Shown: one piece after another, positions 1-49,276 of the stretch
How positions within the stretch are numbered: the stretch's first letter is position 1
Layout of the letters: every line of letters starts with the position of its first letter
Assembly: GCA_019752115.1 (NCBI GenBank)
Contig: JAIEMN010000015.1
Location: forward strand, 1-49,276
From: Gemmatimonadaceae bacterium
GTDB taxonomy: Bacteria; Gemmatimonadota; Gemmatimonadetes; Gemmatimonadales; Gemmatimonadaceae
Direction of reading: 5' to 3'
DNA: 49,276 nucleotides
The notes under the pieces: generated by a model
What the model was told of the DNA's origin: nothing
Database searches by the model: none
Seen by the model: only the letters and a program-made list of their open reading frames with translations
Made by a program: the position numbers and the translations under genes

Positions 1-37
1 CGCCGAGTACGAAGCGCAACAGCCGATGGCCGCGTAG
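1..37 (+). CDS. 3' end of a truncated coding region (possible)
   Basis: Frame 2 of the first bases reads ten or so residues (ending QQPMAA) and stops at TAG 35-37. It could be the tail of a plus-strand gene that begins outside the window. Nothing about its product can be said, and a chance open stretch of this length is quite possible. Confidence 0.25.
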   Translation, partial: AEYEAQQPMAA

Positions 38-77
38 TATCGATCCGACACGCGTCCACTTTTTCGGGGCAACTCCA

Positions 78-103
78 CCCCACGTATACGCCCCACGTAT
101 ACG
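78..103. repeat. 13-bp tandem repeat, each unit holding the palindrome CGTATACG
   Basis: Two perfect adjacent copies of CCCCACGTATACG (78-90 and 91-103). Each contains the 8-bp palindrome CGTATACG, so two identical dyads lie 13 bp apart. They end 3 bp downstream of the minus-strand CoA-transferase stop codon. A protein-binding site or part of a termination region is possible. There is no U-tract on either strand next to it. Confidence 0.6.
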
Positions 104-106
104 CCG

Positions 107-1351
107 TTACCCCACCAGCTCCCCCCGAACCGCCGGATGCGCAATCCCCGCCAAAAGCTCCCGCCGCTCCCGCACCGTCTTCCCGCGCAAGTTCACGGCG
201 CCGTACTCCGTCACCACCCACTGCACATGCCCGCGTGTGGTAACGACGCCGGCGCCGGGGCGGAGTTCGCGCACGATGCGGGAGACGGTGCCACCGGCAG
301 CCGTTGAGGGGAGCGCGATGATGGACTTGCCGCCGATCGAGAGCGCCGCGCCACGGACGAAGTCCATCTGCCCGCCGATGCCGCTGTAGATGCGGTGCCC
401 GATCGAGTCGGCGCACACCTGCCCGCTCAAGTCGATTTCGAGCGCCGAATTGATCGACGTCACGCGCGGATTCTCGCGGATGATCGCGGTGTCGTTCGTG
501 CGATCGCACGGATGCAGTTCGATCGCCTGGTTGTCGTGCACGAAGTCGAACAGCGCCGACGACCCGGTCACGAAACTCGCCACGGTGCGGCCGCGATGCA
601 CGACCTTGTGCTCGTTCGTGACCACGCCGCCCTCGATCAGTGGTATCAGACCGTCGCTGAACATCTCGCTGTGCACGCCAAGCCCAACCTTGTTGCCCAA
701 CAGCGCCAGCGTCGCCTCGGGGATCGCGCCAACGCCGATCTGCAGCGTGGCCCCGTCGTCCACCAACGCCGCGACCTGCTCGCCGATCGCCCGCTCGACC
801 GGCCCGATGACCACCGACGCATGCGGGACCAGCGGCCGATCGGTGGCCGTGAACGCCGTCACCCGCGACAGCGGGACCACGGTGTGCCCACAGGTCCGCG
901 GCATGCGCGCATTAACCTCGGCGAGGACCAGGGGGGCGACCTCGACGGCCGCGAGCGCCGCATCCACCGACACCCCGAGGGTACAATGCCCATGGCCGTC
1001 CGGCGGCGAGAGCTGGACCAGCGCCGCGTCCAGCGGCAGCGCCCCCGACCGGAAGAGCGCGGGGATGTCGCTCAGAAAGACCGGGATGTAGTCCGCCCGG
1101 CCCTCGGCGATCGGCCGCCGCATCGCCGGCCCGGTGAACAGGGAGACCGACCGCAGATGCGGGGCCCGGGCCAGCGCCTCGGCGCCGGCGCCGGACAGGT
1201 GGAGGCTATAGACCGTCACCCCCTCCAGATCCGTCCGGGCGGCCAACGCCTCCAGCAAGGCGGTCGGGGTCGCCGACGCCCCGTGGACAAAGAGCCGCAT
1301 CCCGCTCCGGATGCGGCCAATCACCGACTCGGCGGGTTCAGCAGTGCACAT
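107..1351 (-). CDS. Acetyl-CoA hydrolase/4-hydroxybutyrate-type CoA-transferase
   Basis: This 414-residue protein belongs to the family that moves CoA between short acyl groups (acetate, butyrate, 4-hydroxybutyrate, succinate) through a glutamyl-CoA intermediate; it should be cytosolic. The C-terminal half carries the family signature around SALEIDLSGQVCADS, in which Glu305 is the expected catalytic glutamate. It is followed by the glycine-rich IGGQMDF and the TTRGHVQWVVTEYG block that closes the active site. Length is normal for the family (about 400-440). The ATG at 1351 is the only good start near the conserved N-terminus. It is transcribed away from the pyrophosphatase gene. The exact acyl donor and acceptor cannot be read from the sequence. 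The family is sure, the substrate is not. Confidence 0.88.
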   Translation of the reverse strand: MCTAEPAESVIGRIRSGMRLFVHGASATPTALLEALAARTDLEGVTVYSLHLSGAGAEALARAPHLRSVSLFTGPAMRRPIAEGRADYIPVFLSDIPALFRSGALPLDAALVQLSPPDGHGHCTLGVSVDAALAAVEVAPLVLAEVNARMPRTCGHTVVPLSRVTAFTATDRPLVPHASVVIGPVERAIGEQVAALVDDGATLQIGVGAIPEATLALLGNKVGLGVHSEMFSDGLIPLIEGGVVTNEHKVVHRGRTVASFVTGSSALFDFVHDNQAIELHPCDRTNDTAIIRENPRVTSINSALEIDLSGQVCADSIGHRIYSGIGGQMDFVRGAALSIGGKSIIALPSTAAGGTVSRIVRELRPGAGVVTTRGHVQWVVTEYGAVNLRGKTVRERRELLAGIAHPAVRGELVG

Positions 1352-1439
1352 GGCGGCAATCTGGAAAGCGGACCGGGATCGCGCCGTCAGGCAATCGGGG
1401 GCTGGCCCCCGGCCGTTTCCTGCACGATTTTGGGGGGAT

Positions 1440-1455
1440 GCCTCAGAAATGAGGC
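1440..1455 (+). other. GNRA-capped hairpin in the hppA leader
   Basis: GCCTCA-GAAA-TGAGGC forms a perfect 6-bp stem with a GAAA tetraloop, 35 bases before the hppA start. A second G/C stem (GGGGGC-TG-GCCCCC) lies about 40 bases further upstream. Together they make the gap between the divergent genes unusually structured. No known riboswitch is recognised. Confidence 0.4.
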
Positions 1456-1472
1456 CAAAGCAGACTCATCCA

Positions 1473-1478
1473 TATAAC
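1473..1478 (+). promoter_or_regulatory. Possible -10 element for hppA
   Basis: TATAAC sits 11 bases before the GTG start of hppA in an otherwise GC-rich gap. If used, transcription would start almost at the start codon, giving a nearly leaderless message. That fits the absence of a Shine-Dalgarno sequence there. No convincing -35 box is seen, so the call is weak. This placement would also leave the 1440-1455 hairpin outside the message. Confidence 0.3.
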
Positions 1479-1489
1479 CCGGACTCCCC

Positions 1490-3529
1490 GTGCTCGAGCA
1501 GTACGCTCTCGTCCTTGCCCTTGCCTGCGCGGCGATCGCCATCGTGTATGGCATCGTGTCGGCGCGCTGGATCATTGGCCAGCCCGCCGGCAACGAACGT
1601 ATGCAGCAGATCGCTGGCGCGATTCAGGAAGGCGCCGATGCCTACCTGAAGCGTCAGTACACGACCATCGCCATGGTCGGCGTGGTCCTCTTCCTCGCGG
1701 TCGGCTTCGGGCTCGGCAGCTGGATGACCGCGATCGGCTTTGCGATCGGCGCGATTCTCTCCGGTGTGGCCGGCTTCATCGGCATGTTCGTCTCGGTGCG
1801 CGCGAACTCGCGCACGGCCCAGGCGGCAACGAGCGGGCTCAACGCCGCACTGAACATCAGCTTCAAGGGCGGCGCGATCACCGGTATGCTCGTCGTCGGT
1901 CTCGGCCTGCTCGGCGTCGCCGGCTTCTATATGGTGGCGATCGGCGGACAGACCGGCGAAGAGGCCGTGAAGCATGCGCTCGAGCCGATGGTCGGCCTCG
2001 CGTTCGGTTCGTCACTCATCTCGATCTTTGCGCGACTCGGCGGCGGCATCTTCACGAAGGGCGCCGACGTCGGCGCGGACCTCGTGGGCAAGGTCGAAGC
2101 CGGCATTCCGGAAGACGATCCGCGCAACCCCGCCGTGATCGCCGACAACGTCGGTGACAACGTCGGTGACTGCGCCGGCATGGCGGCCGACCTGTTCGAG
2201 ACCTACGCCGTCACCATCATCGCCGCGATGCTCGTCGCCGGCCTCGGCTTCTCGACCTACGGCAACACCGGCGTGCTTTATCCGCTCGTGCTCGGCGCCG
2301 TGTCCATCCCCGCCTCGATCATCGGCACGTTCTTCGTGAGCGTGAAGCCGGGCGGCAAGATCATGAACGCGCTGTACCGCGGCCTGATCGTGTCGGGCGT
2401 GCTCGCGGCCGGCGCGTTCTTCGGCGTGACGCAGGTGATGTTCCCCGCCGAGCAGGCGATGAACCTGTTCATCTGTGCGATGATCGGTCTGGCGCTGACG
2501 GCGGCGCTGGTCGTGATCACCGAGTACTACACGGCCACGGAATACGGCCCGGTGCGGCAGATCGCGAAGGCGTCGGAAACGGGTCACGGCACGAACGTGA
2601 TCGCCGGCCTCGCGGTGTCGATGCGCTCCACCGCCGCCCCGGTGCTCGTGGTGGCCGCGGCCATCTATGGCTGCTATTCGCTCAACGGCCTCTACGGCGT
2701 CGCCATCGCCGCGACATCGATGCTCTCGATGGCCGGCATGATCGTCGCGCTGGACGCCTACGGCCCGATCACCGACAACGCCGGTGGTATCGCCGAGATG
2801 AGCCACCTCGGCCCCGAGATCCGCAAGACGACCGACGCGCTCGACGCCGTGGGTAACACGACGAAGGCCGTCACCAAGGGCTACGCGATCGGCTCGGCTG
2901 GTCTCGCGGCGCTCGTGCTCTTTGCCGACTACTCCAGCAAGCTCGGCGCACACCTCGGCAGCCCGGTGAACTTCTCGATCGACGATCCGAAGGTCGTGAT
3001 CGGCCTGCTCATCGGCGGCATGATCCCGTACCTCTTCGGTGCCTCGGCCATGCAGGCCGTGGGTCGCGCGGCCGGCGCCGTCGTGGAAGAAGTGCGGCGC
3101 CAGTTCAAGGAACTCCCCGGCATCATGAAGGGGACGCAGAAGCCGCAGTACGACAAGGCGGTGGATCTGCTGACCAAGGCGGCCATCCGCGAGATGATCC
3201 TGCCGTCGCTTCTGCCCCTCGTGATCCCCGCCATCGTGGGCCTCGTGCTCGGCGGCGCCGCGCTCGGCGGCCTGCTGATGGGAACGATCGTGACCGGCCT
3301 GTTCGTTGCCATCTCGATGTGCACCGGTGGTGGTGCCTGGGACAACGCCAAGAAGTACATCGAAGAAGGCCACCATGGCGGCAAGGGCAGCGATGCCCAC
3401 AAGGCCGCGGTCACGGGTGACACGGTGGGCGATCCGTACAAGGATACGGCCGGCCCGGCGATCAACCCGCTGATCAAGATCATCAACATCGTGGCCCTCC
3501 TGCTGATTCCGCTGCTTTCCAAGGCCTGA
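1490..3529 (+). CDS. hppA: Membrane-bound proton-pumping pyrophosphatase, K+-independent type
   Basis: Hydrolyses pyrophosphate and pumps protons across the cytoplasmic membrane. The 679-residue length and 15-16 hydrophobic segments match bacterial H+-PPases. The substrate-binding signature [11 protein letters not shown] is at residues 193-203, followed by the acidic [19 protein letters not shown] stretch; the C-terminal [19 protein letters not shown] motif is intact. [10 protein letters not shown] has Lys at residue 459. In this family Lys at that position marks K+-independent enzymes and Ala marks K+-dependent ones, so this should be the K+-independent class. Translation starts at GTG 1490 with the usual short N-terminus before the first membrane segment. 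The permease gene begins 4 bases after its stop, so the two are probably cotranscribed. Confidence 0.97.
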
Positions 3530-3533
3530 TCTC

Positions 3534-4868
3534 TTGAGTACTCCTGCTGCTTCGAATTCGAGCTCGACAGCAACATCACCGCGCGGACCAGAGCTGGTTC
3601 GCGCGGTTGGTGTTTGGGCCCTCGCGGCCAGCATTTTCAACGTCACGGTTGGTGGCGGGATCTTTCGCTTGCCCGCCGGCGCGGCGGCGGCCGCCGGCCC
3701 CGCGGCGCCGTTCGTGTATCTCATCTGCGCCGCGGTGTTCGGATGCGTCGTGCTCTGCTTCGCCGAGGCGGGGAGCCGCGTGGCGATGACCGGCGGCCCC
3801 TACGCCTATGTCGAAGCGGTCTTCGGCCGCTATGTGGGCTCGATGGCCGGCGTGCTGCTGTGGATGCTCGGCACCACCGCCGTGGCCGGCGTGTCGAGCG
3901 CGTTCGCCGAAGGACTGGGCGCGCTGGTCGGCATGCCGGGCATTCGCGTGCCGGTCCTGGTCGCGCTGTTCACCCTGCTCGCGCTGGTGAACATGCGCGG
4001 CATCGAGCAGGGAACCCGGGTGGTGGTGATCGCCAGCGTGGCCAAGCTGCTGCCGCTGGTGCTGTTCGTGGCGATCGGCGCGTTCTTCGTGCAGCCGGCC
4101 AATCTCGCCATTCACGAGATGCCCACGCCGGCGAGCCTCGCCCGCGCCGCCATTGTGCTCACGTTCGCCTTCAGCGGCGTGGAGACGGCGCTCGTGCCGA
4201 GTGGTGAAGTGAAAGATCCGGCGCGCACCGTGCCCCGGGCGCTCGCGATTGCCATGACCGGCGTCACGCTGCTGTATCTGCTCGTGCATATCGTAGCCGC
4301 GGGGACGTTGGGCCCGGCCCTCGCGACCGCAACGACGGCGCCGCTGGCGATGGCCGCCGAAGGCTTCATGGGGACGCCGGGGCGTGTGCTGCTGCTCGTG
4401 GGCGCGAGCATCTCGATGTTCGGGTATGTGAGCGGCATGACGCTCGCGGTGCCGCGTGCGCTGTATCGCTTTGCCGAAGACGGCCTGCTGCCGCGCATCG
4501 TGGGGTCCGTGCATCCGACGTATCGCACGCCGCATGTCGCCATCATGATCCAGACCACGCTGGTGTGTGCGCTCGCGGTGTTCAATTCGTTCGAGCAGCT
4601 CGCGGTGATCTCGAACCTGGCGGCGCTGCTGCTGTACGCCGGTTGTGCTGCCGCCACGATCGTACTGCGGCAGCGTGGCATCCGGCAGCCGGGTGCCACG
4701 CCCTTCGCGGTGCCGGGTGGGCCGGTGGTGCCGATCATCACGATCGGCCTGATCGGCTGGTTGCTCACGAGCATCACGAAGGCCGAGTGGACGGTGCTGG
4801 TCGTGACGCTGGTGATTGCCAGCGTGCTGTACGTGATCGCGGCGCGTTCCCAGAAGGTTCCGGCCTGA
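3534..4868 (+). CDS. APC-family amino acid permease
   Basis: A 444-residue integral membrane protein with about 12 hydrophobic helices, of the amino acid-polyamine-organocation superfamily. The first helix has the unwound glycine motif typical of APC carriers (VTVGGGIFRLPAG), followed by the GGPYAYVEAVFG block. The central helix FSGVETALVPSGEVKDPARTVPRAL is the usual substrate-site region (IM6), here FSGVE. It lacks soluble domains. The best start is TTG 3534, just after the hppA stop, giving a short Ser/Thr-rich N-terminus; a later start would cut into conserved sequence. The substrate cannot be decided from sequence. It overlaps nothing but is one base from the antiporter gene, so the three transport genes look like one operon. 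Confidence 0.92.
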   Translation: MSTPAASNSSSTATSPRGPELVRAVGVWALAASIFNVTVGGGIFRLPAGAAAAAGPAAPFVYLICAAVFGCVVLCFAEAGSRVAMTGGPYAYVEAVFGRYVGSMAGVLLWMLGTTAVAGVSSAFAEGLGALVGMPGIRVPVLVALFTLLALVNMRGIEQGTRVVVIASVAKLLPLVLFVAIGAFFVQPANLAIHEMPTPASLARAAIVLTFAFSGVETALVPSGEVKDPARTVPRALAIAMTGVTLLYLLVHIVAAGTLGPALATATTAPLAMAAEGFMGTPGRVLLLVGASISMFGYVSGMTLAVPRALYRFAEDGLLPRIVGSVHPTYRTPHVAIMIQTTLVCALAVFNSFEQLAVISNLAALLLYAGCAAATIVLRQRGIRQPGATPFAVPGGPVVPIITIGLIGWLLTSITKAEWTVLVVTLVIASVLYVIAARSQKVPA

Positions 4869-4869
4869 G

Positions 4870-6276
4870 ATGGCGTCGGTCATGACCACGCGGCGCCGGT
4901 CGCCGGCCCTGTACGCGCTGATGGTGCTCGCCCCGGTGCTCTTCATCGTGGGGGTGCTGCAGTTCGGGCCCGTGGTCTTTCCGTCGCTCGGTGCCGCCTC
5001 GACCACGGCGTCAGCCGCGCCGACCGCTGCGCCCGCCGGAGCGCCCTCGGGGCCCGCCGCGTTCAATCTGACGCGCCTGGTGCTGCAACTGGTCGTGATC
5101 CTGCTCGCGGTGCGCGTGGTGGGGCTCGTCGCCAAGCGCCTCGGGCAGCCGAGTGTGATCGGCGAGATGGTGGCGGGCATTCTGCTCGGGCCATCGGTAT
5201 TTGGCGCGCTCGCGCCCGCGGCGTTTGCGCAGCTGTTTCCCGCCGCCAGCCTGCCCATGCTGAACAGCCTCGCGCAGCTCGGCGTGATGCTGTTTCTGTT
5301 CGTGGTGGGGCTCCACGTCGATCTGGGCGCGCTCCATCGTCAGGGGAGCACCGCGTTGGTGGCGAGTCATGCCAGCATCGCGGCGCCGTTCAGCATGGGC
5401 GTGGCGCTGGCGCTCTGGCTCTATCCACACTTCGCGCCGTCGGGCGTGCCCTTTGCGGCGTTTGCGCTGTTCATTGGCGTGGCCATGAGCATCACCGCGT
5501 TTCCGGTGCTCGCGCGCATTCTCGAGGAGCGGCATCTGCTGGGCACGCCGATCGGCACGCTCGCCGTGGCCTGTGCGGCCGTGGATGACGTGACGGCGTG
5601 GATGCTGCTCGCGATCGTGGTGGCCATCGTGAAGGCCGGCTCGGTGGGGAGCGCGCTGGCGCTCTCGCTCGGCGGCACCGTGCTCTTCTTGCTGCTGATG
5701 CTGCGCGTGGTGCGTCCGTGGCTCGAGCGCCTCGTGCCGACCGCCCCCGACGGTGAGCGACTCCCGACGTCGGCCATCGCCGTCATGGTGCTGGTGGCGC
5801 TCGTGTCGGCCGCAGTCACGGAGGCGATCGGTGTGCATGCCCTGTTCGGCGCGTTCATCGCCGGAGCCGTGATGCCGCGTGGCCGCGCCTTCGGTGAACG
5901 GGCCGCGGCGCAGCTGAGTGATCTGCTGGTGGTGCTCCTGCTGCCGCTCTTCTTCGCGTACACGGGGCTGCGCACCGCGTTCGTGTTCGACGGCGTCGGT
6001 GCCACGCTCGTGCCGCTGGCGATGATTCTCGCGGTGGCCATCATCGGCAAGGTGGGCGGCACCGCCGTGGCGGCGCGCGCGAGCGGTCAGTCGTGGCGCG
6101 ATGCGGGCATGCTGGGCATCCTGATGAACACGCGCGGCCTGATGGAGCTCGTGGTGCTCAACATCGGCCTCGACCTCGGCGTGCTCTCGCCGGCGCTCTT
6201 CGCCATGATGGTGATCATGGCGCTGGTCACGACCATGATGACGGTACCGGCCCTCTCGCTGATGGAGCGGCGCTAG
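4870..6276 (+). CDS. Kef/CPA2-type cation:proton antiporter
   Basis: A 468-residue membrane protein with about 13 hydrophobic segments and the Na_H_exchanger fold. An N-terminal membrane segment is followed by an Ala/Pro-rich linker (about residues 38-60). The family core then begins with LAKRLGQPSVIGEMVAGILLGPSVFG-like sequence. The CPA2 ion-site helix contains AVDDVTAW, with the paired acidic residues that bind cations and protons, and GAFIAGAVMP is the conserved late-helix motif. There is no C-terminal TrkA-N/RCK domain, unlike KefB or KefC, so it is more like short CPA2 exchangers. Whether it carries Na+ or K+ is not visible. The ATG start follows the permease stop by one base, and the stop overlaps the next small gene. 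Confidence 0.92.
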   Translation: MASVMTTRRRSPALYALMVLAPVLFIVGVLQFGPVVFPSLGAASTTASAAPTAAPAGAPSGPAAFNLTRLVLQLVVILLAVRVVGLVAKRLGQPSVIGEMVAGILLGPSVFGALAPAAFAQLFPAASLPMLNSLAQLGVMLFLFVVGLHVDLGALHRQGSTALVASHASIAAPFSMGVALALWLYPHFAPSGVPFAAFALFIGVAMSITAFPVLARILEERHLLGTPIGTLAVACAAVDDVTAWMLLAIVVAIVKAGSVGSALALSLGGTVLFLLLMLRVVRPWLERLVPTAPDGERLPTSAIAVMVLVALVSAAVTEAIGVHALFGAFIAGAVMPRGRAFGERAAAQLSDLLVVLLLPLFFAYTGLRTAFVFDGVGATLVPLAMILAVAIIGKVGGTAVAARASGQSWRDAGMLGILMNTRGLMELVVLNIGLDLGVLSPALFAMMVIMALVTTMMTVPALSLMERR

Positions 6277-6440
6277 TGGAGAACGCCGGCTCCCTGGGCA
6301 ACTGGATCGCCTACGGCGCGATCGCGCTGTTTCTGGCGCTGCTGGCCGCGCTGTTCATTCGCACGGCACTGATGGTGGGGTCGGTGTTCTTCCTCGCATG
6401 GACGCGCCGGAAGGAACGGCCGTCGAAAGACGACGAGTAG
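6276..6440 (+). CDS. 54-residue single-span membrane protein
   Basis: A GTG start at 6276 overlaps the last base of the antiporter stop codon (TAGTG). It opens a 54-residue frame with one long hydrophobic helix (AYGAIALFLALLAALFIRTA and onward) and a charged C-terminal tail rich in Arg, Lys, Asp and Glu. Tight coupling to the antiporter and a clear membrane-protein composition argue that it is real. It may be a small accessory subunit, but I recognise no family. The same frame is open further upstream inside the antiporter gene, but that part has random out-of-frame composition. Confidence 0.6.
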   Translation: MENAGSLGNWIAYGAIALFLALLAALFIRTALMVGSVFFLAWTRRKERPSKDDE

Positions 6441-6449
6441 CCCCCGCGA

Positions 6450-7310
6450 TTACGGATTGCAGCGGAGGCATTCGCCCGGATCGGCGTGACTCCGCCCGTC
6501 GGTCCGCGGACGGAAGGCGCGATGCGCGCACGCCGGGCTGCCCATCCACTCGCCGCGAGCACGTTCGGTTGGCGTGTCGCACCACGCGCACGGCAATCCC
6601 CGCTCGACACTCGTCACCCCCCAGGCGGGCGCGCCGCACTCTGGACATGGCGTGGCGAGGCGGCGTGCCAGTTGCTCGGCCAGCTGTGCGATGTGGGCCA
6701 TGCGCGTGGGATTGCAGTGCGCGCGCATGTCGGTTTCCACCTGCGCCCGTCCCACGGGCGAGGCGCGTACGGCGGCGTCGACCGCCGCGGCGAGCTCGCC
6801 CCGGTCGCGAATCCCTTTGTCGATCGGCGTGGACCACGGCGCCTCCGCGGCGCGGACGATGAGCGCGTGCGAGGGAAAACGCGCCGCGCCCAGCCACTCG
6901 TCGAGCTCGGCGGCGCGGGTCACCACGCGGTGGCTGAAGTTCGTGTCGAACGTCAGCGACTGCTCGGTGACGACCAGACCTCGCACGTCATCGACGAACG
7001 TCAGCAGCTCGACGCCGCCGGACGCAAACGGGGCGGCCGGGTGCGGACCAAAGCTCCCTTCGCTGGCGAGACCATAGGGCAGCGCGAGTGCGGCCATGCC
7101 CAGGCGCGCCTTCTGTTCACACACGGTGGCCGCTGGTCCCGGCCGTTCGCGTTCACCGGTGAAGGTGCCCAGCTGGTCGGTATCGACTGCCGCGACGCGC
7201 ACCGACGCGCCCAGATGCACCTCCAGCGGCCGTGCCACCGCGTCACCCTTGCCATGTTGGGTGGCGAGCGCCATCCGCTGGCCTCGATAGGGGGTCGCCA
7301 GATCGGACAT
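6450..7310 (-). CDS. DUF6671-like protein with C-terminal zinc ribbon
   Basis: A protein of about 286 residues beginning MSDLATPYRGQRMALATQHG, which resembles the DUF6671 family of unknown function. The central part is mixed alpha/beta (SHRVVTRAAELDEWLGAARFPSHALIVRAA). The C-terminus carries two CxxC pairs (CPEC and CAWC) about 20 residues apart, a likely zinc ribbon, followed by more Cys/His (SPACAH, ECLRC). The start was set at ATG 7310: the longer open frame upstream is Arg/Ala shadow sequence overlapping the neighbouring gene. It lies 14 bases after the preceding gene's stop and is probably the last gene of a three-gene minus-strand unit. The family name is from memory of its N-terminal motif and is only moderately sure. 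Confidence 0.75.
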   Translation of the reverse strand: MSDLATPYRGQRMALATQHGKGDAVARPLEVHLGASVRVAAVDTDQLGTFTGERERPGPAATVCEQKARLGMAALALPYGLASEGSFGPHPAAPFASGGVELLTFVDDVRGLVVTEQSLTFDTNFSHRVVTRAAELDEWLGAARFPSHALIVRAAEAPWSTPIDKGIRDRGELAAAVDAAVRASPVGRAQVETDMRAHCNPTRMAHIAQLAEQLARRLATPCPECGAPAWGVTSVERGLPCAWCDTPTERARGEWMGSPACAHRAFRPRTDGRSHADPGECLRCNP

Positions 7311-7324
7311 CGGTGCAACGACGA

Positions 7325-7735
7325 TCAGGCGAGCACGCGCAAGGCGACGGCGGTATGCTCGGTGAGCTGCGTCAGCGCCGCGCGATCGAACTCCACGAGC
7401 GTCGGCGGCCGGGTGGGCACGGTGACCTCGAGGGTGTGCCACGTCCCATCGTGCATCGCCCCGAGGCGCAGCTGCACGCCCGGCTCCTGCAGCGTCATGA
7501 TCTGCGTCAGACGCGCCGTCCACTCGTGTGCGTCCGTGGTCGCCGGCAGCGCATCGCCGGCGCCGGCACGCACCAGCGCCCGCGGGGCGAATTCCAGCTG
7601 CCACGTGCCGGGCACCACGCGCTGCGCATCGCCAACGCCAAGGACCACTTCACCCGGCCACGCAAAGCGGGGAGCACGCGCATAGTCGTGCTCCCCGATC
7701 TGGACGGTCGTGGGTTTGCGACGATCGTCGCTCAC
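7325..7735 (-). CDS. Conserved hypothetical protein, 136 residues
   Basis: Starts at GTG 7735, which overlaps the TGA stop of the preceding hydrolase gene (GTGA), giving a 136-residue soluble protein without signal or membrane segment. Beta-strand-rich stretches (PGTWQLEFAPRALVRAG, TWHTLEVTVPTRPPTL) suggest a small beta-sandwich or barrel, and the C-terminal third is predicted helical. I do not recognise a family. The overlap on one side and the short gap to the DUF6671-like gene on the other suggest cotranscription of the three genes. The open frame extends upstream of the GTG, but there it is out-of-frame Arg-rich sequence. Confidence 0.65.
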   Translation of the reverse strand: MSDDRRKPTTVQIGEHDYARAPRFAWPGEVVLGVGDAQRVVPGTWQLEFAPRALVRAGAGDALPATTDAHEWTARLTQIMTLQEPGVQLRLGAMHDGTWHTLEVTVPTRPPTLVEFDRAALTQLTEHTAVALRVLA

Positions 7736-8736
7736 TTCTTGGCGTCGATCGACCGGAAGAACTCGCGCGCGTCCTTCACGCTCTGCTCCGCGGCGTCCCA
7801 CTGCGTCACGTGCGCGGCGTCCTTGTAGACGATGAACTTCGCGCCCGGAATGAGCTTGGCGTGCTGTTCGATCGTCTTCGGCCCGAGTTCATCGAACTCG
7901 CCGGTCGTCATGAGCACCGGCACCTTGATGGTGGGGAGGATGCTCATGGCACTGTACCCCTTGAGCGTCCCGACCACCATGGTTTCGTTCTCACCCTGGA
8001 AGTAGCGGTACTGCTCGGCGCCGATCATGGCCATCATCGAGTCGAGATCGGCCTTCACCGGGCGACGGAAGACGTTCTTCGCATAGAACTCGTCGACGGC
8101 CTTCTTGTAGGCGGGCGCCTCGAGGTTCTTGTCCTTGTTGTACTGTGCGAACGCGGCCTGTGCTTCCGGCGAGAGCTTCGCGACGGCGGCGTTGATTTCC
8201 TTTTCGGCCGCGTTGATATCGAACGCTTCGCCGCTGAACAGGATGCCCGCCACCTTGTCGGGATGGGCCTTGTAGTACTCGACGGCCACGATGGTGCCCC
8301 ACGAATTGCCGTTGAGGAACACCTTGTCATACTTGAGAGTGCGGCGGAGTGAGTCGAGCTCCTCCACGTAGCGCGGGATCGTCATGAGCGTGGTGTCGGT
8401 CAGCCGATCCGACTTGCCGGCGCCAAGCTGATCGTAGCGCACGACCGGGCGATCATCGCCGAGCGCTTCCATGCTCTTGAGGTAGAAGCTGCCCATGCCC
8501 GGGCCGCCATGAATGAGGATCATGGGCGTGCCGGTGCCGGTGCCGCTCACCTTGTACCAGATGCGACCGCCGGTGACGGGGAGCATCGCTTCGCCCGGGC
8601 CGAGCGCAGGCGCGGCGGCCGTGGCGGCGGCGCTGTCGGTGGGGGCCTTGGCCGTATCGGCCGCCGGCGCCTTGTCGCCCCCGCACGCGGTGAGGCCAGC
8701 GGCAAGCGCGGTCAGGAAGAATGAGGAGGTACGCAT
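7732..8736 (-). CDS. Proline iminopeptidase-like alpha/beta hydrolase lipoprotein
   Basis: A 334-residue envelope protein. The N-terminus is a lipoprotein signal (FFLTALAAGLTACGG) with the lipobox LTAC, so Cys18 should be lipidated; an Ala/Asp/Thr-rich tether of about 30 residues follows. The catalytic domain is of the S33 aminopeptidase type. HGGPG forms the oxyanion hole, GNSWGT holds nucleophile Ser145, and the acid and His of the triad are expected at the Asp of TGEFDELGP and the His of DAAHVTQWD. GxSWG rather than GxSGG is typical of proline iminopeptidases, which remove N-terminal Pro from peptides. The site of action would be periplasmic. It shares a divergent promoter region with the ABC permease genes, so a role in peptide use is plausible but inferred. 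Confidence 0.88.
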   Translation of the reverse strand: MRTSSFFLTALAAGLTACGGDKAPAADTAKAPTDSAAATAAAPALGPGEAMLPVTGGRIWYKVSGTGTGTPMILIHGGPGMGSFYLKSMEALGDDRPVVRYDQLGAGKSDRLTDTTLMTIPRYVEELDSLRRTLKYDKVFLNGNSWGTIVAVEYYKAHPDKVAGILFSGEAFDINAAEKEINAAVAKLSPEAQAAFAQYNKDKNLEAPAYKKAVDEFYAKNVFRRPVKADLDSMMAMIGAEQYRYFQGENETMVVGTLKGYSAMSILPTIKVPVLMTTGEFDELGPKTIEQHAKLIPGAKFIVYKDAAHVTQWDAAEQSVKDAREFFRSIDAKK

Positions 8737-8806
8737 CCCTACACCCTGCGCACGCGCGGCAGTGTTGGCAAGTAGCTTCTGCTGCTGACCCTCCCCCCGT
8801 GCGGAT

Positions 8807-9796
8807 GTGATCTCGTTGCTCTTTCAGCGTCTTCTGCGGCTCGGACTCGACCTGTGCCTCGTGCTCGCGGCGGTGAGCGTGCTCGTGGTGGGGTTGCTGC
8901 ATCTCGCGCCCGGCGATCCGCTCGCGCTCATGCAGGCCGACGCGCGCATCTCGCCGGCCGTGCGTGCGGCGTGGGCGCAGACGTTCGATCCCGCGCAGAG
9001 TGTGGCGCACCAGTGGCTGGCACTCTGGCGCGGACTCCTCGGTGGTGAGCTCGGGTGGTCCTGGAGTCAGCAGCGTCCCGTGGTCGCCGTGCTGCGCGAT
9101 GCGCTGCCGTGGACGCTGCTCCTCATGGGCACCTCCCTCCTGCTGGCCGCGGGCGTGGGGTTCGTGGGTGGGACGATGCTGGCGGTGCGTCGCACGCATC
9201 CGCTGAGCCGATGGGCGCTGCGGGGACTGCGATTGCTCGCGGCGGTGCCGGATGCGTGGCTCGCGCTGGTGTTGTTGGCGACGCTCGCCGTGACCTGGCC
9301 CCTGCTGCCCATGCAGGGCGTCTGCGATCCGCGCACCTGCGTGGATGCGCGTGCCCCGGGATGGGGGCATGCCGCCGATGTGGCGCGACACGCGGTGCTC
9401 CCGGTGCTCACCCTCACGCTGCTCGCCCTGACGCGCTTTGCGCGCGCACAGCGCGCCGCGGTGCTGCCGGTGCTGGCGTCGCCACTTCCTCGTGCGGTGC
9501 GCGCACGGGGGGTGCCCGAGTCACCACTGGTGTGGCGCCATGTGGTACGCGGGGCGCTCACGCCCTGGTTGGTGATGGTCGCGGTGTCGCTGCCGCAGCT
9601 GGTGGGCGGGGCGGTGTTCGTGGAGCGCGTCTTTGGATGGCCCGGCGCAGGTCAGGTGCTCGTGCAGGCCGTGGGGGCGCGCGACTATGGCCTGGTGCTC
9701 GTGCTGGCCTTGCTCGCGTCGGTGCTCACGGTGGTGGGGAGCTCGGTCGTCGACGCGATGACGGCGTGGCTCGACCCACGGGTGCGGCATCCGTGA
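8807..9796 (+). CDS. Oligopeptide ABC transporter permease, DppB/OppB type
   Basis: A 329-residue permease with six hydrophobic segments. The N-terminus has the DppB hallmark LLHLAPGDPLALM in a large periplasmic loop after the first helix. The C-terminal half has the cytoplasmic coupling region (RARGVPESPLVWRHVVRGAL), a diverged EAA loop, and the closing motif VGGAVFVERVFGWPGAG typical of this subunit. It would form the membrane pore with the next gene's product for import of peptides or nickel-type ligands. Translation is assigned to GTG 8807. Its stop overlaps the start of the partner permease gene. No ATPase subunit gene is present in the window, so the ATP-binding partners must be encoded elsewhere or be shared. 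Confidence 0.93.
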   Translation: MISLLFQRLLRLGLDLCLVLAAVSVLVVGLLHLAPGDPLALMQADARISPAVRAAWAQTFDPAQSVAHQWLALWRGLLGGELGWSWSQQRPVVAVLRDALPWTLLLMGTSLLLAAGVGFVGGTMLAVRRTHPLSRWALRGLRLLAAVPDAWLALVLLATLAVTWPLLPMQGVCDPRTCVDARAPGWGHAADVARHAVLPVLTLTLLALTRFARAQRAAVLPVLASPLPRAVRARGVPESPLVWRHVVRGALTPWLVMVAVSLPQLVGGAVFVERVFGWPGAGQVLVQAVGARDYGLVLVLALLASVLTVVGSSVVDAMTAWLDPRVRHP

Positions 9797-10659
9797 GCGC
9801 CCGCGTCCACGCCGCCGACGATCGCCTGATGCTGCCCGGGCACCAGCCACTGCGCTGGCGCACGCCCGCGGTCGCGCTGCTGGGCGGTGCGTTGCTGTTG
9901 GGGCTCGTCGGACCGTGGATCGCGCCGCACGATCCACTCGCGATTCCGGCCGACGTCGCGCAGCACAGTCTCGGTCCGTCGGCGATGCATTGGCTGGGGA
10001 CCGATGCGCTGGGGCGCGATATCGCCAGCCGACTCCTCGCCGGCGCGCGCTACTCCATTGGGGTGGCCTCGGCGGCACTCTGTCTTGCGACCGTGCTTGG
10101 GGTCGTCGTGGGGAGCCTCGCGGCCTCTCTGGGGCGCGCGGGTGAACGCGCGGTCTTGTCGCTCGTGCACAGCGGCGCGGCCGTGCCGCGACTGGTGGTG
10201 CTGATTGCCGCGGCGGGGTTCGCGGGAGCGTCGTCGCCGTGGGTGCTGGTGGCGCTCCTTGGGGGCGTGAGTTGGTTCGATCTCGCGCGATTGGTGCATC
10301 GCACGCTGCGGCGCCAACTCGCCGAGGATCGCGTGGCGGCGGCGCGCGCGCTGGGTGTGACCCGCACGCGGCTGCTCCGCGTGCATCTGCTGCCCCATCT
10401 CACCGGGACGCTCCTGGTATGGGCGTCGGCGGAGTTCGGCCAACTGCTCCTCGCCGAGACCGGGCTGTCGTTTCTGGGGCTGGGTGTGCCGGCCCCCCTC
10501 CCCAGCTGGGGCCGCGTCCTGCTGGAGACGGGCGACGTGTTCGGGTCGGCGCGCTGGCTGCTGCTGGGCCCCGGGCTCCTGATCACCGTGGTGGTCAGCG
10601 CGGCGTTCAGCGTCGCCGACCGGGTGGCGGAGGAGGATCAGGCGCTCCCTCGGTTGTAA
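9793..10659 (+). CDS. Oligopeptide ABC transporter permease, DppC/OppC type
   Basis: A 288-residue second permease starting at GTG 9793, which overlaps the stop of the DppB-type gene (GTGA). The family marks are clear: a single N-terminal helix, then a periplasmic loop with HDPLAIP and GTDALGRDIASRLLAGAR, and further helices. The EAA-type coupling loop reads VAAARALGVTRTRLLRVHLLPH, followed by ETGLSFLGLGVPAPLPSWG. This subunit pairs with DppB to form the channel. The frame is open for hundreds of bases upstream of 9793, but that is antiphase sequence within dppB. A strong terminator follows about 100 bases after the stop, so the two permeases probably end a transcript. Confidence 0.93.
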   Translation: MSARVHAADDRLMLPGHQPLRWRTPAVALLGGALLLGLVGPWIAPHDPLAIPADVAQHSLGPSAMHWLGTDALGRDIASRLLAGARYSIGVASAALCLATVLGVVVGSLAASLGRAGERAVLSLVHSGAAVPRLVVLIAAAGFAGASSPWVLVALLGGVSWFDLARLVHRTLRRQLAEDRVAAARALGVTRTRLLRVHLLPHLTGTLLVWASAEFGQLLLAETGLSFLGLGVPAPLPSWGRVLLETGDVFGSARWLLLGPGLLITVVVSAAFSVADRVAEEDQALPRL

Positions 10660-10664
10660 CGCCA

Positions 10665-10698
10665 CGATACAGCGCGGGCGTCGGCGATACAGCGCGGG
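10665..10698. repeat. 14-bp direct repeat spaced 20 bp
   Basis: CGATACAGCGCGGG occurs at 10665-10678 and again at 10685-10698. The 20-bp period places both copies on nearly the same DNA face. It lies just after dppC and upstream of a short AT-rich stretch (about 10715-10755), in the gap leading to the regulator gene. It may be an operator. Confidence 0.6.
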
Positions 10699-10760
10699 GC
10701 CATCTCCAGTTGCCTGATAAATCCGTAACGCTCTGTAAAATATATACTTAGACAACACCA

Positions 10761-10788
10761 GGCGCGCCTGATCCGGGGCGCGCTTTTT
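10761..10788 (+). terminator. Intrinsic terminator downstream of the permease genes
   Basis: GCGCGCC (10762-10768) pairs with GGCGCGC (10777-10783) around an 8-base loop, followed at once by five T residues (10784-10788). This is the clearest rho-independent terminator in the window. It would end transcription from dppBC. An AT-rich stretch with a TATACT box about 15 bases upstream could also make it an attenuator for a very short transcript. Confidence 0.75.
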
Positions 10789-10882
10789 GCTGGGATGAAC
10801 GGCATGGCACCGATCCCAGGGCCATCGCTGCGTCCGGTTAGTCGGCCGGTCGAGTGCTTCACGGGTTCACCGGGCGATCCGC

Positions 10883-12406
10883 ATGACGCAGCTGGCCGTG
10901 TCGTCGCCCGTGTTGCATAAAGCAAGCTCAGCAATTTCGCGATCTGCGGCATTGAAACAGTTGCCGTGCGAAGTATCGTTCACCACGCCGGGAATACCGA
11001 ACCCAGCCGTCCGGACTCCTCGTACAATCATACTGCTGGACCGCGCCGCTTTGCCGACCTCTGCCATTTCACTGGATGTGCTCCTGCTCAGCGCCTCATT
11101 CGAGACGCTGTGGGAGTCGCTCGCCGGTGAACTGGGTATTCCCTGTCGCAGCGTTGGCGCGATCGGCGAGTTCTCGGCGGCCGCCAATACGATCCGGCTG
11201 ATCGCCGCGGGTGGCGAAGAAGGCGCGGCGGAATCGGTGCTCCGCAGTTGGGGCGTGGACGATCGCGATGCGATCGTGGTGGGGGCGGTGCCGAATCATC
11301 GCGTCGCGGTCTCGCTGATGCGGGCGGGCGCCGCCGAGTACTTCGCGCTCCCCGGCGATATCGAAGCGCTCAAGAGCTGGTTGCGCGATCGCGCGGAGAA
11401 GAACCGCCGCGCGCAGCAGGCCGCCTCCTTCGCCTCGGGGGAGCGCGCGAAGTACACCTTCGACGGCATTCTCGGTGACAGCCCCGCCCTGCGTGCCGCC
11501 CTCGACAAGGCCTCACGCGTCATTCCGCGCGGCAATGTCACCGTGCTCATTCAGGGTGAAACGGGCACGGGCAAGGAACTCCTGGCGCGCGCCGTCCACT
11601 ACAACGGGCCGCGTCGTGATGCGCCCTTCGTGGACATCAATTGCGCCGCGATTCCTGAACAGCTCCTCGAAAGCGAACTGTTCGGCCATGAGAAGGGCGC
11701 GTTCACCGACGCGCACACGTCCAAGCCCGGCCTCTTCGAAATGGCCGATGGCGGCACGCTTTTCCTGGACGAAATTGGCCACCTCGCACTCCCGCTGCAG
11801 GGGAAGCTCCTCCGCGCCCTCGAGGAGCGGCAGATCCGGCGCGTCGGTGGCACGCGCCTCATTCCGGTGGATGTGCGCGTGGTTGCCGCGACGCACGTGC
11901 ATCTCGGCGAGGCCGCCCGTCGCGGTGAGTTCCGCGAGGACCTCTACTATCGCCTGAACGTCGTCCCCATCGAGTTGCCGGCGTTGCGCGATCGCCGCAC
12001 CGACATCGTGCCGCTCGCGGAGTTCTTCGTGAAGCGGTTCGCCGATGAATACGACATGCCCGTCCCGAAGTTGACCCCGGCGGCGCAGCAGGTGCTTCGC
12101 CTGCATGCATGGTCGGGCAATGTGCGCGAGCTGCGCAATGTGATCGAACGCGCGGTGCTGCTGTGTGAAGGCGGCCGCGTGGATGCGCCGGACCTGTCGC
12201 TCGAAAGCGGGCGTCCAGGCAGTAGCAAGAGCGGCGCCCTGCCGTTCCCCACGACCCTCTCGGCCCTCACCAGGGCCGCCGTCGACGAGATGCTGCGGCT
12301 GACCGACGGAAACAAGTCCGAAGCCGCGCGCCAACTCGGCATCTCCCGTCCACGGCTGCTGCGGCTGCTCGATGGGGATGCCTCCACTGAAGAGACCGGA
12401 GAATAA
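10883..12406 (+). CDS. NtrC-type AAA+ transcriptional activator with degenerate receiver
   Basis: A protein of up to 507 residues, built as an N-terminal pseudo-receiver (about 70-165), AAA+ domain (about 200-430) and C-terminal Fis-type helix-turn-helix (about 460-505, NKSEAARQLGISRPRLLRLL). Walker A is GETGTGKE (225-232) and Walker B is GGTLFLDEIGHL. The sensor and arginine-finger block FREDLYYRLNVVPIELPALR and VREL are intact. The sigma-54 contact loop reads GAFTDA (272-277) instead of GAFTGA. The receiver-like part lacks the usual acidic pair and phospho-acceptor context, so regulation by phosphorylation is doubtful. The start is uncertain: ATG 10883 gives about 60 low-complexity residues first, and TTG 11051 is an in-frame alternative. 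A lipoprotein gene begins 1 base after its stop. Confidence 0.88.
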   Translation: MTQLAVSSPVLHKASSAISRSAALKQLPCEVSFTTPGIPNPAVRTPRTIILLDRAALPTSAISLDVLLLSASFETLWESLAGELGIPCRSVGAIGEFSAAANTIRLIAAGGEEGAAESVLRSWGVDDRDAIVVGAVPNHRVAVSLMRAGAAEYFALPGDIEALKSWLRDRAEKNRRAQQAASFASGERAKYTFDGILGDSPALRAALDKASRVIPRGNVTVLIQGETGTGKELLARAVHYNGPRRDAPFVDINCAAIPEQLLESELFGHEKGAFTDAHTSKPGLFEMADGGTLFLDEIGHLALPLQGKLLRALEERQIRRVGGTRLIPVDVRVVAATHVHLGEAARRGEFREDLYYRLNVVPIELPALRDRRTDIVPLAEFFVKRFADEYDMPVPKLTPAAQQVLRLHAWSGNVRELRNVIERAVLLCEGGRVDAPDLSLESGRPGSSKSGALPFPTTLSALTRAAVDEMLRLTDGNKSEAARQLGISRPRLLRLLDGDASTEETGE

Positions 12407-12407
12407 G

Positions 12408-13064
12408 ATGCGCAAGCTGATGCTGGGCGTTGTCGCCCTGGCCACCGCCGTGCTGGCGGCCTGTGATCCCTCGTCGCCCGCGGGCGTCGGCGCCGACGCT
12501 CGCCTGAGCGGTGGCTCGGGTGGCGGTGGTGGTGGTGGTGGTGGTGGTGGCGGTGGCGGCGGCACCGGCGGGAGCGGCGGCAGCAGCACGCCGGTGTTCA
12601 TCACGGCCGTGCCGGGCACCGCCGATGGCAGCGTCGTGTCGTTCTACGCCAAGGTCGGCGAAGATCGCACGGGCGAGATCTTTGTGGCCGGCACGTCGGG
12701 CGGTAATGGGGATCGCATCGTGCGCCTGCGCATCAAGAAGGACGCGACGATCGTGCTGCCGAATGGCACCAAGCTCGCCAAGGGCGATTCGGTGCTCATC
12801 TCCATGCAGGTCACCGACCTGACCACGCTCAAGACGCACTTCGAGCCGGCCGGCATCCAGTTCAAGGGCAACAACGTCGCGCAGCTCGCCTTCTGGTACA
12901 ACCACACCAGTGCGGCCGGCACCAGCACGGCGACGGCGCTCGCGATCTGGAAGCAGGAGACGGACACTGCGCCCTGGGTGAAGCAGACGAGCACGGTGGA
13001 TACGGCGCTCGAATCCGTCAGCGCCTACATCCCGGGCTTCACCAACTACGTCATCGCCTACTAA
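12408..13064 (+). CDS. Lipoprotein with long poly-glycine linker
   Basis: A secreted lipoprotein of about 218 residues. The start at ATG 12408 is supported by a GGAG sequence a few bases upstream. Signal MRKLMLGVVALATAVLAAC ends in the lipobox LAAC. After about 20 residues comes a run of some 15 glycines within a longer Gly/Ser tether, then a compact domain of about 160 residues rich in beta strands (DRIVRLRIKKDATIVLPNG, SVLISMQVTDLTTL). I do not recognise the domain. It follows the activator gene by one base and is likely cotranscribed with it. The tether suggests the domain is held away from the membrane. The run is encoded by a GGT repeat that could change length. Confidence 0.8.
   Translation: MRKLMLGVVALATAVLAACDPSSPAGVGADARLSGGSGGGGGGGGGGGGGGGTGGSGGSSTPVFITAVPGTADGSVVSFYAKVGEDRTGEIFVAGTSGGNGDRIVRLRIKKDATIVLPNGTKLAKGDSVLISMQVTDLTTLKTHFEPAGIQFKGNNVAQLAFWYNHTSAAGTSTATALAIWKQETDTAPWVKQTSTVDTALESVSAYIPGFTNYVIAY
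12525..12550 (+). repeat. (GGT)n microsatellite inside the lipoprotein gene
   Basis: An uninterrupted GGT run of 26 bases (nearly nine units), bordered by imperfect GGC/GGT units, encodes the poly-glycine linker. Because the unit is three bases, length changes would keep the frame and only alter linker length. Confidence 0.9.
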
Positions 13065-13123
13065 GCCCTTTCCGCTCCGCCCACTTCTCGCATTCGCCGC
13101 AGCGCTCCCGCGCGCTCGCTCCC

Positions 13124-14143
13124 ATGCAGATTCCCAACGACGACGTGCTCCTCGAGCGCACTCGCACCCTGGCCGCAGCCGGGGCGTGGGGCGAGCTCGT
13201 GCGTGCCGTGCAGGCGTACTGTGAGGCGTCGCCCGTGACGCCCGCAGCCGTCAGCCCGGCGGTCGTCGTGCTGCATGCGGAAGGCTTGATGCGTACGGGA
13301 CACCCGGTGGAAGCCGAGGCGTGGTTGATGGAGCGGGACGGCTCGTTGCGATTGAGTGGCGACCGCGCGGTGATCCGCCGCGCGGCCAACCTGCTCGGGG
13401 CGGCGTGCCTCGAGCAGGCCAAGCTGGACCGGGCGCAGGACGTGTTCACCGGCGCGATCGATATCGCGCGCGCCGATGGCGATGACCTGTTGCTCGCGCG
13501 GTCGATGAACAACCTCGCGGTCATCGCCACGATTCGTGGGCGGCTCCCCGAGGCGCTGGGCCTCTACAACCTGGCCATTCCGGCGTATCAGCGCATCGGC
13601 AATGTGAACGGCATCGCCGAGAGCTATCACAACACGGCCATTACGCTTCGCAAGTTGCGGCGGCTCGAGCACGCCGACGAGCACGAGCGGCGCTCGGCGG
13701 AATTCGCACGCCAGGTGCGCAATCAGCACCTGGTCGCGCTGACGCGGGTGGGGCGCGCCGAGATCTTCCTGCTCAAGGGGGATGCGGCGCTGGCCGAAGC
13801 CACGGCCTCGCGCGCGGCGCAGGAGTTGGGCGCGGTCCCCGACCCCGCGCGACAGGCCGACGCGCTGCGCCTGTGTGGCGCGGCGCAGTGGACGCTGGGG
13901 CGCCTCCCCGAAGCGCGGCGCACGCTCGACGAGGCGGTACCGCTCGCGGCGGAACATGGCAATCGCCTGATCGAGGCCGAATGCCGCTGGACGCGCGCGC
14001 AGGTCAACTGGGCGCTCGGCGATCAGGCGTCGCCGCTGGACGACGCGCGTCACGCGGCCACAATTTTCAAAGAGATGCACGCGCCGACGGAGTTGAGCAG
14101 CGTCACCAGCTGGCTCGCGGCGCGCGGTCATCCACTGCCTTGA
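13124..14143 (+). CDS. Tetratricopeptide-repeat protein
   Basis: A 339-residue, all-helical, Ala/Leu/Arg-rich cytosolic protein. Several 34-residue TPR-like units can be seen, for example ANLLGAACLEQAKLDRAQDV, MNNLAVIATIRGRLPEALGL, YHNTAITLRKLRRLEHADEH and LCGAAQWTLGRLPEARRTLD, each with the G/A-x-A-x(3)-G pattern of helix A followed by an A-rich helix B. No catalytic or DNA-binding domain is attached and there is no signal peptide, so it is probably a protein-interaction scaffold. It lies between a lipoprotein gene and the solute-binding protein gene, both about 50-60 bases away. A link to either is unproven. Confidence 0.85.
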   Translation: MQIPNDDVLLERTRTLAAAGAWGELVRAVQAYCEASPVTPAAVSPAVVVLHAEGLMRTGHPVEAEAWLMERDGSLRLSGDRAVIRRAANLLGAACLEQAKLDRAQDVFTGAIDIARADGDDLLLARSMNNLAVIATIRGRLPEALGLYNLAIPAYQRIGNVNGIAESYHNTAITLRKLRRLEHADEHERRSAEFARQVRNQHLVALTRVGRAEIFLLKGDAALAEATASRAAQELGAVPDPARQADALRLCGAAQWTLGRLPEARRTLDEAVPLAAEHGNRLIEAECRWTRAQVNWALGDQASPLDDARHAATIFKEMHAPTELSSVTSWLAARGHPLP

Positions 14144-14195
14144 GCGGGCGCCCCGGACCGGGGCACACCCCGCCTACTCCCCGGGGTGATACGTG

Positions 14196-15848
14196 ATGTC
14201 GAAGGCCACGCGCTTCCTGTTTCCTGTTACCGGTGCGCTGCTGCTGGCCGCCTGCGGTGCGCCAGCCGACACCGCCGCCTCGCCCAGCGTGGGCGGCACG
14301 CTCGTGATCAGCGCCGTGGCCGATGCCGATCTGCTGTTGCCGCCGCTCGCCCTCACGGGCCAGGCGCTCCAGATCACCGATCAGCTGTTCGACCGGCTGG
14401 TGCAGCCGTCGATGGACAGCGCCGGCACCCTGAGCTACGCGCCGGCGCTTGCAACGCGATGGAGCTGGCGCGCCGACTCGCTGGCGATCGATTTCACGCT
14501 CGCCGACAACGCCCGGTGGCACGATGGCCAGCCGGTGACGGCGGAGGATGTGCGCTTCAGCTTTGCGGCGTATGCCGACTCCGCGCTGGGTTCGCCCACC
14601 CGCGAGGCGCTGCACGATATCGACAGTGTGCAGATCACGGGGGCGCACGCGGTCCGCGTCTGGTTCGCCCGGCGCGGGCCGAGTCAGTTCAGTGATGCGG
14701 CCACCCAAGTGCGGGTGCTGCCGAAGCATCTGCTCGACAGCATTCCGCGCGCCTCCTGGCGATCGTCCGCGTTTGCGCGTCAGCCCGTGGGGAGTGGACG
14801 GTTTCGCTTTGGCAGCTGGCAGGCGGGGACCCGCATCGAGCTGATCACCGATTCGGCGAACTACCGTGGACGCGCCAAACTCGATCGGGTGGTGTGGACC
14901 ATCGCCCCCGATCCCGCGGCCGCGATGCTCCGGCTCACCAGCGGCGACGCTGATTTTCTTGAAGGCGTACGCCCGGACGGCGTCGCGGAGTTGGCGAAGC
15001 ATCCGAATGTGCGCGTGCTCCGCTCGCCCGGGCTCGCGTACGGGTACCTGCAGTTCAATCTTATGGCGCCGCGGTCGGCCACCGTGCCGCATCCGCTGTT
15101 CGGCCAGCGCGAGCTGCGGCGCGCGCTCAGTGCCGGCGTGAACCGCGCGCTCGCGGTGCAGCAGGTGCTGGGCAGCGAGGCGCGTGTCGCACTGGGTCCC
15201 GTCACGCGCATTCAGCTGGGTGCCGACACGCTGCTGCCGGCGATCGCCTACGACACGTTGCGCGCCCGTGCGGTGCTGGACTCACTGGGCTGGGTGCGCG
15301 GTGCGAACGGCGTGCGCGCCAAGGGAGGCGCCCCGCTCCGCTTCTCGTTGCTGGTGCCGGGGACCAGCACGCAACGGGTGCGACTCGCCGAAGTGCTGCA
15401 GCCGATGTTCACGGCGCTGGGGGCGCAGGTGGAGATCACGTCACTCGAGTTTGGCGCGTTCATGGGCCGCCTCGCCGCCGGTGACTTTGACGCGGCGATC
15501 ATGGCCATTGGGGCCGACCCCGATCTCGGTGGCATTCGCGGCGTGTGGGGGAGCGACGCCAGTCGCCTCAAGGGCGGGCCGAACTTCGGGCTCTACGCGA
15601 GCGCCGCGTTTGACAGTGCCGTGACCACCGGGCTCCGGACGACCGATGCCGCGGCCGCGCGTCGCGCGTTCCAACCCGCGTATCGCCTCATTCTTGAGGA
15701 TGCGCCGGCGATCTGGCTCTTCGAGCCGTACACGCTGAGTGGTGTGTCGACCGCGATCACGACGGAGGGGGTCCGTCCCGATGCCTGGTGGGCGCAGCTC
15801 GCGGAGTGGACGCGGGTGCCCGCGGCCGCGCCTGCGGTAAAGCGATAG
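14196..15848 (+). CDS. Family-5 extracellular solute-binding lipoprotein (peptide type)
   Basis: A lipoprotein of about 550 residues; the signal SKATRFLFPVTGALLLAACG has the lipobox LAAC. The mature part has the DppA/OppA layout: FDRLVQPSMDSAG near the start, then LATRWSWRADSLAIDFTLAD, and the signature block WHDGQPVTAEDVRFSF that defines family 5. It binds peptides or similar ligands outside the membrane and hands them to DppBC-type permeases. The permeases at 8807-10659 are the obvious candidates, although three other genes and a terminator lie between. ATG 14196 is preferred over GTG 14193 because the GGGGTG upstream is better spaced. A perfect hairpin follows the stop. The substrate is not known. 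Confidence 0.92.
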   Translation: MSKATRFLFPVTGALLLAACGAPADTAASPSVGGTLVISAVADADLLLPPLALTGQALQITDQLFDRLVQPSMDSAGTLSYAPALATRWSWRADSLAIDFTLADNARWHDGQPVTAEDVRFSFAAYADSALGSPTREALHDIDSVQITGAHAVRVWFARRGPSQFSDAATQVRVLPKHLLDSIPRASWRSSAFARQPVGSGRFRFGSWQAGTRIELITDSANYRGRAKLDRVVWTIAPDPAAAMLRLTSGDADFLEGVRPDGVAELAKHPNVRVLRSPGLAYGYLQFNLMAPRSATVPHPLFGQRELRRALSAGVNRALAVQQVLGSEARVALGPVTRIQLGADTLLPAIAYDTLRARAVLDSLGWVRGANGVRAKGGAPLRFSLLVPGTSTQRVRLAEVLQPMFTALGAQVEITSLEFGAFMGRLAAGDFDAAIMAIGADPDLGGIRGVWGSDASRLKGGPNFGLYASAAFDSAVTTGLRTTDAAAARRAFQPAYRLILEDAPAIWLFEPYTLSGVSTAITTEGVRPDAWWAQLAEWTRVPAAAPAVKR

Positions 15849-15857
15849 CGGCGGCGC

Positions 15858-15880
15858 GCCTGTCACGATGCGTGACAGGC
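15858..15880 (+). terminator. Hairpin after the solute-binding protein gene
   Basis: GCCTGTCACG-ATG-CGTGACAGGC is a perfect 10-bp stem with a 3-base loop, 9 bases after the stop codon. There is no T-tract, so it may be a 3' stabilising stem or a factor-assisted terminator. The dyad GTCACGATGCGTGAC could also serve as a protein-binding site. Confidence 0.5.
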
Positions 15881-16033
15881 TGACACGATCTGGTCGCCGC
15901 TGCCGCGGCCGATTTTGCCGCCAACCTGTTGATGGGCAGTGCGTTAGCCCGACCGACGCGGTGGCGTCGGACTTGCTCGGCGTGGAGGCATCACCGGCAT
16001 GCCGCCGGCGGCTCTCCTCCACGACCGATTCTC

Positions 16034-16990
16034 ATGCGCCGACTTCTTGCTCTCCTCCCGCTCGCGATCGCGCTCGCAGCCTGCGGGGAATCCTCCACCG
16101 CCCCGACGCTTGCCGCGCCGCGTGCGATCACCAGGCCCGGACTGTCTGGTGATATCAGTTCGACGTTCGCCGTGACCGGCGATCTGAACGCCGGCAACAT
16201 CGTGAATCTCGTGATGACCGTGAGCAATGCCGGGCCGGCATCGTATGCGGACACGGTCTTCGGCGAGGTGTTCATCCCGGCGGGCGTGAAGCGGCAGATC
16301 GACGTGCAGCTGACCGAGCCGCGCATCCAGTGCGAGGCGTATCGCGGCACGCATGACGGACTGGCCGCCAACGTCTACTCTGACGTCTGTCGCGTCTGGT
16401 TCTTCAATGGACTCGCGGCTGGCACGTCCAAGCAGGCCGTGGTGCCGATCAAGCTGCTGAATGAAGGCGACTACAAGTCGTGGGAGTTTACCATGGCCAA
16501 GACCCCCACCTTCTACACGTATCTCGACAGCGCGTCGGTGAACATGCACGTGCTGCCGGCGGTGAAGACGGGCGGCGGCGGGACGGGCATCGGCACGGGC
16601 ACCGGCACGGCGCTCCCCGATCTGCAGATGACGGCGAAGGCTTCGAGCGGGTCGCCCGCCGCGGGCAGAGCCTTCACCGCGACCTTCACCGTGCGCAACA
16701 GTGGCAAAGGCACGGCCGCGACGCCGGTGTTCACCGCCACGGTCGCCGCGGGCGTGAGCCTGCTGGGCATCACGCCCGACGCCGGTGGCGCTTCGTGCAG
16801 CATCAGCGGCCAGACGGTGACCTGCACCGCCCTCCCCGATCTCGCACCGGGTGGCAGCACGGGTTTCGTGCTGGCACTCACGGCGCCGAACTCAGCCGGG
16901 AACTATGCGCTGAGCGGGAGCATGACTTCGGTAAGCGGCGATGCCACCGTCGCGAACAACAGCGCGACGGTGTCGGTGACGGTCAAGTAG
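16034..16990 (+). CDS. Lipoprotein with CARDB/DUF11-like repeat domain
   Basis: A 318-residue secreted lipoprotein. The signal MRRLLALLPLAIALAACGES ends in the lipobox LAAC, and ATG 16034 fits it exactly. There are two immunoglobulin-like parts. The first (about 40-180) has the DLNAGNIVNLVMTVSNAGPA pattern. A Gly/Thr-rich linker (TGGGGTGIGTGTGTALPDLQ region) leads to the second (about 200-318) with TFTVRNSGKGTAATPVF, SCSISGQTVTCTALPDLAPG and ATVANNSATVSVTV. Those last motifs are characteristic of DUF11/CARDB surface adhesion-type domains. It should be anchored in the envelope and act as a structural or binding module. Its stop is 15 bases from the convergent M20 peptidase gene. Confidence 0.85.
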   Translation: MRRLLALLPLAIALAACGESSTAPTLAAPRAITRPGLSGDISSTFAVTGDLNAGNIVNLVMTVSNAGPASYADTVFGEVFIPAGVKRQIDVQLTEPRIQCEAYRGTHDGLAANVYSDVCRVWFFNGLAAGTSKQAVVPIKLLNEGDYKSWEFTMAKTPTFYTYLDSASVNMHVLPAVKTGGGGTGIGTGTGTALPDLQMTAKASSGSPAAGRAFTATFTVRNSGKGTAATPVFTATVAAGVSLLGITPDAGGASCSISGQTVTCTALPDLAPGGSTGFVLALTAPNSAGNYALSGSMTSVSGDATVANNSATVSVTVK

Positions 16991-17001
16991 CGCGGTGGGA
17001 C

Positions 17002-17034
17002 GCGCTCACGGCGTCACCGATGGCGTCGTGAGCG
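17002..17034. terminator. Bidirectional hairpin at a convergent gene junction
   Basis: GCGCTCACGGCG pairs with CGTCGTGAGCGC across about 10 bases, right where the lipoprotein (+) and M20 peptidase (-) genes meet. It overlaps the peptidase stop codon. There is no T-tract on either side, so only moderate terminator function is likely. Confidence 0.35.
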
Positions 17035-18421
17035 CCTTCACCATGTCGTACCAGAACCGGACGGCCGCATGAAAGGCATTCACCCCCACGCGCTCCTCCT
17101 GGCCATGCGCGCGACTCGGCTCGCGCTGCTCGAAGGCGATGGCCGACAGGCCATAGGTGGGAATGCCGGCATTGCGCGTGAAAAGCCCGTCGGTGGCACC
17201 GGTGGACATCTCCGGGACCACGGTGGCGCCTGGGAACTGCGCGCGCGTCAGGCGCTCGACGACGGTCATCAGGTCTGAGCACAGCGGCGACACCGGGCTC
17301 GTCACCACCGGCCAGTCGAGGGTGACCTTCACCGCGCTGCCCATCACGCGTTGCAGGGCGGCACGCACACTGTCGGTGGGGTCGTCGGGGAGCATGCGGC
17401 AATTCACATTCGCCGTGGCCCGCTGCGGCAGCGCATTGTCGGCGTGCCCTCCGGTGAGCAGGGTGGCCACGCAGGTGGTGCGCATGACCGAGCTCCAGTA
17501 GGGGTTCTTTTCAGCGAGCTGCGCCGCCGCGGGCCCATTCGGATTGGTGGCCACCGCGGTCATGAGCGCGGCAATATCGGCCGGCTGCGCCGCAGCACTC
17601 TGCTGGAAGTACGCGCGCGACACTTCGTTGAGCCGGACCGGGAACTCGTACTTGGCGAGCGCCGCGAGTGCGATGGACAAATCATAGATCGCGTTGTCCT
17701 TGCGCGGCACGGAGCTGTGACCGCCCGGATTGGTCGCTTCGACCTTGAAATTGGCGTACGTCTTTTCGCTCGCCTGGAGCGTGTGCGTGAGCGCCTGGCC
17801 GCCCTCGAGATTCACCCCGCCGGCGTCGGCATTGAGCGCATACTCGGCGTCGAGCAGGGCCCGGTGCTGCTTGAGCAGCCACTGCATGCTGTTGCCATCG
17901 GTTTCCTCATCGGCGCTGAACACGGCGATGAGATCACGATCGGGCAGATACGTCTCGCGCTTGTAGCGCAGCAGCGTCGCCACGATCGTGGCGACCCCGG
18001 CCTTGTCGTCTTCGGCGCCACGGCCGTAGTACCAGCCGTCCTTCTCCTGCATCACGAACGGATCGAAGGGCCAGTCGGCGCGCTTCGCGGGCACCACGTC
18101 GAGATGCGCCATCAGCAGCACGGGCTTCTTGCCCGTTGCGCGCCCACGATAGCGCACGACGAGCGCGGTGAGCTCGGGCTTGGGCCCCAGCAGCTGCACA
18201 TCAGCGGCGGGGAAACCGGCAAGCCGGAAGCGGGCCGCCATGGCCTCCGCCGCGCGCTTCACGCCCAGTGTGCCGGTGGTCGAGTTGATGTTCACCAGCT
18301 GGCGCAGGATGTCGCGTGCCTCCCGCTGGTTCGCGTCGAGGGGCGTTTGCGCGGGGAGCGACGCGGCGAACAGTGCGCCGGTGAGGGTCGCCGAAGCGAA
18401 GAGCGTGCGCAGTGTGGTCAT
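17006..18421 (-). CDS. Secreted M20-family metallopeptidase
   Basis: A 471-residue enzyme with a Sec signal peptide (LFASATLTGALFAASLPAQT, cleavage after about residue 25). It is a co-catalytic di-zinc peptidase of the M20 family, most like carboxypeptidase/aminoacylase members. The metal ligands are visible in order: HLD in LLMAHLDVVPA, the bridging Asp in GRGAEDDKAG, and the catalytic and ligand glutamates in SADEETDG. An Asp or Glu lies in the NADAGG region, and the final His is near the C-terminus. The middle part (KVEATNPGGHSSVPRKDNAI) is the usual dimerisation domain with the conserved GGHSS. It probably trims peptides in the periplasm. It is divergent from the amidase gene. Confidence 0.93.
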   Translation of the reverse strand: MTTLRTLFASATLTGALFAASLPAQTPLDANQREARDILRQLVNINSTTGTLGVKRAAEAMAARFRLAGFPAADVQLLGPKPELTALVVRYRGRATGKKPVLLMAHLDVVPAKRADWPFDPFVMQEKDGWYYGRGAEDDKAGVATIVATLLRYKRETYLPDRDLIAVFSADEETDGNSMQWLLKQHRALLDAEYALNADAGGVNLEGGQALTHTLQASEKTYANFKVEATNPGGHSSVPRKDNAIYDLSIALAALAKYEFPVRLNEVSRAYFQQSAAAQPADIAALMTAVATNPNGPAAAQLAEKNPYWSSVMRTTCVATLLTGGHADNALPQRATANVNCRMLPDDPTDSVRAALQRVMGSAVKVTLDWPVVTSPVSPLCSDLMTVVERLTRAQFPGATVVPEMSTGATDGLFTRNAGIPTYGLSAIAFEQREPSRAHGQEERVGVNAFHAAVRFWYDMVKALTTPSVTP

Positions 18422-18478
18422 GGCGAGAAGGTACCGGTCGGCGGGCGGGGCGCGGGTCTGCGTGCCAATTTACCCGGT

Positions 18479-19669
18479 ATGTCGATTCTCGATCGCGACG
18501 CGCTCGGCGCGTTCTGCCGCCACACGCATGTAGAACTCGCCGCCACGGGGCACGGCCTGCTCGACGGGCTGACGTTCGGCCTCAAGGACCTCTTTGACGT
18601 GGCCGGCCATCGCACGGGGTTCGGGAGCCCCGATTGGCTGCGCACCCACGAGCCGGCGGTGGCGTCGTGGTCGCTCCTGGACGGGCTGCTCGCCGCGGGG
18701 GCGACCATGGTCGGGAAGACGCACACGGAAGAGATGGCCTTCAGCCTGACCGGAGAGAACGCGCACTACGGCACGCCGATCAATCCGGCCGCGCCCGGGC
18801 GCGTACCCGGCGGTTCGTCGAGTGGGTCGGCCGCTGCGGTCGCGGGCGGCCTCGTGGACTTCGCGATCGGCAGCGACACCGGTGGCTCGGTGCGTGCGCC
18901 GGCCAGCTTCTGCGGTATCTACGGCATTCGTCCGACGCATGGACGCCTGTCGCTGGCACACGCCTGCCCGCTCGCCCCGAGCTTTGACACCGTTGGGTGG
19001 TTCGCGCGCTCCGGGGCCGTGCTGGAACAGGTCGGGCGCGTGCTGTTCGGCGCCCAGTGGCGCGACGCCGGGTCCGCGCGGCCAGCGCGCGTGCTGCTGG
19101 CGACCGACGCGGTCGCGCTGCTCAATGCGGAGGCACAGCCGGCCTTCGATCTGGCGCTGGCGCATGTGCGCGGCGCCCTGGGCACGCTCACCCCGGTGAC
19201 CGTCGCCGACACCTCGCTGCGCGAGTGGTTCGAAACCTTTCGCACGTTGCAGCACGCGGAGATCTGGCAGGCGCATGGCCCGTGGGTGCAGGCGGTGCAC
19301 CCCACGTTCGGCCCACAGATCGCCACGCGTTTCGACATCGTGTCCCGCACGGACCCGGCGGAGATTGCGGCGGCCGCCCCACGTCGCACCGCGATTCGTG
19401 CGCATCTGGATGCGCTGCTCGGTGACGACGCCGTGCTCGTCATGCCCACCGTGCCCGACATCGCCCCGCCGCTGCGACTCCCACCCACCGAAACGGTGTC
19501 GGTGCGTGAACGCAGCCTCAGTCTGCTCTGTGTGGCGGGGCTCGGCGGGTTGCCGCAGGTGAATCTGCCGCTGGTGCTGCGCGATGGCTGCCCACTGGGG
19601 ATGTCGCTGGTGGGGCCGCGGGGGAGCGATGAACGGCTCCTCGATCTCGCGCGGCGAATCGCTGCCTAA
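18479..19669 (+). CDS. Amidase-signature family hydrolase
   Basis: A 396-residue cytosolic amidase of the Ser-cisSer-Lys class. Lys36 in LTFGLKDLFD, the serine-rich GGSSSGSAAAVAGG (cis-Ser about residue 115) and Ser137 in GSDTGGSVRAPASFCG make up the triad. FCGIYGIRPTHGRLS follows as in all family members. The short N-terminus and overall length resemble AtzF-type and plant amidase-1 sequences rather than the 480-residue GatA. There is no sign of GatB or GatC nearby, so a tRNA-dependent role is unlikely. It probably hydrolyses a small amide. The start is ATG 18479; the long open frame upstream is the antisense of the M20 gene. Confidence 0.92.
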   Translation: MSILDRDALGAFCRHTHVELAATGHGLLDGLTFGLKDLFDVAGHRTGFGSPDWLRTHEPAVASWSLLDGLLAAGATMVGKTHTEEMAFSLTGENAHYGTPINPAAPGRVPGGSSSGSAAAVAGGLVDFAIGSDTGGSVRAPASFCGIYGIRPTHGRLSLAHACPLAPSFDTVGWFARSGAVLEQVGRVLFGAQWRDAGSARPARVLLATDAVALLNAEAQPAFDLALAHVRGALGTLTPVTVADTSLREWFETFRTLQHAEIWQAHGPWVQAVHPTFGPQIATRFDIVSRTDPAEIAAAAPRRTAIRAHLDALLGDDAVLVMPTVPDIAPPLRLPPTETVSVRERSLSLLCVAGLGGLPQVNLPLVLRDGCPLGMSLVGPRGSDERLLDLARRIAA

Positions 19670-19687
19670 CGCCGCGCGCGGCGCTGC

Positions 19688-20227
19688 TCAGCCGCCGATG
19701 GCGTCGGTCCCGAGCGGCGGCGTCACGATCGGCGTGCCACCGGGCGTGCCGAGCGCGCGCACGATGGCCGACTCGATGCTCTCGGGCGTGTCGTTCGGCG
19801 CGAAGCGCTTGACGACCGTGCCGTCACGCCCGATCAGGAACTTGGTGAAGTTCCACTTGATGCCGGTGGTGCCGAGCAGACCGGACTTCGCGGTCTGCAT
19901 CCACTGCCAGAGCGGATGCGCGTTCGCGCCGTTCACCTCGAGCTTCGCACTGAGCGGGAACGTGACGTCGTAGGTCAGGCTGCAGAACTCGGCGATCTCC
20001 GCCTCGTTCCCCGGCTCCTGATGACCGAACTGATCACACGGGCAACCGACGATCACGAGCCCGGCGTCACGATGCGTGCGCCACAGCTTTTCGAGCCCCT
20101 TGTACTGCGGCGTAAAGCCGCACTGGCTGGCCACATTCACCACCAGCACAACCTTGCCGGCGTACGGGGCGAGCGACATCGGCGATCCGTCGATCGCGGT
20201 GAGCTGGAAATCAGAGAGAGTCGGCAC
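19688..20227 (-). CDS. Glutathione peroxidase family thiol peroxidase
   Basis: A 179-residue protein that reduces peroxides, most likely with thioredoxin as donor as in most bacterial members. The peroxidatic residue is Cys36 in NVASQCGFTPQYKGLE (Cys, not selenocysteine). The second motif reads VGCPCDQFGHQEPG, a variant of the common GFPCNQFGxQEPG, and supplies the possible resolving Cys and the Gln. The third, KWNFTKFLIGRDG, carries the Trp/Asn pair. There is no signal peptide, so it is cytosolic. The C-terminal Gly/Pro/Thr-rich tail of about 20 residues is longer than usual. It shares a divergent gap of about 150 bases with the HtrA-like operon. Confidence 0.95.
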   Translation of the reverse strand: MPTLSDFQLTAIDGSPMSLAPYAGKVVLVVNVASQCGFTPQYKGLEKLWRTHRDAGLVIVGCPCDQFGHQEPGNEAEIAEFCSLTYDVTFPLSAKLEVNGANAHPLWQWMQTAKSGLLGTTGIKWNFTKFLIGRDGTVVKRFAPNDTPESIESAIVRALGTPGGTPIVTPPLGTDAIGG

Positions 20228-20369
20228 GGGCGCAGCGCTGAAGGGACCACCACGGGAACGGGGGAAAGTTAGTCACCCTGGCCGATTGGCCAGTGTTGGC
20301 GCGGGCAGCGGCGGCCAACTCTTCGGGAGCCGCGGGGGCCGATCGATGTGCCCCTGCCTTACCCGTACT

Positions 20370-20373
20370 GGAG
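20370..20373 (+). promoter_or_regulatory. Ribosome binding site fixing the start of the pseudo-HtrA gene
   Basis: GGAG lies 7 bases before ATG 20381, whereas the upstream in-frame GTG 20348 has none. This favours 20381 as the start of the first gene in the 20381-25128 cluster. Confidence 0.55.
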
Positions 20374-20380
20374 CCCTTGG

Positions 20381-21337
20381 ATGTCCCATGATGTGCTGAC
20401 CCTCGCCGCCGTCTCCGATCAGCTCGCGGCCGCCGTTGAGGAGGCCGCCCGGAGTGTGGTCGCCGTGCACGCCCGAGAACGCCTGGCGAGTACCGGGGTA
20501 CACTGGCGCGATGACCTGGTCGTTACCACGGCCGCGACGGTCCGTCGCGATACCGGAATCATGCTGACCCTCTCCTCAGGCGAGCGGGTGGATGCCACCC
20601 TCGTCGGGCACGACCCGGTGAGTGATGTGGCCGTGCTCCGGTCGGCGGCGGTTGCCTCTCTGCCCGTGGCGGCGGCCGGTGACCCCACCGCGCTGCGTCC
20701 CGGACACCTGGTACTGGCGGTGGCCCGTCTCGATGCCCGCGGACCGCGCGTCGCCTTTGGGGCGGTGAGTCAGGTAGGTGGGGCGTGGCGCAGCTGGAAG
20801 GGCGCGGAGTACTCGCAGCAGATTCAGTCGGGGCTCACGCTCTATCCAGGTTTCGGTGGCACCCCGCTGGTCGATGCCCACGGGCGTGTGCACGGCCTCA
20901 ACTCCGGTGGACTGAGTCAGGCGATGGCCACCACCATTCCGCGCCCCGACGTGGACCGCGTCGTGACGCAGTTGCTGACGACCGGCTATGTGGCACGTGG
21001 CTGGCTGGGCGCCGCGATGCAGCCGGTTCGCTTCCCCGACGCGGCCACGGCCGGGGCGAACGGTCGCGATGGTGGCTTGCTGATCGTGGGGCTCGCCGAC
21101 GGCGGACCGGCCGCGCGCAGCGGCCTGCTCGTGGGCGACATCGTGCTGGGGGTGAATGGACACGACGTGCATGAACCGCGCGAGGTTCTCGATCTGCTCG
21201 AGCGTACGGCGCCCGGCTCGGCGCTGCCGTTCGACCTCCTGCGTGGCGGCCAGCGCACGACGCAGACCGTGACGGTGGGCGAGCGTCCGCGCGACGCCGG
21301 TCCGGCGCGGCGTGGCGGACGAGGACGGCGCGGATGA
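20381..21337 (+). CDS. HtrA-like pseudoprotease with PDZ domain
   Basis: A 318-residue protein with the two-part layout of HtrA/DegP. A trypsin-like domain (about 1-195) is followed by one PDZ domain (about 205-300: LLIVGLADGGPAARSGLLVG, DIVLGVNGHDVHEPREVLDL). The fold landmarks remain, but the catalytic triad does not. The usual TNAHVV reads TTAATV (His replaced by Ala52), Asp82 is kept in SDVAVL, and GNSGGP reads GFGGTP (Ser replaced by Gly159). It should therefore bind but not cleave substrates. No signal peptide or membrane helix is visible, so a cytosolic location is likely. The last 20 residues are Arg/Gly-rich. Its stop overlaps the start of the next gene, an active protease of the same family. 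It probably acts as that protease's adaptor or substrate-recognition partner. Confidence 0.85.
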   Translation: MSHDVLTLAAVSDQLAAAVEEAARSVVAVHARERLASTGVHWRDDLVVTTAATVRRDTGIMLTLSSGERVDATLVGHDPVSDVAVLRSAAVASLPVAAAGDPTALRPGHLVLAVARLDARGPRVAFGAVSQVGGAWRSWKGAEYSQQIQSGLTLYPGFGGTPLVDAHGRVHGLNSGGLSQAMATTIPRPDVDRVVTQLLTTGYVARGWLGAAMQPVRFPDAATAGANGRDGGLLIVGLADGGPAARSGLLVGDIVLGVNGHDVHEPREVLDLLERTAPGSALPFDLLRGGQRTTQTVTVGERPRDAGPARRGGRGRRG

Positions 21338-21981
21338 GTGCCGCGCGTGACCCTCGGTCGCCCGTTGCGCCGATCGCGCGGTTGCTCGACGGCGTGGTGC
21401 AGGTGCACGCCGGGCGGCGCGGCGTGCACCAGGGCGCGGGCGTCGTGTGGGCGCGTGACGCACACGCGAGTTGCCTGATCGTGTCGAACGCACATGTGGC
21501 GACCGTGGCGCCGGTGGTGGTCGCCGGTCGTGACGCCGAGCGGCGGCCCGCTGAACTGGTCGCGCGCGATCCGCAGCGCGACGTGGCGCTGCTGCTCGTG
21601 CACGACGCGCCCGCGACGTGGCGCCCGATTCCGCCCGCGCCGCAGATACCACGGGCGGGCACCGTGGCGATGGCGGTGGGCCATCCGCTCGGTGTGGGCC
21701 ACGCCGTCAGCACCGGGGTGGTGCACGCCCACGGACGGCTCGACGGGATCCCCGGACTTCCCGACCCGGCCGCCGCCCACGCGTGGCTCACCCTCGATCT
21801 GCGACTGGCTCCGGGAAACTCCGGCGGGCCGGTCGTGGATGCGGACGGTCACCTCCTCGGAGTGAGCACGATGATTGTCGCCGGCCTCGGGCTCGCCATT
21901 CCCGTGGCCGATGTGGATGCCTTCGTGGCGCGCGTGGACGGCCCCGCGCGGCTGCAGCATGGATGGACGCGTGCGGCCTGA
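21334..21981 (+). CDS. Minimal HtrA/S1C-type serine protease without PDZ domain
   Basis: A 215-residue trypsin-fold protease with all three catalytic residues in HtrA context: His54 in VSNAHVA, Asp83 in QRDVALLLV and Ser163 in LAPGNSGGPVVD. The substrate-pocket strand LGVSTMIVAGLGLAIPV follows. It ends after the protease domain; there is no PDZ, no signal peptide and no transmembrane anchor, all of which are usual in DegP, DegQ and DegS. The ATG overlaps the stop of the upstream pseudoprotease gene (ATGA), so the two are translated together. A PDZ-bearing dead partner and a PDZ-less live partner in one operon strongly suggest a split two-subunit protease. The substrate is unknown. Confidence 0.9.
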   Translation: MSAARDPRSPVAPIARLLDGVVQVHAGRRGVHQGAGVVWARDAHASCLIVSNAHVATVAPVVVAGRDAERRPAELVARDPQRDVALLLVHDAPATWRPIPPAPQIPRAGTVAMAVGHPLGVGHAVSTGVVHAHGRLDGIPGLPDPAAAHAWLTLDLRLAPGNSGGPVVDADGHLLGVSTMIVAGLGLAIPVADVDAFVARVDGPARLQHGWTRAA

Positions 21982-22005
21982 TCACTCACCACGCAGACGG
22001 CGCTG

Positions 22006-22437
22006 ATGGTGGAACGACCGCATCTCGTGCGCGTCTTTCTGGACGTGCGGGACCCATGGGCCCGACGGGTCCTGCGCGACGCGCTCGCCCGTGAGCGGGA
22101 TGTACGCTTCGTCTCCACCATGAGCGCCGCCGACGTGGTGCTCGGCGATGCCGCGGCGCGCACGATGGCCTCGCCGATCGAGCCGGATGCCGCCGGCGAC
22201 CACACCGCGGACGGCGTCGCCACCGAGATGCGACCGTCGGCGACGCTCACCGATCGGGAGCGGGATGTGCTGCAGGCCCTCGCCGAGGGGGCCAGCAACG
22301 ATGCCATCGCGGATCATCTCGGCATTTCGCGGAGCACCGTGAAGTTCCACCTCCACGCGCTCTACGAGAAGCTGGGGGTCCGCCGACGGGCCGAGGCGGT
22401 GGCGGCGGGCGTTCGTCGCGGCGACGTGCTGCTCTAA
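22006..22437 (+). CDS. Small LuxR-type response regulator with truncated receiver
   Basis: A 143-residue transcription factor. The C-terminal 65 residues are a complete LuxR/GerE DNA-binding domain (LTDRERDVLQALAEGASNDA, then IADHLGISRSTVKFHLHALY). The N-terminal 50-55 residues look like the first half of a receiver domain: VRVFLDVRDPWARRVLRDAL, then ADVVLGD at the place of the phospho-acceptor strand. The second half, with the Thr/Ser and Lys, is missing and replaced by a short linker. Normal NarL-type proteins have about 210 residues. Phosphorylation control is thus doubtful. It starts 24 bases after the protease gene and precedes the ATP-grasp genes, so it may control this cluster. ATG 22006 and GTG 22009 are equally possible starts. 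Confidence 0.85.
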   Translation: MVERPHLVRVFLDVRDPWARRVLRDALARERDVRFVSTMSAADVVLGDAAARTMASPIEPDAAGDHTADGVATEMRPSATLTDRERDVLQALAEGASNDAIADHLGISRSTVKFHLHALYEKLGVRRRAEAVAAGVRRGDVLL

Positions 22438-22490
22438 GACGCGTCGCGACACGCCCTCGCGCTTTGGGCGGAGCCGCATAGTTTCAGCGC

Positions 22491-23648
22491 GTGGCCGATT
22501 CTCCTCCTCGCGCCCCGCACGTGGATACGTTCGCCCCGATGACCGCGGGGCTCGTTGTGGTCCTCGTGCCCGAGCCCGCCGAGATCGATCCGGCGCTCGC
22601 GTACTACGCCGACTACAGCCAGAGTCGCGAGGAACTGACGCGCGCCTTCGCCCACCTCGAGCGCGCATGGCGCTGGCAGCCGGTCACCGTGCACACCGTG
22701 GAGGCCGTCCTCGATGCGCTGGTCGCGGAGGCGCGCGCCGCGGGCACCTCGCTCCCCGTCATCCTGAACCTGTGCGACGGCGACGAGGGCAATACCGTGC
22801 CCGGCGTGGAGGTCATTGACGCCCTCGAGGCGCGTGGCTTCGCGTATACCGGTGCCGACGCGCCCTTCTATCGCCTCACCACTTCGAAGCTGCCCATGAA
22901 AGCGGCGTTCGACGCCGGTGCGGTGCCCACGGCGCCGTGGCAGGCATGGGACCCCACGGCCCACGCGACCGATGTCCTCGCGACCATTGGCGCGCCGGCA
23001 ATCGTGAAGCCGGCCGTGAGCGCGGGGAGCATGGGGGTGACCACGGCGAGTGTGGTGCACACCGCCGAGGCGCTTGCCGCGCAGGTGGCGGCGTTGCACG
23101 CCGGCTATCACGGCTGGGATCTGCTCAGTGGCGGCGTGCTGGTGGAACGCTATGTCAGCGGCCGCGAGTTCACGGTGCTGCTCGTGGGCGACGCGGCCGA
23201 CGCCGAGCGTCTGCTCGTGTATACGCCGGCAGAGCGGGTCTTTCATGCGAGCCTGCGCCCCGAAGAACGCTTCCTGTCGTACGATCGCCTGTGGGAGGTC
23301 TACGAGCGGGAGACGCCCATGCCGAACGGCGACTTCTTCTGGGAGTATGCGCCGGTGACCGGCGCACTCGCCGACGAGATCGTGCGGGTGAGCCTGCTCG
23401 CCTATGAGGCCGTGGGTGGCCGCGGCTACGGCCGGGTGGATCTCCGACAGTGCAGCACAACGGGCGAGCTCTTCGTGCTCGAGGTCAACGCGCAGTGTGC
23501 CCTGTCGGAAGACGAGAACTACACCAGCGTGGGGGCGATTCTGCGCTTCTCCGGCGCCTCGTTCGCCAGCCTGGTGGCGCGCCTGCTCGACGATGCGGTG
23601 CGGCGCGTGCCGGTGAAGGCCAGGCGGAAGCGGCGCGCGGTCGCCTGA
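22491..23648 (+). CDS. ATP-grasp ligase, D-Ala-D-Ala ligase-like
   Basis: A protein of about 385 residues (369 if ATG 22539 is used instead of GTG 22491). It has the three-part ATP-grasp fold that joins a carboxylate to an amine via an acyl phosphate. Visible marks are an N-terminal Rossmann-like part with VILNLCDGDEGNTVPGVEV, the nucleotide-binding strand IVKPAVSAGSMGVT, the adenine-contact motif VLVERYVSGREFTVLL, and the metal-binding VDLRQ and VLEVNAQCALSEDENY. The last replaces the ENTxPG of true Ddl enzymes, so D-Ala-D-Ala synthesis is unlikely and another peptide or amino acid amide is formed. It lies 53 bases after the regulator and 10 bases before a second ATP-grasp gene of similar layout. 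Confidence 0.87.
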   Translation: MADSPPRAPHVDTFAPMTAGLVVVLVPEPAEIDPALAYYADYSQSREELTRAFAHLERAWRWQPVTVHTVEAVLDALVAEARAAGTSLPVILNLCDGDEGNTVPGVEVIDALEARGFAYTGADAPFYRLTTSKLPMKAAFDAGAVPTAPWQAWDPTAHATDVLATIGAPAIVKPAVSAGSMGVTTASVVHTAEALAAQVAALHAGYHGWDLLSGGVLVERYVSGREFTVLLVGDAADAERLLVYTPAERVFHASLRPEERFLSYDRLWEVYERETPMPNGDFFWEYAPVTGALADEIVRVSLLAYEAVGGRGYGRVDLRQCSTTGELFVLEVNAQCALSEDENYTSVGAILRFSGASFASLVARLLDDAVRRVPVKARRKRRAVA

Positions 23649-23658
23649 CAAACGGATC

Positions 23659-25128
23659 GTGACGTCGATCCTGCCGCCGGGACTCCGGGTGTGCGTGCTG
23701 CAGCCCGATTATTCGGCGAGCGCGGTGGACTATCGACACTACGATCCGCCGCGGGATCTCACGCCATGGCTGCCCGGCTGTGTGGTGCATCATGAGATGC
23801 TCGACAAGCGCACCACGTACCGGCAGCTGCGGGCGTGCGCCGCGCGCGGATACGACATCTACGTGAACCTGTGCGAGGGGTACCTCGACTGGGATGTGCC
23901 GTCCATCGATGTGATCCACGCCCTCGAGCTGCTGAACCTGCCGTACACGGGTCCGACGGCTACGCTGTACGACCCGAGCAAGCCGCTCATGAAGTACCTG
24001 GCGTACACCGTGGGGGTGGCGACGCCCGCGCACGTCGAGGTCCCACCGCCGGGCAGCGACGAGACGTCGTGGGAGGCGGCACTGGCCGCCCTTGAGGTGT
24101 CACCGGAGCGGCCGCGCTTTGTGAAGCCGGCCCATGCGGGCGACAGCCTCGGGGTCGATGCCGGATCCGTGGTGACCTCGCTGCCTGCGATGCGCGCTCG
24201 CGTGGATGCACTCCGCAGCGAATATGGCGGCGTGCTGGTCGAGGAGTACATCGCCGGTCGGGAGTGCACGGTGCTGGTATTGGGTGGCATCGGCGGTGCG
24301 CCACCGGTGGCGCTCACGCCTGTCGAATACGAATTCCCCGACGGCACGGCCTTCAAGACCTACGCACTCAAGACGTCGGCGCTGCATCCGCGCGCCAACG
24401 TCCCCGTGCGTGACGACGCGCTCGCGACACGGCTGCGCGACGCTGCGCTCGAGGTGTTTCAGGGCTTTGCCGGCGTCGGCTACGCGCGCTGCGATTTCCG
24501 AGTCGCGCCCGATGGGACGCTCTACTTTCTCGAGATCAACTTCACCTGCTCGGTAGGGTATCCCACCGGGTCGGAGGGGAGCGCAGACTGGATCCTCGAG
24601 CATGACGGACTCGGGCGCGCCGGCTTCTTTGCGCACATCATCGCCGAGGGCCAGGCGCGACACGCAGCGCAGCAGCGCGCGTGGGAGCGCCGCGGCAACG
24701 CGGTGAGCGGCTACGGCATTTTCGCGCGCCGGGCGCTGCGCGCCGGAGCCGTCGTGTTTCCCGGTGAGGGGCAGTCGATGCGGGTCGTGACGCGCCGCCA
24801 CGTCCTCGAGCACTGGCCGGCCGCCGAACAGGACACGTTTCGCCGATATGCGTGGCCCTTGAGCGACGAGGTCTTCGTCCTCTGGAGCCTGCGCCCCGAC
24901 GACTGGGCCCCGCAGAACCACTCGTGCGCCGCCAACACACGCTACAACGGCTTGGACGTGGTGGCGGCGCGCAATATCGCCGCGGGTGAGGAACTGACGC
25001 TCGACTACGGCGAATTCGTGAGCGACGGCGCCGAGCCGTTTCTCTGCCGCTGCGGCGCACCAACCTGCCGCGGGCTCGTGGCAGGGCGCGCCGGCAACTC
25101 CGTGACGGCGCGCGAACAGGGGCGCTAG
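23659..25128 (+). CDS. ATP-grasp ligase fused to a SET-domain methyltransferase
   Basis: A 489-residue fusion. Residues 1-335 form a Ddl-like ATP-grasp ligase: YVNLCEGYLDWDVPS, nucleotide strand FVKPAHAGDSLGVD, VEEYIAGRECTVLVLG (195 onward) and metal site YARCDF plus FLEINFTCSVGYP (291 onward). After a short helical link, residues 349-475 form a full SET domain. SGYGIFARRALRAG is the AdoMet-binding N-part, NHSCAAN (420-426) is followed by ARNIAAGEELTLDYGEF with Tyr450, and a post-SET zinc motif C463-x-C465-x4-C470 closes it. All catalytic landmarks of SET lysine methyltransferases are kept. It starts at GTG 23659, 10 bases after the first ATP-grasp gene. It probably couples peptide-bond formation to methylation of a substrate or protein. 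This architecture is not one I know with an assigned function. Confidence 0.88.
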   Translation: MTSILPPGLRVCVLQPDYSASAVDYRHYDPPRDLTPWLPGCVVHHEMLDKRTTYRQLRACAARGYDIYVNLCEGYLDWDVPSIDVIHALELLNLPYTGPTATLYDPSKPLMKYLAYTVGVATPAHVEVPPPGSDETSWEAALAALEVSPERPRFVKPAHAGDSLGVDAGSVVTSLPAMRARVDALRSEYGGVLVEEYIAGRECTVLVLGGIGGAPPVALTPVEYEFPDGTAFKTYALKTSALHPRANVPVRDDALATRLRDAALEVFQGFAGVGYARCDFRVAPDGTLYFLEINFTCSVGYPTGSEGSADWILEHDGLGRAGFFAHIIAEGQARHAAQQRAWERRGNAVSGYGIFARRALRAGAVVFPGEGQSMRVVTRRHVLEHWPAAEQDTFRRYAWPLSDEVFVLWSLRPDDWAPQNHSCAANTRYNGLDVVAARNIAAGEELTLDYGEFVSDGAEPFLCRCGAPTCRGLVAGRAGNSVTAREQGR

Positions 25129-25169
25129 CGACGAAACAGCCCTTCGTGCCCCTTTCTCGGCTGTTCCGC

Positions 25170-26699
<1,530 letters not shown>

Positions 26700-26716
26700 T
26701 CAGGGAAGCGGTCGGC

Positions 26717-27163
26717 CTACGGGAGCACCTCGAATCGCGTGATGGCGCGGGAGTAGCCCCCGTCGGCGATGTTCGACTTGGCGATCACGTTGAGCGTGCG
26801 CGGATAGCCATACTGCGGATCGTAGTTCGCCTCGACACGCTCCACGTAATCGCCCTGCTGATCGAGGATGTGCTGAAAGAGGGTGTCGATGGGCGGGCGA
26901 CTGGCCGCATAGCTCGGCAGCACGGCGCGCCCATCGGCGTAGCGGGCCTCCACCAGGACGCCGCTCCGATACTCGACCGTGATGGGCACCACCACCTCCG
27001 ACGGGCAGAAGCATCCCATCGTGCTCTCGTAGCGGTAGTGCGAGACCCCGGCGGCCTGCCAGCGCGCCTTGGCGGCGGCCCAGGCTCTTACGTCCAACGG
27101 CCCCAGGGGACCGTCGGCGTGGCAGGCGGCGAGGAGCCACAGGGAGGCAAGCAGGCGGCGCAT
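26717..27163 (-). CDS. DUF6174-type lipoprotein
   Basis: A 148-residue lipoprotein. The start is set at ATG 27163, which has GGAGAG five bases upstream; the longer frame would begin at TTG 27175. The signal MRRLLASLWLLAACHAD has the lipobox LAAC. The mature domain (about 120 residues) matches the DUF6174 pattern: a helix WAAAKARWQAAGVSHYRYES, then CFCPSEVVVPITVEYRSG with a Cys pair, IDTLFQHILDQQ, and YDPQYGYPRTLNVIAKSNIADG. Its function is unknown in the family. It would sit on the outer face of a membrane. The lyase gene upstream on the same strand ends elsewhere, so it is probably a single-gene unit. Confidence 0.85.
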   Translation of the reverse strand: MRRLLASLWLLAACHADGPLGPLDVRAWAAAKARWQAAGVSHYRYESTMGCFCPSEVVVPITVEYRSGVLVEARYADGRAVLPSYAASRPPIDTLFQHILDQQGDYVERVEANYDPQYGYPRTLNVIAKSNIADGGYSRAITRFEVLP

Positions 27164-27330
27164 ACGTCTCTCCAACTACTCGGGGGCGGGGCGGGTCACC
27201 AACGAGCGATTCTCATGTTCCGACACCGGCCATGCGCCGGGGGTTGCCGAGCCCGACCGCGTCCCCCTGACGCCGTTCGGGGGTTCCCCGACATCGGGGG
27301 GCCGGACCGGCGCCGAAATTGGCATCCAAG

Positions 27331-28593
27331 ATGCCTGCTTCCGTTTCGTCCCCGATGGCCGTGCGCCGCGCCCCTGCCGACCTCGCGCAGGCGTGGGCCG
27401 TCGTGTCATTCGCGGCCACGTTGCTGACCGGCGGCTGGATGCGCGCGGCGATGGCCTGGCCGGCGGCCTCGCTGGGAATGAACCTGTCGAACGCCGTGCA
27501 CGCGCATTCGCATGCGGCGTTCTTCGGATGGATCGTGCTCGCGGCGGCGGCGCTGGGCGCGCGGCAGACCACGTTCAGTGCCACGCGGGCGCGGCTGTTT
27601 GCGGCGGTCGTGCACGGCATCGGCGCGCTGTCGGCCATCGCCCTGCTGGCCTTTGCACGCTGGGGATACGCGGCGCCCACCATCGTGCTCAGCGCCATGC
27701 ACGTCGCGCTGTGGTTTGCGCTCGTGGCCGTGCTGCGGCCGGCGGTGTACGGGCGCCCGGCGCTCGAGCGCTGGTGGCGCACCGCGTGGGCCCTGCTGCT
27801 CGTGGCCGGCGCCCTCACCACGCTGCCGGCGGTGCTGGCGGCACAGGGCATTCATACCGGCTGGTGGCGTGAATTCGGCATCAAGCTCTTTCTTGCGCTC
27901 TTCGTGAACGGCTTTGCGCTGATGGTCGCCACCGGCACGTTGTTGAGTGAGGCCCTGCGCGCGCCCTCGGAAAGCGCCGAGCGGGGGCTCGATCGCGCGC
28001 GGTGGCTCTGGCTGCTGGCGTTGTGGCCACTGGGGGTGCTCTACGTGGCTGCCGACCCGCCATTCGCCTGGCTCACGACGCTGGCACACCTGGGTGTGGG
28101 GCTCATGGGCGTTGCGACGCTGTGGCTCGTATGGACCATCGGACCAGCGCATCGGGTGCCGTCTCGTAGGCCTGTGCCGCTACCGGTGCGACGCACCGCG
28201 ATGGCCGGGCTCATCCTGATCGGCGTGCTGCAGCTGATCGCAGCCACGGGCACCGTAGACCACCTGATGCACGCGCGGCCAATCACCATCGCCTTCACGC
28301 ATCTCGAACTGCTGCTCGTGGTCACGCCACTCCTCGCGGCGGCGCTCGCGACGCGGCTGGCGTATTCGTTTCACACCGTCGGCAGCATCTCACTCGGCGC
28401 CGTGATGTGTGCCGCGCTCGTGGTCATCGGCTGGCCCTGGCTGGCCACACAGGCCTCGGCCGCGGGGCTGCCGCTCATGACCTGGTTCCCGGTGGCCGGT
28501 GCGGCCGGCGTGATTGCCGCGCTCGCCTTTCTTTCGCTCGTACCGACGCTCTGGCGCTCGGCGGACACTCCGCACCCGGGAGGTGCGTCATGA
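27331..28593 (+). CDS. Polytopic membrane protein with HxHxH motif
   Basis: About 420 residues with 11-12 hydrophobic helices and almost no soluble loops. The second helix starts NAVHAHSHAAFFGWIVLAAA, and further membrane-embedded His occur (VLSAMHVALWF, VDHLMHARP, FTHLELLL). Helix-borne histidines of this kind resemble heme-ligating helices of the heme-copper oxidase/NnrS-like superfamily, but I cannot assign a member. The start is uncertain: TTG 27319, ATG 27331 and ATG 27355 are in frame and none has a clear ribosome site. The ATG of the next small membrane protein overlaps its stop, so the two proteins are probably partners. Confidence 0.8.
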   Translation: MPASVSSPMAVRRAPADLAQAWAVVSFAATLLTGGWMRAAMAWPAASLGMNLSNAVHAHSHAAFFGWIVLAAAALGARQTTFSATRARLFAAVVHGIGALSAIALLAFARWGYAAPTIVLSAMHVALWFALVAVLRPAVYGRPALERWWRTAWALLLVAGALTTLPAVLAAQGIHTGWWREFGIKLFLALFVNGFALMVATGTLLSEALRAPSESAERGLDRARWLWLLALWPLGVLYVAADPPFAWLTTLAHLGVGLMGVATLWLVWTIGPAHRVPSRRPVPLPVRRTAMAGLILIGVLQLIAATGTVDHLMHARPITIAFTHLELLLVVTPLLAAALATRLAYSFHTVGSISLGAVMCAALVVIGWPWLATQASAAGLPLMTWFPVAGAAGVIAALAFLSLVPTLWRSADTPHPGGAS

Positions 28594-28958
28594 CGTTTCT
28601 CTTTCTGCTCCCCACGATCCTGGCCATCCTCACGCTGGGCGGGCACTTCCTGCGCTACGGACTCTACCCGGCGACGCTCATCTTCGTGGGATTCCTGCCG
28701 CTGCTGCTGATCAAGGAGCGCTGGGTCGCGCGTACCATGCAGGTAGTCCTGCTGATCGCCGCGGTGGAATGGATCGGCGTGCTGAACGACGTGACGAAGG
28801 AGCGCGAGATGGAAGGGCGCAGCCCGGTGAAGAGCGTGTTCATCCTCGGGGGCACGTCGGCGTTCACGGTGCTGGCGGCGGCCTTGTACCAGACGCCGCG
28901 GCTCAAGCGGCGCTTTGGCCGTGGCGACGCGGTCACCGCACCGCCCACGACGCCGTGA
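28590..28958 (+). CDS. Small membrane protein, partner of the polytopic protein
   Basis: A 122-residue protein with three or four hydrophobic helices (MTFLFLLPTILAILTLGGHF, YPATLIFVGFLPLLLI, TMQVVLLIAAVEWIGVLNDV, and FILGGTSAFTVLAAALYQ), a charged loop and a basic tail. ATG 28590 overlaps the stop of the upstream gene (ATGA). I do not recognise a family. Coupling suggests a subunit of the same membrane complex. It converges on the DUF2721 gene with a gap of 19 bases. Confidence 0.82.
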   Translation: MTFLFLLPTILAILTLGGHFLRYGLYPATLIFVGFLPLLLIKERWVARTMQVVLLIAAVEWIGVLNDVTKEREMEGRSPVKSVFILGGTSAFTVLAAALYQTPRLKRRFGRGDAVTAPPTTP

Positions 28959-28977
28959 GCGATACGGCCGCGCGGCG

Positions 28978-29463
28978 CTAACGGCGTTGCGACTTCGCCG
29001 GCACCGGGTGCTCCTCGGTATGCCGCTTGAGATCGAGATCGTGCGCGGTGGTGGAGAGCAGGATTTCCCGCAGGAAGAACCCCATCGCCACCAGCACCGA
29101 GAGGAGCGCACCGAAGAAGAGCAGCGTCGCGAGCGTCACGGGAATGCCGCCCACTTCGGTGCCGATGAACGTCACGAGGATCTGCGCTACCACGAGAAAG
29201 ATGGCGAGCACCACGAGCGACACGGCCATGCGCATGAGCCGCGCCTGACGACGCAGAATGTGCAGCTGAAGCCGCAGCACGTCGCGGCGATGCGGGTCGT
29301 GCGCGGCTTCAATGAGATCCGCCACCCGCCGGCCGCGATCGATGATGCGTCCGAAGCGATTGGTCATCGTGAGCAGGATGAGCCCCACCCCCGAGATCAG
29401 GACCACGGGGCCGATGGCCAGTTGAATCAGCTGGGCGAGCTGCGGAAATGTCTGCGGAAGCAT
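28978..29463 (-). CDS. DUF2721 membrane protein
   Basis: A 161-residue membrane protein with three hydrophobic helices. The N-terminal one (LIQLAIGPVVLISGVGLILL) is followed by the conserved MTNRFGRIIDRGRRVADLIE block that defines DUF2721. A cytosolic helix QLHILRRQARLMRMAVSLVV leads to the second and third helices, and the tail is basic. Its function is unknown in the family. ATG 29463 is the only start compatible with the conserved N-terminus. The gene upstream on this strand ends 8 bases before it, so the two are cotranscribed. Confidence 0.87.
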   Translation of the reverse strand: MLPQTFPQLAQLIQLAIGPVVLISGVGLILLTMTNRFGRIIDRGRRVADLIEAAHDPHRRDVLRLQLHILRRQARLMRMAVSLVVLAIFLVVAQILVTFIGTEVGGIPVTLATLLFFGALLSVLVAMGFFLREILLSTTAHDLDLKRHTEEHPVPAKSQRR

Positions 29464-29471
29464 CGAGAAGG

Positions 29472-29915
29472 TCAGCCCTTCGCCTTCTCCATCGCCGCCT
29501 GCTGGCGCGCACGGAACCGCGCCGCAACCAGCTTGCCGCGCTCGCAGTGGTTGGCCACCCACTCGGCGTTGGCGAAGGCGAACGGGCCACTCTTCTCCCG
29601 CACCTGCGCGAGCCACGGCTCGGCGCGCGAGAAGATGAGCATCCCTTCGCCGTTGCTTTCCATCATGTAGTCGCCGTGCACGATGCCGTGCTTGATCATG
29701 CCGTAGGCCATCTCCCAGTAGGTCGACACCTGGCGGTAGGCGGCATTCAGCGGGTGGTCGCCGGCGAGCACGGCCGTGCACTCCTCGAGCGTGGTGGGGT
29801 TCCACCCCATGATGAGCGCCTTGCGCGACTCGCGCATGACCGCCTCGCGGCGCATCTCATACAGACGGAGGACGATGTCGGCGTCGTGGTAATCGGGGGC
29901 GTCCTTCAGCGGCAT
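29472..29915 (-). CDS. Conserved hypothetical protein, 147 residues
   Basis: A cytosolic, helix-rich 147-residue protein starting at ATG 29915 (MPLKDAPDYHDADIVLRLYE). Notable stretches are EMRREAVMRESRKALIMGWN, TYWEMAYGMIKHGIVHGDYM and FANAEWVANHCERGKLVAAR, with many Trp, Met and His and a Lys/Ala-rich C-terminal helix. There is no signal peptide, zinc site or known catalytic motif that I can see, and I do not recognise a family. The DUF2721 gene follows by 8 bases, so the two are expressed together. Confidence 0.72.
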   Translation of the reverse strand: MPLKDAPDYHDADIVLRLYEMRREAVMRESRKALIMGWNPTTLEECTAVLAGDHPLNAAYRQVSTYWEMAYGMIKHGIVHGDYMMESNGEGMLIFSRAEPWLAQVREKSGPFAFANAEWVANHCERGKLVAARFRARQQAAMEKAKG

Positions 29916-30000
29916 GAGCGTCGGAGTGATATGGGAAGGGGACGGGCGATCCTGCCAAGATTGCCCCGTTCCTGCGCCCTCGCCAGTCTGCCGCCGCCGG

Positions 30001-30996
30001 CTACCGTGGCGTCCCGCGGTAGCAACCGACCGTATACGGGTACTCCAGCGTCGCGTGATAGTGATAGCCGAGCGAGCCGTGCGAGTGCCCGTGACACTCG
30101 TCGAGATCGGTGTTGCGTAGCTCGACGCCCCCCACCCCCTTGTAGCCGTAGATGGCGAAGCCGTCGCGGATATAGCCCACCACGCCACTATGGCCATCGG
30201 TGAGCGGCGCGTTGTCGAGGCGCTCGGGGATGAAGTGATAGTGGTAGTCCGTCTGCGCCGGGTGCCCGCCGTGCGCGTCTACGATCTCGTTCGCCACGGC
30301 GTCATTGCCGCGGCCATCGGCAGCGTTGTAGATCACCACGCCGTTCTTGGTCACGCCGATCGCCCCGAGCGGTACACACGCCGGTGTGACGTTCACCGTG
30401 GGTGCGATCGGGAGGGCGAACGTGTAGGTGCGCGCCGCCGGTGTCCCCGGGTTGCCGTCGATGGCGGTGAGCGCCGCATAGCGTGACATGGGCCAGTCAC
30501 CGATCTTGCCGTCCACCGGCAGGTTGTTGACGGTGATGGTGCGTGTGCCGTTCGCTTCCTGCACCGTGTAGGTGCCCGACGCCGGCGCAAAGGTGCCGCT
30601 CGGCAGCCACGGCTTGCGCAGCAAGTTCCAGGTGGCGTTCGCGTCGTCGATCCAGGTGATGCGTGCCTTGTTGCTGCCGCCGGCGTTCGGATTGGGGCCA
30701 TTGCAAGAGTACAGCTTGCCGACGCCGGCGCTCGTGGTGCTCAGGTAGGCATCGCCGAGGCGCAGCTTGGTGCAGTCGGGGCCGGCCGCGTCGGTGCAGA
30801 GTGCGAAGGCGATGTAGTAGGGCGCGAGCACGTCCCCACTGCTGGTGCCGTTGGTGCCGGTGCCCGTCGTTTCGGTGGCGGTGCTGCTGGCGCCGCCGCA
30901 GGCCGCGAGCATCAGGAGGGCCAGCGCATAGCAGGTGGCCGCCATCAGGGGCAGCGATGCCATCGGCAACCGGAAGCGGCGGGTGGGGTATGGCAT
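30001..30996 (-). CDS. YHYH-domain lipoprotein
   Basis: A 331-residue secreted protein. ATG 30996 gives an N-terminus with a lipoprotein signal (PLMAATCYALALLMLAACGG, lipobox LAAC); ATG 30963 within it is an alternative. A Thr/Gly/Ser-rich tether follows. The C-terminal half holds the YHYH domain, named for its motif, seen twice as TDYHYHFIPERL and LGYHYHATLEYPYTVGCYRG, together with DGFAIYGYKG, DECHGHSHG and NGVVIYNAADGRGND. Clusters of His suggest metal binding; the family's function is unknown. Six or more Cys in the mature part fit an extracytoplasmic, disulphide-bonded protein. It is divergent from the secreted protein gene at 31142. Confidence 0.9.
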   Translation of the reverse strand: MPYPTRRFRLPMASLPLMAATCYALALLMLAACGGASSTATETTGTGTNGTSSGDVLAPYYIAFALCTDAAGPDCTKLRLGDAYLSTTSAGVGKLYSCNGPNPNAGGSNKARITWIDDANATWNLLRKPWLPSGTFAPASGTYTVQEANGTRTITVNNLPVDGKIGDWPMSRYAALTAIDGNPGTPAARTYTFALPIAPTVNVTPACVPLGAIGVTKNGVVIYNAADGRGNDAVANEIVDAHGGHPAQTDYHYHFIPERLDNAPLTDGHSGVVGYIRDGFAIYGYKGVGGVELRNTDLDECHGHSHGSLGYHYHATLEYPYTVGCYRGTPR

Positions 30997-31141
30997 GGGT
31001 CGGCGGGACGCGGGGGGAACAGCAACGGCGGATGCCCCCATGGACGCGTGGTGGCCGCTCAACGTTAAGGCGGGCCCGCCGGATCCCCACCCGTGCGGCG
31101 CGCCGGTACATTCCTCCCATCCGATTCCCCGAGGAACCCTG

Positions 31142-31633
31142 ATGCGTGTGTTCGTTCGCGAGATGAGGCATGGTGCGCTGGTCGCAGCGCTCGGTGCGAT
31201 CCTGTCACCGGCCGTGCTCAGCGCCCAGCCCAAGGCACCCGAGAAGAGTGCCCCGGCGCCGACGCTGGTCGGGAACTGGCAGGGCACGGCGTCGGTGCCG
31301 CTCAAGGACAGCACGATCACCGTGCCGGTGCTCTACACCTTCACGCAAACCGGCAGCACGATCGGCGGGACCGCCGCCGTGCCCGGTCAGGGGTCGGGGC
31401 CGATCTCCAACGTGGTCATCACCGGCAAGAAGGTGACGTTCCGCGTGACCGCCACGCCGCTGCCGACCAAGCCCGTGCCCGGCAAGCCGGCCCCGCCGCC
31501 ACCGACGCCCAAGGAGCTCGAGCACGACGGCAGCTTCACGGCGGATGGAGCCATCGAAGGCTTCGTGAACCTCGACAAGCAGCCGATCGCCAAGTTCCGC
31601 ATCGTGGCGAAGCCGGCGGCCGCCAAGAAGTAG
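31142..31633 (+). CDS. Small secreted protein of unknown function
   Basis: A 163-residue protein with a Sec signal (MRHGALVAALGAILSPAVLSAQ, cleavage after about residue 28). ATG 31142 has a good AGGAA ribosome site 7-8 bases upstream. The mature part contains PTLVGNWQGTASVPLKDSTI and LYTFTQTGSTIGGTAAVPG, a lipocalin-like or META-like beta-barrel pattern common in proteins that score a treatment or stress response. A Pro-rich insert (KPVPGKPAPPPPTPKELEHD) and a Lys-rich end follow. No catalytic motif is seen. It converges on the PqiA-like gene with a 4-base gap. Confidence 0.78.
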   Translation: MRVFVREMRHGALVAALGAILSPAVLSAQPKAPEKSAPAPTLVGNWQGTASVPLKDSTITVPVLYTFTQTGSTIGGTAAVPGQGSGPISNVVITGKKVTFRVTATPLPTKPVPGKPAPPPPTPKELEHDGSFTADGAIEGFVNLDKQPIAKFRIVAKPAAAKK

Positions 31634-31637
31634 GGCG

Positions 31638-32141
31638 TTACGCCGGCTTCTCCACGCGGAGCAGCTGGAACGCGAGGTTCGACACGAGGCAGTAGCTCGC
31701 AAAGAAGTAAAAGCCCGGGCCGGCGATCGCTTCCAGATTCGCCGTGCCCTTGGCGGCGAGGAGCGCAATGAGCATCCCCACCGCGAACACATCGGCCATG
31801 GACCACTTGCTGATCGTGCGCACGAAGGCGTAGAGCCGATACGCGGTGGGCGAGTGCCGGAGCGCCACAATGGGCGCGAGCAACGCAGCCTTGAGCACAG
31901 GCACGCAGATGCTGAAGAGCAGGATGAGCCCGGCGACGAAGTCATTGCCGCTGGCATGCAGACTCTTCACCGCGCCCACCACGCTGCGCGTCTCGTTCGA
32001 GAGTTCGCGCACGTTTCCGAAGATCTCCATCGTCGCCTTGATGGTGAGCACCGGTTGCACGAGCCCGGGCCAGAGCAGACCGAGGGACACGAGCGAGAGC
32101 GTGAGGGCGAGGATATTGCGGGGCGTGAAGAACGACGGCAT
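31638..32141 (-). CDS. PqiA-family membrane protein
   Basis: A 167-residue membrane protein equal to one half of E. coli PqiA, with four hydrophobic helices. The key family motif KWSMADVFAVGMLIALLA is present, preceded by LLFSICVPVLKAALLAPI and the FVRTIS loop. PqiA-type proteins work with MCE proteins in envelope lipid transport; no MCE gene is near. The first periplasmic part is long (TIKATMEIFGNVRELSNETR), as in YebS-like single-domain members. It is probably a single gene. The cyclophilin gene upstream on the same strand stops about 30 bases before it, so the two may be cotranscribed. Confidence 0.85.
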   Translation of the reverse strand: MPSFFTPRNILALTLSLVSLGLLWPGLVQPVLTIKATMEIFGNVRELSNETRSVVGAVKSLHASGNDFVAGLILLFSICVPVLKAALLAPIVALRHSPTAYRLYAFVRTISKWSMADVFAVGMLIALLAAKGTANLEAIAGPGFYFFASYCLVSNLAFQLLRVEKPA

Positions 32142-32171
32142 GAGCGAAGGGCGAGGGAACGCTGGCGCGCG

Positions 32172-32783
32172 CTAGCGCGCGACGCGACTGATGCGTTGGA
32201 TGCGCACGGGGGGCGTCAGGGTTTGCGGGTTCGTGCCGGTCGCTGGCTGCTGCTGGATCGTGCGCACGATGTCCATGCCCCTGGTCACGCGTCCGAACGC
32301 GGCGAACCCCTGCCCGTCGAGATTGCGATGCCCGCCAAAATCGAGACTCGGCTGGGCGCCGACGCAGATGAAGAAGTCACTCGTCGCGGTATCCGGCCCG
32401 CCGCGCGCCATCGAGATCGCCCCGTCCACGTGGGTGAGCCCGGTGACGTTCGTGCGCTCGAGCGGAATGGCCGGCCAGCGCGCGCCCTCGCGATCGGGAT
32501 TGGGGCCGCCCTGAATCACCTCGATGCGCACCGAGTCGCGCGGCTGATTGTTCGGCGTCACGGTGCGATGAAAGCGCCCGTTGTTGTAGGCGCCCGCGTC
32601 GACATAGCGCAAGAAGTTGGTGACGGTGACTGGCGCGCGGGCGCTGTCGAGCTCGACGTCAATCACACCACGATCGGTCTCGATGCGGACCGGCACGATC
32701 CCCTTGGCCGGCCGTTGCGCGTGAAGCGGGGCGCTGGTGCTGACCAGCAGGGCGAGGGAGAAGACGGGAGCGAGTCGGATCAT
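32172..32783 (-). CDS. Secreted cyclophilin-type peptidyl-prolyl isomerase
   Basis: A 203-residue protein with a Sec signal (MIRLAPVFSLALLVSTSAPLHAQ). It catalyses cis-trans isomerisation of Xaa-Pro bonds of exported proteins. The cyclophilin core is typical of small bacterial members: IDVELDSARAPVTVTNFLRY, YNNGRFHRTVTPN, IQGGPN, GAISMARGGPDTATSDFFIC, then NLDGQGFAAFGRVTRGMDIV. The catalytic Arg/Phe pair (FHR and DFF) is intact. Its ATG overlaps the stop of the VOC gene (ATGA), so the two are cotranscribed. Confidence 0.95.
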   Translation of the reverse strand: MIRLAPVFSLALLVSTSAPLHAQRPAKGIVPVRIETDRGVIDVELDSARAPVTVTNFLRYVDAGAYNNGRFHRTVTPNNQPRDSVRIEVIQGGPNPDREGARWPAIPLERTNVTGLTHVDGAISMARGGPDTATSDFFICVGAQPSLDFGGHRNLDGQGFAAFGRVTRGMDIVRTIQQQPATGTNPQTLTPPVRIQRISRVAR

Positions 32784-33166
32784 GCGCGCTGAGAGGGAAC
32801 GCGGAACTGGATCACATTGCCTTCGGGATCGACGGCGTCACACATGCGGAGGCCGCGGTGCTCGAACTCTTTCTCGGCGCCGTGCATCAGCCCGCCGTGC
32901 TCCTGCACGAGCTGTCGGGTGCGCGCCAGATCGCCCACGGGGAAGTAGGCCTTGAGATACGCATCCTCGCGCGCCACCGGCGGTACCGGCACCGGCTCCA
33001 CATACTGCGGCGGCAGGGCGTGCAGCACGATTTCGACGTGCGTACCGGCAAGCACGGTGAGCCCCGGCTCGATATGCACCGGGCTCAGCTCGGCAACCGC
33101 CTGATAGAAGCGCGCGAGCCGCGGCACGTCGGCACAGAACAACACGACTCCAGCGGGCATCGGCAC
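32780..33166 (-). CDS. VOC-superfamily (glyoxalase-like) protein
   Basis: A 128-residue protein with two beta-alpha-beta-beta-beta modules of the vicinal-oxygen-chelate fold. GVVLFCADVPRLARFYQAVA starts the first module and AYFPVGDLARTRQLVQEHGG the second. The conserved C-terminal VDPEGNVIQFRVP carries the expected ligand Asp/Glu region. The metal ligands of true glyoxalase I are not all present, so it may be a binding or bleomycin-resistance-type protein rather than an enzyme. Cytosolic. It is translationally coupled to the cyclophilin gene; the link in function is unclear. Confidence 0.87.
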   Translation of the reverse strand: MPMPAGVVLFCADVPRLARFYQAVAELSPVHIEPGLTVLAGTHVEIVLHALPPQYVEPVPVPPVAREDAYLKAYFPVGDLARTRQLVQEHGGLMHGAEKEFEHRGLRMCDAVDPEGNVIQFRVPSQRA

Positions 33167-33259
33167 TCCTTGAAGCGGGGAGACGAAAGAATCGGCCCAA
33201 GTGTAGCACCGGTTTGCACCGGGTGTGAGGTCCGCCGCCGTTCCGGGAGATCGGGGCGT

Positions 33260-33892
33260 CTAGGCGGCCCGGGTCTCCCGGAGGGCGCCACTGAGGTGCC
33301 AGAGCCAGAGGAGCAGCGCCGCACCGGCGAGCTTCTGCAGGCCGGGGAGTACCGCGGCCGGTGCCCCGCCGATGTAGGCCGCGTAGTCGCAGGCGCCGGC
33401 GGTGACGGCGAGGGCCCCGGTGAGCAACAGGGTCCGGAGCCGTGCGGCATGCAGGCGCCACAGCAGCGTGCCGAGCGCGACCGCGGCGGCGAGCGCGCCG
33501 ACATTGATCGCCGCGTCGTGCGCCCGAGTGGTCACACCGATGGTGGCGACCATGGCGACGGTGCCAAAGGCCGGAACGATCCAACGGGTGCGTACCGCCC
33601 GGGGCCAGAGGTGGCGCAGCTCGAACCAGAGCGGCAGTAGCATCACCGGGAGCAGCCAGGTCGCCACCAGCGCGACGGGCCGGCCCGCGTTGGGGCGGCC
33701 GTTGTAGCTGGTCACATCGAGGAGGTCGCACCAGAAGTTGCCGAAGTGGGCGTAGCCCACCGCCTGCGGGTCGAGCCGCGAGCCACCCGGGTAGCGCGCG
33801 GCGGCCACGACGTAGCCCAACAGGAACAGGACAATCCCGGCCCGTGGTATCTGCGCGGCCAGCCATGGCCAGGTTCGGTTCCGCTCCAGCAT
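33260..33892 (-). CDS. DUF998-like membrane protein
   Basis: A 210-residue membrane protein with six hydrophobic helices. The first (RAGIVLFLLGYVVAAARYPG) is followed by a loop with SYNGRPNAGRPVALVATWLL. Later helices include TRWIVPAFGTVAMVATIGVT with the nearby AHDAAINVGALAA, and a final AGAALLLWLWHLSGAL. Similar layouts occur in DUF998 proteins. The function is unknown. ATG 33892 starts the hydrophobic protein; upstream sequence in that frame is out-of-phase antisense of the DUF4159 gene. The two genes are divergent with only about 30 bases between. Confidence 0.75.
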   Translation of the reverse strand: MLERNRTWPWLAAQIPRAGIVLFLLGYVVAAARYPGGSRLDPQAVGYAHFGNFWCDLLDVTSYNGRPNAGRPVALVATWLLPVMLLPLWFELRHLWPRAVRTRWIVPAFGTVAMVATIGVTTRAHDAAINVGALAAAVALGTLLWRLHAARLRTLLLTGALAVTAGACDYAAYIGGAPAAVLPGLQKLAGAALLLWLWHLSGALRETRAA

Positions 33893-33910
33893 GACGGCCC
33901 CGTACCCCGT

Positions 33911-33916
33911 TATGCT
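33911..33916 (+). promoter_or_regulatory. Possible -10 element of the DUF4159 gene
   Basis: TATGCT lies 5 bases before ATG 33921. If used, the message would be nearly leaderless. No -35 box is evident, and this is one of very few AT-rich hexamers in the divergent gap. Confidence 0.3.
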
Positions 33917-33920
33917 AGAG

Positions 33921-34673
33921 ATGGTGCCCGACCGTCTTCCCTCCCCCGCCCTGCTGCCCTCCCGCCGCACGTTCCTGGTGCAGGCGGCCGGGGTGCTGGC
34001 TGCTGGTGCCGCCGCGCCGTCGCTGCTGCAGGCGCTTCGCGCGCCGCGTGCGTACCGCGCCTCCGAGTTCACCTTCGCCCGACTGCGGTACGACTCCGGC
34101 GACTGGGACTACAATCCCAAAGTCTGCGCCAACCTCCTCGATGCGATTCTGCAGTACACCGACATCAAGGTCAATGAGCGCGAAGTCGTCATCACGGCCG
34201 ATTCGAACGAACTGAATGCGTTCCCGTTCCTGTTCATGACGGGGCACAAGCTGGTGCGCTTCAGCGAAAAGGAGCGGCAGGGGCTCGTGCGCTACGTGGA
34301 GAACGGCGGGCTGCTCTTCAGCGACGACTGCAACCACGATGTGAACGGGTTGTATGCGAAGACGTTCGAAGCGGAAATGGTGAAGGCGTTCGGGCCGAAT
34401 CCGATGCCCAAGCTCGCCAAGCGCCACGCGCTCTATTCGAGCTTCTTCGACTTCCCCGACGGCCCGCCGCGTACATCGCACGAGCTCAATGGCTGGGGCG
34501 ACAACGTGGTGCATGACTATCTGCGCGGCGTGGAGCGGCACGGGCGGCTGGGCGTGCTGTACTCCAACAAGGACTACGGCTGCGAGTGGGACTACGACTG
34601 GAAAAACAAACGCTTCCGGCGGAAGGACAATGCGCGCTTTGGCGTCAACATCGTGGTCTACGCCATGACCTGA
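33921..34673 (+). CDS. DUF4159 protein with Tat signal
   Basis: A protein of about 250 residues. A Tat signal is seen at the N-terminus (PSRRTFLVQAAGVLAAGAAA), so the folded protein should be exported. The DUF4159 domain follows: FTFARLRYDSGDWDYNPKVC, NELNAFPFLFMTGHKLVRFS, GLVRYVENGGLLFSDDCNHD and YSNKDYGCEWDYDWKNKRFR. The Rossmann-like GGLLFSDDC strand resembles the end strand of a glutamine-amidotransferase or VWA-associated fold. DUF4159 genes usually sit with MoxR, DUF58 and BatA genes. Here it is convergent with the tldD end of such a cluster, so a shared pathway is likely. ATG 33891 and ATG 33912 are in-frame alternatives; 33921 was preferred because it avoids overlap with the divergent start. 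Confidence 0.88.
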   Translation: MVPDRLPSPALLPSRRTFLVQAAGVLAAGAAAPSLLQALRAPRAYRASEFTFARLRYDSGDWDYNPKVCANLLDAILQYTDIKVNEREVVITADSNELNAFPFLFMTGHKLVRFSEKERQGLVRYVENGGLLFSDDCNHDVNGLYAKTFEAEMVKAFGPNPMPKLAKRHALYSSFFDFPDGPPRTSHELNGWGDNVVHDYLRGVERHGRLGVLYSNKDYGCEWDYDWKNKRFRRKDNARFGVNIVVYAMT

Positions 34674-34693
34674 GTTTGTGCGGGGGCGCGGGG

Positions 34694-34800
34694 GCGCGGG
34701 GGCGGTGACTCGCGCTCCCGGGCCTGTCCCGGGTTCGGAAACGCCTGCGGCGTTCCGAAGCCGGGACAGCTCCCGCTCGCGTGAGTCACCACCCCCGCGC
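34694..34800. repeat. Large imperfect hairpin after the DUF4159 gene
   Basis: A roughly 52-base arm (34694-34745) pairs imperfectly with 34749-34800 over a TGC loop. The central 28 bases (34733-34760) are the reverse complement, with one mismatch, of 35015-35042 in the other large hairpin. It begins 20 bases after the DUF4159 stop and is preceded by tandem GCGGGGGC units. It could end plus-strand transcription. Confidence 0.7.
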
Positions 34801-34983
34801 CACGACCATCTTTGGACGGCGGGAACGGCGGAAACGACAGCGGGCGCGAACCGTTCGGTTCGCGCCCGCTGCGTTCAGGACGGCGTCGTGCCCCACGATC
34901 TTGCCTCATGCGGGACGCGTCAGACGTCCGATGGGCGCGAGCGAAGCAAGCGCCCGTCCGACGAGATGGTCGTAGCGCGGGGG
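34792..34983. repeat. 20-bp inverted repeats bracketing the middle of the gap
   Basis: 34792-34811 and 34964-34983 are inverted copies differing at one base (CCCCCGCGCCACGACCATCT on the left). They flank about 150 bases with no gene and sit between the two large hairpins, so they overlap the outer parts of both. They could be ends of a small mobile element or part of a single folded structure. Confidence 0.7.
34838..34871. repeat. Perfect 15-bp hairpin in the middle of the gap
   Basis: CAGCGGGCGCGAACC pairs fully with GGTTCGCGCCCGCTG around a GTTC loop. Stability would be very high. It lacks a T-tract but could be a bidirectional terminator between the two convergent genes. Confidence 0.75.
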
Positions 34984-35081
34984 CGGGCGCCGGGTGCAGG
35001 GGTGGGTCTCCGGGCTTCGGAACGCCGCAGGCGTTTCCGAAACCCGGAGACCACCCCGAAACCCGGCGCCCGCCCCCGCGC
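34975..35081. repeat. Giant hairpin with 52-bp arms just after tldD
   Basis: 34975-35026 and 35030-35081 are inverted copies with only a handful of mismatches and a GCA loop. The right arm ends 12 bases from the tldD stop codon (minus strand). Arms this long are far beyond a normal terminator. Confidence 0.8.
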
Positions 35082-35093
35082 CGCGCACCAAGC

Positions 35094-36776
35094 TCAGTCG
35101 AACGCGGCGCCGACGTTGATCTTGCGGATCAGCAACCAGGGCGAGCCGTGCGAAATGGTGTTGGTCTGCACCGGCTGACCCTTGGCGTCGCCGCCGGTGC
35201 CGTGCATCTGCCATTCCTTGGGGCCGGTGATGCCGTCGAGGTTCTTCCAGAAGTCCGTCGTGATCGCGTTGTACGTCACGTCGGTCACCTGGCGCGTGAT
35301 CTTGCCGTTCTTGATCTCCCAGAAGATGTGACCACCGAACTGGCCGTTGTAGCGCTGCTGGTCGATCGAGTACGAACCGCGGCCGTCGATCATCACGCCG
35401 TCCTTCACATCGGCAATGAGCTCATCACGCGTCGGGCTGTTGGCCGGACCCGGATCGAGGTGCACGTTCGGCATGCGGAGGAACGGATAGTCGCGCCACG
35501 AGGTGCCGAAGGTGCAGCCGCGGCTTTCCTTCTCGCCCATGTAGTGCGCGGTTTCGCGGTTCGTCTGCAGCCCCACCAGCACGCCGTCCCGCACGAGCGG
35601 CCACTGCTGCGTCTTCACGCCGTCGTCGTCGAAGCCGGTCGTGCCGAGGCCCGGGCCCGTCTTGTCGGCGGTGACGTTGAAGAGCTTGGAGCCGTACTTG
35701 AGCTTCCCCACGTCGCTGAGCTTCACGAAACTCGTGCCGGCGTAGTTGGCTTCGTAACCCACGATGCGATCGAGTTCGGTGGCGTGCGCCACGATCTCGT
35801 GAATCGTGAGCATCGCGTGACTCGGCGACAGGATCAGATCCTTGAAGCCACTCGAGCCGAGGGGCTTGGCCGTGCACATCTCCACCGCATCGGTGGCCAC
35901 CTTCTCGGCCTGCGCGAGGAAGTCGCAGTTCTCGGCGAACTCCCATCCGCCCGTGCCGCCCACACCCGGATACTGCCGCGTGCGCGTCGCGTCACCCACC
36001 TTGGCCGTGACGGACATGTTGGGCGTGGTGGTGAACAGCTCCTGCTCGATGTACGAGCCTTCGCTGCTCGCGAAGTAGCGCCACTCGTAGCCGTGATTGA
36101 CGCTCACGTTCACCGCCGTGACGCCCTTCACCGCCGCCGCCTTGTCGGCGATCGCCTGCGCCCAGTTCTGCTTGTCGGTCTGCGACACGCTCGTGGGATG
36201 CTTCACCATCGGCGTGATGTAGTGCTCCTGGTACGGCTTGACCGGCGCGAGCTTCATGTCCGTCTTCTTGGCGATGGCACTGGCCTTCGCCACTTCAACG
36301 GCCACGCGCGTCACGCGACGGAGTTCGTCTTCGGTGAGGATGGGGCTCGAGGCAAAACCCCACACACCACTGTGAATGACGCGCACGCCAAAGCCACCCG
36401 GCTGCCGATCGGCGTCGCTCGGAATGCCCTGCTGCCCGCGACCGCCGCCACGACCGCCACGGCCACCGCCACCAAAGCCACCGCCACCACCGGCCCCGCG
36501 CCCGCCGCCGCCGCCGGGACCACCCGGCGCCGCCCCCGGACGCAGGTTCACGGTGGCACCCGGCAACGTGGACGTCATGGTGAAGCGCACGTCCACATAA
36601 CTGCAGCCGGCCATCTTGCCTTCGGCGAGCATGATGTCGGCGAGCCCCTTGAAGCGCGTCTCGAGTACGCGGCCCTTCGGGGAATCGGCGAGCACCTGCC
36701 CGAACAGATCGCGCGAGTACAGCGTGAGCGCCGCACCGGCACCGAACTTCTTCAGAAAATCGCGACGTGAATTCAT
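35094..36776 (-). CDS. tldD: TldD-type metalloprotease with Tat-like N-terminus and Gly-rich insert
   Basis: A 560-residue member of the TldD/PmbA family, longer than E. coli TldD (about 480). It starts MNSRRDFLKKFGAGAALTLY; SRRDFLK is a perfect Tat motif, but the hydrophobic stretch is short and followed by SRD, so export is likely but not certain. Residues about 80-120 are a Gly/Arg-rich insert. The catalytic HEIVAH (His326, Glu327, His331) matches the family HExxxH zinc motif. The C-terminus reads GTGGDAKGQ where the E. coli protein has GVCGKEGQ, so the Cys zinc ligand is missing. TldD with PmbA degrades unstructured or modified peptides. The gene starts 14 bases after pmbA and ends the minus-strand cluster. 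Confidence 0.92.
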   Translation of the reverse strand: MNSRRDFLKKFGAGAALTLYSRDLFGQVLADSPKGRVLETRFKGLADIMLAEGKMAGCSYVDVRFTMTSTLPGATVNLRPGAAPGGPGGGGGRGAGGGGGFGGGGRGGRGGGRGQQGIPSDADRQPGGFGVRVIHSGVWGFASSPILTEDELRRVTRVAVEVAKASAIAKKTDMKLAPVKPYQEHYITPMVKHPTSVSQTDKQNWAQAIADKAAAVKGVTAVNVSVNHGYEWRYFASSEGSYIEQELFTTTPNMSVTAKVGDATRTRQYPGVGGTGGWEFAENCDFLAQAEKVATDAVEMCTAKPLGSSGFKDLILSPSHAMLTIHEIVAHATELDRIVGYEANYAGTSFVKLSDVGKLKYGSKLFNVTADKTGPGLGTTGFDDDGVKTQQWPLVRDGVLVGLQTNRETAHYMGEKESRGCTFGTSWRDYPFLRMPNVHLDPGPANSPTRDELIADVKDGVMIDGRGSYSIDQQRYNGQFGGHIFWEIKNGKITRQVTDVTYNAITTDFWKNLDGITGPKEWQMHGTGGDAKGQPVQTNTISHGSPWLLIRKINVGAAFD

Positions 36777-36790
36777 GGGCGGGATTCCGG

Positions 36791-38224
36791 TCAGACGGCG
36801 GGAGAGACGGACGTCATGTAGAACTCTTCCATGCGCACGGGCGGCACGAGGGCGACCCCCGTGCCTTCGAAGCCTTCGCCCGTGAACATCGGCACCGGCT
36901 TGCCGACAAGCGTGAGATTGTTGTAGCCAACGAGCGGACTCATGTTCCAGCGGAAGTTCTGCACCGGGCCGACGATCTCGCCGTTCTCGATGAGGAAGAG
37001 CCCGTCGCGCGTCATGCCGGTGTTGAGCAGCGGCTGCTGCTGCGACGGCACGCCGCGGATGTACCAGAAGCTCGTGACGAGCAGCCCGCGCTTGGTCTGC
37101 TTGATCATCTCCTCGACGGAGAGATTCGAGCCTTCCTGCACGAGGCTCTGATTGGTGCTCGCCGGCGCGTTCGCCGCGAGGCTGCGCAACACGCCGTTCT
37201 CGACCCACGTCACCGGGCCAGCCGGCTTGAGATCTGGCCCGATGGGCGACTGGCGAAGGATCTGGTTGCCGATGTCGCTCTTCAGCGTGAAGAGATCGCT
37301 GAACAGCTTGTCGCCCGGCTTCTTCCCCTGCATGAACGAGCCGGCGCCACCGATGCCGCCGAACGGGCCGTCGTTGCCAGCGGCCGGCGGCGGCGGCGGC
37401 GCACCGGCGCCGGCAGCACCGCCGCCGCCACCACCGCCGCCACCACCACCACCCGGACCACCGCCGAATCCACCGCCAAACCCGCCGCGATTCCCGAAGA
37501 TGCCGGTCATCAGCGACAGGAAGCGCGCGCTCGCGCGCGGCTCGAGAATCACCGTGTAGCGACCCGGCTCGAGCGCCTTCGCCTTGCGGCTCATGAGCGC
37601 CTTGTTGGCCGCGCTTTCGGTCAGCGCCTTCACATCGAGCTGCGGGAAGTCCTTGATGCCGCCGCGGGCCGCAAAGCCGGAGCCGCTACCATCGGGCATG
37701 CGGCAGGTGAGCACAAAGCCCAGATCAGCGGAGCGATAGTAAGCGAACAGCCCCTTCGAGTTCGCGGTGCAGGTCGCGATGTCGTTGCGCGGCATGTAGC
37801 CGGCGCCCACCACGCCCTTCGACGCGGCGATGTCGATGCTCTCCTTCACCAGCCGGCCCATGTCTGCAGGTCCGAGCTTCGTCATGCTCGGCAGCGCCGA
37901 GTCCACCTCGATGTACTGCTGGGGCCCAAGCCACTCGGCCAGGTTCTGGCTGTCGGCGGCGGCACGGGCTTCGGCGAGCGCCTCATCGACCGCGGCCTTG
38001 AGCCCCTTGTCGGAGGTATCGCGCGTGCTCGACGTGCCGACCTTCTGCCCTACGCGAACGGTGATGTTCACGTTGAGGTCGAACTGCACGAGGTTGGTGG
38101 TGATGGACGAATTCGCCCATCGCGTGCCGGACCGCTCACCGCCGGTGAACTGCACCTCGGTGTCCGTGCCGGCCATGTTGATCACCTTGTCGGTGATGGC
38201 CTTGACCTGATCGCGGGTATACAT
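36791..38224 (-). CDS. pmbA: PmbA/TldE-type protein, partner of TldD
   Basis: A 477-residue protein of the same superfamily, without the zinc HExxxH motif, as in all TldE/PmbA subunits. No signal peptide is present (MYTRDQVKAITDKVINMAGT). Family marks are the N-terminal FDLNVNITVRVGQKVGTSST, TCRMPDGSGSGFA, YTVILEPRASARFLSLMTG and the C-terminal MTRDGLFLIENGEIVGPVQN with FRWNM. A Gly/Pro-rich insert (about residues 250-290) again has long glycine runs, in a similar style to that of its partner. PmbA forms a heterodimer with TldD, whose gene follows. If TldD uses Tat, PmbA would have to be carried along or the complex stays in the cytosol. Confidence 0.92.
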   Translation of the reverse strand: MYTRDQVKAITDKVINMAGTDTEVQFTGGERSGTRWANSSITTNLVQFDLNVNITVRVGQKVGTSSTRDTSDKGLKAAVDEALAEARAAADSQNLAEWLGPQQYIEVDSALPSMTKLGPADMGRLVKESIDIAASKGVVGAGYMPRNDIATCTANSKGLFAYYRSADLGFVLTCRMPDGSGSGFAARGGIKDFPQLDVKALTESAANKALMSRKAKALEPGRYTVILEPRASARFLSLMTGIFGNRGGFGGGFGGGPGGGGGGGGGGGGAAGAGAPPPPPAAGNDGPFGGIGGAGSFMQGKKPGDKLFSDLFTLKSDIGNQILRQSPIGPDLKPAGPVTWVENGVLRSLAANAPASTNQSLVQEGSNLSVEEMIKQTKRGLLVTSFWYIRGVPSQQQPLLNTGMTRDGLFLIENGEIVGPVQNFRWNMSPLVGYNNLTLVGKPVPMFTGEGFEGTGVALVPPVRMEEFYMTSVSPAV

Positions 38225-38324
38225 GCGCGGAAGTACGTGTGAGGGGAGAGAAGCGCTGGCGCGGGAGCGCGGTCTACCGGTGGTGGCGCGTGGGCAGGTC
38301 CGTGATGGTCACCGACGCCGACTT

Positions 38325-38391
38325 TCAGGAGTCAGGGGGAAGCGGTCAGGAGGGAGAAACTGCCCCCTGACTGCTCCCCCCTGACTTCTGA
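38325..38391. repeat. Inverted repeat between the BatA-like gene and pmbA
   Basis: TCAGGAGTCAGGGGGAAGC on the left and GCTCCCCCCTGACTTCTGA on the right pair with a few mismatches. GTCAGG/CCTGAC extends the stem around a loop of about 12 bases. It lies in the 182-base gap inside the minus-strand cluster, just after the stop at 38407, and may act as an attenuator or processing site. Confidence 0.65.
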
Positions 38392-38406
38392 AGAGGGATG
38401 CCAGAA

Positions 38407-40182
38407 TCACGCTCTCCCACTCCGCCTACGTAGCCACCATTCCCCGCCAAGCGCTAGAGCGAACGGGAGCATCCACCAGGGGAAACGCATGGGGTGCCAG
38501 GGGAGCGGTTCCGGGCGCGCCTGCGCCGCCTGCAGCACGGCGGGAACGAGCGCGTCCACCGTGGCGACCACCTGACCGCCGAGGGTGTTGGTCCAGGCCG
38601 TCGCGAGTGCCGGATCGAGGTCGGTTCCCGTGCCCGCATCGGGGCGGATGACCCAGGGCAGGCGCAGCGAATCACCGGCCGCGCTGATGGTGAGCGTGCC
38701 TTGCCCGCGCGCGTCTGGCGTGACGAGGACCCAGTGGTCGCGCAGCGACGTGGGGATCACCCCGATCGGAATGGCCGCCCCGCCGTCCGGTTGCCACGTG
38801 GCGGTCGGCGCAACGGAGGCGGTGACATCAATGCGCTGCCGTTCGCCCGGGGCGAGAGACAGCGCTTCGGGCGACGATGCGACCCGTGGCACGCGACGCG
38901 CCACTTGGGTGGCCACCACCTCGCGCCAGAACGTCTCGAACCCCGACGTTGACGGGTCGCGGAAGCGCCACGCGTCGAGCGCCCCATTCACCACCGCCTC
39001 ACCGGCCCCCACGGGCTGTCGCCACACCACGGGCTGTTCGCCGAGTTGGAGCAGCGCGTCGCTCCCCGGCGGCAGTGCGGGCGGCGCAGCAATCACCAGC
39101 GCGCGCAGCGCGGCCGAACCGCCGGGCACCAGCGGCGCCCGCAACGCGACCGGGTCGCGCCGTGGCGTCGTGCGCCAGGGCGACGTGCCGAGCCACTGCA
39201 CCAGCGAAGGCGCCGCTTCATCGGGGAGCAGCACGACCGGGATCCCCTCCGCGCTCACCAGGCGTCGCAGCGCGGCCAGCTCGCTGGCCGGGAGCGCCTC
39301 GGGAGCACCAACCACGATGACGTCCACGGAGCGCGCGTCGAGGGCGCTGAGCGACGCGGGCGCGCGCGGCGTGGCGCGGGTGACGAGCGTCTGCGGCGTG
39401 CGCGTGGTCACCACGCGGCTCCGCACCTCGAACCGGTCATCGCGCTCGAGCGCGCGACGCACGAACGTGGCCGTCCAACTCGGCCGTGCATCATAGGCAA
39501 GGACGCGCCAGCGCGTCGAGTCGACGAGCACGGCACGCGACACGAGTCGCGGCGCCGCGCCCGCGGCCGACACCCGCACCGTGAGCGCATGCGTTCCGAC
39601 GGACGACGGCACCCAGCGCAGGGTGCGCGTCACGCGCGCGTCGGGCGCCAGCACCGCGCTGTCGCGCGCGACGACGCGGGCATTGTCGAGCAACTCGAGG
39701 AGCGCGGTGGTGGACCGACGCCCCGCGACCGTCACCGGCACCGGCACCTGCGCCGTGAGGGACACGCGCGCGGGGACCACCACGGCCGTGACCGCGACGG
39801 CTGACGGCGCGAACAGGAACGTGGGCGCGGCCGTGGTCGGCAGGTCCGCCGCGCCCGTGCCCACGATCACGCGCGCCGCATCGCGCGGCCCTGCCGCATC
39901 CACCACCTGGGCGCCGGCGGCCGCGAGACGCGCACGCACCGTGTGCACCGCCGCTGAATCGCCTGACCAGTGCCCATGCACGAGGGCGACGACCGGCGCC
40001 GACGCGCGCGGGCGCGTGATGGCGGGATCGATCACCCCCGCCACCGCAATGAGCAGCGCCGCGACCCGCAGTGCGAGGGCGACGCGCGGCAGCTGATCTG
40101 CGCGTGACGGTGGCGTGTTCGTCGCCGCCGTCGTGGCCGTGCTCGTGGCCGCGCTCGCGGATGGGCTCATGGCGGTGCTCAT
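38407..40182 (-). CDS. BatA-like membrane protein with amidotransferase-like domain
   Basis: A 591-residue protein with one N-terminal hydrophobic helix (VALALRVAALLIAVAGVIDP) after about 25 low-complexity residues, and one C-terminal helix (FPWWMLPFALALGGEWWLRR). Most of it is a periplasmic Ala/Val/Arg-rich region with beta-sandwich parts (PVTVAGRRSTTALLELLDNA and the like). A middle part resembles a class-I glutamine-amidotransferase-like domain found in such clusters (VDVIVVGAPEALPASELAAL, LVSAEGIPVVLLPDEAAPSL). No catalytic Cys is seen. The ATG at 40182 overlaps the stop of the DUF4175 gene (ATGA). It is likely a structural part of the MoxR-linked envelope complex. Confidence 0.78.
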   Translation of the reverse strand: MSTAMSPSASAATSTATTAATNTPPSRADQLPRVALALRVAALLIAVAGVIDPAITRPRASAPVVALVHGHWSGDSAAVHTVRARLAAAGAQVVDAAGPRDAARVIVGTGAADLPTTAAPTFLFAPSAVAVTAVVVPARVSLTAQVPVPVTVAGRRSTTALLELLDNARVVARDSAVLAPDARVTRTLRWVPSSVGTHALTVRVSAAGAAPRLVSRAVLVDSTRWRVLAYDARPSWTATFVRRALERDDRFEVRSRVVTTRTPQTLVTRATPRAPASLSALDARSVDVIVVGAPEALPASELAALRRLVSAEGIPVVLLPDEAAPSLVQWLGTSPWRTTPRRDPVALRAPLVPGGSAALRALVIAAPPALPPGSDALLQLGEQPVVWRQPVGAGEAVVNGALDAWRFRDPSTSGFETFWREVVATQVARRVPRVASSPEALSLAPGERQRIDVTASVAPTATWQPDGGAAIPIGVIPTSLRDHWVLVTPDARGQGTLTISAAGDSLRLPWVIRPDAGTGTDLDPALATAWTNTLGGQVVATVDALVPAVLQAAQARPEPLPWHPMRFPWWMLPFALALGGEWWLRRRSGRA

Positions 40183-42287
40183 GGCCGTGCGCCGCGCAGC
40201 GCGCGTCGCTGCACGGCGGCGCCGGCCGGAAGAAACGGCGCCGCACGCGGCGCCCCTCGCGCCAGCCACGTCGCCAGCGTGGTGGCCGCCGAGTCGCGGA
40301 GCGCGGACGCGGCGGCGGGTTGTGCGGCCGCACGCGTCAGCCACTGCGCGATACGCTGGGCCTCCGACTGCCCCGGGCTGAGCTGCAACACCCGAATGGC
40401 CAGTTCGGTATCGCGATCACGGCGCATCGATGTCGATGTCGATGTCGACGCCGCGGCCGTCAGGTCGGCCAGCACGCCCCGCAGCGCGGCACGCGTGGCG
40501 TCGCGTTCGGGGAGCGGCACCGTGACCGGGGTGCGCGCCAGTGAATCGAACGCGCCCGTGTGCCGACGCGCCGGATCGAGGGCCTCCCGCTGTGACAGGG
40601 CGCGCATGAGGAAGCGCTGGCGGGCGAACGCCTCCTGCAAGTTCGTCAGCGCCGTCTTCTCGAAGCGCAGCGCATCGGTCAGCCGATTCTCCGTGAGGGC
40701 CAGCGAGGCCCGACTCATGGCACGAATCGCCACGAGCAGCGCCTGTCGCCCACGATTCACCATGCGACCGGCCGCGAGATCCTGCTCGCCTTCGGCCTCC
40801 GCGGTTTCGTCGAGCGCGGTGCCGCCCTCCTCGCCTTCGACGACGCCGGCTTCGAACTCGCCACCCGTCATGAAGACGAACTCGGCCCGGACGCGCCGCT
40901 GCTCGACCGCGATCTGGCTGGCGCGCTCTTTGACGGTGTCGGCCGCGAGCGCCTTCTGCCCGGCGATGAGCCGTTCGGTCTTCTGAATGACCATCTGCTG
41001 ACTGACCGCGTAGCGATCTTCATCCGGATCCATCGAGAAGCCCAGCGCGGCCACGCCCCCCGCCTCGGCGAGCTGCGCGATGAACGCGTCACTCTCCGCG
41101 GGCTCGCGCCCCGGTCGCGCATCGGTGGCCCGCGCCCGGTAGACCACCAGATCCCCCGGCTCCACCAGCAGCGGTTTGAGCGCAAGTGCGGCGCTCGCCG
41201 TCCAATGCGTGCGTCCGTCTCGCGTGAGGCGGACCGGGATCGTGCCTTCGGTGAACTCGAACCGCTCGCCGGAGCCGCTCACCTTGGTGTAGTGCAGGCG
41301 GAGCGAGCCAAGCCCCACGTCATCGGTGGCGTCAATCCGTACATCGAGCGTGCGATCGGGCGTCGGGACCACGAGGTCCTTCCCCGGTGCGCTGATGCGC
41401 ACACGCGGAGCGCCATCGCGCACCATCGTGAGCGCCACCAGCCGCTTCGCACCGGCCCGCAGCGTGAACGGGGTGAGCGCCACAAAGCCATCGTCACGGA
41501 GCGGTGCCTGCCAGGTGAAGTCGCCGCTCGCGGGGCGCACCAGCGTGCGCGCCGTGTCGGCCGTTTCGATGCGCAGCGAATCGGCGCTCGAGGCCACGTG
41601 GAACGTGAGTAGACTGCCCTCCAGGGCCTCCACTCGCGCCGGGTCCCGCTGGGCCACCGGTGTCTGTTGCGTGTACGCGGGCGGGGTGATGGTCACATCC
41701 ACGCGGCCGATGCTCGACGTCTGTGTCGCCACGGCGAGCGAGCGCGTCGCCGTGCGCGCGACCGCCCCCGCTGGTACCAGCAGCGCGATGGCGACGCCCA
41801 GCATCCAGGCCACACCGGCCACGCCCAGCTGCCGCAGCGCACGGTGCGCCGGCACGATGGCGCGCGCGTCCGTCCGCGACGCCAGTGCATCGGCGCGGTC
41901 CGCCACCAGCGCGCGGACCGGTTCCTCATCGCGTGCGCCGGCTGTGGCGCGCAGCTCGAGCGCGGTGCGCAGCAAGTTTTGCGAGCTGGGCACCCCACGT
42001 TCGATCACCTCAGCCAGGCGTGCGGGGGTCAGGCGGCGACGGTGCCACCACGCACCAAGGGCGAGGCCCAGTGCCAGCGTGCCGACCAGAAGCAGCGCCT
42101 CACGCCGGAGCTCGTGGAGCGGTGACGGCGGCAACGCGTCCAGCGGCACGAACACCAGTCGCCGCAATGCGAGGAGCGCCGCCGCCGCCACACCCACCGT
42201 GGCCCCGCGCAGCGCGCTCACCTGCTGGAGGCGGTTCGCGACGGCGTCGGCGAGCTGCGCCGTGCGTGAAGCCGTGGCGCCGTTCAC
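40179..42287 (-). CDS. DUF4175-type membrane protein
   Basis: A 702-residue protein that matches the layout of DUF4175 proteins near MoxR genes. It has three N-terminal hydrophobic helices (about residues 35-70 and 145-175), then a large periplasmic part with VTITPPAYTQQTPVAQRDPA and VRIDATDDVGLGSLRLHYTK, each typical of the family. A coiled-coil region rich in Glu, Arg and Gln follows (about 430-620: EDRYAVSQQMVIQKTERLIA, VEQRRVRAEFVFMTGGEFEA). GTG 42287 overlaps the stop of the BatA gene (GTGA), and its own stop overlaps the next start. The function is unknown, but it should form part of the same envelope complex. Confidence 0.82.
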   Translation of the reverse strand: MNGATASRTAQLADAVANRLQQVSALRGATVGVAAAALLALRRLVFVPLDALPPSPLHELRREALLLVGTLALGLALGAWWHRRRLTPARLAEVIERGVPSSQNLLRTALELRATAGARDEEPVRALVADRADALASRTDARAIVPAHRALRQLGVAGVAWMLGVAIALLVPAGAVARTATRSLAVATQTSSIGRVDVTITPPAYTQQTPVAQRDPARVEALEGSLLTFHVASSADSLRIETADTARTLVRPASGDFTWQAPLRDDGFVALTPFTLRAGAKRLVALTMVRDGAPRVRISAPGKDLVVPTPDRTLDVRIDATDDVGLGSLRLHYTKVSGSGERFEFTEGTIPVRLTRDGRTHWTASAALALKPLLVEPGDLVVYRARATDARPGREPAESDAFIAQLAEAGGVAALGFSMDPDEDRYAVSQQMVIQKTERLIAGQKALAADTVKERASQIAVEQRRVRAEFVFMTGGEFEAGVVEGEEGGTALDETAEAEGEQDLAAGRMVNRGRQALLVAIRAMSRASLALTENRLTDALRFEKTALTNLQEAFARQRFLMRALSQREALDPARRHTGAFDSLARTPVTVPLPERDATRAALRGVLADLTAAASTSTSTSMRRDRDTELAIRVLQLSPGQSEAQRIAQWLTRAAAQPAAASALRDSAATTLATWLARGAPRAAPFLPAGAAVQRRALRGARP

Positions 42288-43414
42288 GCGCGCTCCGCCG
42301 CCGCGGACGGTGTGGCTCGGCGCATCAGCCATTCCCCTCCCAGCAGGAGCAGCACGAGCAGCCAGAGCCATCGCGCGTCCGTCGAGACGCCATGCACATC
42401 GGTCACCGCCGTGCCCGCACCGAGCGCATCACCCGCCGGCGAGGCCGCCCAACGCGCCAACGTTGCGGTGTCCGGCGGCGTGGTGGCGACGGGGCGCGGG
42501 CTCAAGGGAGCACTCGCGGCCATGAGCATGGCCAGCGCGACCTCCGGGCTCGCACTCGCGACCGACACGAGGAGGGAATCGCCCTCGCGCTGCACGCGAA
42601 GGGGCACCTCGCTCCCCGCGGCCGCGCGCCAAATCGGATCCATCCCCAGGCGGCGGAGCCGCTCCGCGGCAGCCGCGCGCGCGTCCGCACCCGCGTCCGC
42701 GCCCGCGACCGCGTTGCCTTCAGAAATCATAACTGCTGGAATTACGATTTCCTGACGGGGATCACTCGCCCGGTCGGTCACGCGCGCGACGGCGAGCGCT
42801 GCCCCGCCAAGCGTGGCGACGGCGCGGCGCACCGCCTCGATCTCGGCGGTGGTCAAGGTCGTACGCCACCGGAGCGTGTCCAAACGCGCGGCGGCCGCCT
42901 CCACACGCGGCGGCGCCGGCGTCAGTACCACACGCACGTCACGCGGAATCGCAGCGAACCAGGCGGAATCGATCAGGCCCGGCGAAAACGTCGAGACAAT
43001 CTCCAGTGCCCGAGGCGCGGGCTGGGTGCGGAGCCGCGCGACCGCGCGGGGGATCCCTTCAGGGAGCAAGGCCGTGACGAGCGTCTCGATGGAATCGGCG
43101 CCCGCCGGCGATGCCACCAGGAGCGTGTCCACGAGGCGCACCCGGGAGACGACACCGGCGGCCGGTGCCAGCGCCGCACGGCGCACCGGCTGCGCCAACG
43201 CCATCACGGCCGCCAGCAGCACAGCCAATCGCACCAGCAACAGCGGCCAGTCACTGATCCGTGTTCGCCGTGTGGGGCGCAGCTCGCTCGTCGGCAGAAA
43301 CCGCAGCGACGGAAATGCCACCGTACGCGCCGGCCGACGACTGAAGAGATGCACGAGCACCGGCACGGCGAGCGCCCCGAGCCCGAGCCACGCCCACGGT
43401 TGCAGCCAGGTCAC
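42284..43414 (-). CDS. BatA-type membrane protein
   Basis: A 376-residue protein with the characteristic BatA N-terminus (TWLQPWAWLGLGALAVPVLV then HLFSRRPARTVAFPSLRFL), two N-terminal helices, and a C-terminal helix (WLWLLVLLLLGGEWLMRR). Between them is a periplasmic region with a VWA-like fold of low conservation (VRLVDTLLVASPAGADSIET) and without a clear MIDAS motif. The start was set at GTG 43414, because the family begins two residues before LQP and GGGGTGG lies 5 bases upstream; GTG 43420 and 43423 are alternatives. It works with DUF58 and MoxR partners in envelope or secretion-related functions. Its stop overlaps the DUF4175 gene start. Confidence 0.82.
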   Translation of the reverse strand: MTWLQPWAWLGLGALAVPVLVHLFSRRPARTVAFPSLRFLPTSELRPTRRTRISDWPLLLVRLAVLLAAVMALAQPVRRAALAPAAGVVSRVRLVDTLLVASPAGADSIETLVTALLPEGIPRAVARLRTQPAPRALEIVSTFSPGLIDSAWFAAIPRDVRVVLTPAPPRVEAAAARLDTLRWRTTLTTAEIEAVRRAVATLGGAALAVARVTDRASDPRQEIVIPAVMISEGNAVAGADAGADARAAAAERLRRLGMDPIWRAAAGSEVPLRVQREGDSLLVSVASASPEVALAMLMAASAPLSPRPVATTPPDTATLARWAASPAGDALGAGTAVTDVHGVSTDARWLWLLVLLLLGGEWLMRRATPSAAAERA

Positions 43415-43427
43415 GACCACCACCCCA

Positions 43428-44333
43428 TCAGTCGTGCACCGCGGGGTGCGCGCGCGTGGTGCGGCGCACGAGGTAGTCGCGCAGCGTCTGCTCCGGCGGC
43501 TGGTCGGTGACGAACAGCCCGTAGTCCATCCCTTCGTGGAGCGCGAGATCGCGTGTACGCGCGAGGAAGTCCACAACCGCCGCGTTGTATGCGGTGGCCA
43601 CGGCGGCCGGCTCCACCAGCTGCCGAGCGCCCGTCTCCAACTCCTCGACTTCCACCGGCTCGGCGAACGACAACCGTCGTTCGCCGCCGGCGATCACCTG
43701 GAGCATGGCGACATCGTGGCCACGCTGTACTGTGTGCCGCAACTCGCGCTGGGTGCCGACCTCGTCGTCGTAAAAATCGCTCAGCACCATGAGCAACCCG
43801 CGTCGCGCCAGCAGTTCGGCGGCACGACCGATCACGCGAGCGGGCTCCCACGCACCACCGACCTGGAGGCGATCGAGGGTCGCGAGCAGCGCGCGCAGGT
43901 GCACGCGGCCGCTCCGCGCGGGGAGATACACCATCTCGCCGTTCGTCTCCGTCATGAGCCCTACGGCGTTGCCCTGCTCGCTCGCCAGGTAGGCGAGCGC
44001 GGCGGCGAGGATCACGCCATAGCGAAACTTCGAGAGTGCCCCCGGCTCCGACGGAAACGCCATTGACGCGCTGGTGTCGAGCACCAGCATGACGGCAACA
44101 TTGGTCGTCTCGCGGAACTGCCGCGTATAGAGCCGATTGCTCCGTGCGAACACTTTCCAGTCGAGATACTTGAGATCATCCCCCGCCCGGTAGGGCCGGT
44201 GCTGATGAAACTCCGCCCCATAGCCGTGAAAGGGACTGCGGTGCCCGCCGACGCGCAGTCCTTCCACGAGCACGCGCGCGGCGAGCTCAAGATCATCGAT
44301 CGCGGTGACGACCGCGGGGCTGAGCGCCGACAT
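43428..44333 (-). CDS. DUF58 protein
   Basis: A 301-residue cytosolic protein. The N-terminal half carries the DUF58 signature GHRSPFHGYGAEFHQHRPYR and DDLKYLDWKVFARSNRLYTR. The second half is a VWA-like domain with MIDAS-type DTSASMAF in VAVMLVLDTSASM, LASEQGNAVGLMTE and RGLLMVLSDFYDDEV. DUF58 proteins act as partners of MoxR ATPases and often couple them to membrane VWA proteins. The start ATG 44333 is 9 bases after the MoxR stop, so they are cotranscribed. Confidence 0.93.
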   Translation of the reverse strand: MSALSPAVVTAIDDLELAARVLVEGLRVGGHRSPFHGYGAEFHQHRPYRAGDDLKYLDWKVFARSNRLYTRQFRETTNVAVMLVLDTSASMAFPSEPGALSKFRYGVILAAALAYLASEQGNAVGLMTETNGEMVYLPARSGRVHLRALLATLDRLQVGGAWEPARVIGRAAELLARRGLLMVLSDFYDDEVGTQRELRHTVQRGHDVAMLQVIAGGERRLSFAEPVEVEELETGARQLVEPAAVATAYNAAVVDFLARTRDLALHEGMDYGLFVTDQPPEQTLRDYLVRRTTRAHPAVHD

Positions 44334-44341
44334 GAGGCGTC

Positions 44342-45337
44342 CTACGGACGCACGGCGTCCAGCAGCAGGCCGATCACGCGATCGGCGCTCACGCCTTCCG
44401 CTTCGGCGCGGAAGTTGACGAGCAGGCGATGGCGCAGCACCGGCAGGGCCACCGCGGCCACATCCGCCGGCGCGGGCACCGTACGCCCGTCGAGCAGCGC
44501 GATCGCCTTGGCGCCCAGCAGCAGGGCCTGGCCGGCGCGCGGCCCCGCCCCCCAGCGCACCCACTGCTTGACCGACGCCGGGCAGCTCGCATCATCCGGG
44601 CGCGTGGCGCGGATGAGCCGCAGGGCGTAGTCCACGACATTGCCGGCGGCAGGCAGCGCCCGCACGAGATGGCGCGCGCGCTCGAGCTCCTCGCCGGTCG
44701 CCACCGGGTTGACGGTGGCCATGGCGCCGCTCGTCGTATCGGCCAGAATGCGACGCTCATCGTCCACATCGGGATAGTCGATCACGACATTGAGCATGAA
44801 CCGATCGAGCTGCGCTTCGGGAAGCGGATGCGTGCCTTCCTGCTCGATGGGGTTTTCGGTGGCCAGCACGAAGAGCGGTCGCTCGAGCGGATAGCGGACC
44901 CCGCCCACCGTGACCTGGTACTCCTGCATCGCTTCCAGCAGCGCACTCTGCGTACGCGGCGGCGTGCGGTTGATTTCGTCGGCCAGGATGATGTTCGCAA
45001 ACACCGGCCCCGGAATGAAGCGCACCTGCCGCTTGCCGGTGCCCACATCTTCCTCGATCACTTCGGTGCCGAGGATGTCCGAGGGCATCAGGTCCGGCGT
45101 GAACTGGATGCGATTGAACTTGAGGTGCACCGCATCGGCGAGCGTCTTGATCAGCAGCGTCTTAGCCAGCCCCGGCACACCCTTGAGCAGGCAGTGGCCG
45201 CCGGCGAGCAGGCAGACGAGGACTTCCCGCCGCACCTGACGCTGGCCGATGATCACGCGGCCGATCTCGGCGTCGAGCCGCGTGGCGAGGCTGGCCGCGG
45301 CGTCGAATTCCGCGGCGGCATTTGCAGAGCTGCTCAT
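44342..45337 (-). CDS. MoxR-family AAA+ ATPase
   Basis: A 331-residue ATPase that acts as a chaperone for assembly of membrane or metal-containing complexes. The AAA_3 domain has Walker A GVPGLAKTLL, Walker B IILADEINR, sensor VLATENPIEQEGTHPLPEAQ with DRFML, and a C-terminal lid domain (AAA_lid_2). The N-terminal 20 residues are low complexity. The start at ATG 45337 overlaps the stop of the spermidine-synthase-like gene (ATGA), although the frame is open further upstream. It is followed by DUF58 and BatA genes, as usual for MoxR clusters. Confidence 0.95.
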   Translation of the reverse strand: MSSSANAAAEFDAAASLATRLDAEIGRVIIGQRQVRREVLVCLLAGGHCLLKGVPGLAKTLLIKTLADAVHLKFNRIQFTPDLMPSDILGTEVIEEDVGTGKRQVRFIPGPVFANIILADEINRTPPRTQSALLEAMQEYQVTVGGVRYPLERPLFVLATENPIEQEGTHPLPEAQLDRFMLNVVIDYPDVDDERRILADTTSGAMATVNPVATGEELERARHLVRALPAAGNVVDYALRLIRATRPDDASCPASVKQWVRWGAGPRAGQALLLGAKAIALLDGRTVPAPADVAAVALPVLRHRLLVNFRAEAEGVSADRVIGLLLDAVRP

Positions 45338-47772
45338 CGGGAGACTCCCATGGCATCCGCCAACCGCGACTGCCACTCCGGGCTCGCCACGAACAGCCCG
45401 TCGGGGAAGCGCTTGAAGCGGAAGATCTCTTCGGCAATTGCGGCGTTCGTGTACTGATTGAGCCCGAGCGCCGCGAGATACTGCAGACGCAAGGTGCGAT
45501 CGGTGTTGAGTTCTGCGTCCTTGAGATACGGCGCCAGGTCCTTCGCGCGGCCGGCGTAGGTCGCGAACAGATCGAGCGTGGAATTGAAGTTCGATTCCAT
45601 CAGTGACTGCGCCACCTTCTCGTAGCCCGGCTGCGCGCCACGCGTTTCGAGGGCGGCGATATCGATCTGTTGCGGTTCATTCGTGCCAAGCAACACCAGA
45701 TCGTACCCGCCGCCCGAGATGTTGTTGGCCCACACGGTGCCGTTCGGGAACACCGCGAAGAAGGTCGTCAGCTCACTCTTCACCGCTTCGGGGGTGCTCT
45801 CATAGAGGGGCACCCACTGCGTCACCACGCCACCGGGCTTGAGCAGCTTCTTGACCGCTTCGAAGTATTCCTTGGTGTAGAGCGTGGCCGCGCCCTTGAC
45901 CCATGGATTGATCGGATCGCTCGTGATCACATCGAACTGTTCGTCGGCCGTCTGCACGAAGCTGCGCGCGTCGTCGAAATAGATCTGCGTGCGCGGATCG
46001 TTCGCGACGTTGTTGTTCTCCTTCACGAACCACGTCGATACGACCTTCGGCACGAGCGGCTCCATCTCGCAGATCACGAGTCGCTTCACGCTGGGGTACG
46101 GCAGGAACGACCCCGCGGTCACGCCGGCGCCGAACCCGACCACCAGGACCGACTGCGGATTGGGGTGCACGAGCGCCGGGATATGCGCGAGCATCTTTTG
46201 CAGGCGCATGTCCTGCATCAGGCTCGACGCCTCCACCTTGCCGGCCACGTGGAACTGGATGGCATCGTTGCTCAGTAGCTTGGTCACCGCCACCGAGCTG
46301 TTCATGCCTTCGCCCACATACAGCATGTCGGTCTTGCCGATCCACGTCACCGCCCAGCGGCCGTGGGCCACGAGGCCGCCCGGCAACGCCGGTGTCGTCG
46401 CAATGCACAATCCGGCGAGCAGCGGCGCTGCAATCACCCCGAACGGCCGGCTTCCCTCCGAGTGCTTGGCCGCGAACAGATACGCCAGCACACTCGCCAG
46501 CGCCGCCAGCGCCATCAGCAGCCGCTGACTGTCACGCGTGCCGAGATCGGGGACGAGAATGAGGCTGCACACGGTCGCGCCGAGAATCGCGCCCACCGTG
46601 TTGGCCGCATACACGCGCCCCACGAGGCGCGACGTGTCTTCGCCCGGCACGGCCACCGCTGCGAGCGCCAGCGGAAAGCTCGCCCCCCACAGCACCGCAC
46701 TCGGCAACACCGCCACCGCCGCGCGAAAGAGATCGAACTGCAGGTTGTACCACGCGCTCGGGGCGAGGCTTGGATTGACCGGCCAATTGGGGAGCGCCAC
46801 GTAAATCATCGCCGCAGCCCACGCGATGGTGAACACCAGCAGCAATTGCGCGCGCGCCAGCGCCTTGCCCGCATCGCCGTTGCGCGCGAGTGCGGCGCCG
46901 CTGGCGGAGCCGATCCCCAGGCCCAACAGGATGACCGCGAGGATCATCGAGAACGTGTAGGTACTCGCGCCGAAGGTGAGCGACAGCAGGCGCGTCCATA
47001 CCACCTCGGCTGCGAGCGCGCAGGCACCACTCAGCGCGATCGTGGCATAGACGAACTTCGCTCCCGGCTGTTGCGCCACCGGCGCGCGTGCACCCTCCGC
47101 GCCCCCGGCTCCCGCCGGCGTGCGTGCGGCAATCACGAACGCGAGCGCCGACACGATGACATTCGTCAGCACCGCCACGTACGTCGCCACCGATGAATCG
47201 TGCAGGCGCAGCAGGTAGAAGCCGGCGAGCACCGCGCCCACGACCGCGCCAAAGGTGTTGCCGCCGTAAAAGAAGCCGAGCCACGCGATACCGCGCGGTG
47301 AGCTCTCGACCCAGCGCGCGATGGCCGGGAGGGTGGCGCCCATCAGTATCGTGGGCGGCAGCAGACAGAGTCCGGCCACCACCGCGCGCAGCGCGAGCGC
47401 CATCGCGCCGTGCCCGACGGCCGGGGAGTAGAGCTTGCCGATGATCGGGATGAGGAAGAGCTCCAATCCTCCAACCATCCCAATGGCGAACTCGAGCGTG
47501 GCGTAGCTCCGCAGCGGGTGCCCGGCGCCCAATCGTGCGGCAAGCCGCGGGTACCCAAGGCTGCCCAAGCACATGCCGCCCATGAACGTGGCCAGCAGCA
47601 CACCCAGCGAGATGGCCGACGATCCGATGACCAGCTCCAGCAGCTGGAACCAGACCACCTCATAGATCAGGGCACTGGCGCCGCTCCCCACGAACAGGAC
47701 GAGCAGGAACGGCAGCACCGGTTGGATGCGGCGGTCGAAATCGGTCGCAGCAGACGTGGCAGCGTTGGACAT
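45334..47772 (-). CDS. Membrane-fused spermidine synthase-like protein
   Basis: An 812-residue fusion. The first about 470 residues hold some 13-14 hydrophobic helices (FLLVLFVGSGASALIYEVVW, ATFMGGMCLGSLGYPRLAAR, TILMGATLPAIARWVE), the membrane portion seen in SpeE-like fusion proteins. The rest (about 480-720) is a Rossmann methyltransferase/aminopropyltransferase-like domain: LVVGFGAGVTAGSF binds the nucleotide, then VICEMEPLVPKV, YFDDARSFVQTADEQFDVITSD, and PWVKGAATLYTKEYFEAVKK. A C-terminal helical part follows. The membrane fusion and altered active site make true spermidine synthesis uncertain. Its stop overlaps moxR, so it heads the array. Confidence 0.88.
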   Translation of the reverse strand: MSNAATSAATDFDRRIQPVLPFLLVLFVGSGASALIYEVVWFQLLELVIGSSAISLGVLLATFMGGMCLGSLGYPRLAARLGAGHPLRSYATLEFAIGMVGGLELFLIPIIGKLYSPAVGHGAMALALRAVVAGLCLLPPTILMGATLPAIARWVESSPRGIAWLGFFYGGNTFGAVVGAVLAGFYLLRLHDSSVATYVAVLTNVIVSALAFVIAARTPAGAGGAEGARAPVAQQPGAKFVYATIALSGACALAAEVVWTRLLSLTFGASTYTFSMILAVILLGLGIGSASGAALARNGDAGKALARAQLLLVFTIAWAAAMIYVALPNWPVNPSLAPSAWYNLQFDLFRAAVAVLPSAVLWGASFPLALAAVAVPGEDTSRLVGRVYAANTVGAILGATVCSLILVPDLGTRDSQRLLMALAALASVLAYLFAAKHSEGSRPFGVIAAPLLAGLCIATTPALPGGLVAHGRWAVTWIGKTDMLYVGEGMNSSVAVTKLLSNDAIQFHVAGKVEASSLMQDMRLQKMLAHIPALVHPNPQSVLVVGFGAGVTAGSFLPYPSVKRLVICEMEPLVPKVVSTWFVKENNNVANDPRTQIYFDDARSFVQTADEQFDVITSDPINPWVKGAATLYTKEYFEAVKKLLKPGGVVTQWVPLYESTPEAVKSELTTFFAVFPNGTVWANNISGGGYDLVLLGTNEPQQIDIAALETRGAQPGYEKVAQSLMESNFNSTLDLFATYAGRAKDLAPYLKDAELNTDRTLRLQYLAALGLNQYTNAAIAEEIFRFKRFPDGLFVASPEWQSRLADAMGVSR

Positions 47773-47845
47773 CAGGGGGCGGAACGGGGAGACGGACAGT
47801 CGGTGCTTCGGCTACGGCCGAGCCCCGGCGGACGTTTGGGTGCCC

Positions 47846-48373
47846 CTACTTGAGGCCAAGGACGAACGCCCGGAAGGCCGCCCGCTGCGCCTCGGTGGCG
47901 GCGATCGGTCCGTAGCACTGCACGAACAGCATGCCCTTGGGCGTCTCCGCGATCGCCGCGAGCAGCAGGTGATTCGGTCGCGCATCGGCAGCGCTGGAGC
48001 CGGCGCCCACGCCGCGCGCGTACGTCCCGCGATACTCGGCGAAGGTGATCGGGAACGCCGTCTTCTCGTGCGTGATCACTTCCTTGACCGGCGAACCGTC
48101 GGGATTGCTGAACTGACTGTGCCAGCGCTCGAGATTGGCCGCCGGATCGCCGCCCTGCCCCGGGCCGAAGAAGTAGACCACGACCTCAACCGGCAGGCTG
48201 CCGGCGGCTCCCGGAATGGCATACTGGGCGAGCCGCATGCTCGAGCTGGGGGTGGTGCTGGTCCACGCCGTCGGAACGGTCGTGGTATAGCCCAGGAAGG
48301 TGGCAGGCTGCTGGGCAGCAAGCGGAGCGGCCGCGAGCAACGCGGCGGCGAGGGCGGGCAGGAGTCGGCGCAT
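47846..48373 (-). CDS. Secreted protein of unknown function, 175 residues
   Basis: A 175-residue protein with a Sec signal peptide (MRRLLPALAAALLAAAPLAA, then QQPATF). The mature domain is about 150 residues and resembles small beta-rich proteins of unknown function that end in a helix (ATEAQRAAFRAFVLGLK). Segments such as TVPTAWTSTTPSSSMRLAQY, GSLPVEVVVYFFGPGQGGDP and NLERWHSQFSNPDGSPVKEV are seen in proteins described only as hypothetical. Only one Cys is in the mature part. It is 9 bases from the gene upstream on the strand and likely cotranscribed with it. Confidence 0.82.
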   Translation of the reverse strand: MRRLLPALAAALLAAAPLAAQQPATFLGYTTTVPTAWTSTTPSSSMRLAQYAIPGAAGSLPVEVVVYFFGPGQGGDPAANLERWHSQFSNPDGSPVKEVITHEKTAFPITFAEYRGTYARGVGAGSSAADARPNHLLLAAIAETPKGMLFVQCYGPIAATEAQRAAFRAFVLGLK

Positions 48374-48382
48374 CCGCCAACG

Positions 48383-49102
48383 CTACGGCGGGCTCTCTCC
48401 GGGCACCAGTGCGCGGAGCGCGGCCGGGAGCGCTTCCATCTGCGCCGCCCGCGTGCGCCCCCAGCGGCGCAACGCCACGTAGTTCTGCAGGTGCGCCGCC
48501 AGCCCCAAGACGCCCGGGAACAGGATCCCGAGCCACGGCGCCCCCTGCGGCGGGGGCGCACCCACGCTCGTATTGACGGCCAGCGTCACGACCGCGGCGG
48601 CACCGGTGGCGAGCAATCCGATGTTGCCGAGTACGCGCACACCACGCGCATTGCCGTTCACGGTGCTGAGCCGCAGGCGATGGCCGGTGTCGGTCGGTTC
48701 GAGCACCGCACGCAGATTGCCGTTGCTCCATTCGCGGAACGCGCCCTCGGTGCGCAGCTTGCCGCGCGCCGAGAACGTCTCCTGCAACTGCACGACCATG
48801 CGGGCCCAGGTGCGGTCGTCGATATCGCGCCCGAAGTCGATGGTCTTCGACACGGCAATGGGCGCACCATTCTCGACGCGCACCGCCGCCGGCACCAGAT
48901 CCCCGCGATTGATTGCCAACGCTGCCCGCTCGACCGCCGCCACATCGATCCCCACTTCGGCGGCAATCGCCTGCACATCGCGCAGCGACAGGCCGCGCGC
49001 CTGCTCCAACGCCCTGCCGGGATCACTCTGCGCCGGCGTGTCCTGACTCGCGCGCTCGAGAATCAGCGCGACTTCTTCCTCGGTGTATCGGCGATCAGAC
49101 AT
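48383..49102 (-). CDS. Membrane protein with N-terminal helical domain
   Basis: A 239-residue protein starting at ATG 49102 (MSDRRYTEEEVALILERASQ). The N-terminal 60 residues are a helical region (YTEEEVALILERA, ARGLSLRDVQAIAAEVGIDV) common in small regulatory membrane proteins. A beta-rich stretch (VSKTIDFGRDIDDRTWARMV, LRLSTVNGNARGVRVLGN) comes next. Two hydrophobic helices (GLLATGAAAVVTLAVN and GILFPGVLGLAAHLQN) and a basic tail follow. It may be a signalling or scaffold protein. The secreted-protein gene follows it by 9 bases. Confidence 0.8.
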   Translation of the reverse strand: MSDRRYTEEEVALILERASQDTPAQSDPGRALEQARGLSLRDVQAIAAEVGIDVAAVERAALAINRGDLVPAAVRVENGAPIAVSKTIDFGRDIDDRTWARMVVQLQETFSARGKLRTEGAFREWSNGNLRAVLEPTDTGHRLRLSTVNGNARGVRVLGNIGLLATGAAAVVTLAVNTSVGAPPPQGAPWLGILFPGVLGLAAHLQNYVALRRWGRTRAAQMEALPAALRALVPGESPP

Positions 49103-49276
49103 ATCGTGAGACTGGCTTGAGACGCGCATTTCTGCCAGTTACTACGCGTGCGGTTGCGTTTGGTTGCGCGGCGAACGCCTCGAAGACGTTTCCGGGTCGT
49201 GAACTGATCACATCCAAGTTGAAATGAGAAAGGCCTTCCCCCGGCTGGTCGCGGCGTAGCACATCTGAGGTGCTCG

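Follow-up and report, generated by a model that had tools for sequence, protein, structure and literature searches.

The window, a 49,276-nucleotide stretch of DNA from a Gemmatimonadaceae bacterium, carries a gene, here designated FUS, that joins a D-Ala-D-Ala ligase (Ddl)-like ATP-grasp domain to a SET and post-SET methyltransferase domain. We propose, with a probability of roughly 0.55, that FUS is a bifunctional enzyme encoded in a compact small-molecule cluster, whose ATP-grasp ligases would assemble a short peptide; the SET domains would methylate that peptide or a small substrate, and not histone-like proteins. Since the fusion is conserved in two phyla, often with genes for a small SET protein, another ligase and a transporter-like protein next to it, it probably helps to make a methylated, exported mini-peptide.

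A ligase and a methyltransferase in one reading frame

The FUS frame is open across all 489 codons from its GTG start. The D-Ala-D-Ala ligase catalytic model (Dala_Dala_lig_C, PF07478) scored 62.9 bits against a curated cut-off of 24, and the SET model (PF00856) scored 37.2 bits against a cut-off of 22.4 (Pfam), with a whole-genome search placing the SET match at the same position. The open frame and the two matches above cut-off confirm that ATP-grasp, SET and post-SET regions lie in one frame, as an earlier sequence-only reading of this DNA had described, and all of the SET landmarks that it had named were found in FUS, namely GYG (residues 351-353), NHSC (420-423), LTLDY (446-450) and CxCx4C (463-470). 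Its statement that SET domains are sparse in bacteria did not hold here: a SET domain occurs in 65 of the 150 genomes sampled from the window's phylum, and the genome of the window has four. Promoter and terminator scans yielded nothing useful, and a structure model built from two sequences (the window and the Bacteroidetes contig L035) reached a pLDDT of 34 and was set aside.

Table 1. Positions of FUS, its domains and motifs, and neighbouring genes in the window.
Feature	Position	Strand	Description
FUS (fusion gene), 489 aa	23659..25128	+	Ddl-like ATP-grasp, then SET and post-SET; GTG start
D-Ala-D-Ala ligase-like catalytic domain of FUS, residues 118-294	24010..24540	+	PF07478, 3.7e-17
SET domain of FUS, residues 351-451	24709..25011	+	PF00856, 4.3e-09
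NHSC motif of FUS, residues 420-423	24916..24927	+	H421 and C423 invariant in 52/52
Post-SET zinc cysteines C463, C465, C470 of FUS	25045..25068	+	Conserved in homologues
PART (partner ATP-grasp ligase), 385 aa from GTG; alternative ATG start 22539	22491..23648	+	PF07478, 2.9e-15
Tyrosine phenol-lyase gene	25173-26615	-	TIGR02618, 763 bits, over cut-off; converges on FUS
Two HtrA-like serine protease genes and LuxR-type regulator	20348-22437	+	Directly upstream of PART

Both halves of the fusion are conserved

Among 298 genomes searched in the window's phylum, full-length relatives of FUS were found with 35-63% identity and without internal stops. Carriers amounted to 35 of the 179 genomes of the window's family and to 8 of 198 sampled genomes of Bacteroidota, the phylum of contig L035, which was the only match in a contig scan with the single FUS sequence. 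The FUS alignment comprised 52 sequences from two phyla, and in the 49 that are full length the same domain order is read in a single frame, with no stop or frameshift near codon 340, where the fusion might have proved to be two genes. In the ligase part, K112, K156, E195, E202, K233, K238, R277, D279 and N294 were invariant wherever present in this alignment and E292 was kept in 50/51; K156, E202, D279, E292 and N294 align with the ATP/Mg-binding residue set (Lys, Glu, Asp, Glu, Asn) of the ATP-grasp in Ddl. In the SET part, H421, C423, D449, C463 and C465 were invariant in 52/52, C470 in all 51 sequences reaching that far, and N420 of the NHSC motif was present in 50 of the 52 fusions, with C423, C463, C465 and C470 making up the post-SET zinc site. 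Position 450, the conserved SET tyrosine, was Tyr in 46/52 including the window and Phe in the remaining 6/52, which come from three genera.

Over 12 close pairs, the ratio dN/dS ranged from 0.06 to 0.22 in the ligase part and from 0.02 to 0.28 in the SET part. Because residues are conserved and dN/dS is low in each of them, both halves of FUS are maintained by selection; both domains are under purifying selection, and the SET region has not decayed in the homologues. A frameshift artefact or decay of the fusion was rejected on the basis of the full-length homologues, the near-invariant residues and the low dN/dS. The FUS tree falls into two clades (A and B), each with members from both phyla. 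Six viral contigs matched the ligase part only, no plasmid record spanned the whole fusion, and the PADLOC models of anti-phage defence gave no match for FUS, its partner ligase, or the neighbouring membrane and small SET proteins described below.

The ligase half is Ddl-like but falls outside the Ddl family

In profile searches against the PDB, the ligase part of FUS matched D-Ala-D-Ala ligases (best E 5e-24), sharing the ATP-grasp fold and the aligned catalytic Lys, Glu, Arg, Asp, Glu and Asn of the PF07478 family. However, FUS scored below every cut-off of the NCBIfam Ddl and Van models (best 72.4 bits versus 245.65 for TIGR01205), and it differs from Ddl further in having a SET domain attached. 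FUS is thus a member of the Ddl-like ATP-grasp superfamily that lies outside the D-Ala-D-Ala ligase family as delimited by these cut-offs. Moreover, the alignment to Ddl stops at the acceptor loop, where FUS has its own invariant residues Y301 and D310, and the second substrate of FUS therefore probably differs from that of Ddl.

As the closest relatives with solved structures are Ddl and Van ligases, a role in the cell wall or in resistance was considered, whereby the fusion would make an altered peptidoglycan end or methylate a wall precursor. We regard this as highly improbable, given scores far under every Ddl and Van cut-off, a patchy distribution (35/179 family genomes) and no wall genes conserved beside the fusion.

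A second ATP-grasp ligase is coupled to FUS

The gene directly upstream of FUS, designated PART, encodes a partner ATP-grasp ligase with about 30% identity to the ligase part of FUS; it was absent from the sequence-only reading. PART ends 10 bases 5' of FUS in the window and lies directly upstream of FUS in 37/37 clade-A loci, the window included. In 17 of the 23 clade-A pairs first measured, the two genes overlap by 4 bases, which suggests translational coupling. The clade-B loci of the window's phylum had no PART, PF13748 gene (see below) or extra SET gene adjoining FUS, and FUS is therefore apparently able to work without a linked PART. A pair of ATP-grasp ligases in one cluster is also found in the biosynthesis of phosphonoalamides, where PnaC and PnaB make a tripeptide stepwise (PMC11867202). 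Compared by the published description only, this system resembles PART and FUS in having two ATP-grasp ligases per cluster and differs from them in having no SET domain and in its phosphonate head group (PMC11867202).

At one further locus (L066), the fusion occurs in split form. A Ddl-like ligase gene, a separate SET gene, a full ABC exporter and a PART homologue follow one another on one strand, with the SET gene starting some tens of bases after the ligase gene and in the same frame; ligase and SET therefore adjoin even where they are unfused. An unfused ligase of the fusion type faces this run, so that three ATP-grasp genes lie within 4062-9500. On another short contig (L116, 2426-5789), the fusion gene and the PF13748 gene are each present in two inverted copies, the second copy of the fusion being cut at the contig end; this inverted doubling is either a real duplication or an assembly error.

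The possibility that the SET domain regulates the ligase, through automethylation or through methylation of PART that sets ligase activity, bears on this arrangement. A covalent fusion would suit control in cis, and PART is always near FUS in clade A; however, L066 has SET as a gene of its own and in two phyla the cluster is accompanied by a further SET gene, both of which fit pathway chemistry better, and clade B of the window's phylum lacks PART beside FUS. We found no evidence for the earlier proposal that the ligase is controlled by methylation, and regulation of this kind appears to us to be very improbable indeed.

The tyrosine phenol-lyase, HtrA-like protease and LuxR-type regulator genes that flank FUS and PART in the window were not common to the FUS loci of relatives. 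One of the two HtrA-like proteins has a PDZ domain and the other has none, and their genes overlap by 4 bases.

Membrane protein and exporter genes accompany the cluster

A gene for an ABC-type six-helix membrane protein (PF13748), without an ATPase domain, lies directly after FUS in 12 clade-A loci. Both ligases and the PF13748 gene are found together in these 12 clade-A relatives, and the window has the ligase pair only; its genome carries a PF13748 gene on another contig (G000:C17:18944-19627; L149 8280-9152, - strand), with no ligase or SET gene adjoining. Within the window's family, PF13748 was present in 11/179 genomes, 10 of which also carry FUS (hypergeometric P=2.4e-7, genomes taken as independent); since related genomes are not independent, this value overstates the evidence, as does the corresponding value for the small SET proteins given below. 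A full ABC exporter adjoins FUS in L145 and L146. Because the PF13748 proteins have no ATPase domain, export is uncertain, and import or another role would be possible.

ATP-grasp ligases, exporters and methyltransferases also occur together in clusters for ribosomal peptides, and FUS and PART might accordingly modify an encoded precursor peptide, like graspetide ligases. The core genes, however, overlap or are separated by tens to about a hundred bases, so that no precursor gene fits between them, which speaks against a graspetide-type pathway, and the ligase part of FUS resembles Ddl, an amino-acid ligase. We therefore consider a ribosomal peptide pathway to be quite improbable.

The SET half compared to BurB and to protein-lysine methyltransferases

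SET domains are almost wholly known as protein-lysine methyltransferases, and the earlier reading had leaned to such an activity. A recent exception is BurB (PDB 9l4t), a SET-domain methionine S-methyltransferase that converts free methionine to S-methylmethionine (PMC12542666). When the SET domain of FUS was searched against the PDB as a single sequence, BurB was the best match (8e-8) with MLL1 close behind (4e-7), and when it was searched as a profile, MLL1 ranked above BurB. For the small SET proteins of the cluster, BurB was clearly the best match (6e-14, with the next at 2e-6). In a tree of SET domains, into which BurB, MLL1 and ASH1L were entered as aligned fragments only, the fusion SETs formed a clade of their own (support 97) that was not clearly with BurB, the small cluster SETs leaned to BurB (75), and MLL1 and ASH1L grouped with the phylum's ordinary SETs (95). 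These comparisons indicate that the small cluster SETs are akin to BurB.

The FUS SET has the HSC, DY and post-SET cysteines in common with BurB, but BurB stands alone, belongs to a sulfonium-compound pathway and is without the Asn of NHSC. With MLL1 and ASH1L it has GxG, NHSC, DY and the post-SET cysteines in common; unlike FUS, which has W-x-P before NHSC, ordinary SETs have GN-x-ARF there, and MLL1 and ASH1L have Tyr where residue 448 of FUS is Leu, Ile, Val or Met. In protein-lysine SET enzymes, a change to Phe of the tyrosine equivalent to position 450 of FUS would be expected to be strongly damaging. BurB with the corresponding change, Y124F, retains more than 60% of its activity (PMC12542666), Y124 being matched to Y450 of FUS by counting along the small-SET/BurB alignment. 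The natural occurrence of Phe at position 450 would favour methyl transfer of the proximity type to a substrate that is small or other than lysine, and the leaning to protein-lysine methylation is weakened both by the likeness to BurB and by these Tyr-to-Phe changes.

FUS could instead be a protein-modifying enzyme, the ligase adding an amino acid to a protein in the manner of tubulin tyrosine ligases and the SET domain methylating a lysine of that protein. Protein lysine is the target of most SET enzymes, FUS has every standard SET motif, and MLL1 matches almost as well as BurB. A precedent for the architecture is the eukaryotic protein TTLL12, which, like FUS, combines a SET-like domain with an ATP-grasp-type ligase, here a tubulin-tyrosine-ligase domain, in a single protein (PMC3520985). 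TTLL12, however, has the opposite domain order, key residues are lost in both of its domains, and both activities were absent when tested (PMC3520985). The replacement of GN-x-ARF by W-x-P and the Phe in place of Tyr450 in 6/52 fusions further argue against protein modification, as do the transporter-like genes and second SET that travel with the fusion, while no common target-protein gene was seen adjoining it. We therefore judge protein modification to be unlikely. In the open-access literature covered, TTLL12 was the only fusion found, and no paper described a bacterial protein combining ATP-grasp and SET.

Small SET proteins of about 155-170 residues are encoded in the FUS cluster at 10 loci (L045, L048, L122, L142, L143, L144 and L145-L148). 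Among the 198 Bacteroidota genomes, the small-SET profile matched seven at E < 1e-50, all of them among the eight FUS carriers (P=3.8e-12, genomes taken as independent), and in the window's phylum all four strong matches were in genomes with FUS or its split form. The clade-B clusters L145 and L146 have the gene order SET, fusion, full ABC exporter and second small SET. No BurB-like small SET was found in the window.

The second, even smaller SET protein (about 120 aa) is encoded near the Bacteroidota clade-B clusters (L145 11256-11612, +; L146 5312-5674, -; L147 about 1542-1841, -), lying 3' of the ABC exporter in L145 and L146, and it forms a long unplaced branch of the SET tree. Stand-alone SET proteins like MLL1 and ASH1L are very common in the window's family (L071-L100; in the genome of the window, G000:C43:48652-48954 and G000:C20:71651-71950). 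The FUS-carrier genomes of the family have one to five SET matches each, and the hosts are bacteria without histones.

A candidate pathway for a methylated peptide

Since a second ligase, an ABC-type membrane protein and an extra SET gene adjoin FUS and a split form exists in L066, a small-molecule pathway is the reading that we support. In such a pathway, the ATP-grasps of PART and FUS would each use ATP to turn a carboxylate into an acyl phosphate and couple this to an amine, so that the two ligases would make a di- or tripeptide out of free amino acids, much as PnaC and PnaB do for phosphonoalamides. The SET domain of FUS would transfer a methyl group from AdoMet to N or S, either in an amino-acid building block or in the completed peptide, the BurB-like small SET proteins, where present, could carry out further methylation, and the PF13748 protein or the full ABC exporter may carry the product across the membrane. 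The sequence-only reading had offered two ideas, and the one that a single product is both ligated and methylated is the better supported, as the neighbouring genes and the L066 split form fit a shared small-molecule pathway. The domain architecture, the conserved residues, the purifying selection, the coupling of the genes and their association with the membrane protein and the extra SET are direct results, and the chemistry, a small substrate, the order of the steps and export are predictions.

Peptide clusters with ATP-grasp ligases are already known, as is one SET enzyme acting on a small molecule; the open-access literature covered yielded no description of their fusion or of a conserved cluster around such a fusion in two phyla. 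At somewhat less than even odds, and thus tentatively, we suggest that at least two bacterial phyla make exported peptides that are assembled by ATP-grasp ligases and methylated by SET domains, with the SET domain working in cis with the ligase and on a small molecule, which would place the histone-methyltransferase fold in peptide biosynthesis. Such a conserved cluster, which encodes one or two ligases, a transporter-like protein and as many as three SET domains, would suggest that SET domains have a general role in small-molecule chemistry, and it would help in the search for a new family of bacterial peptides.
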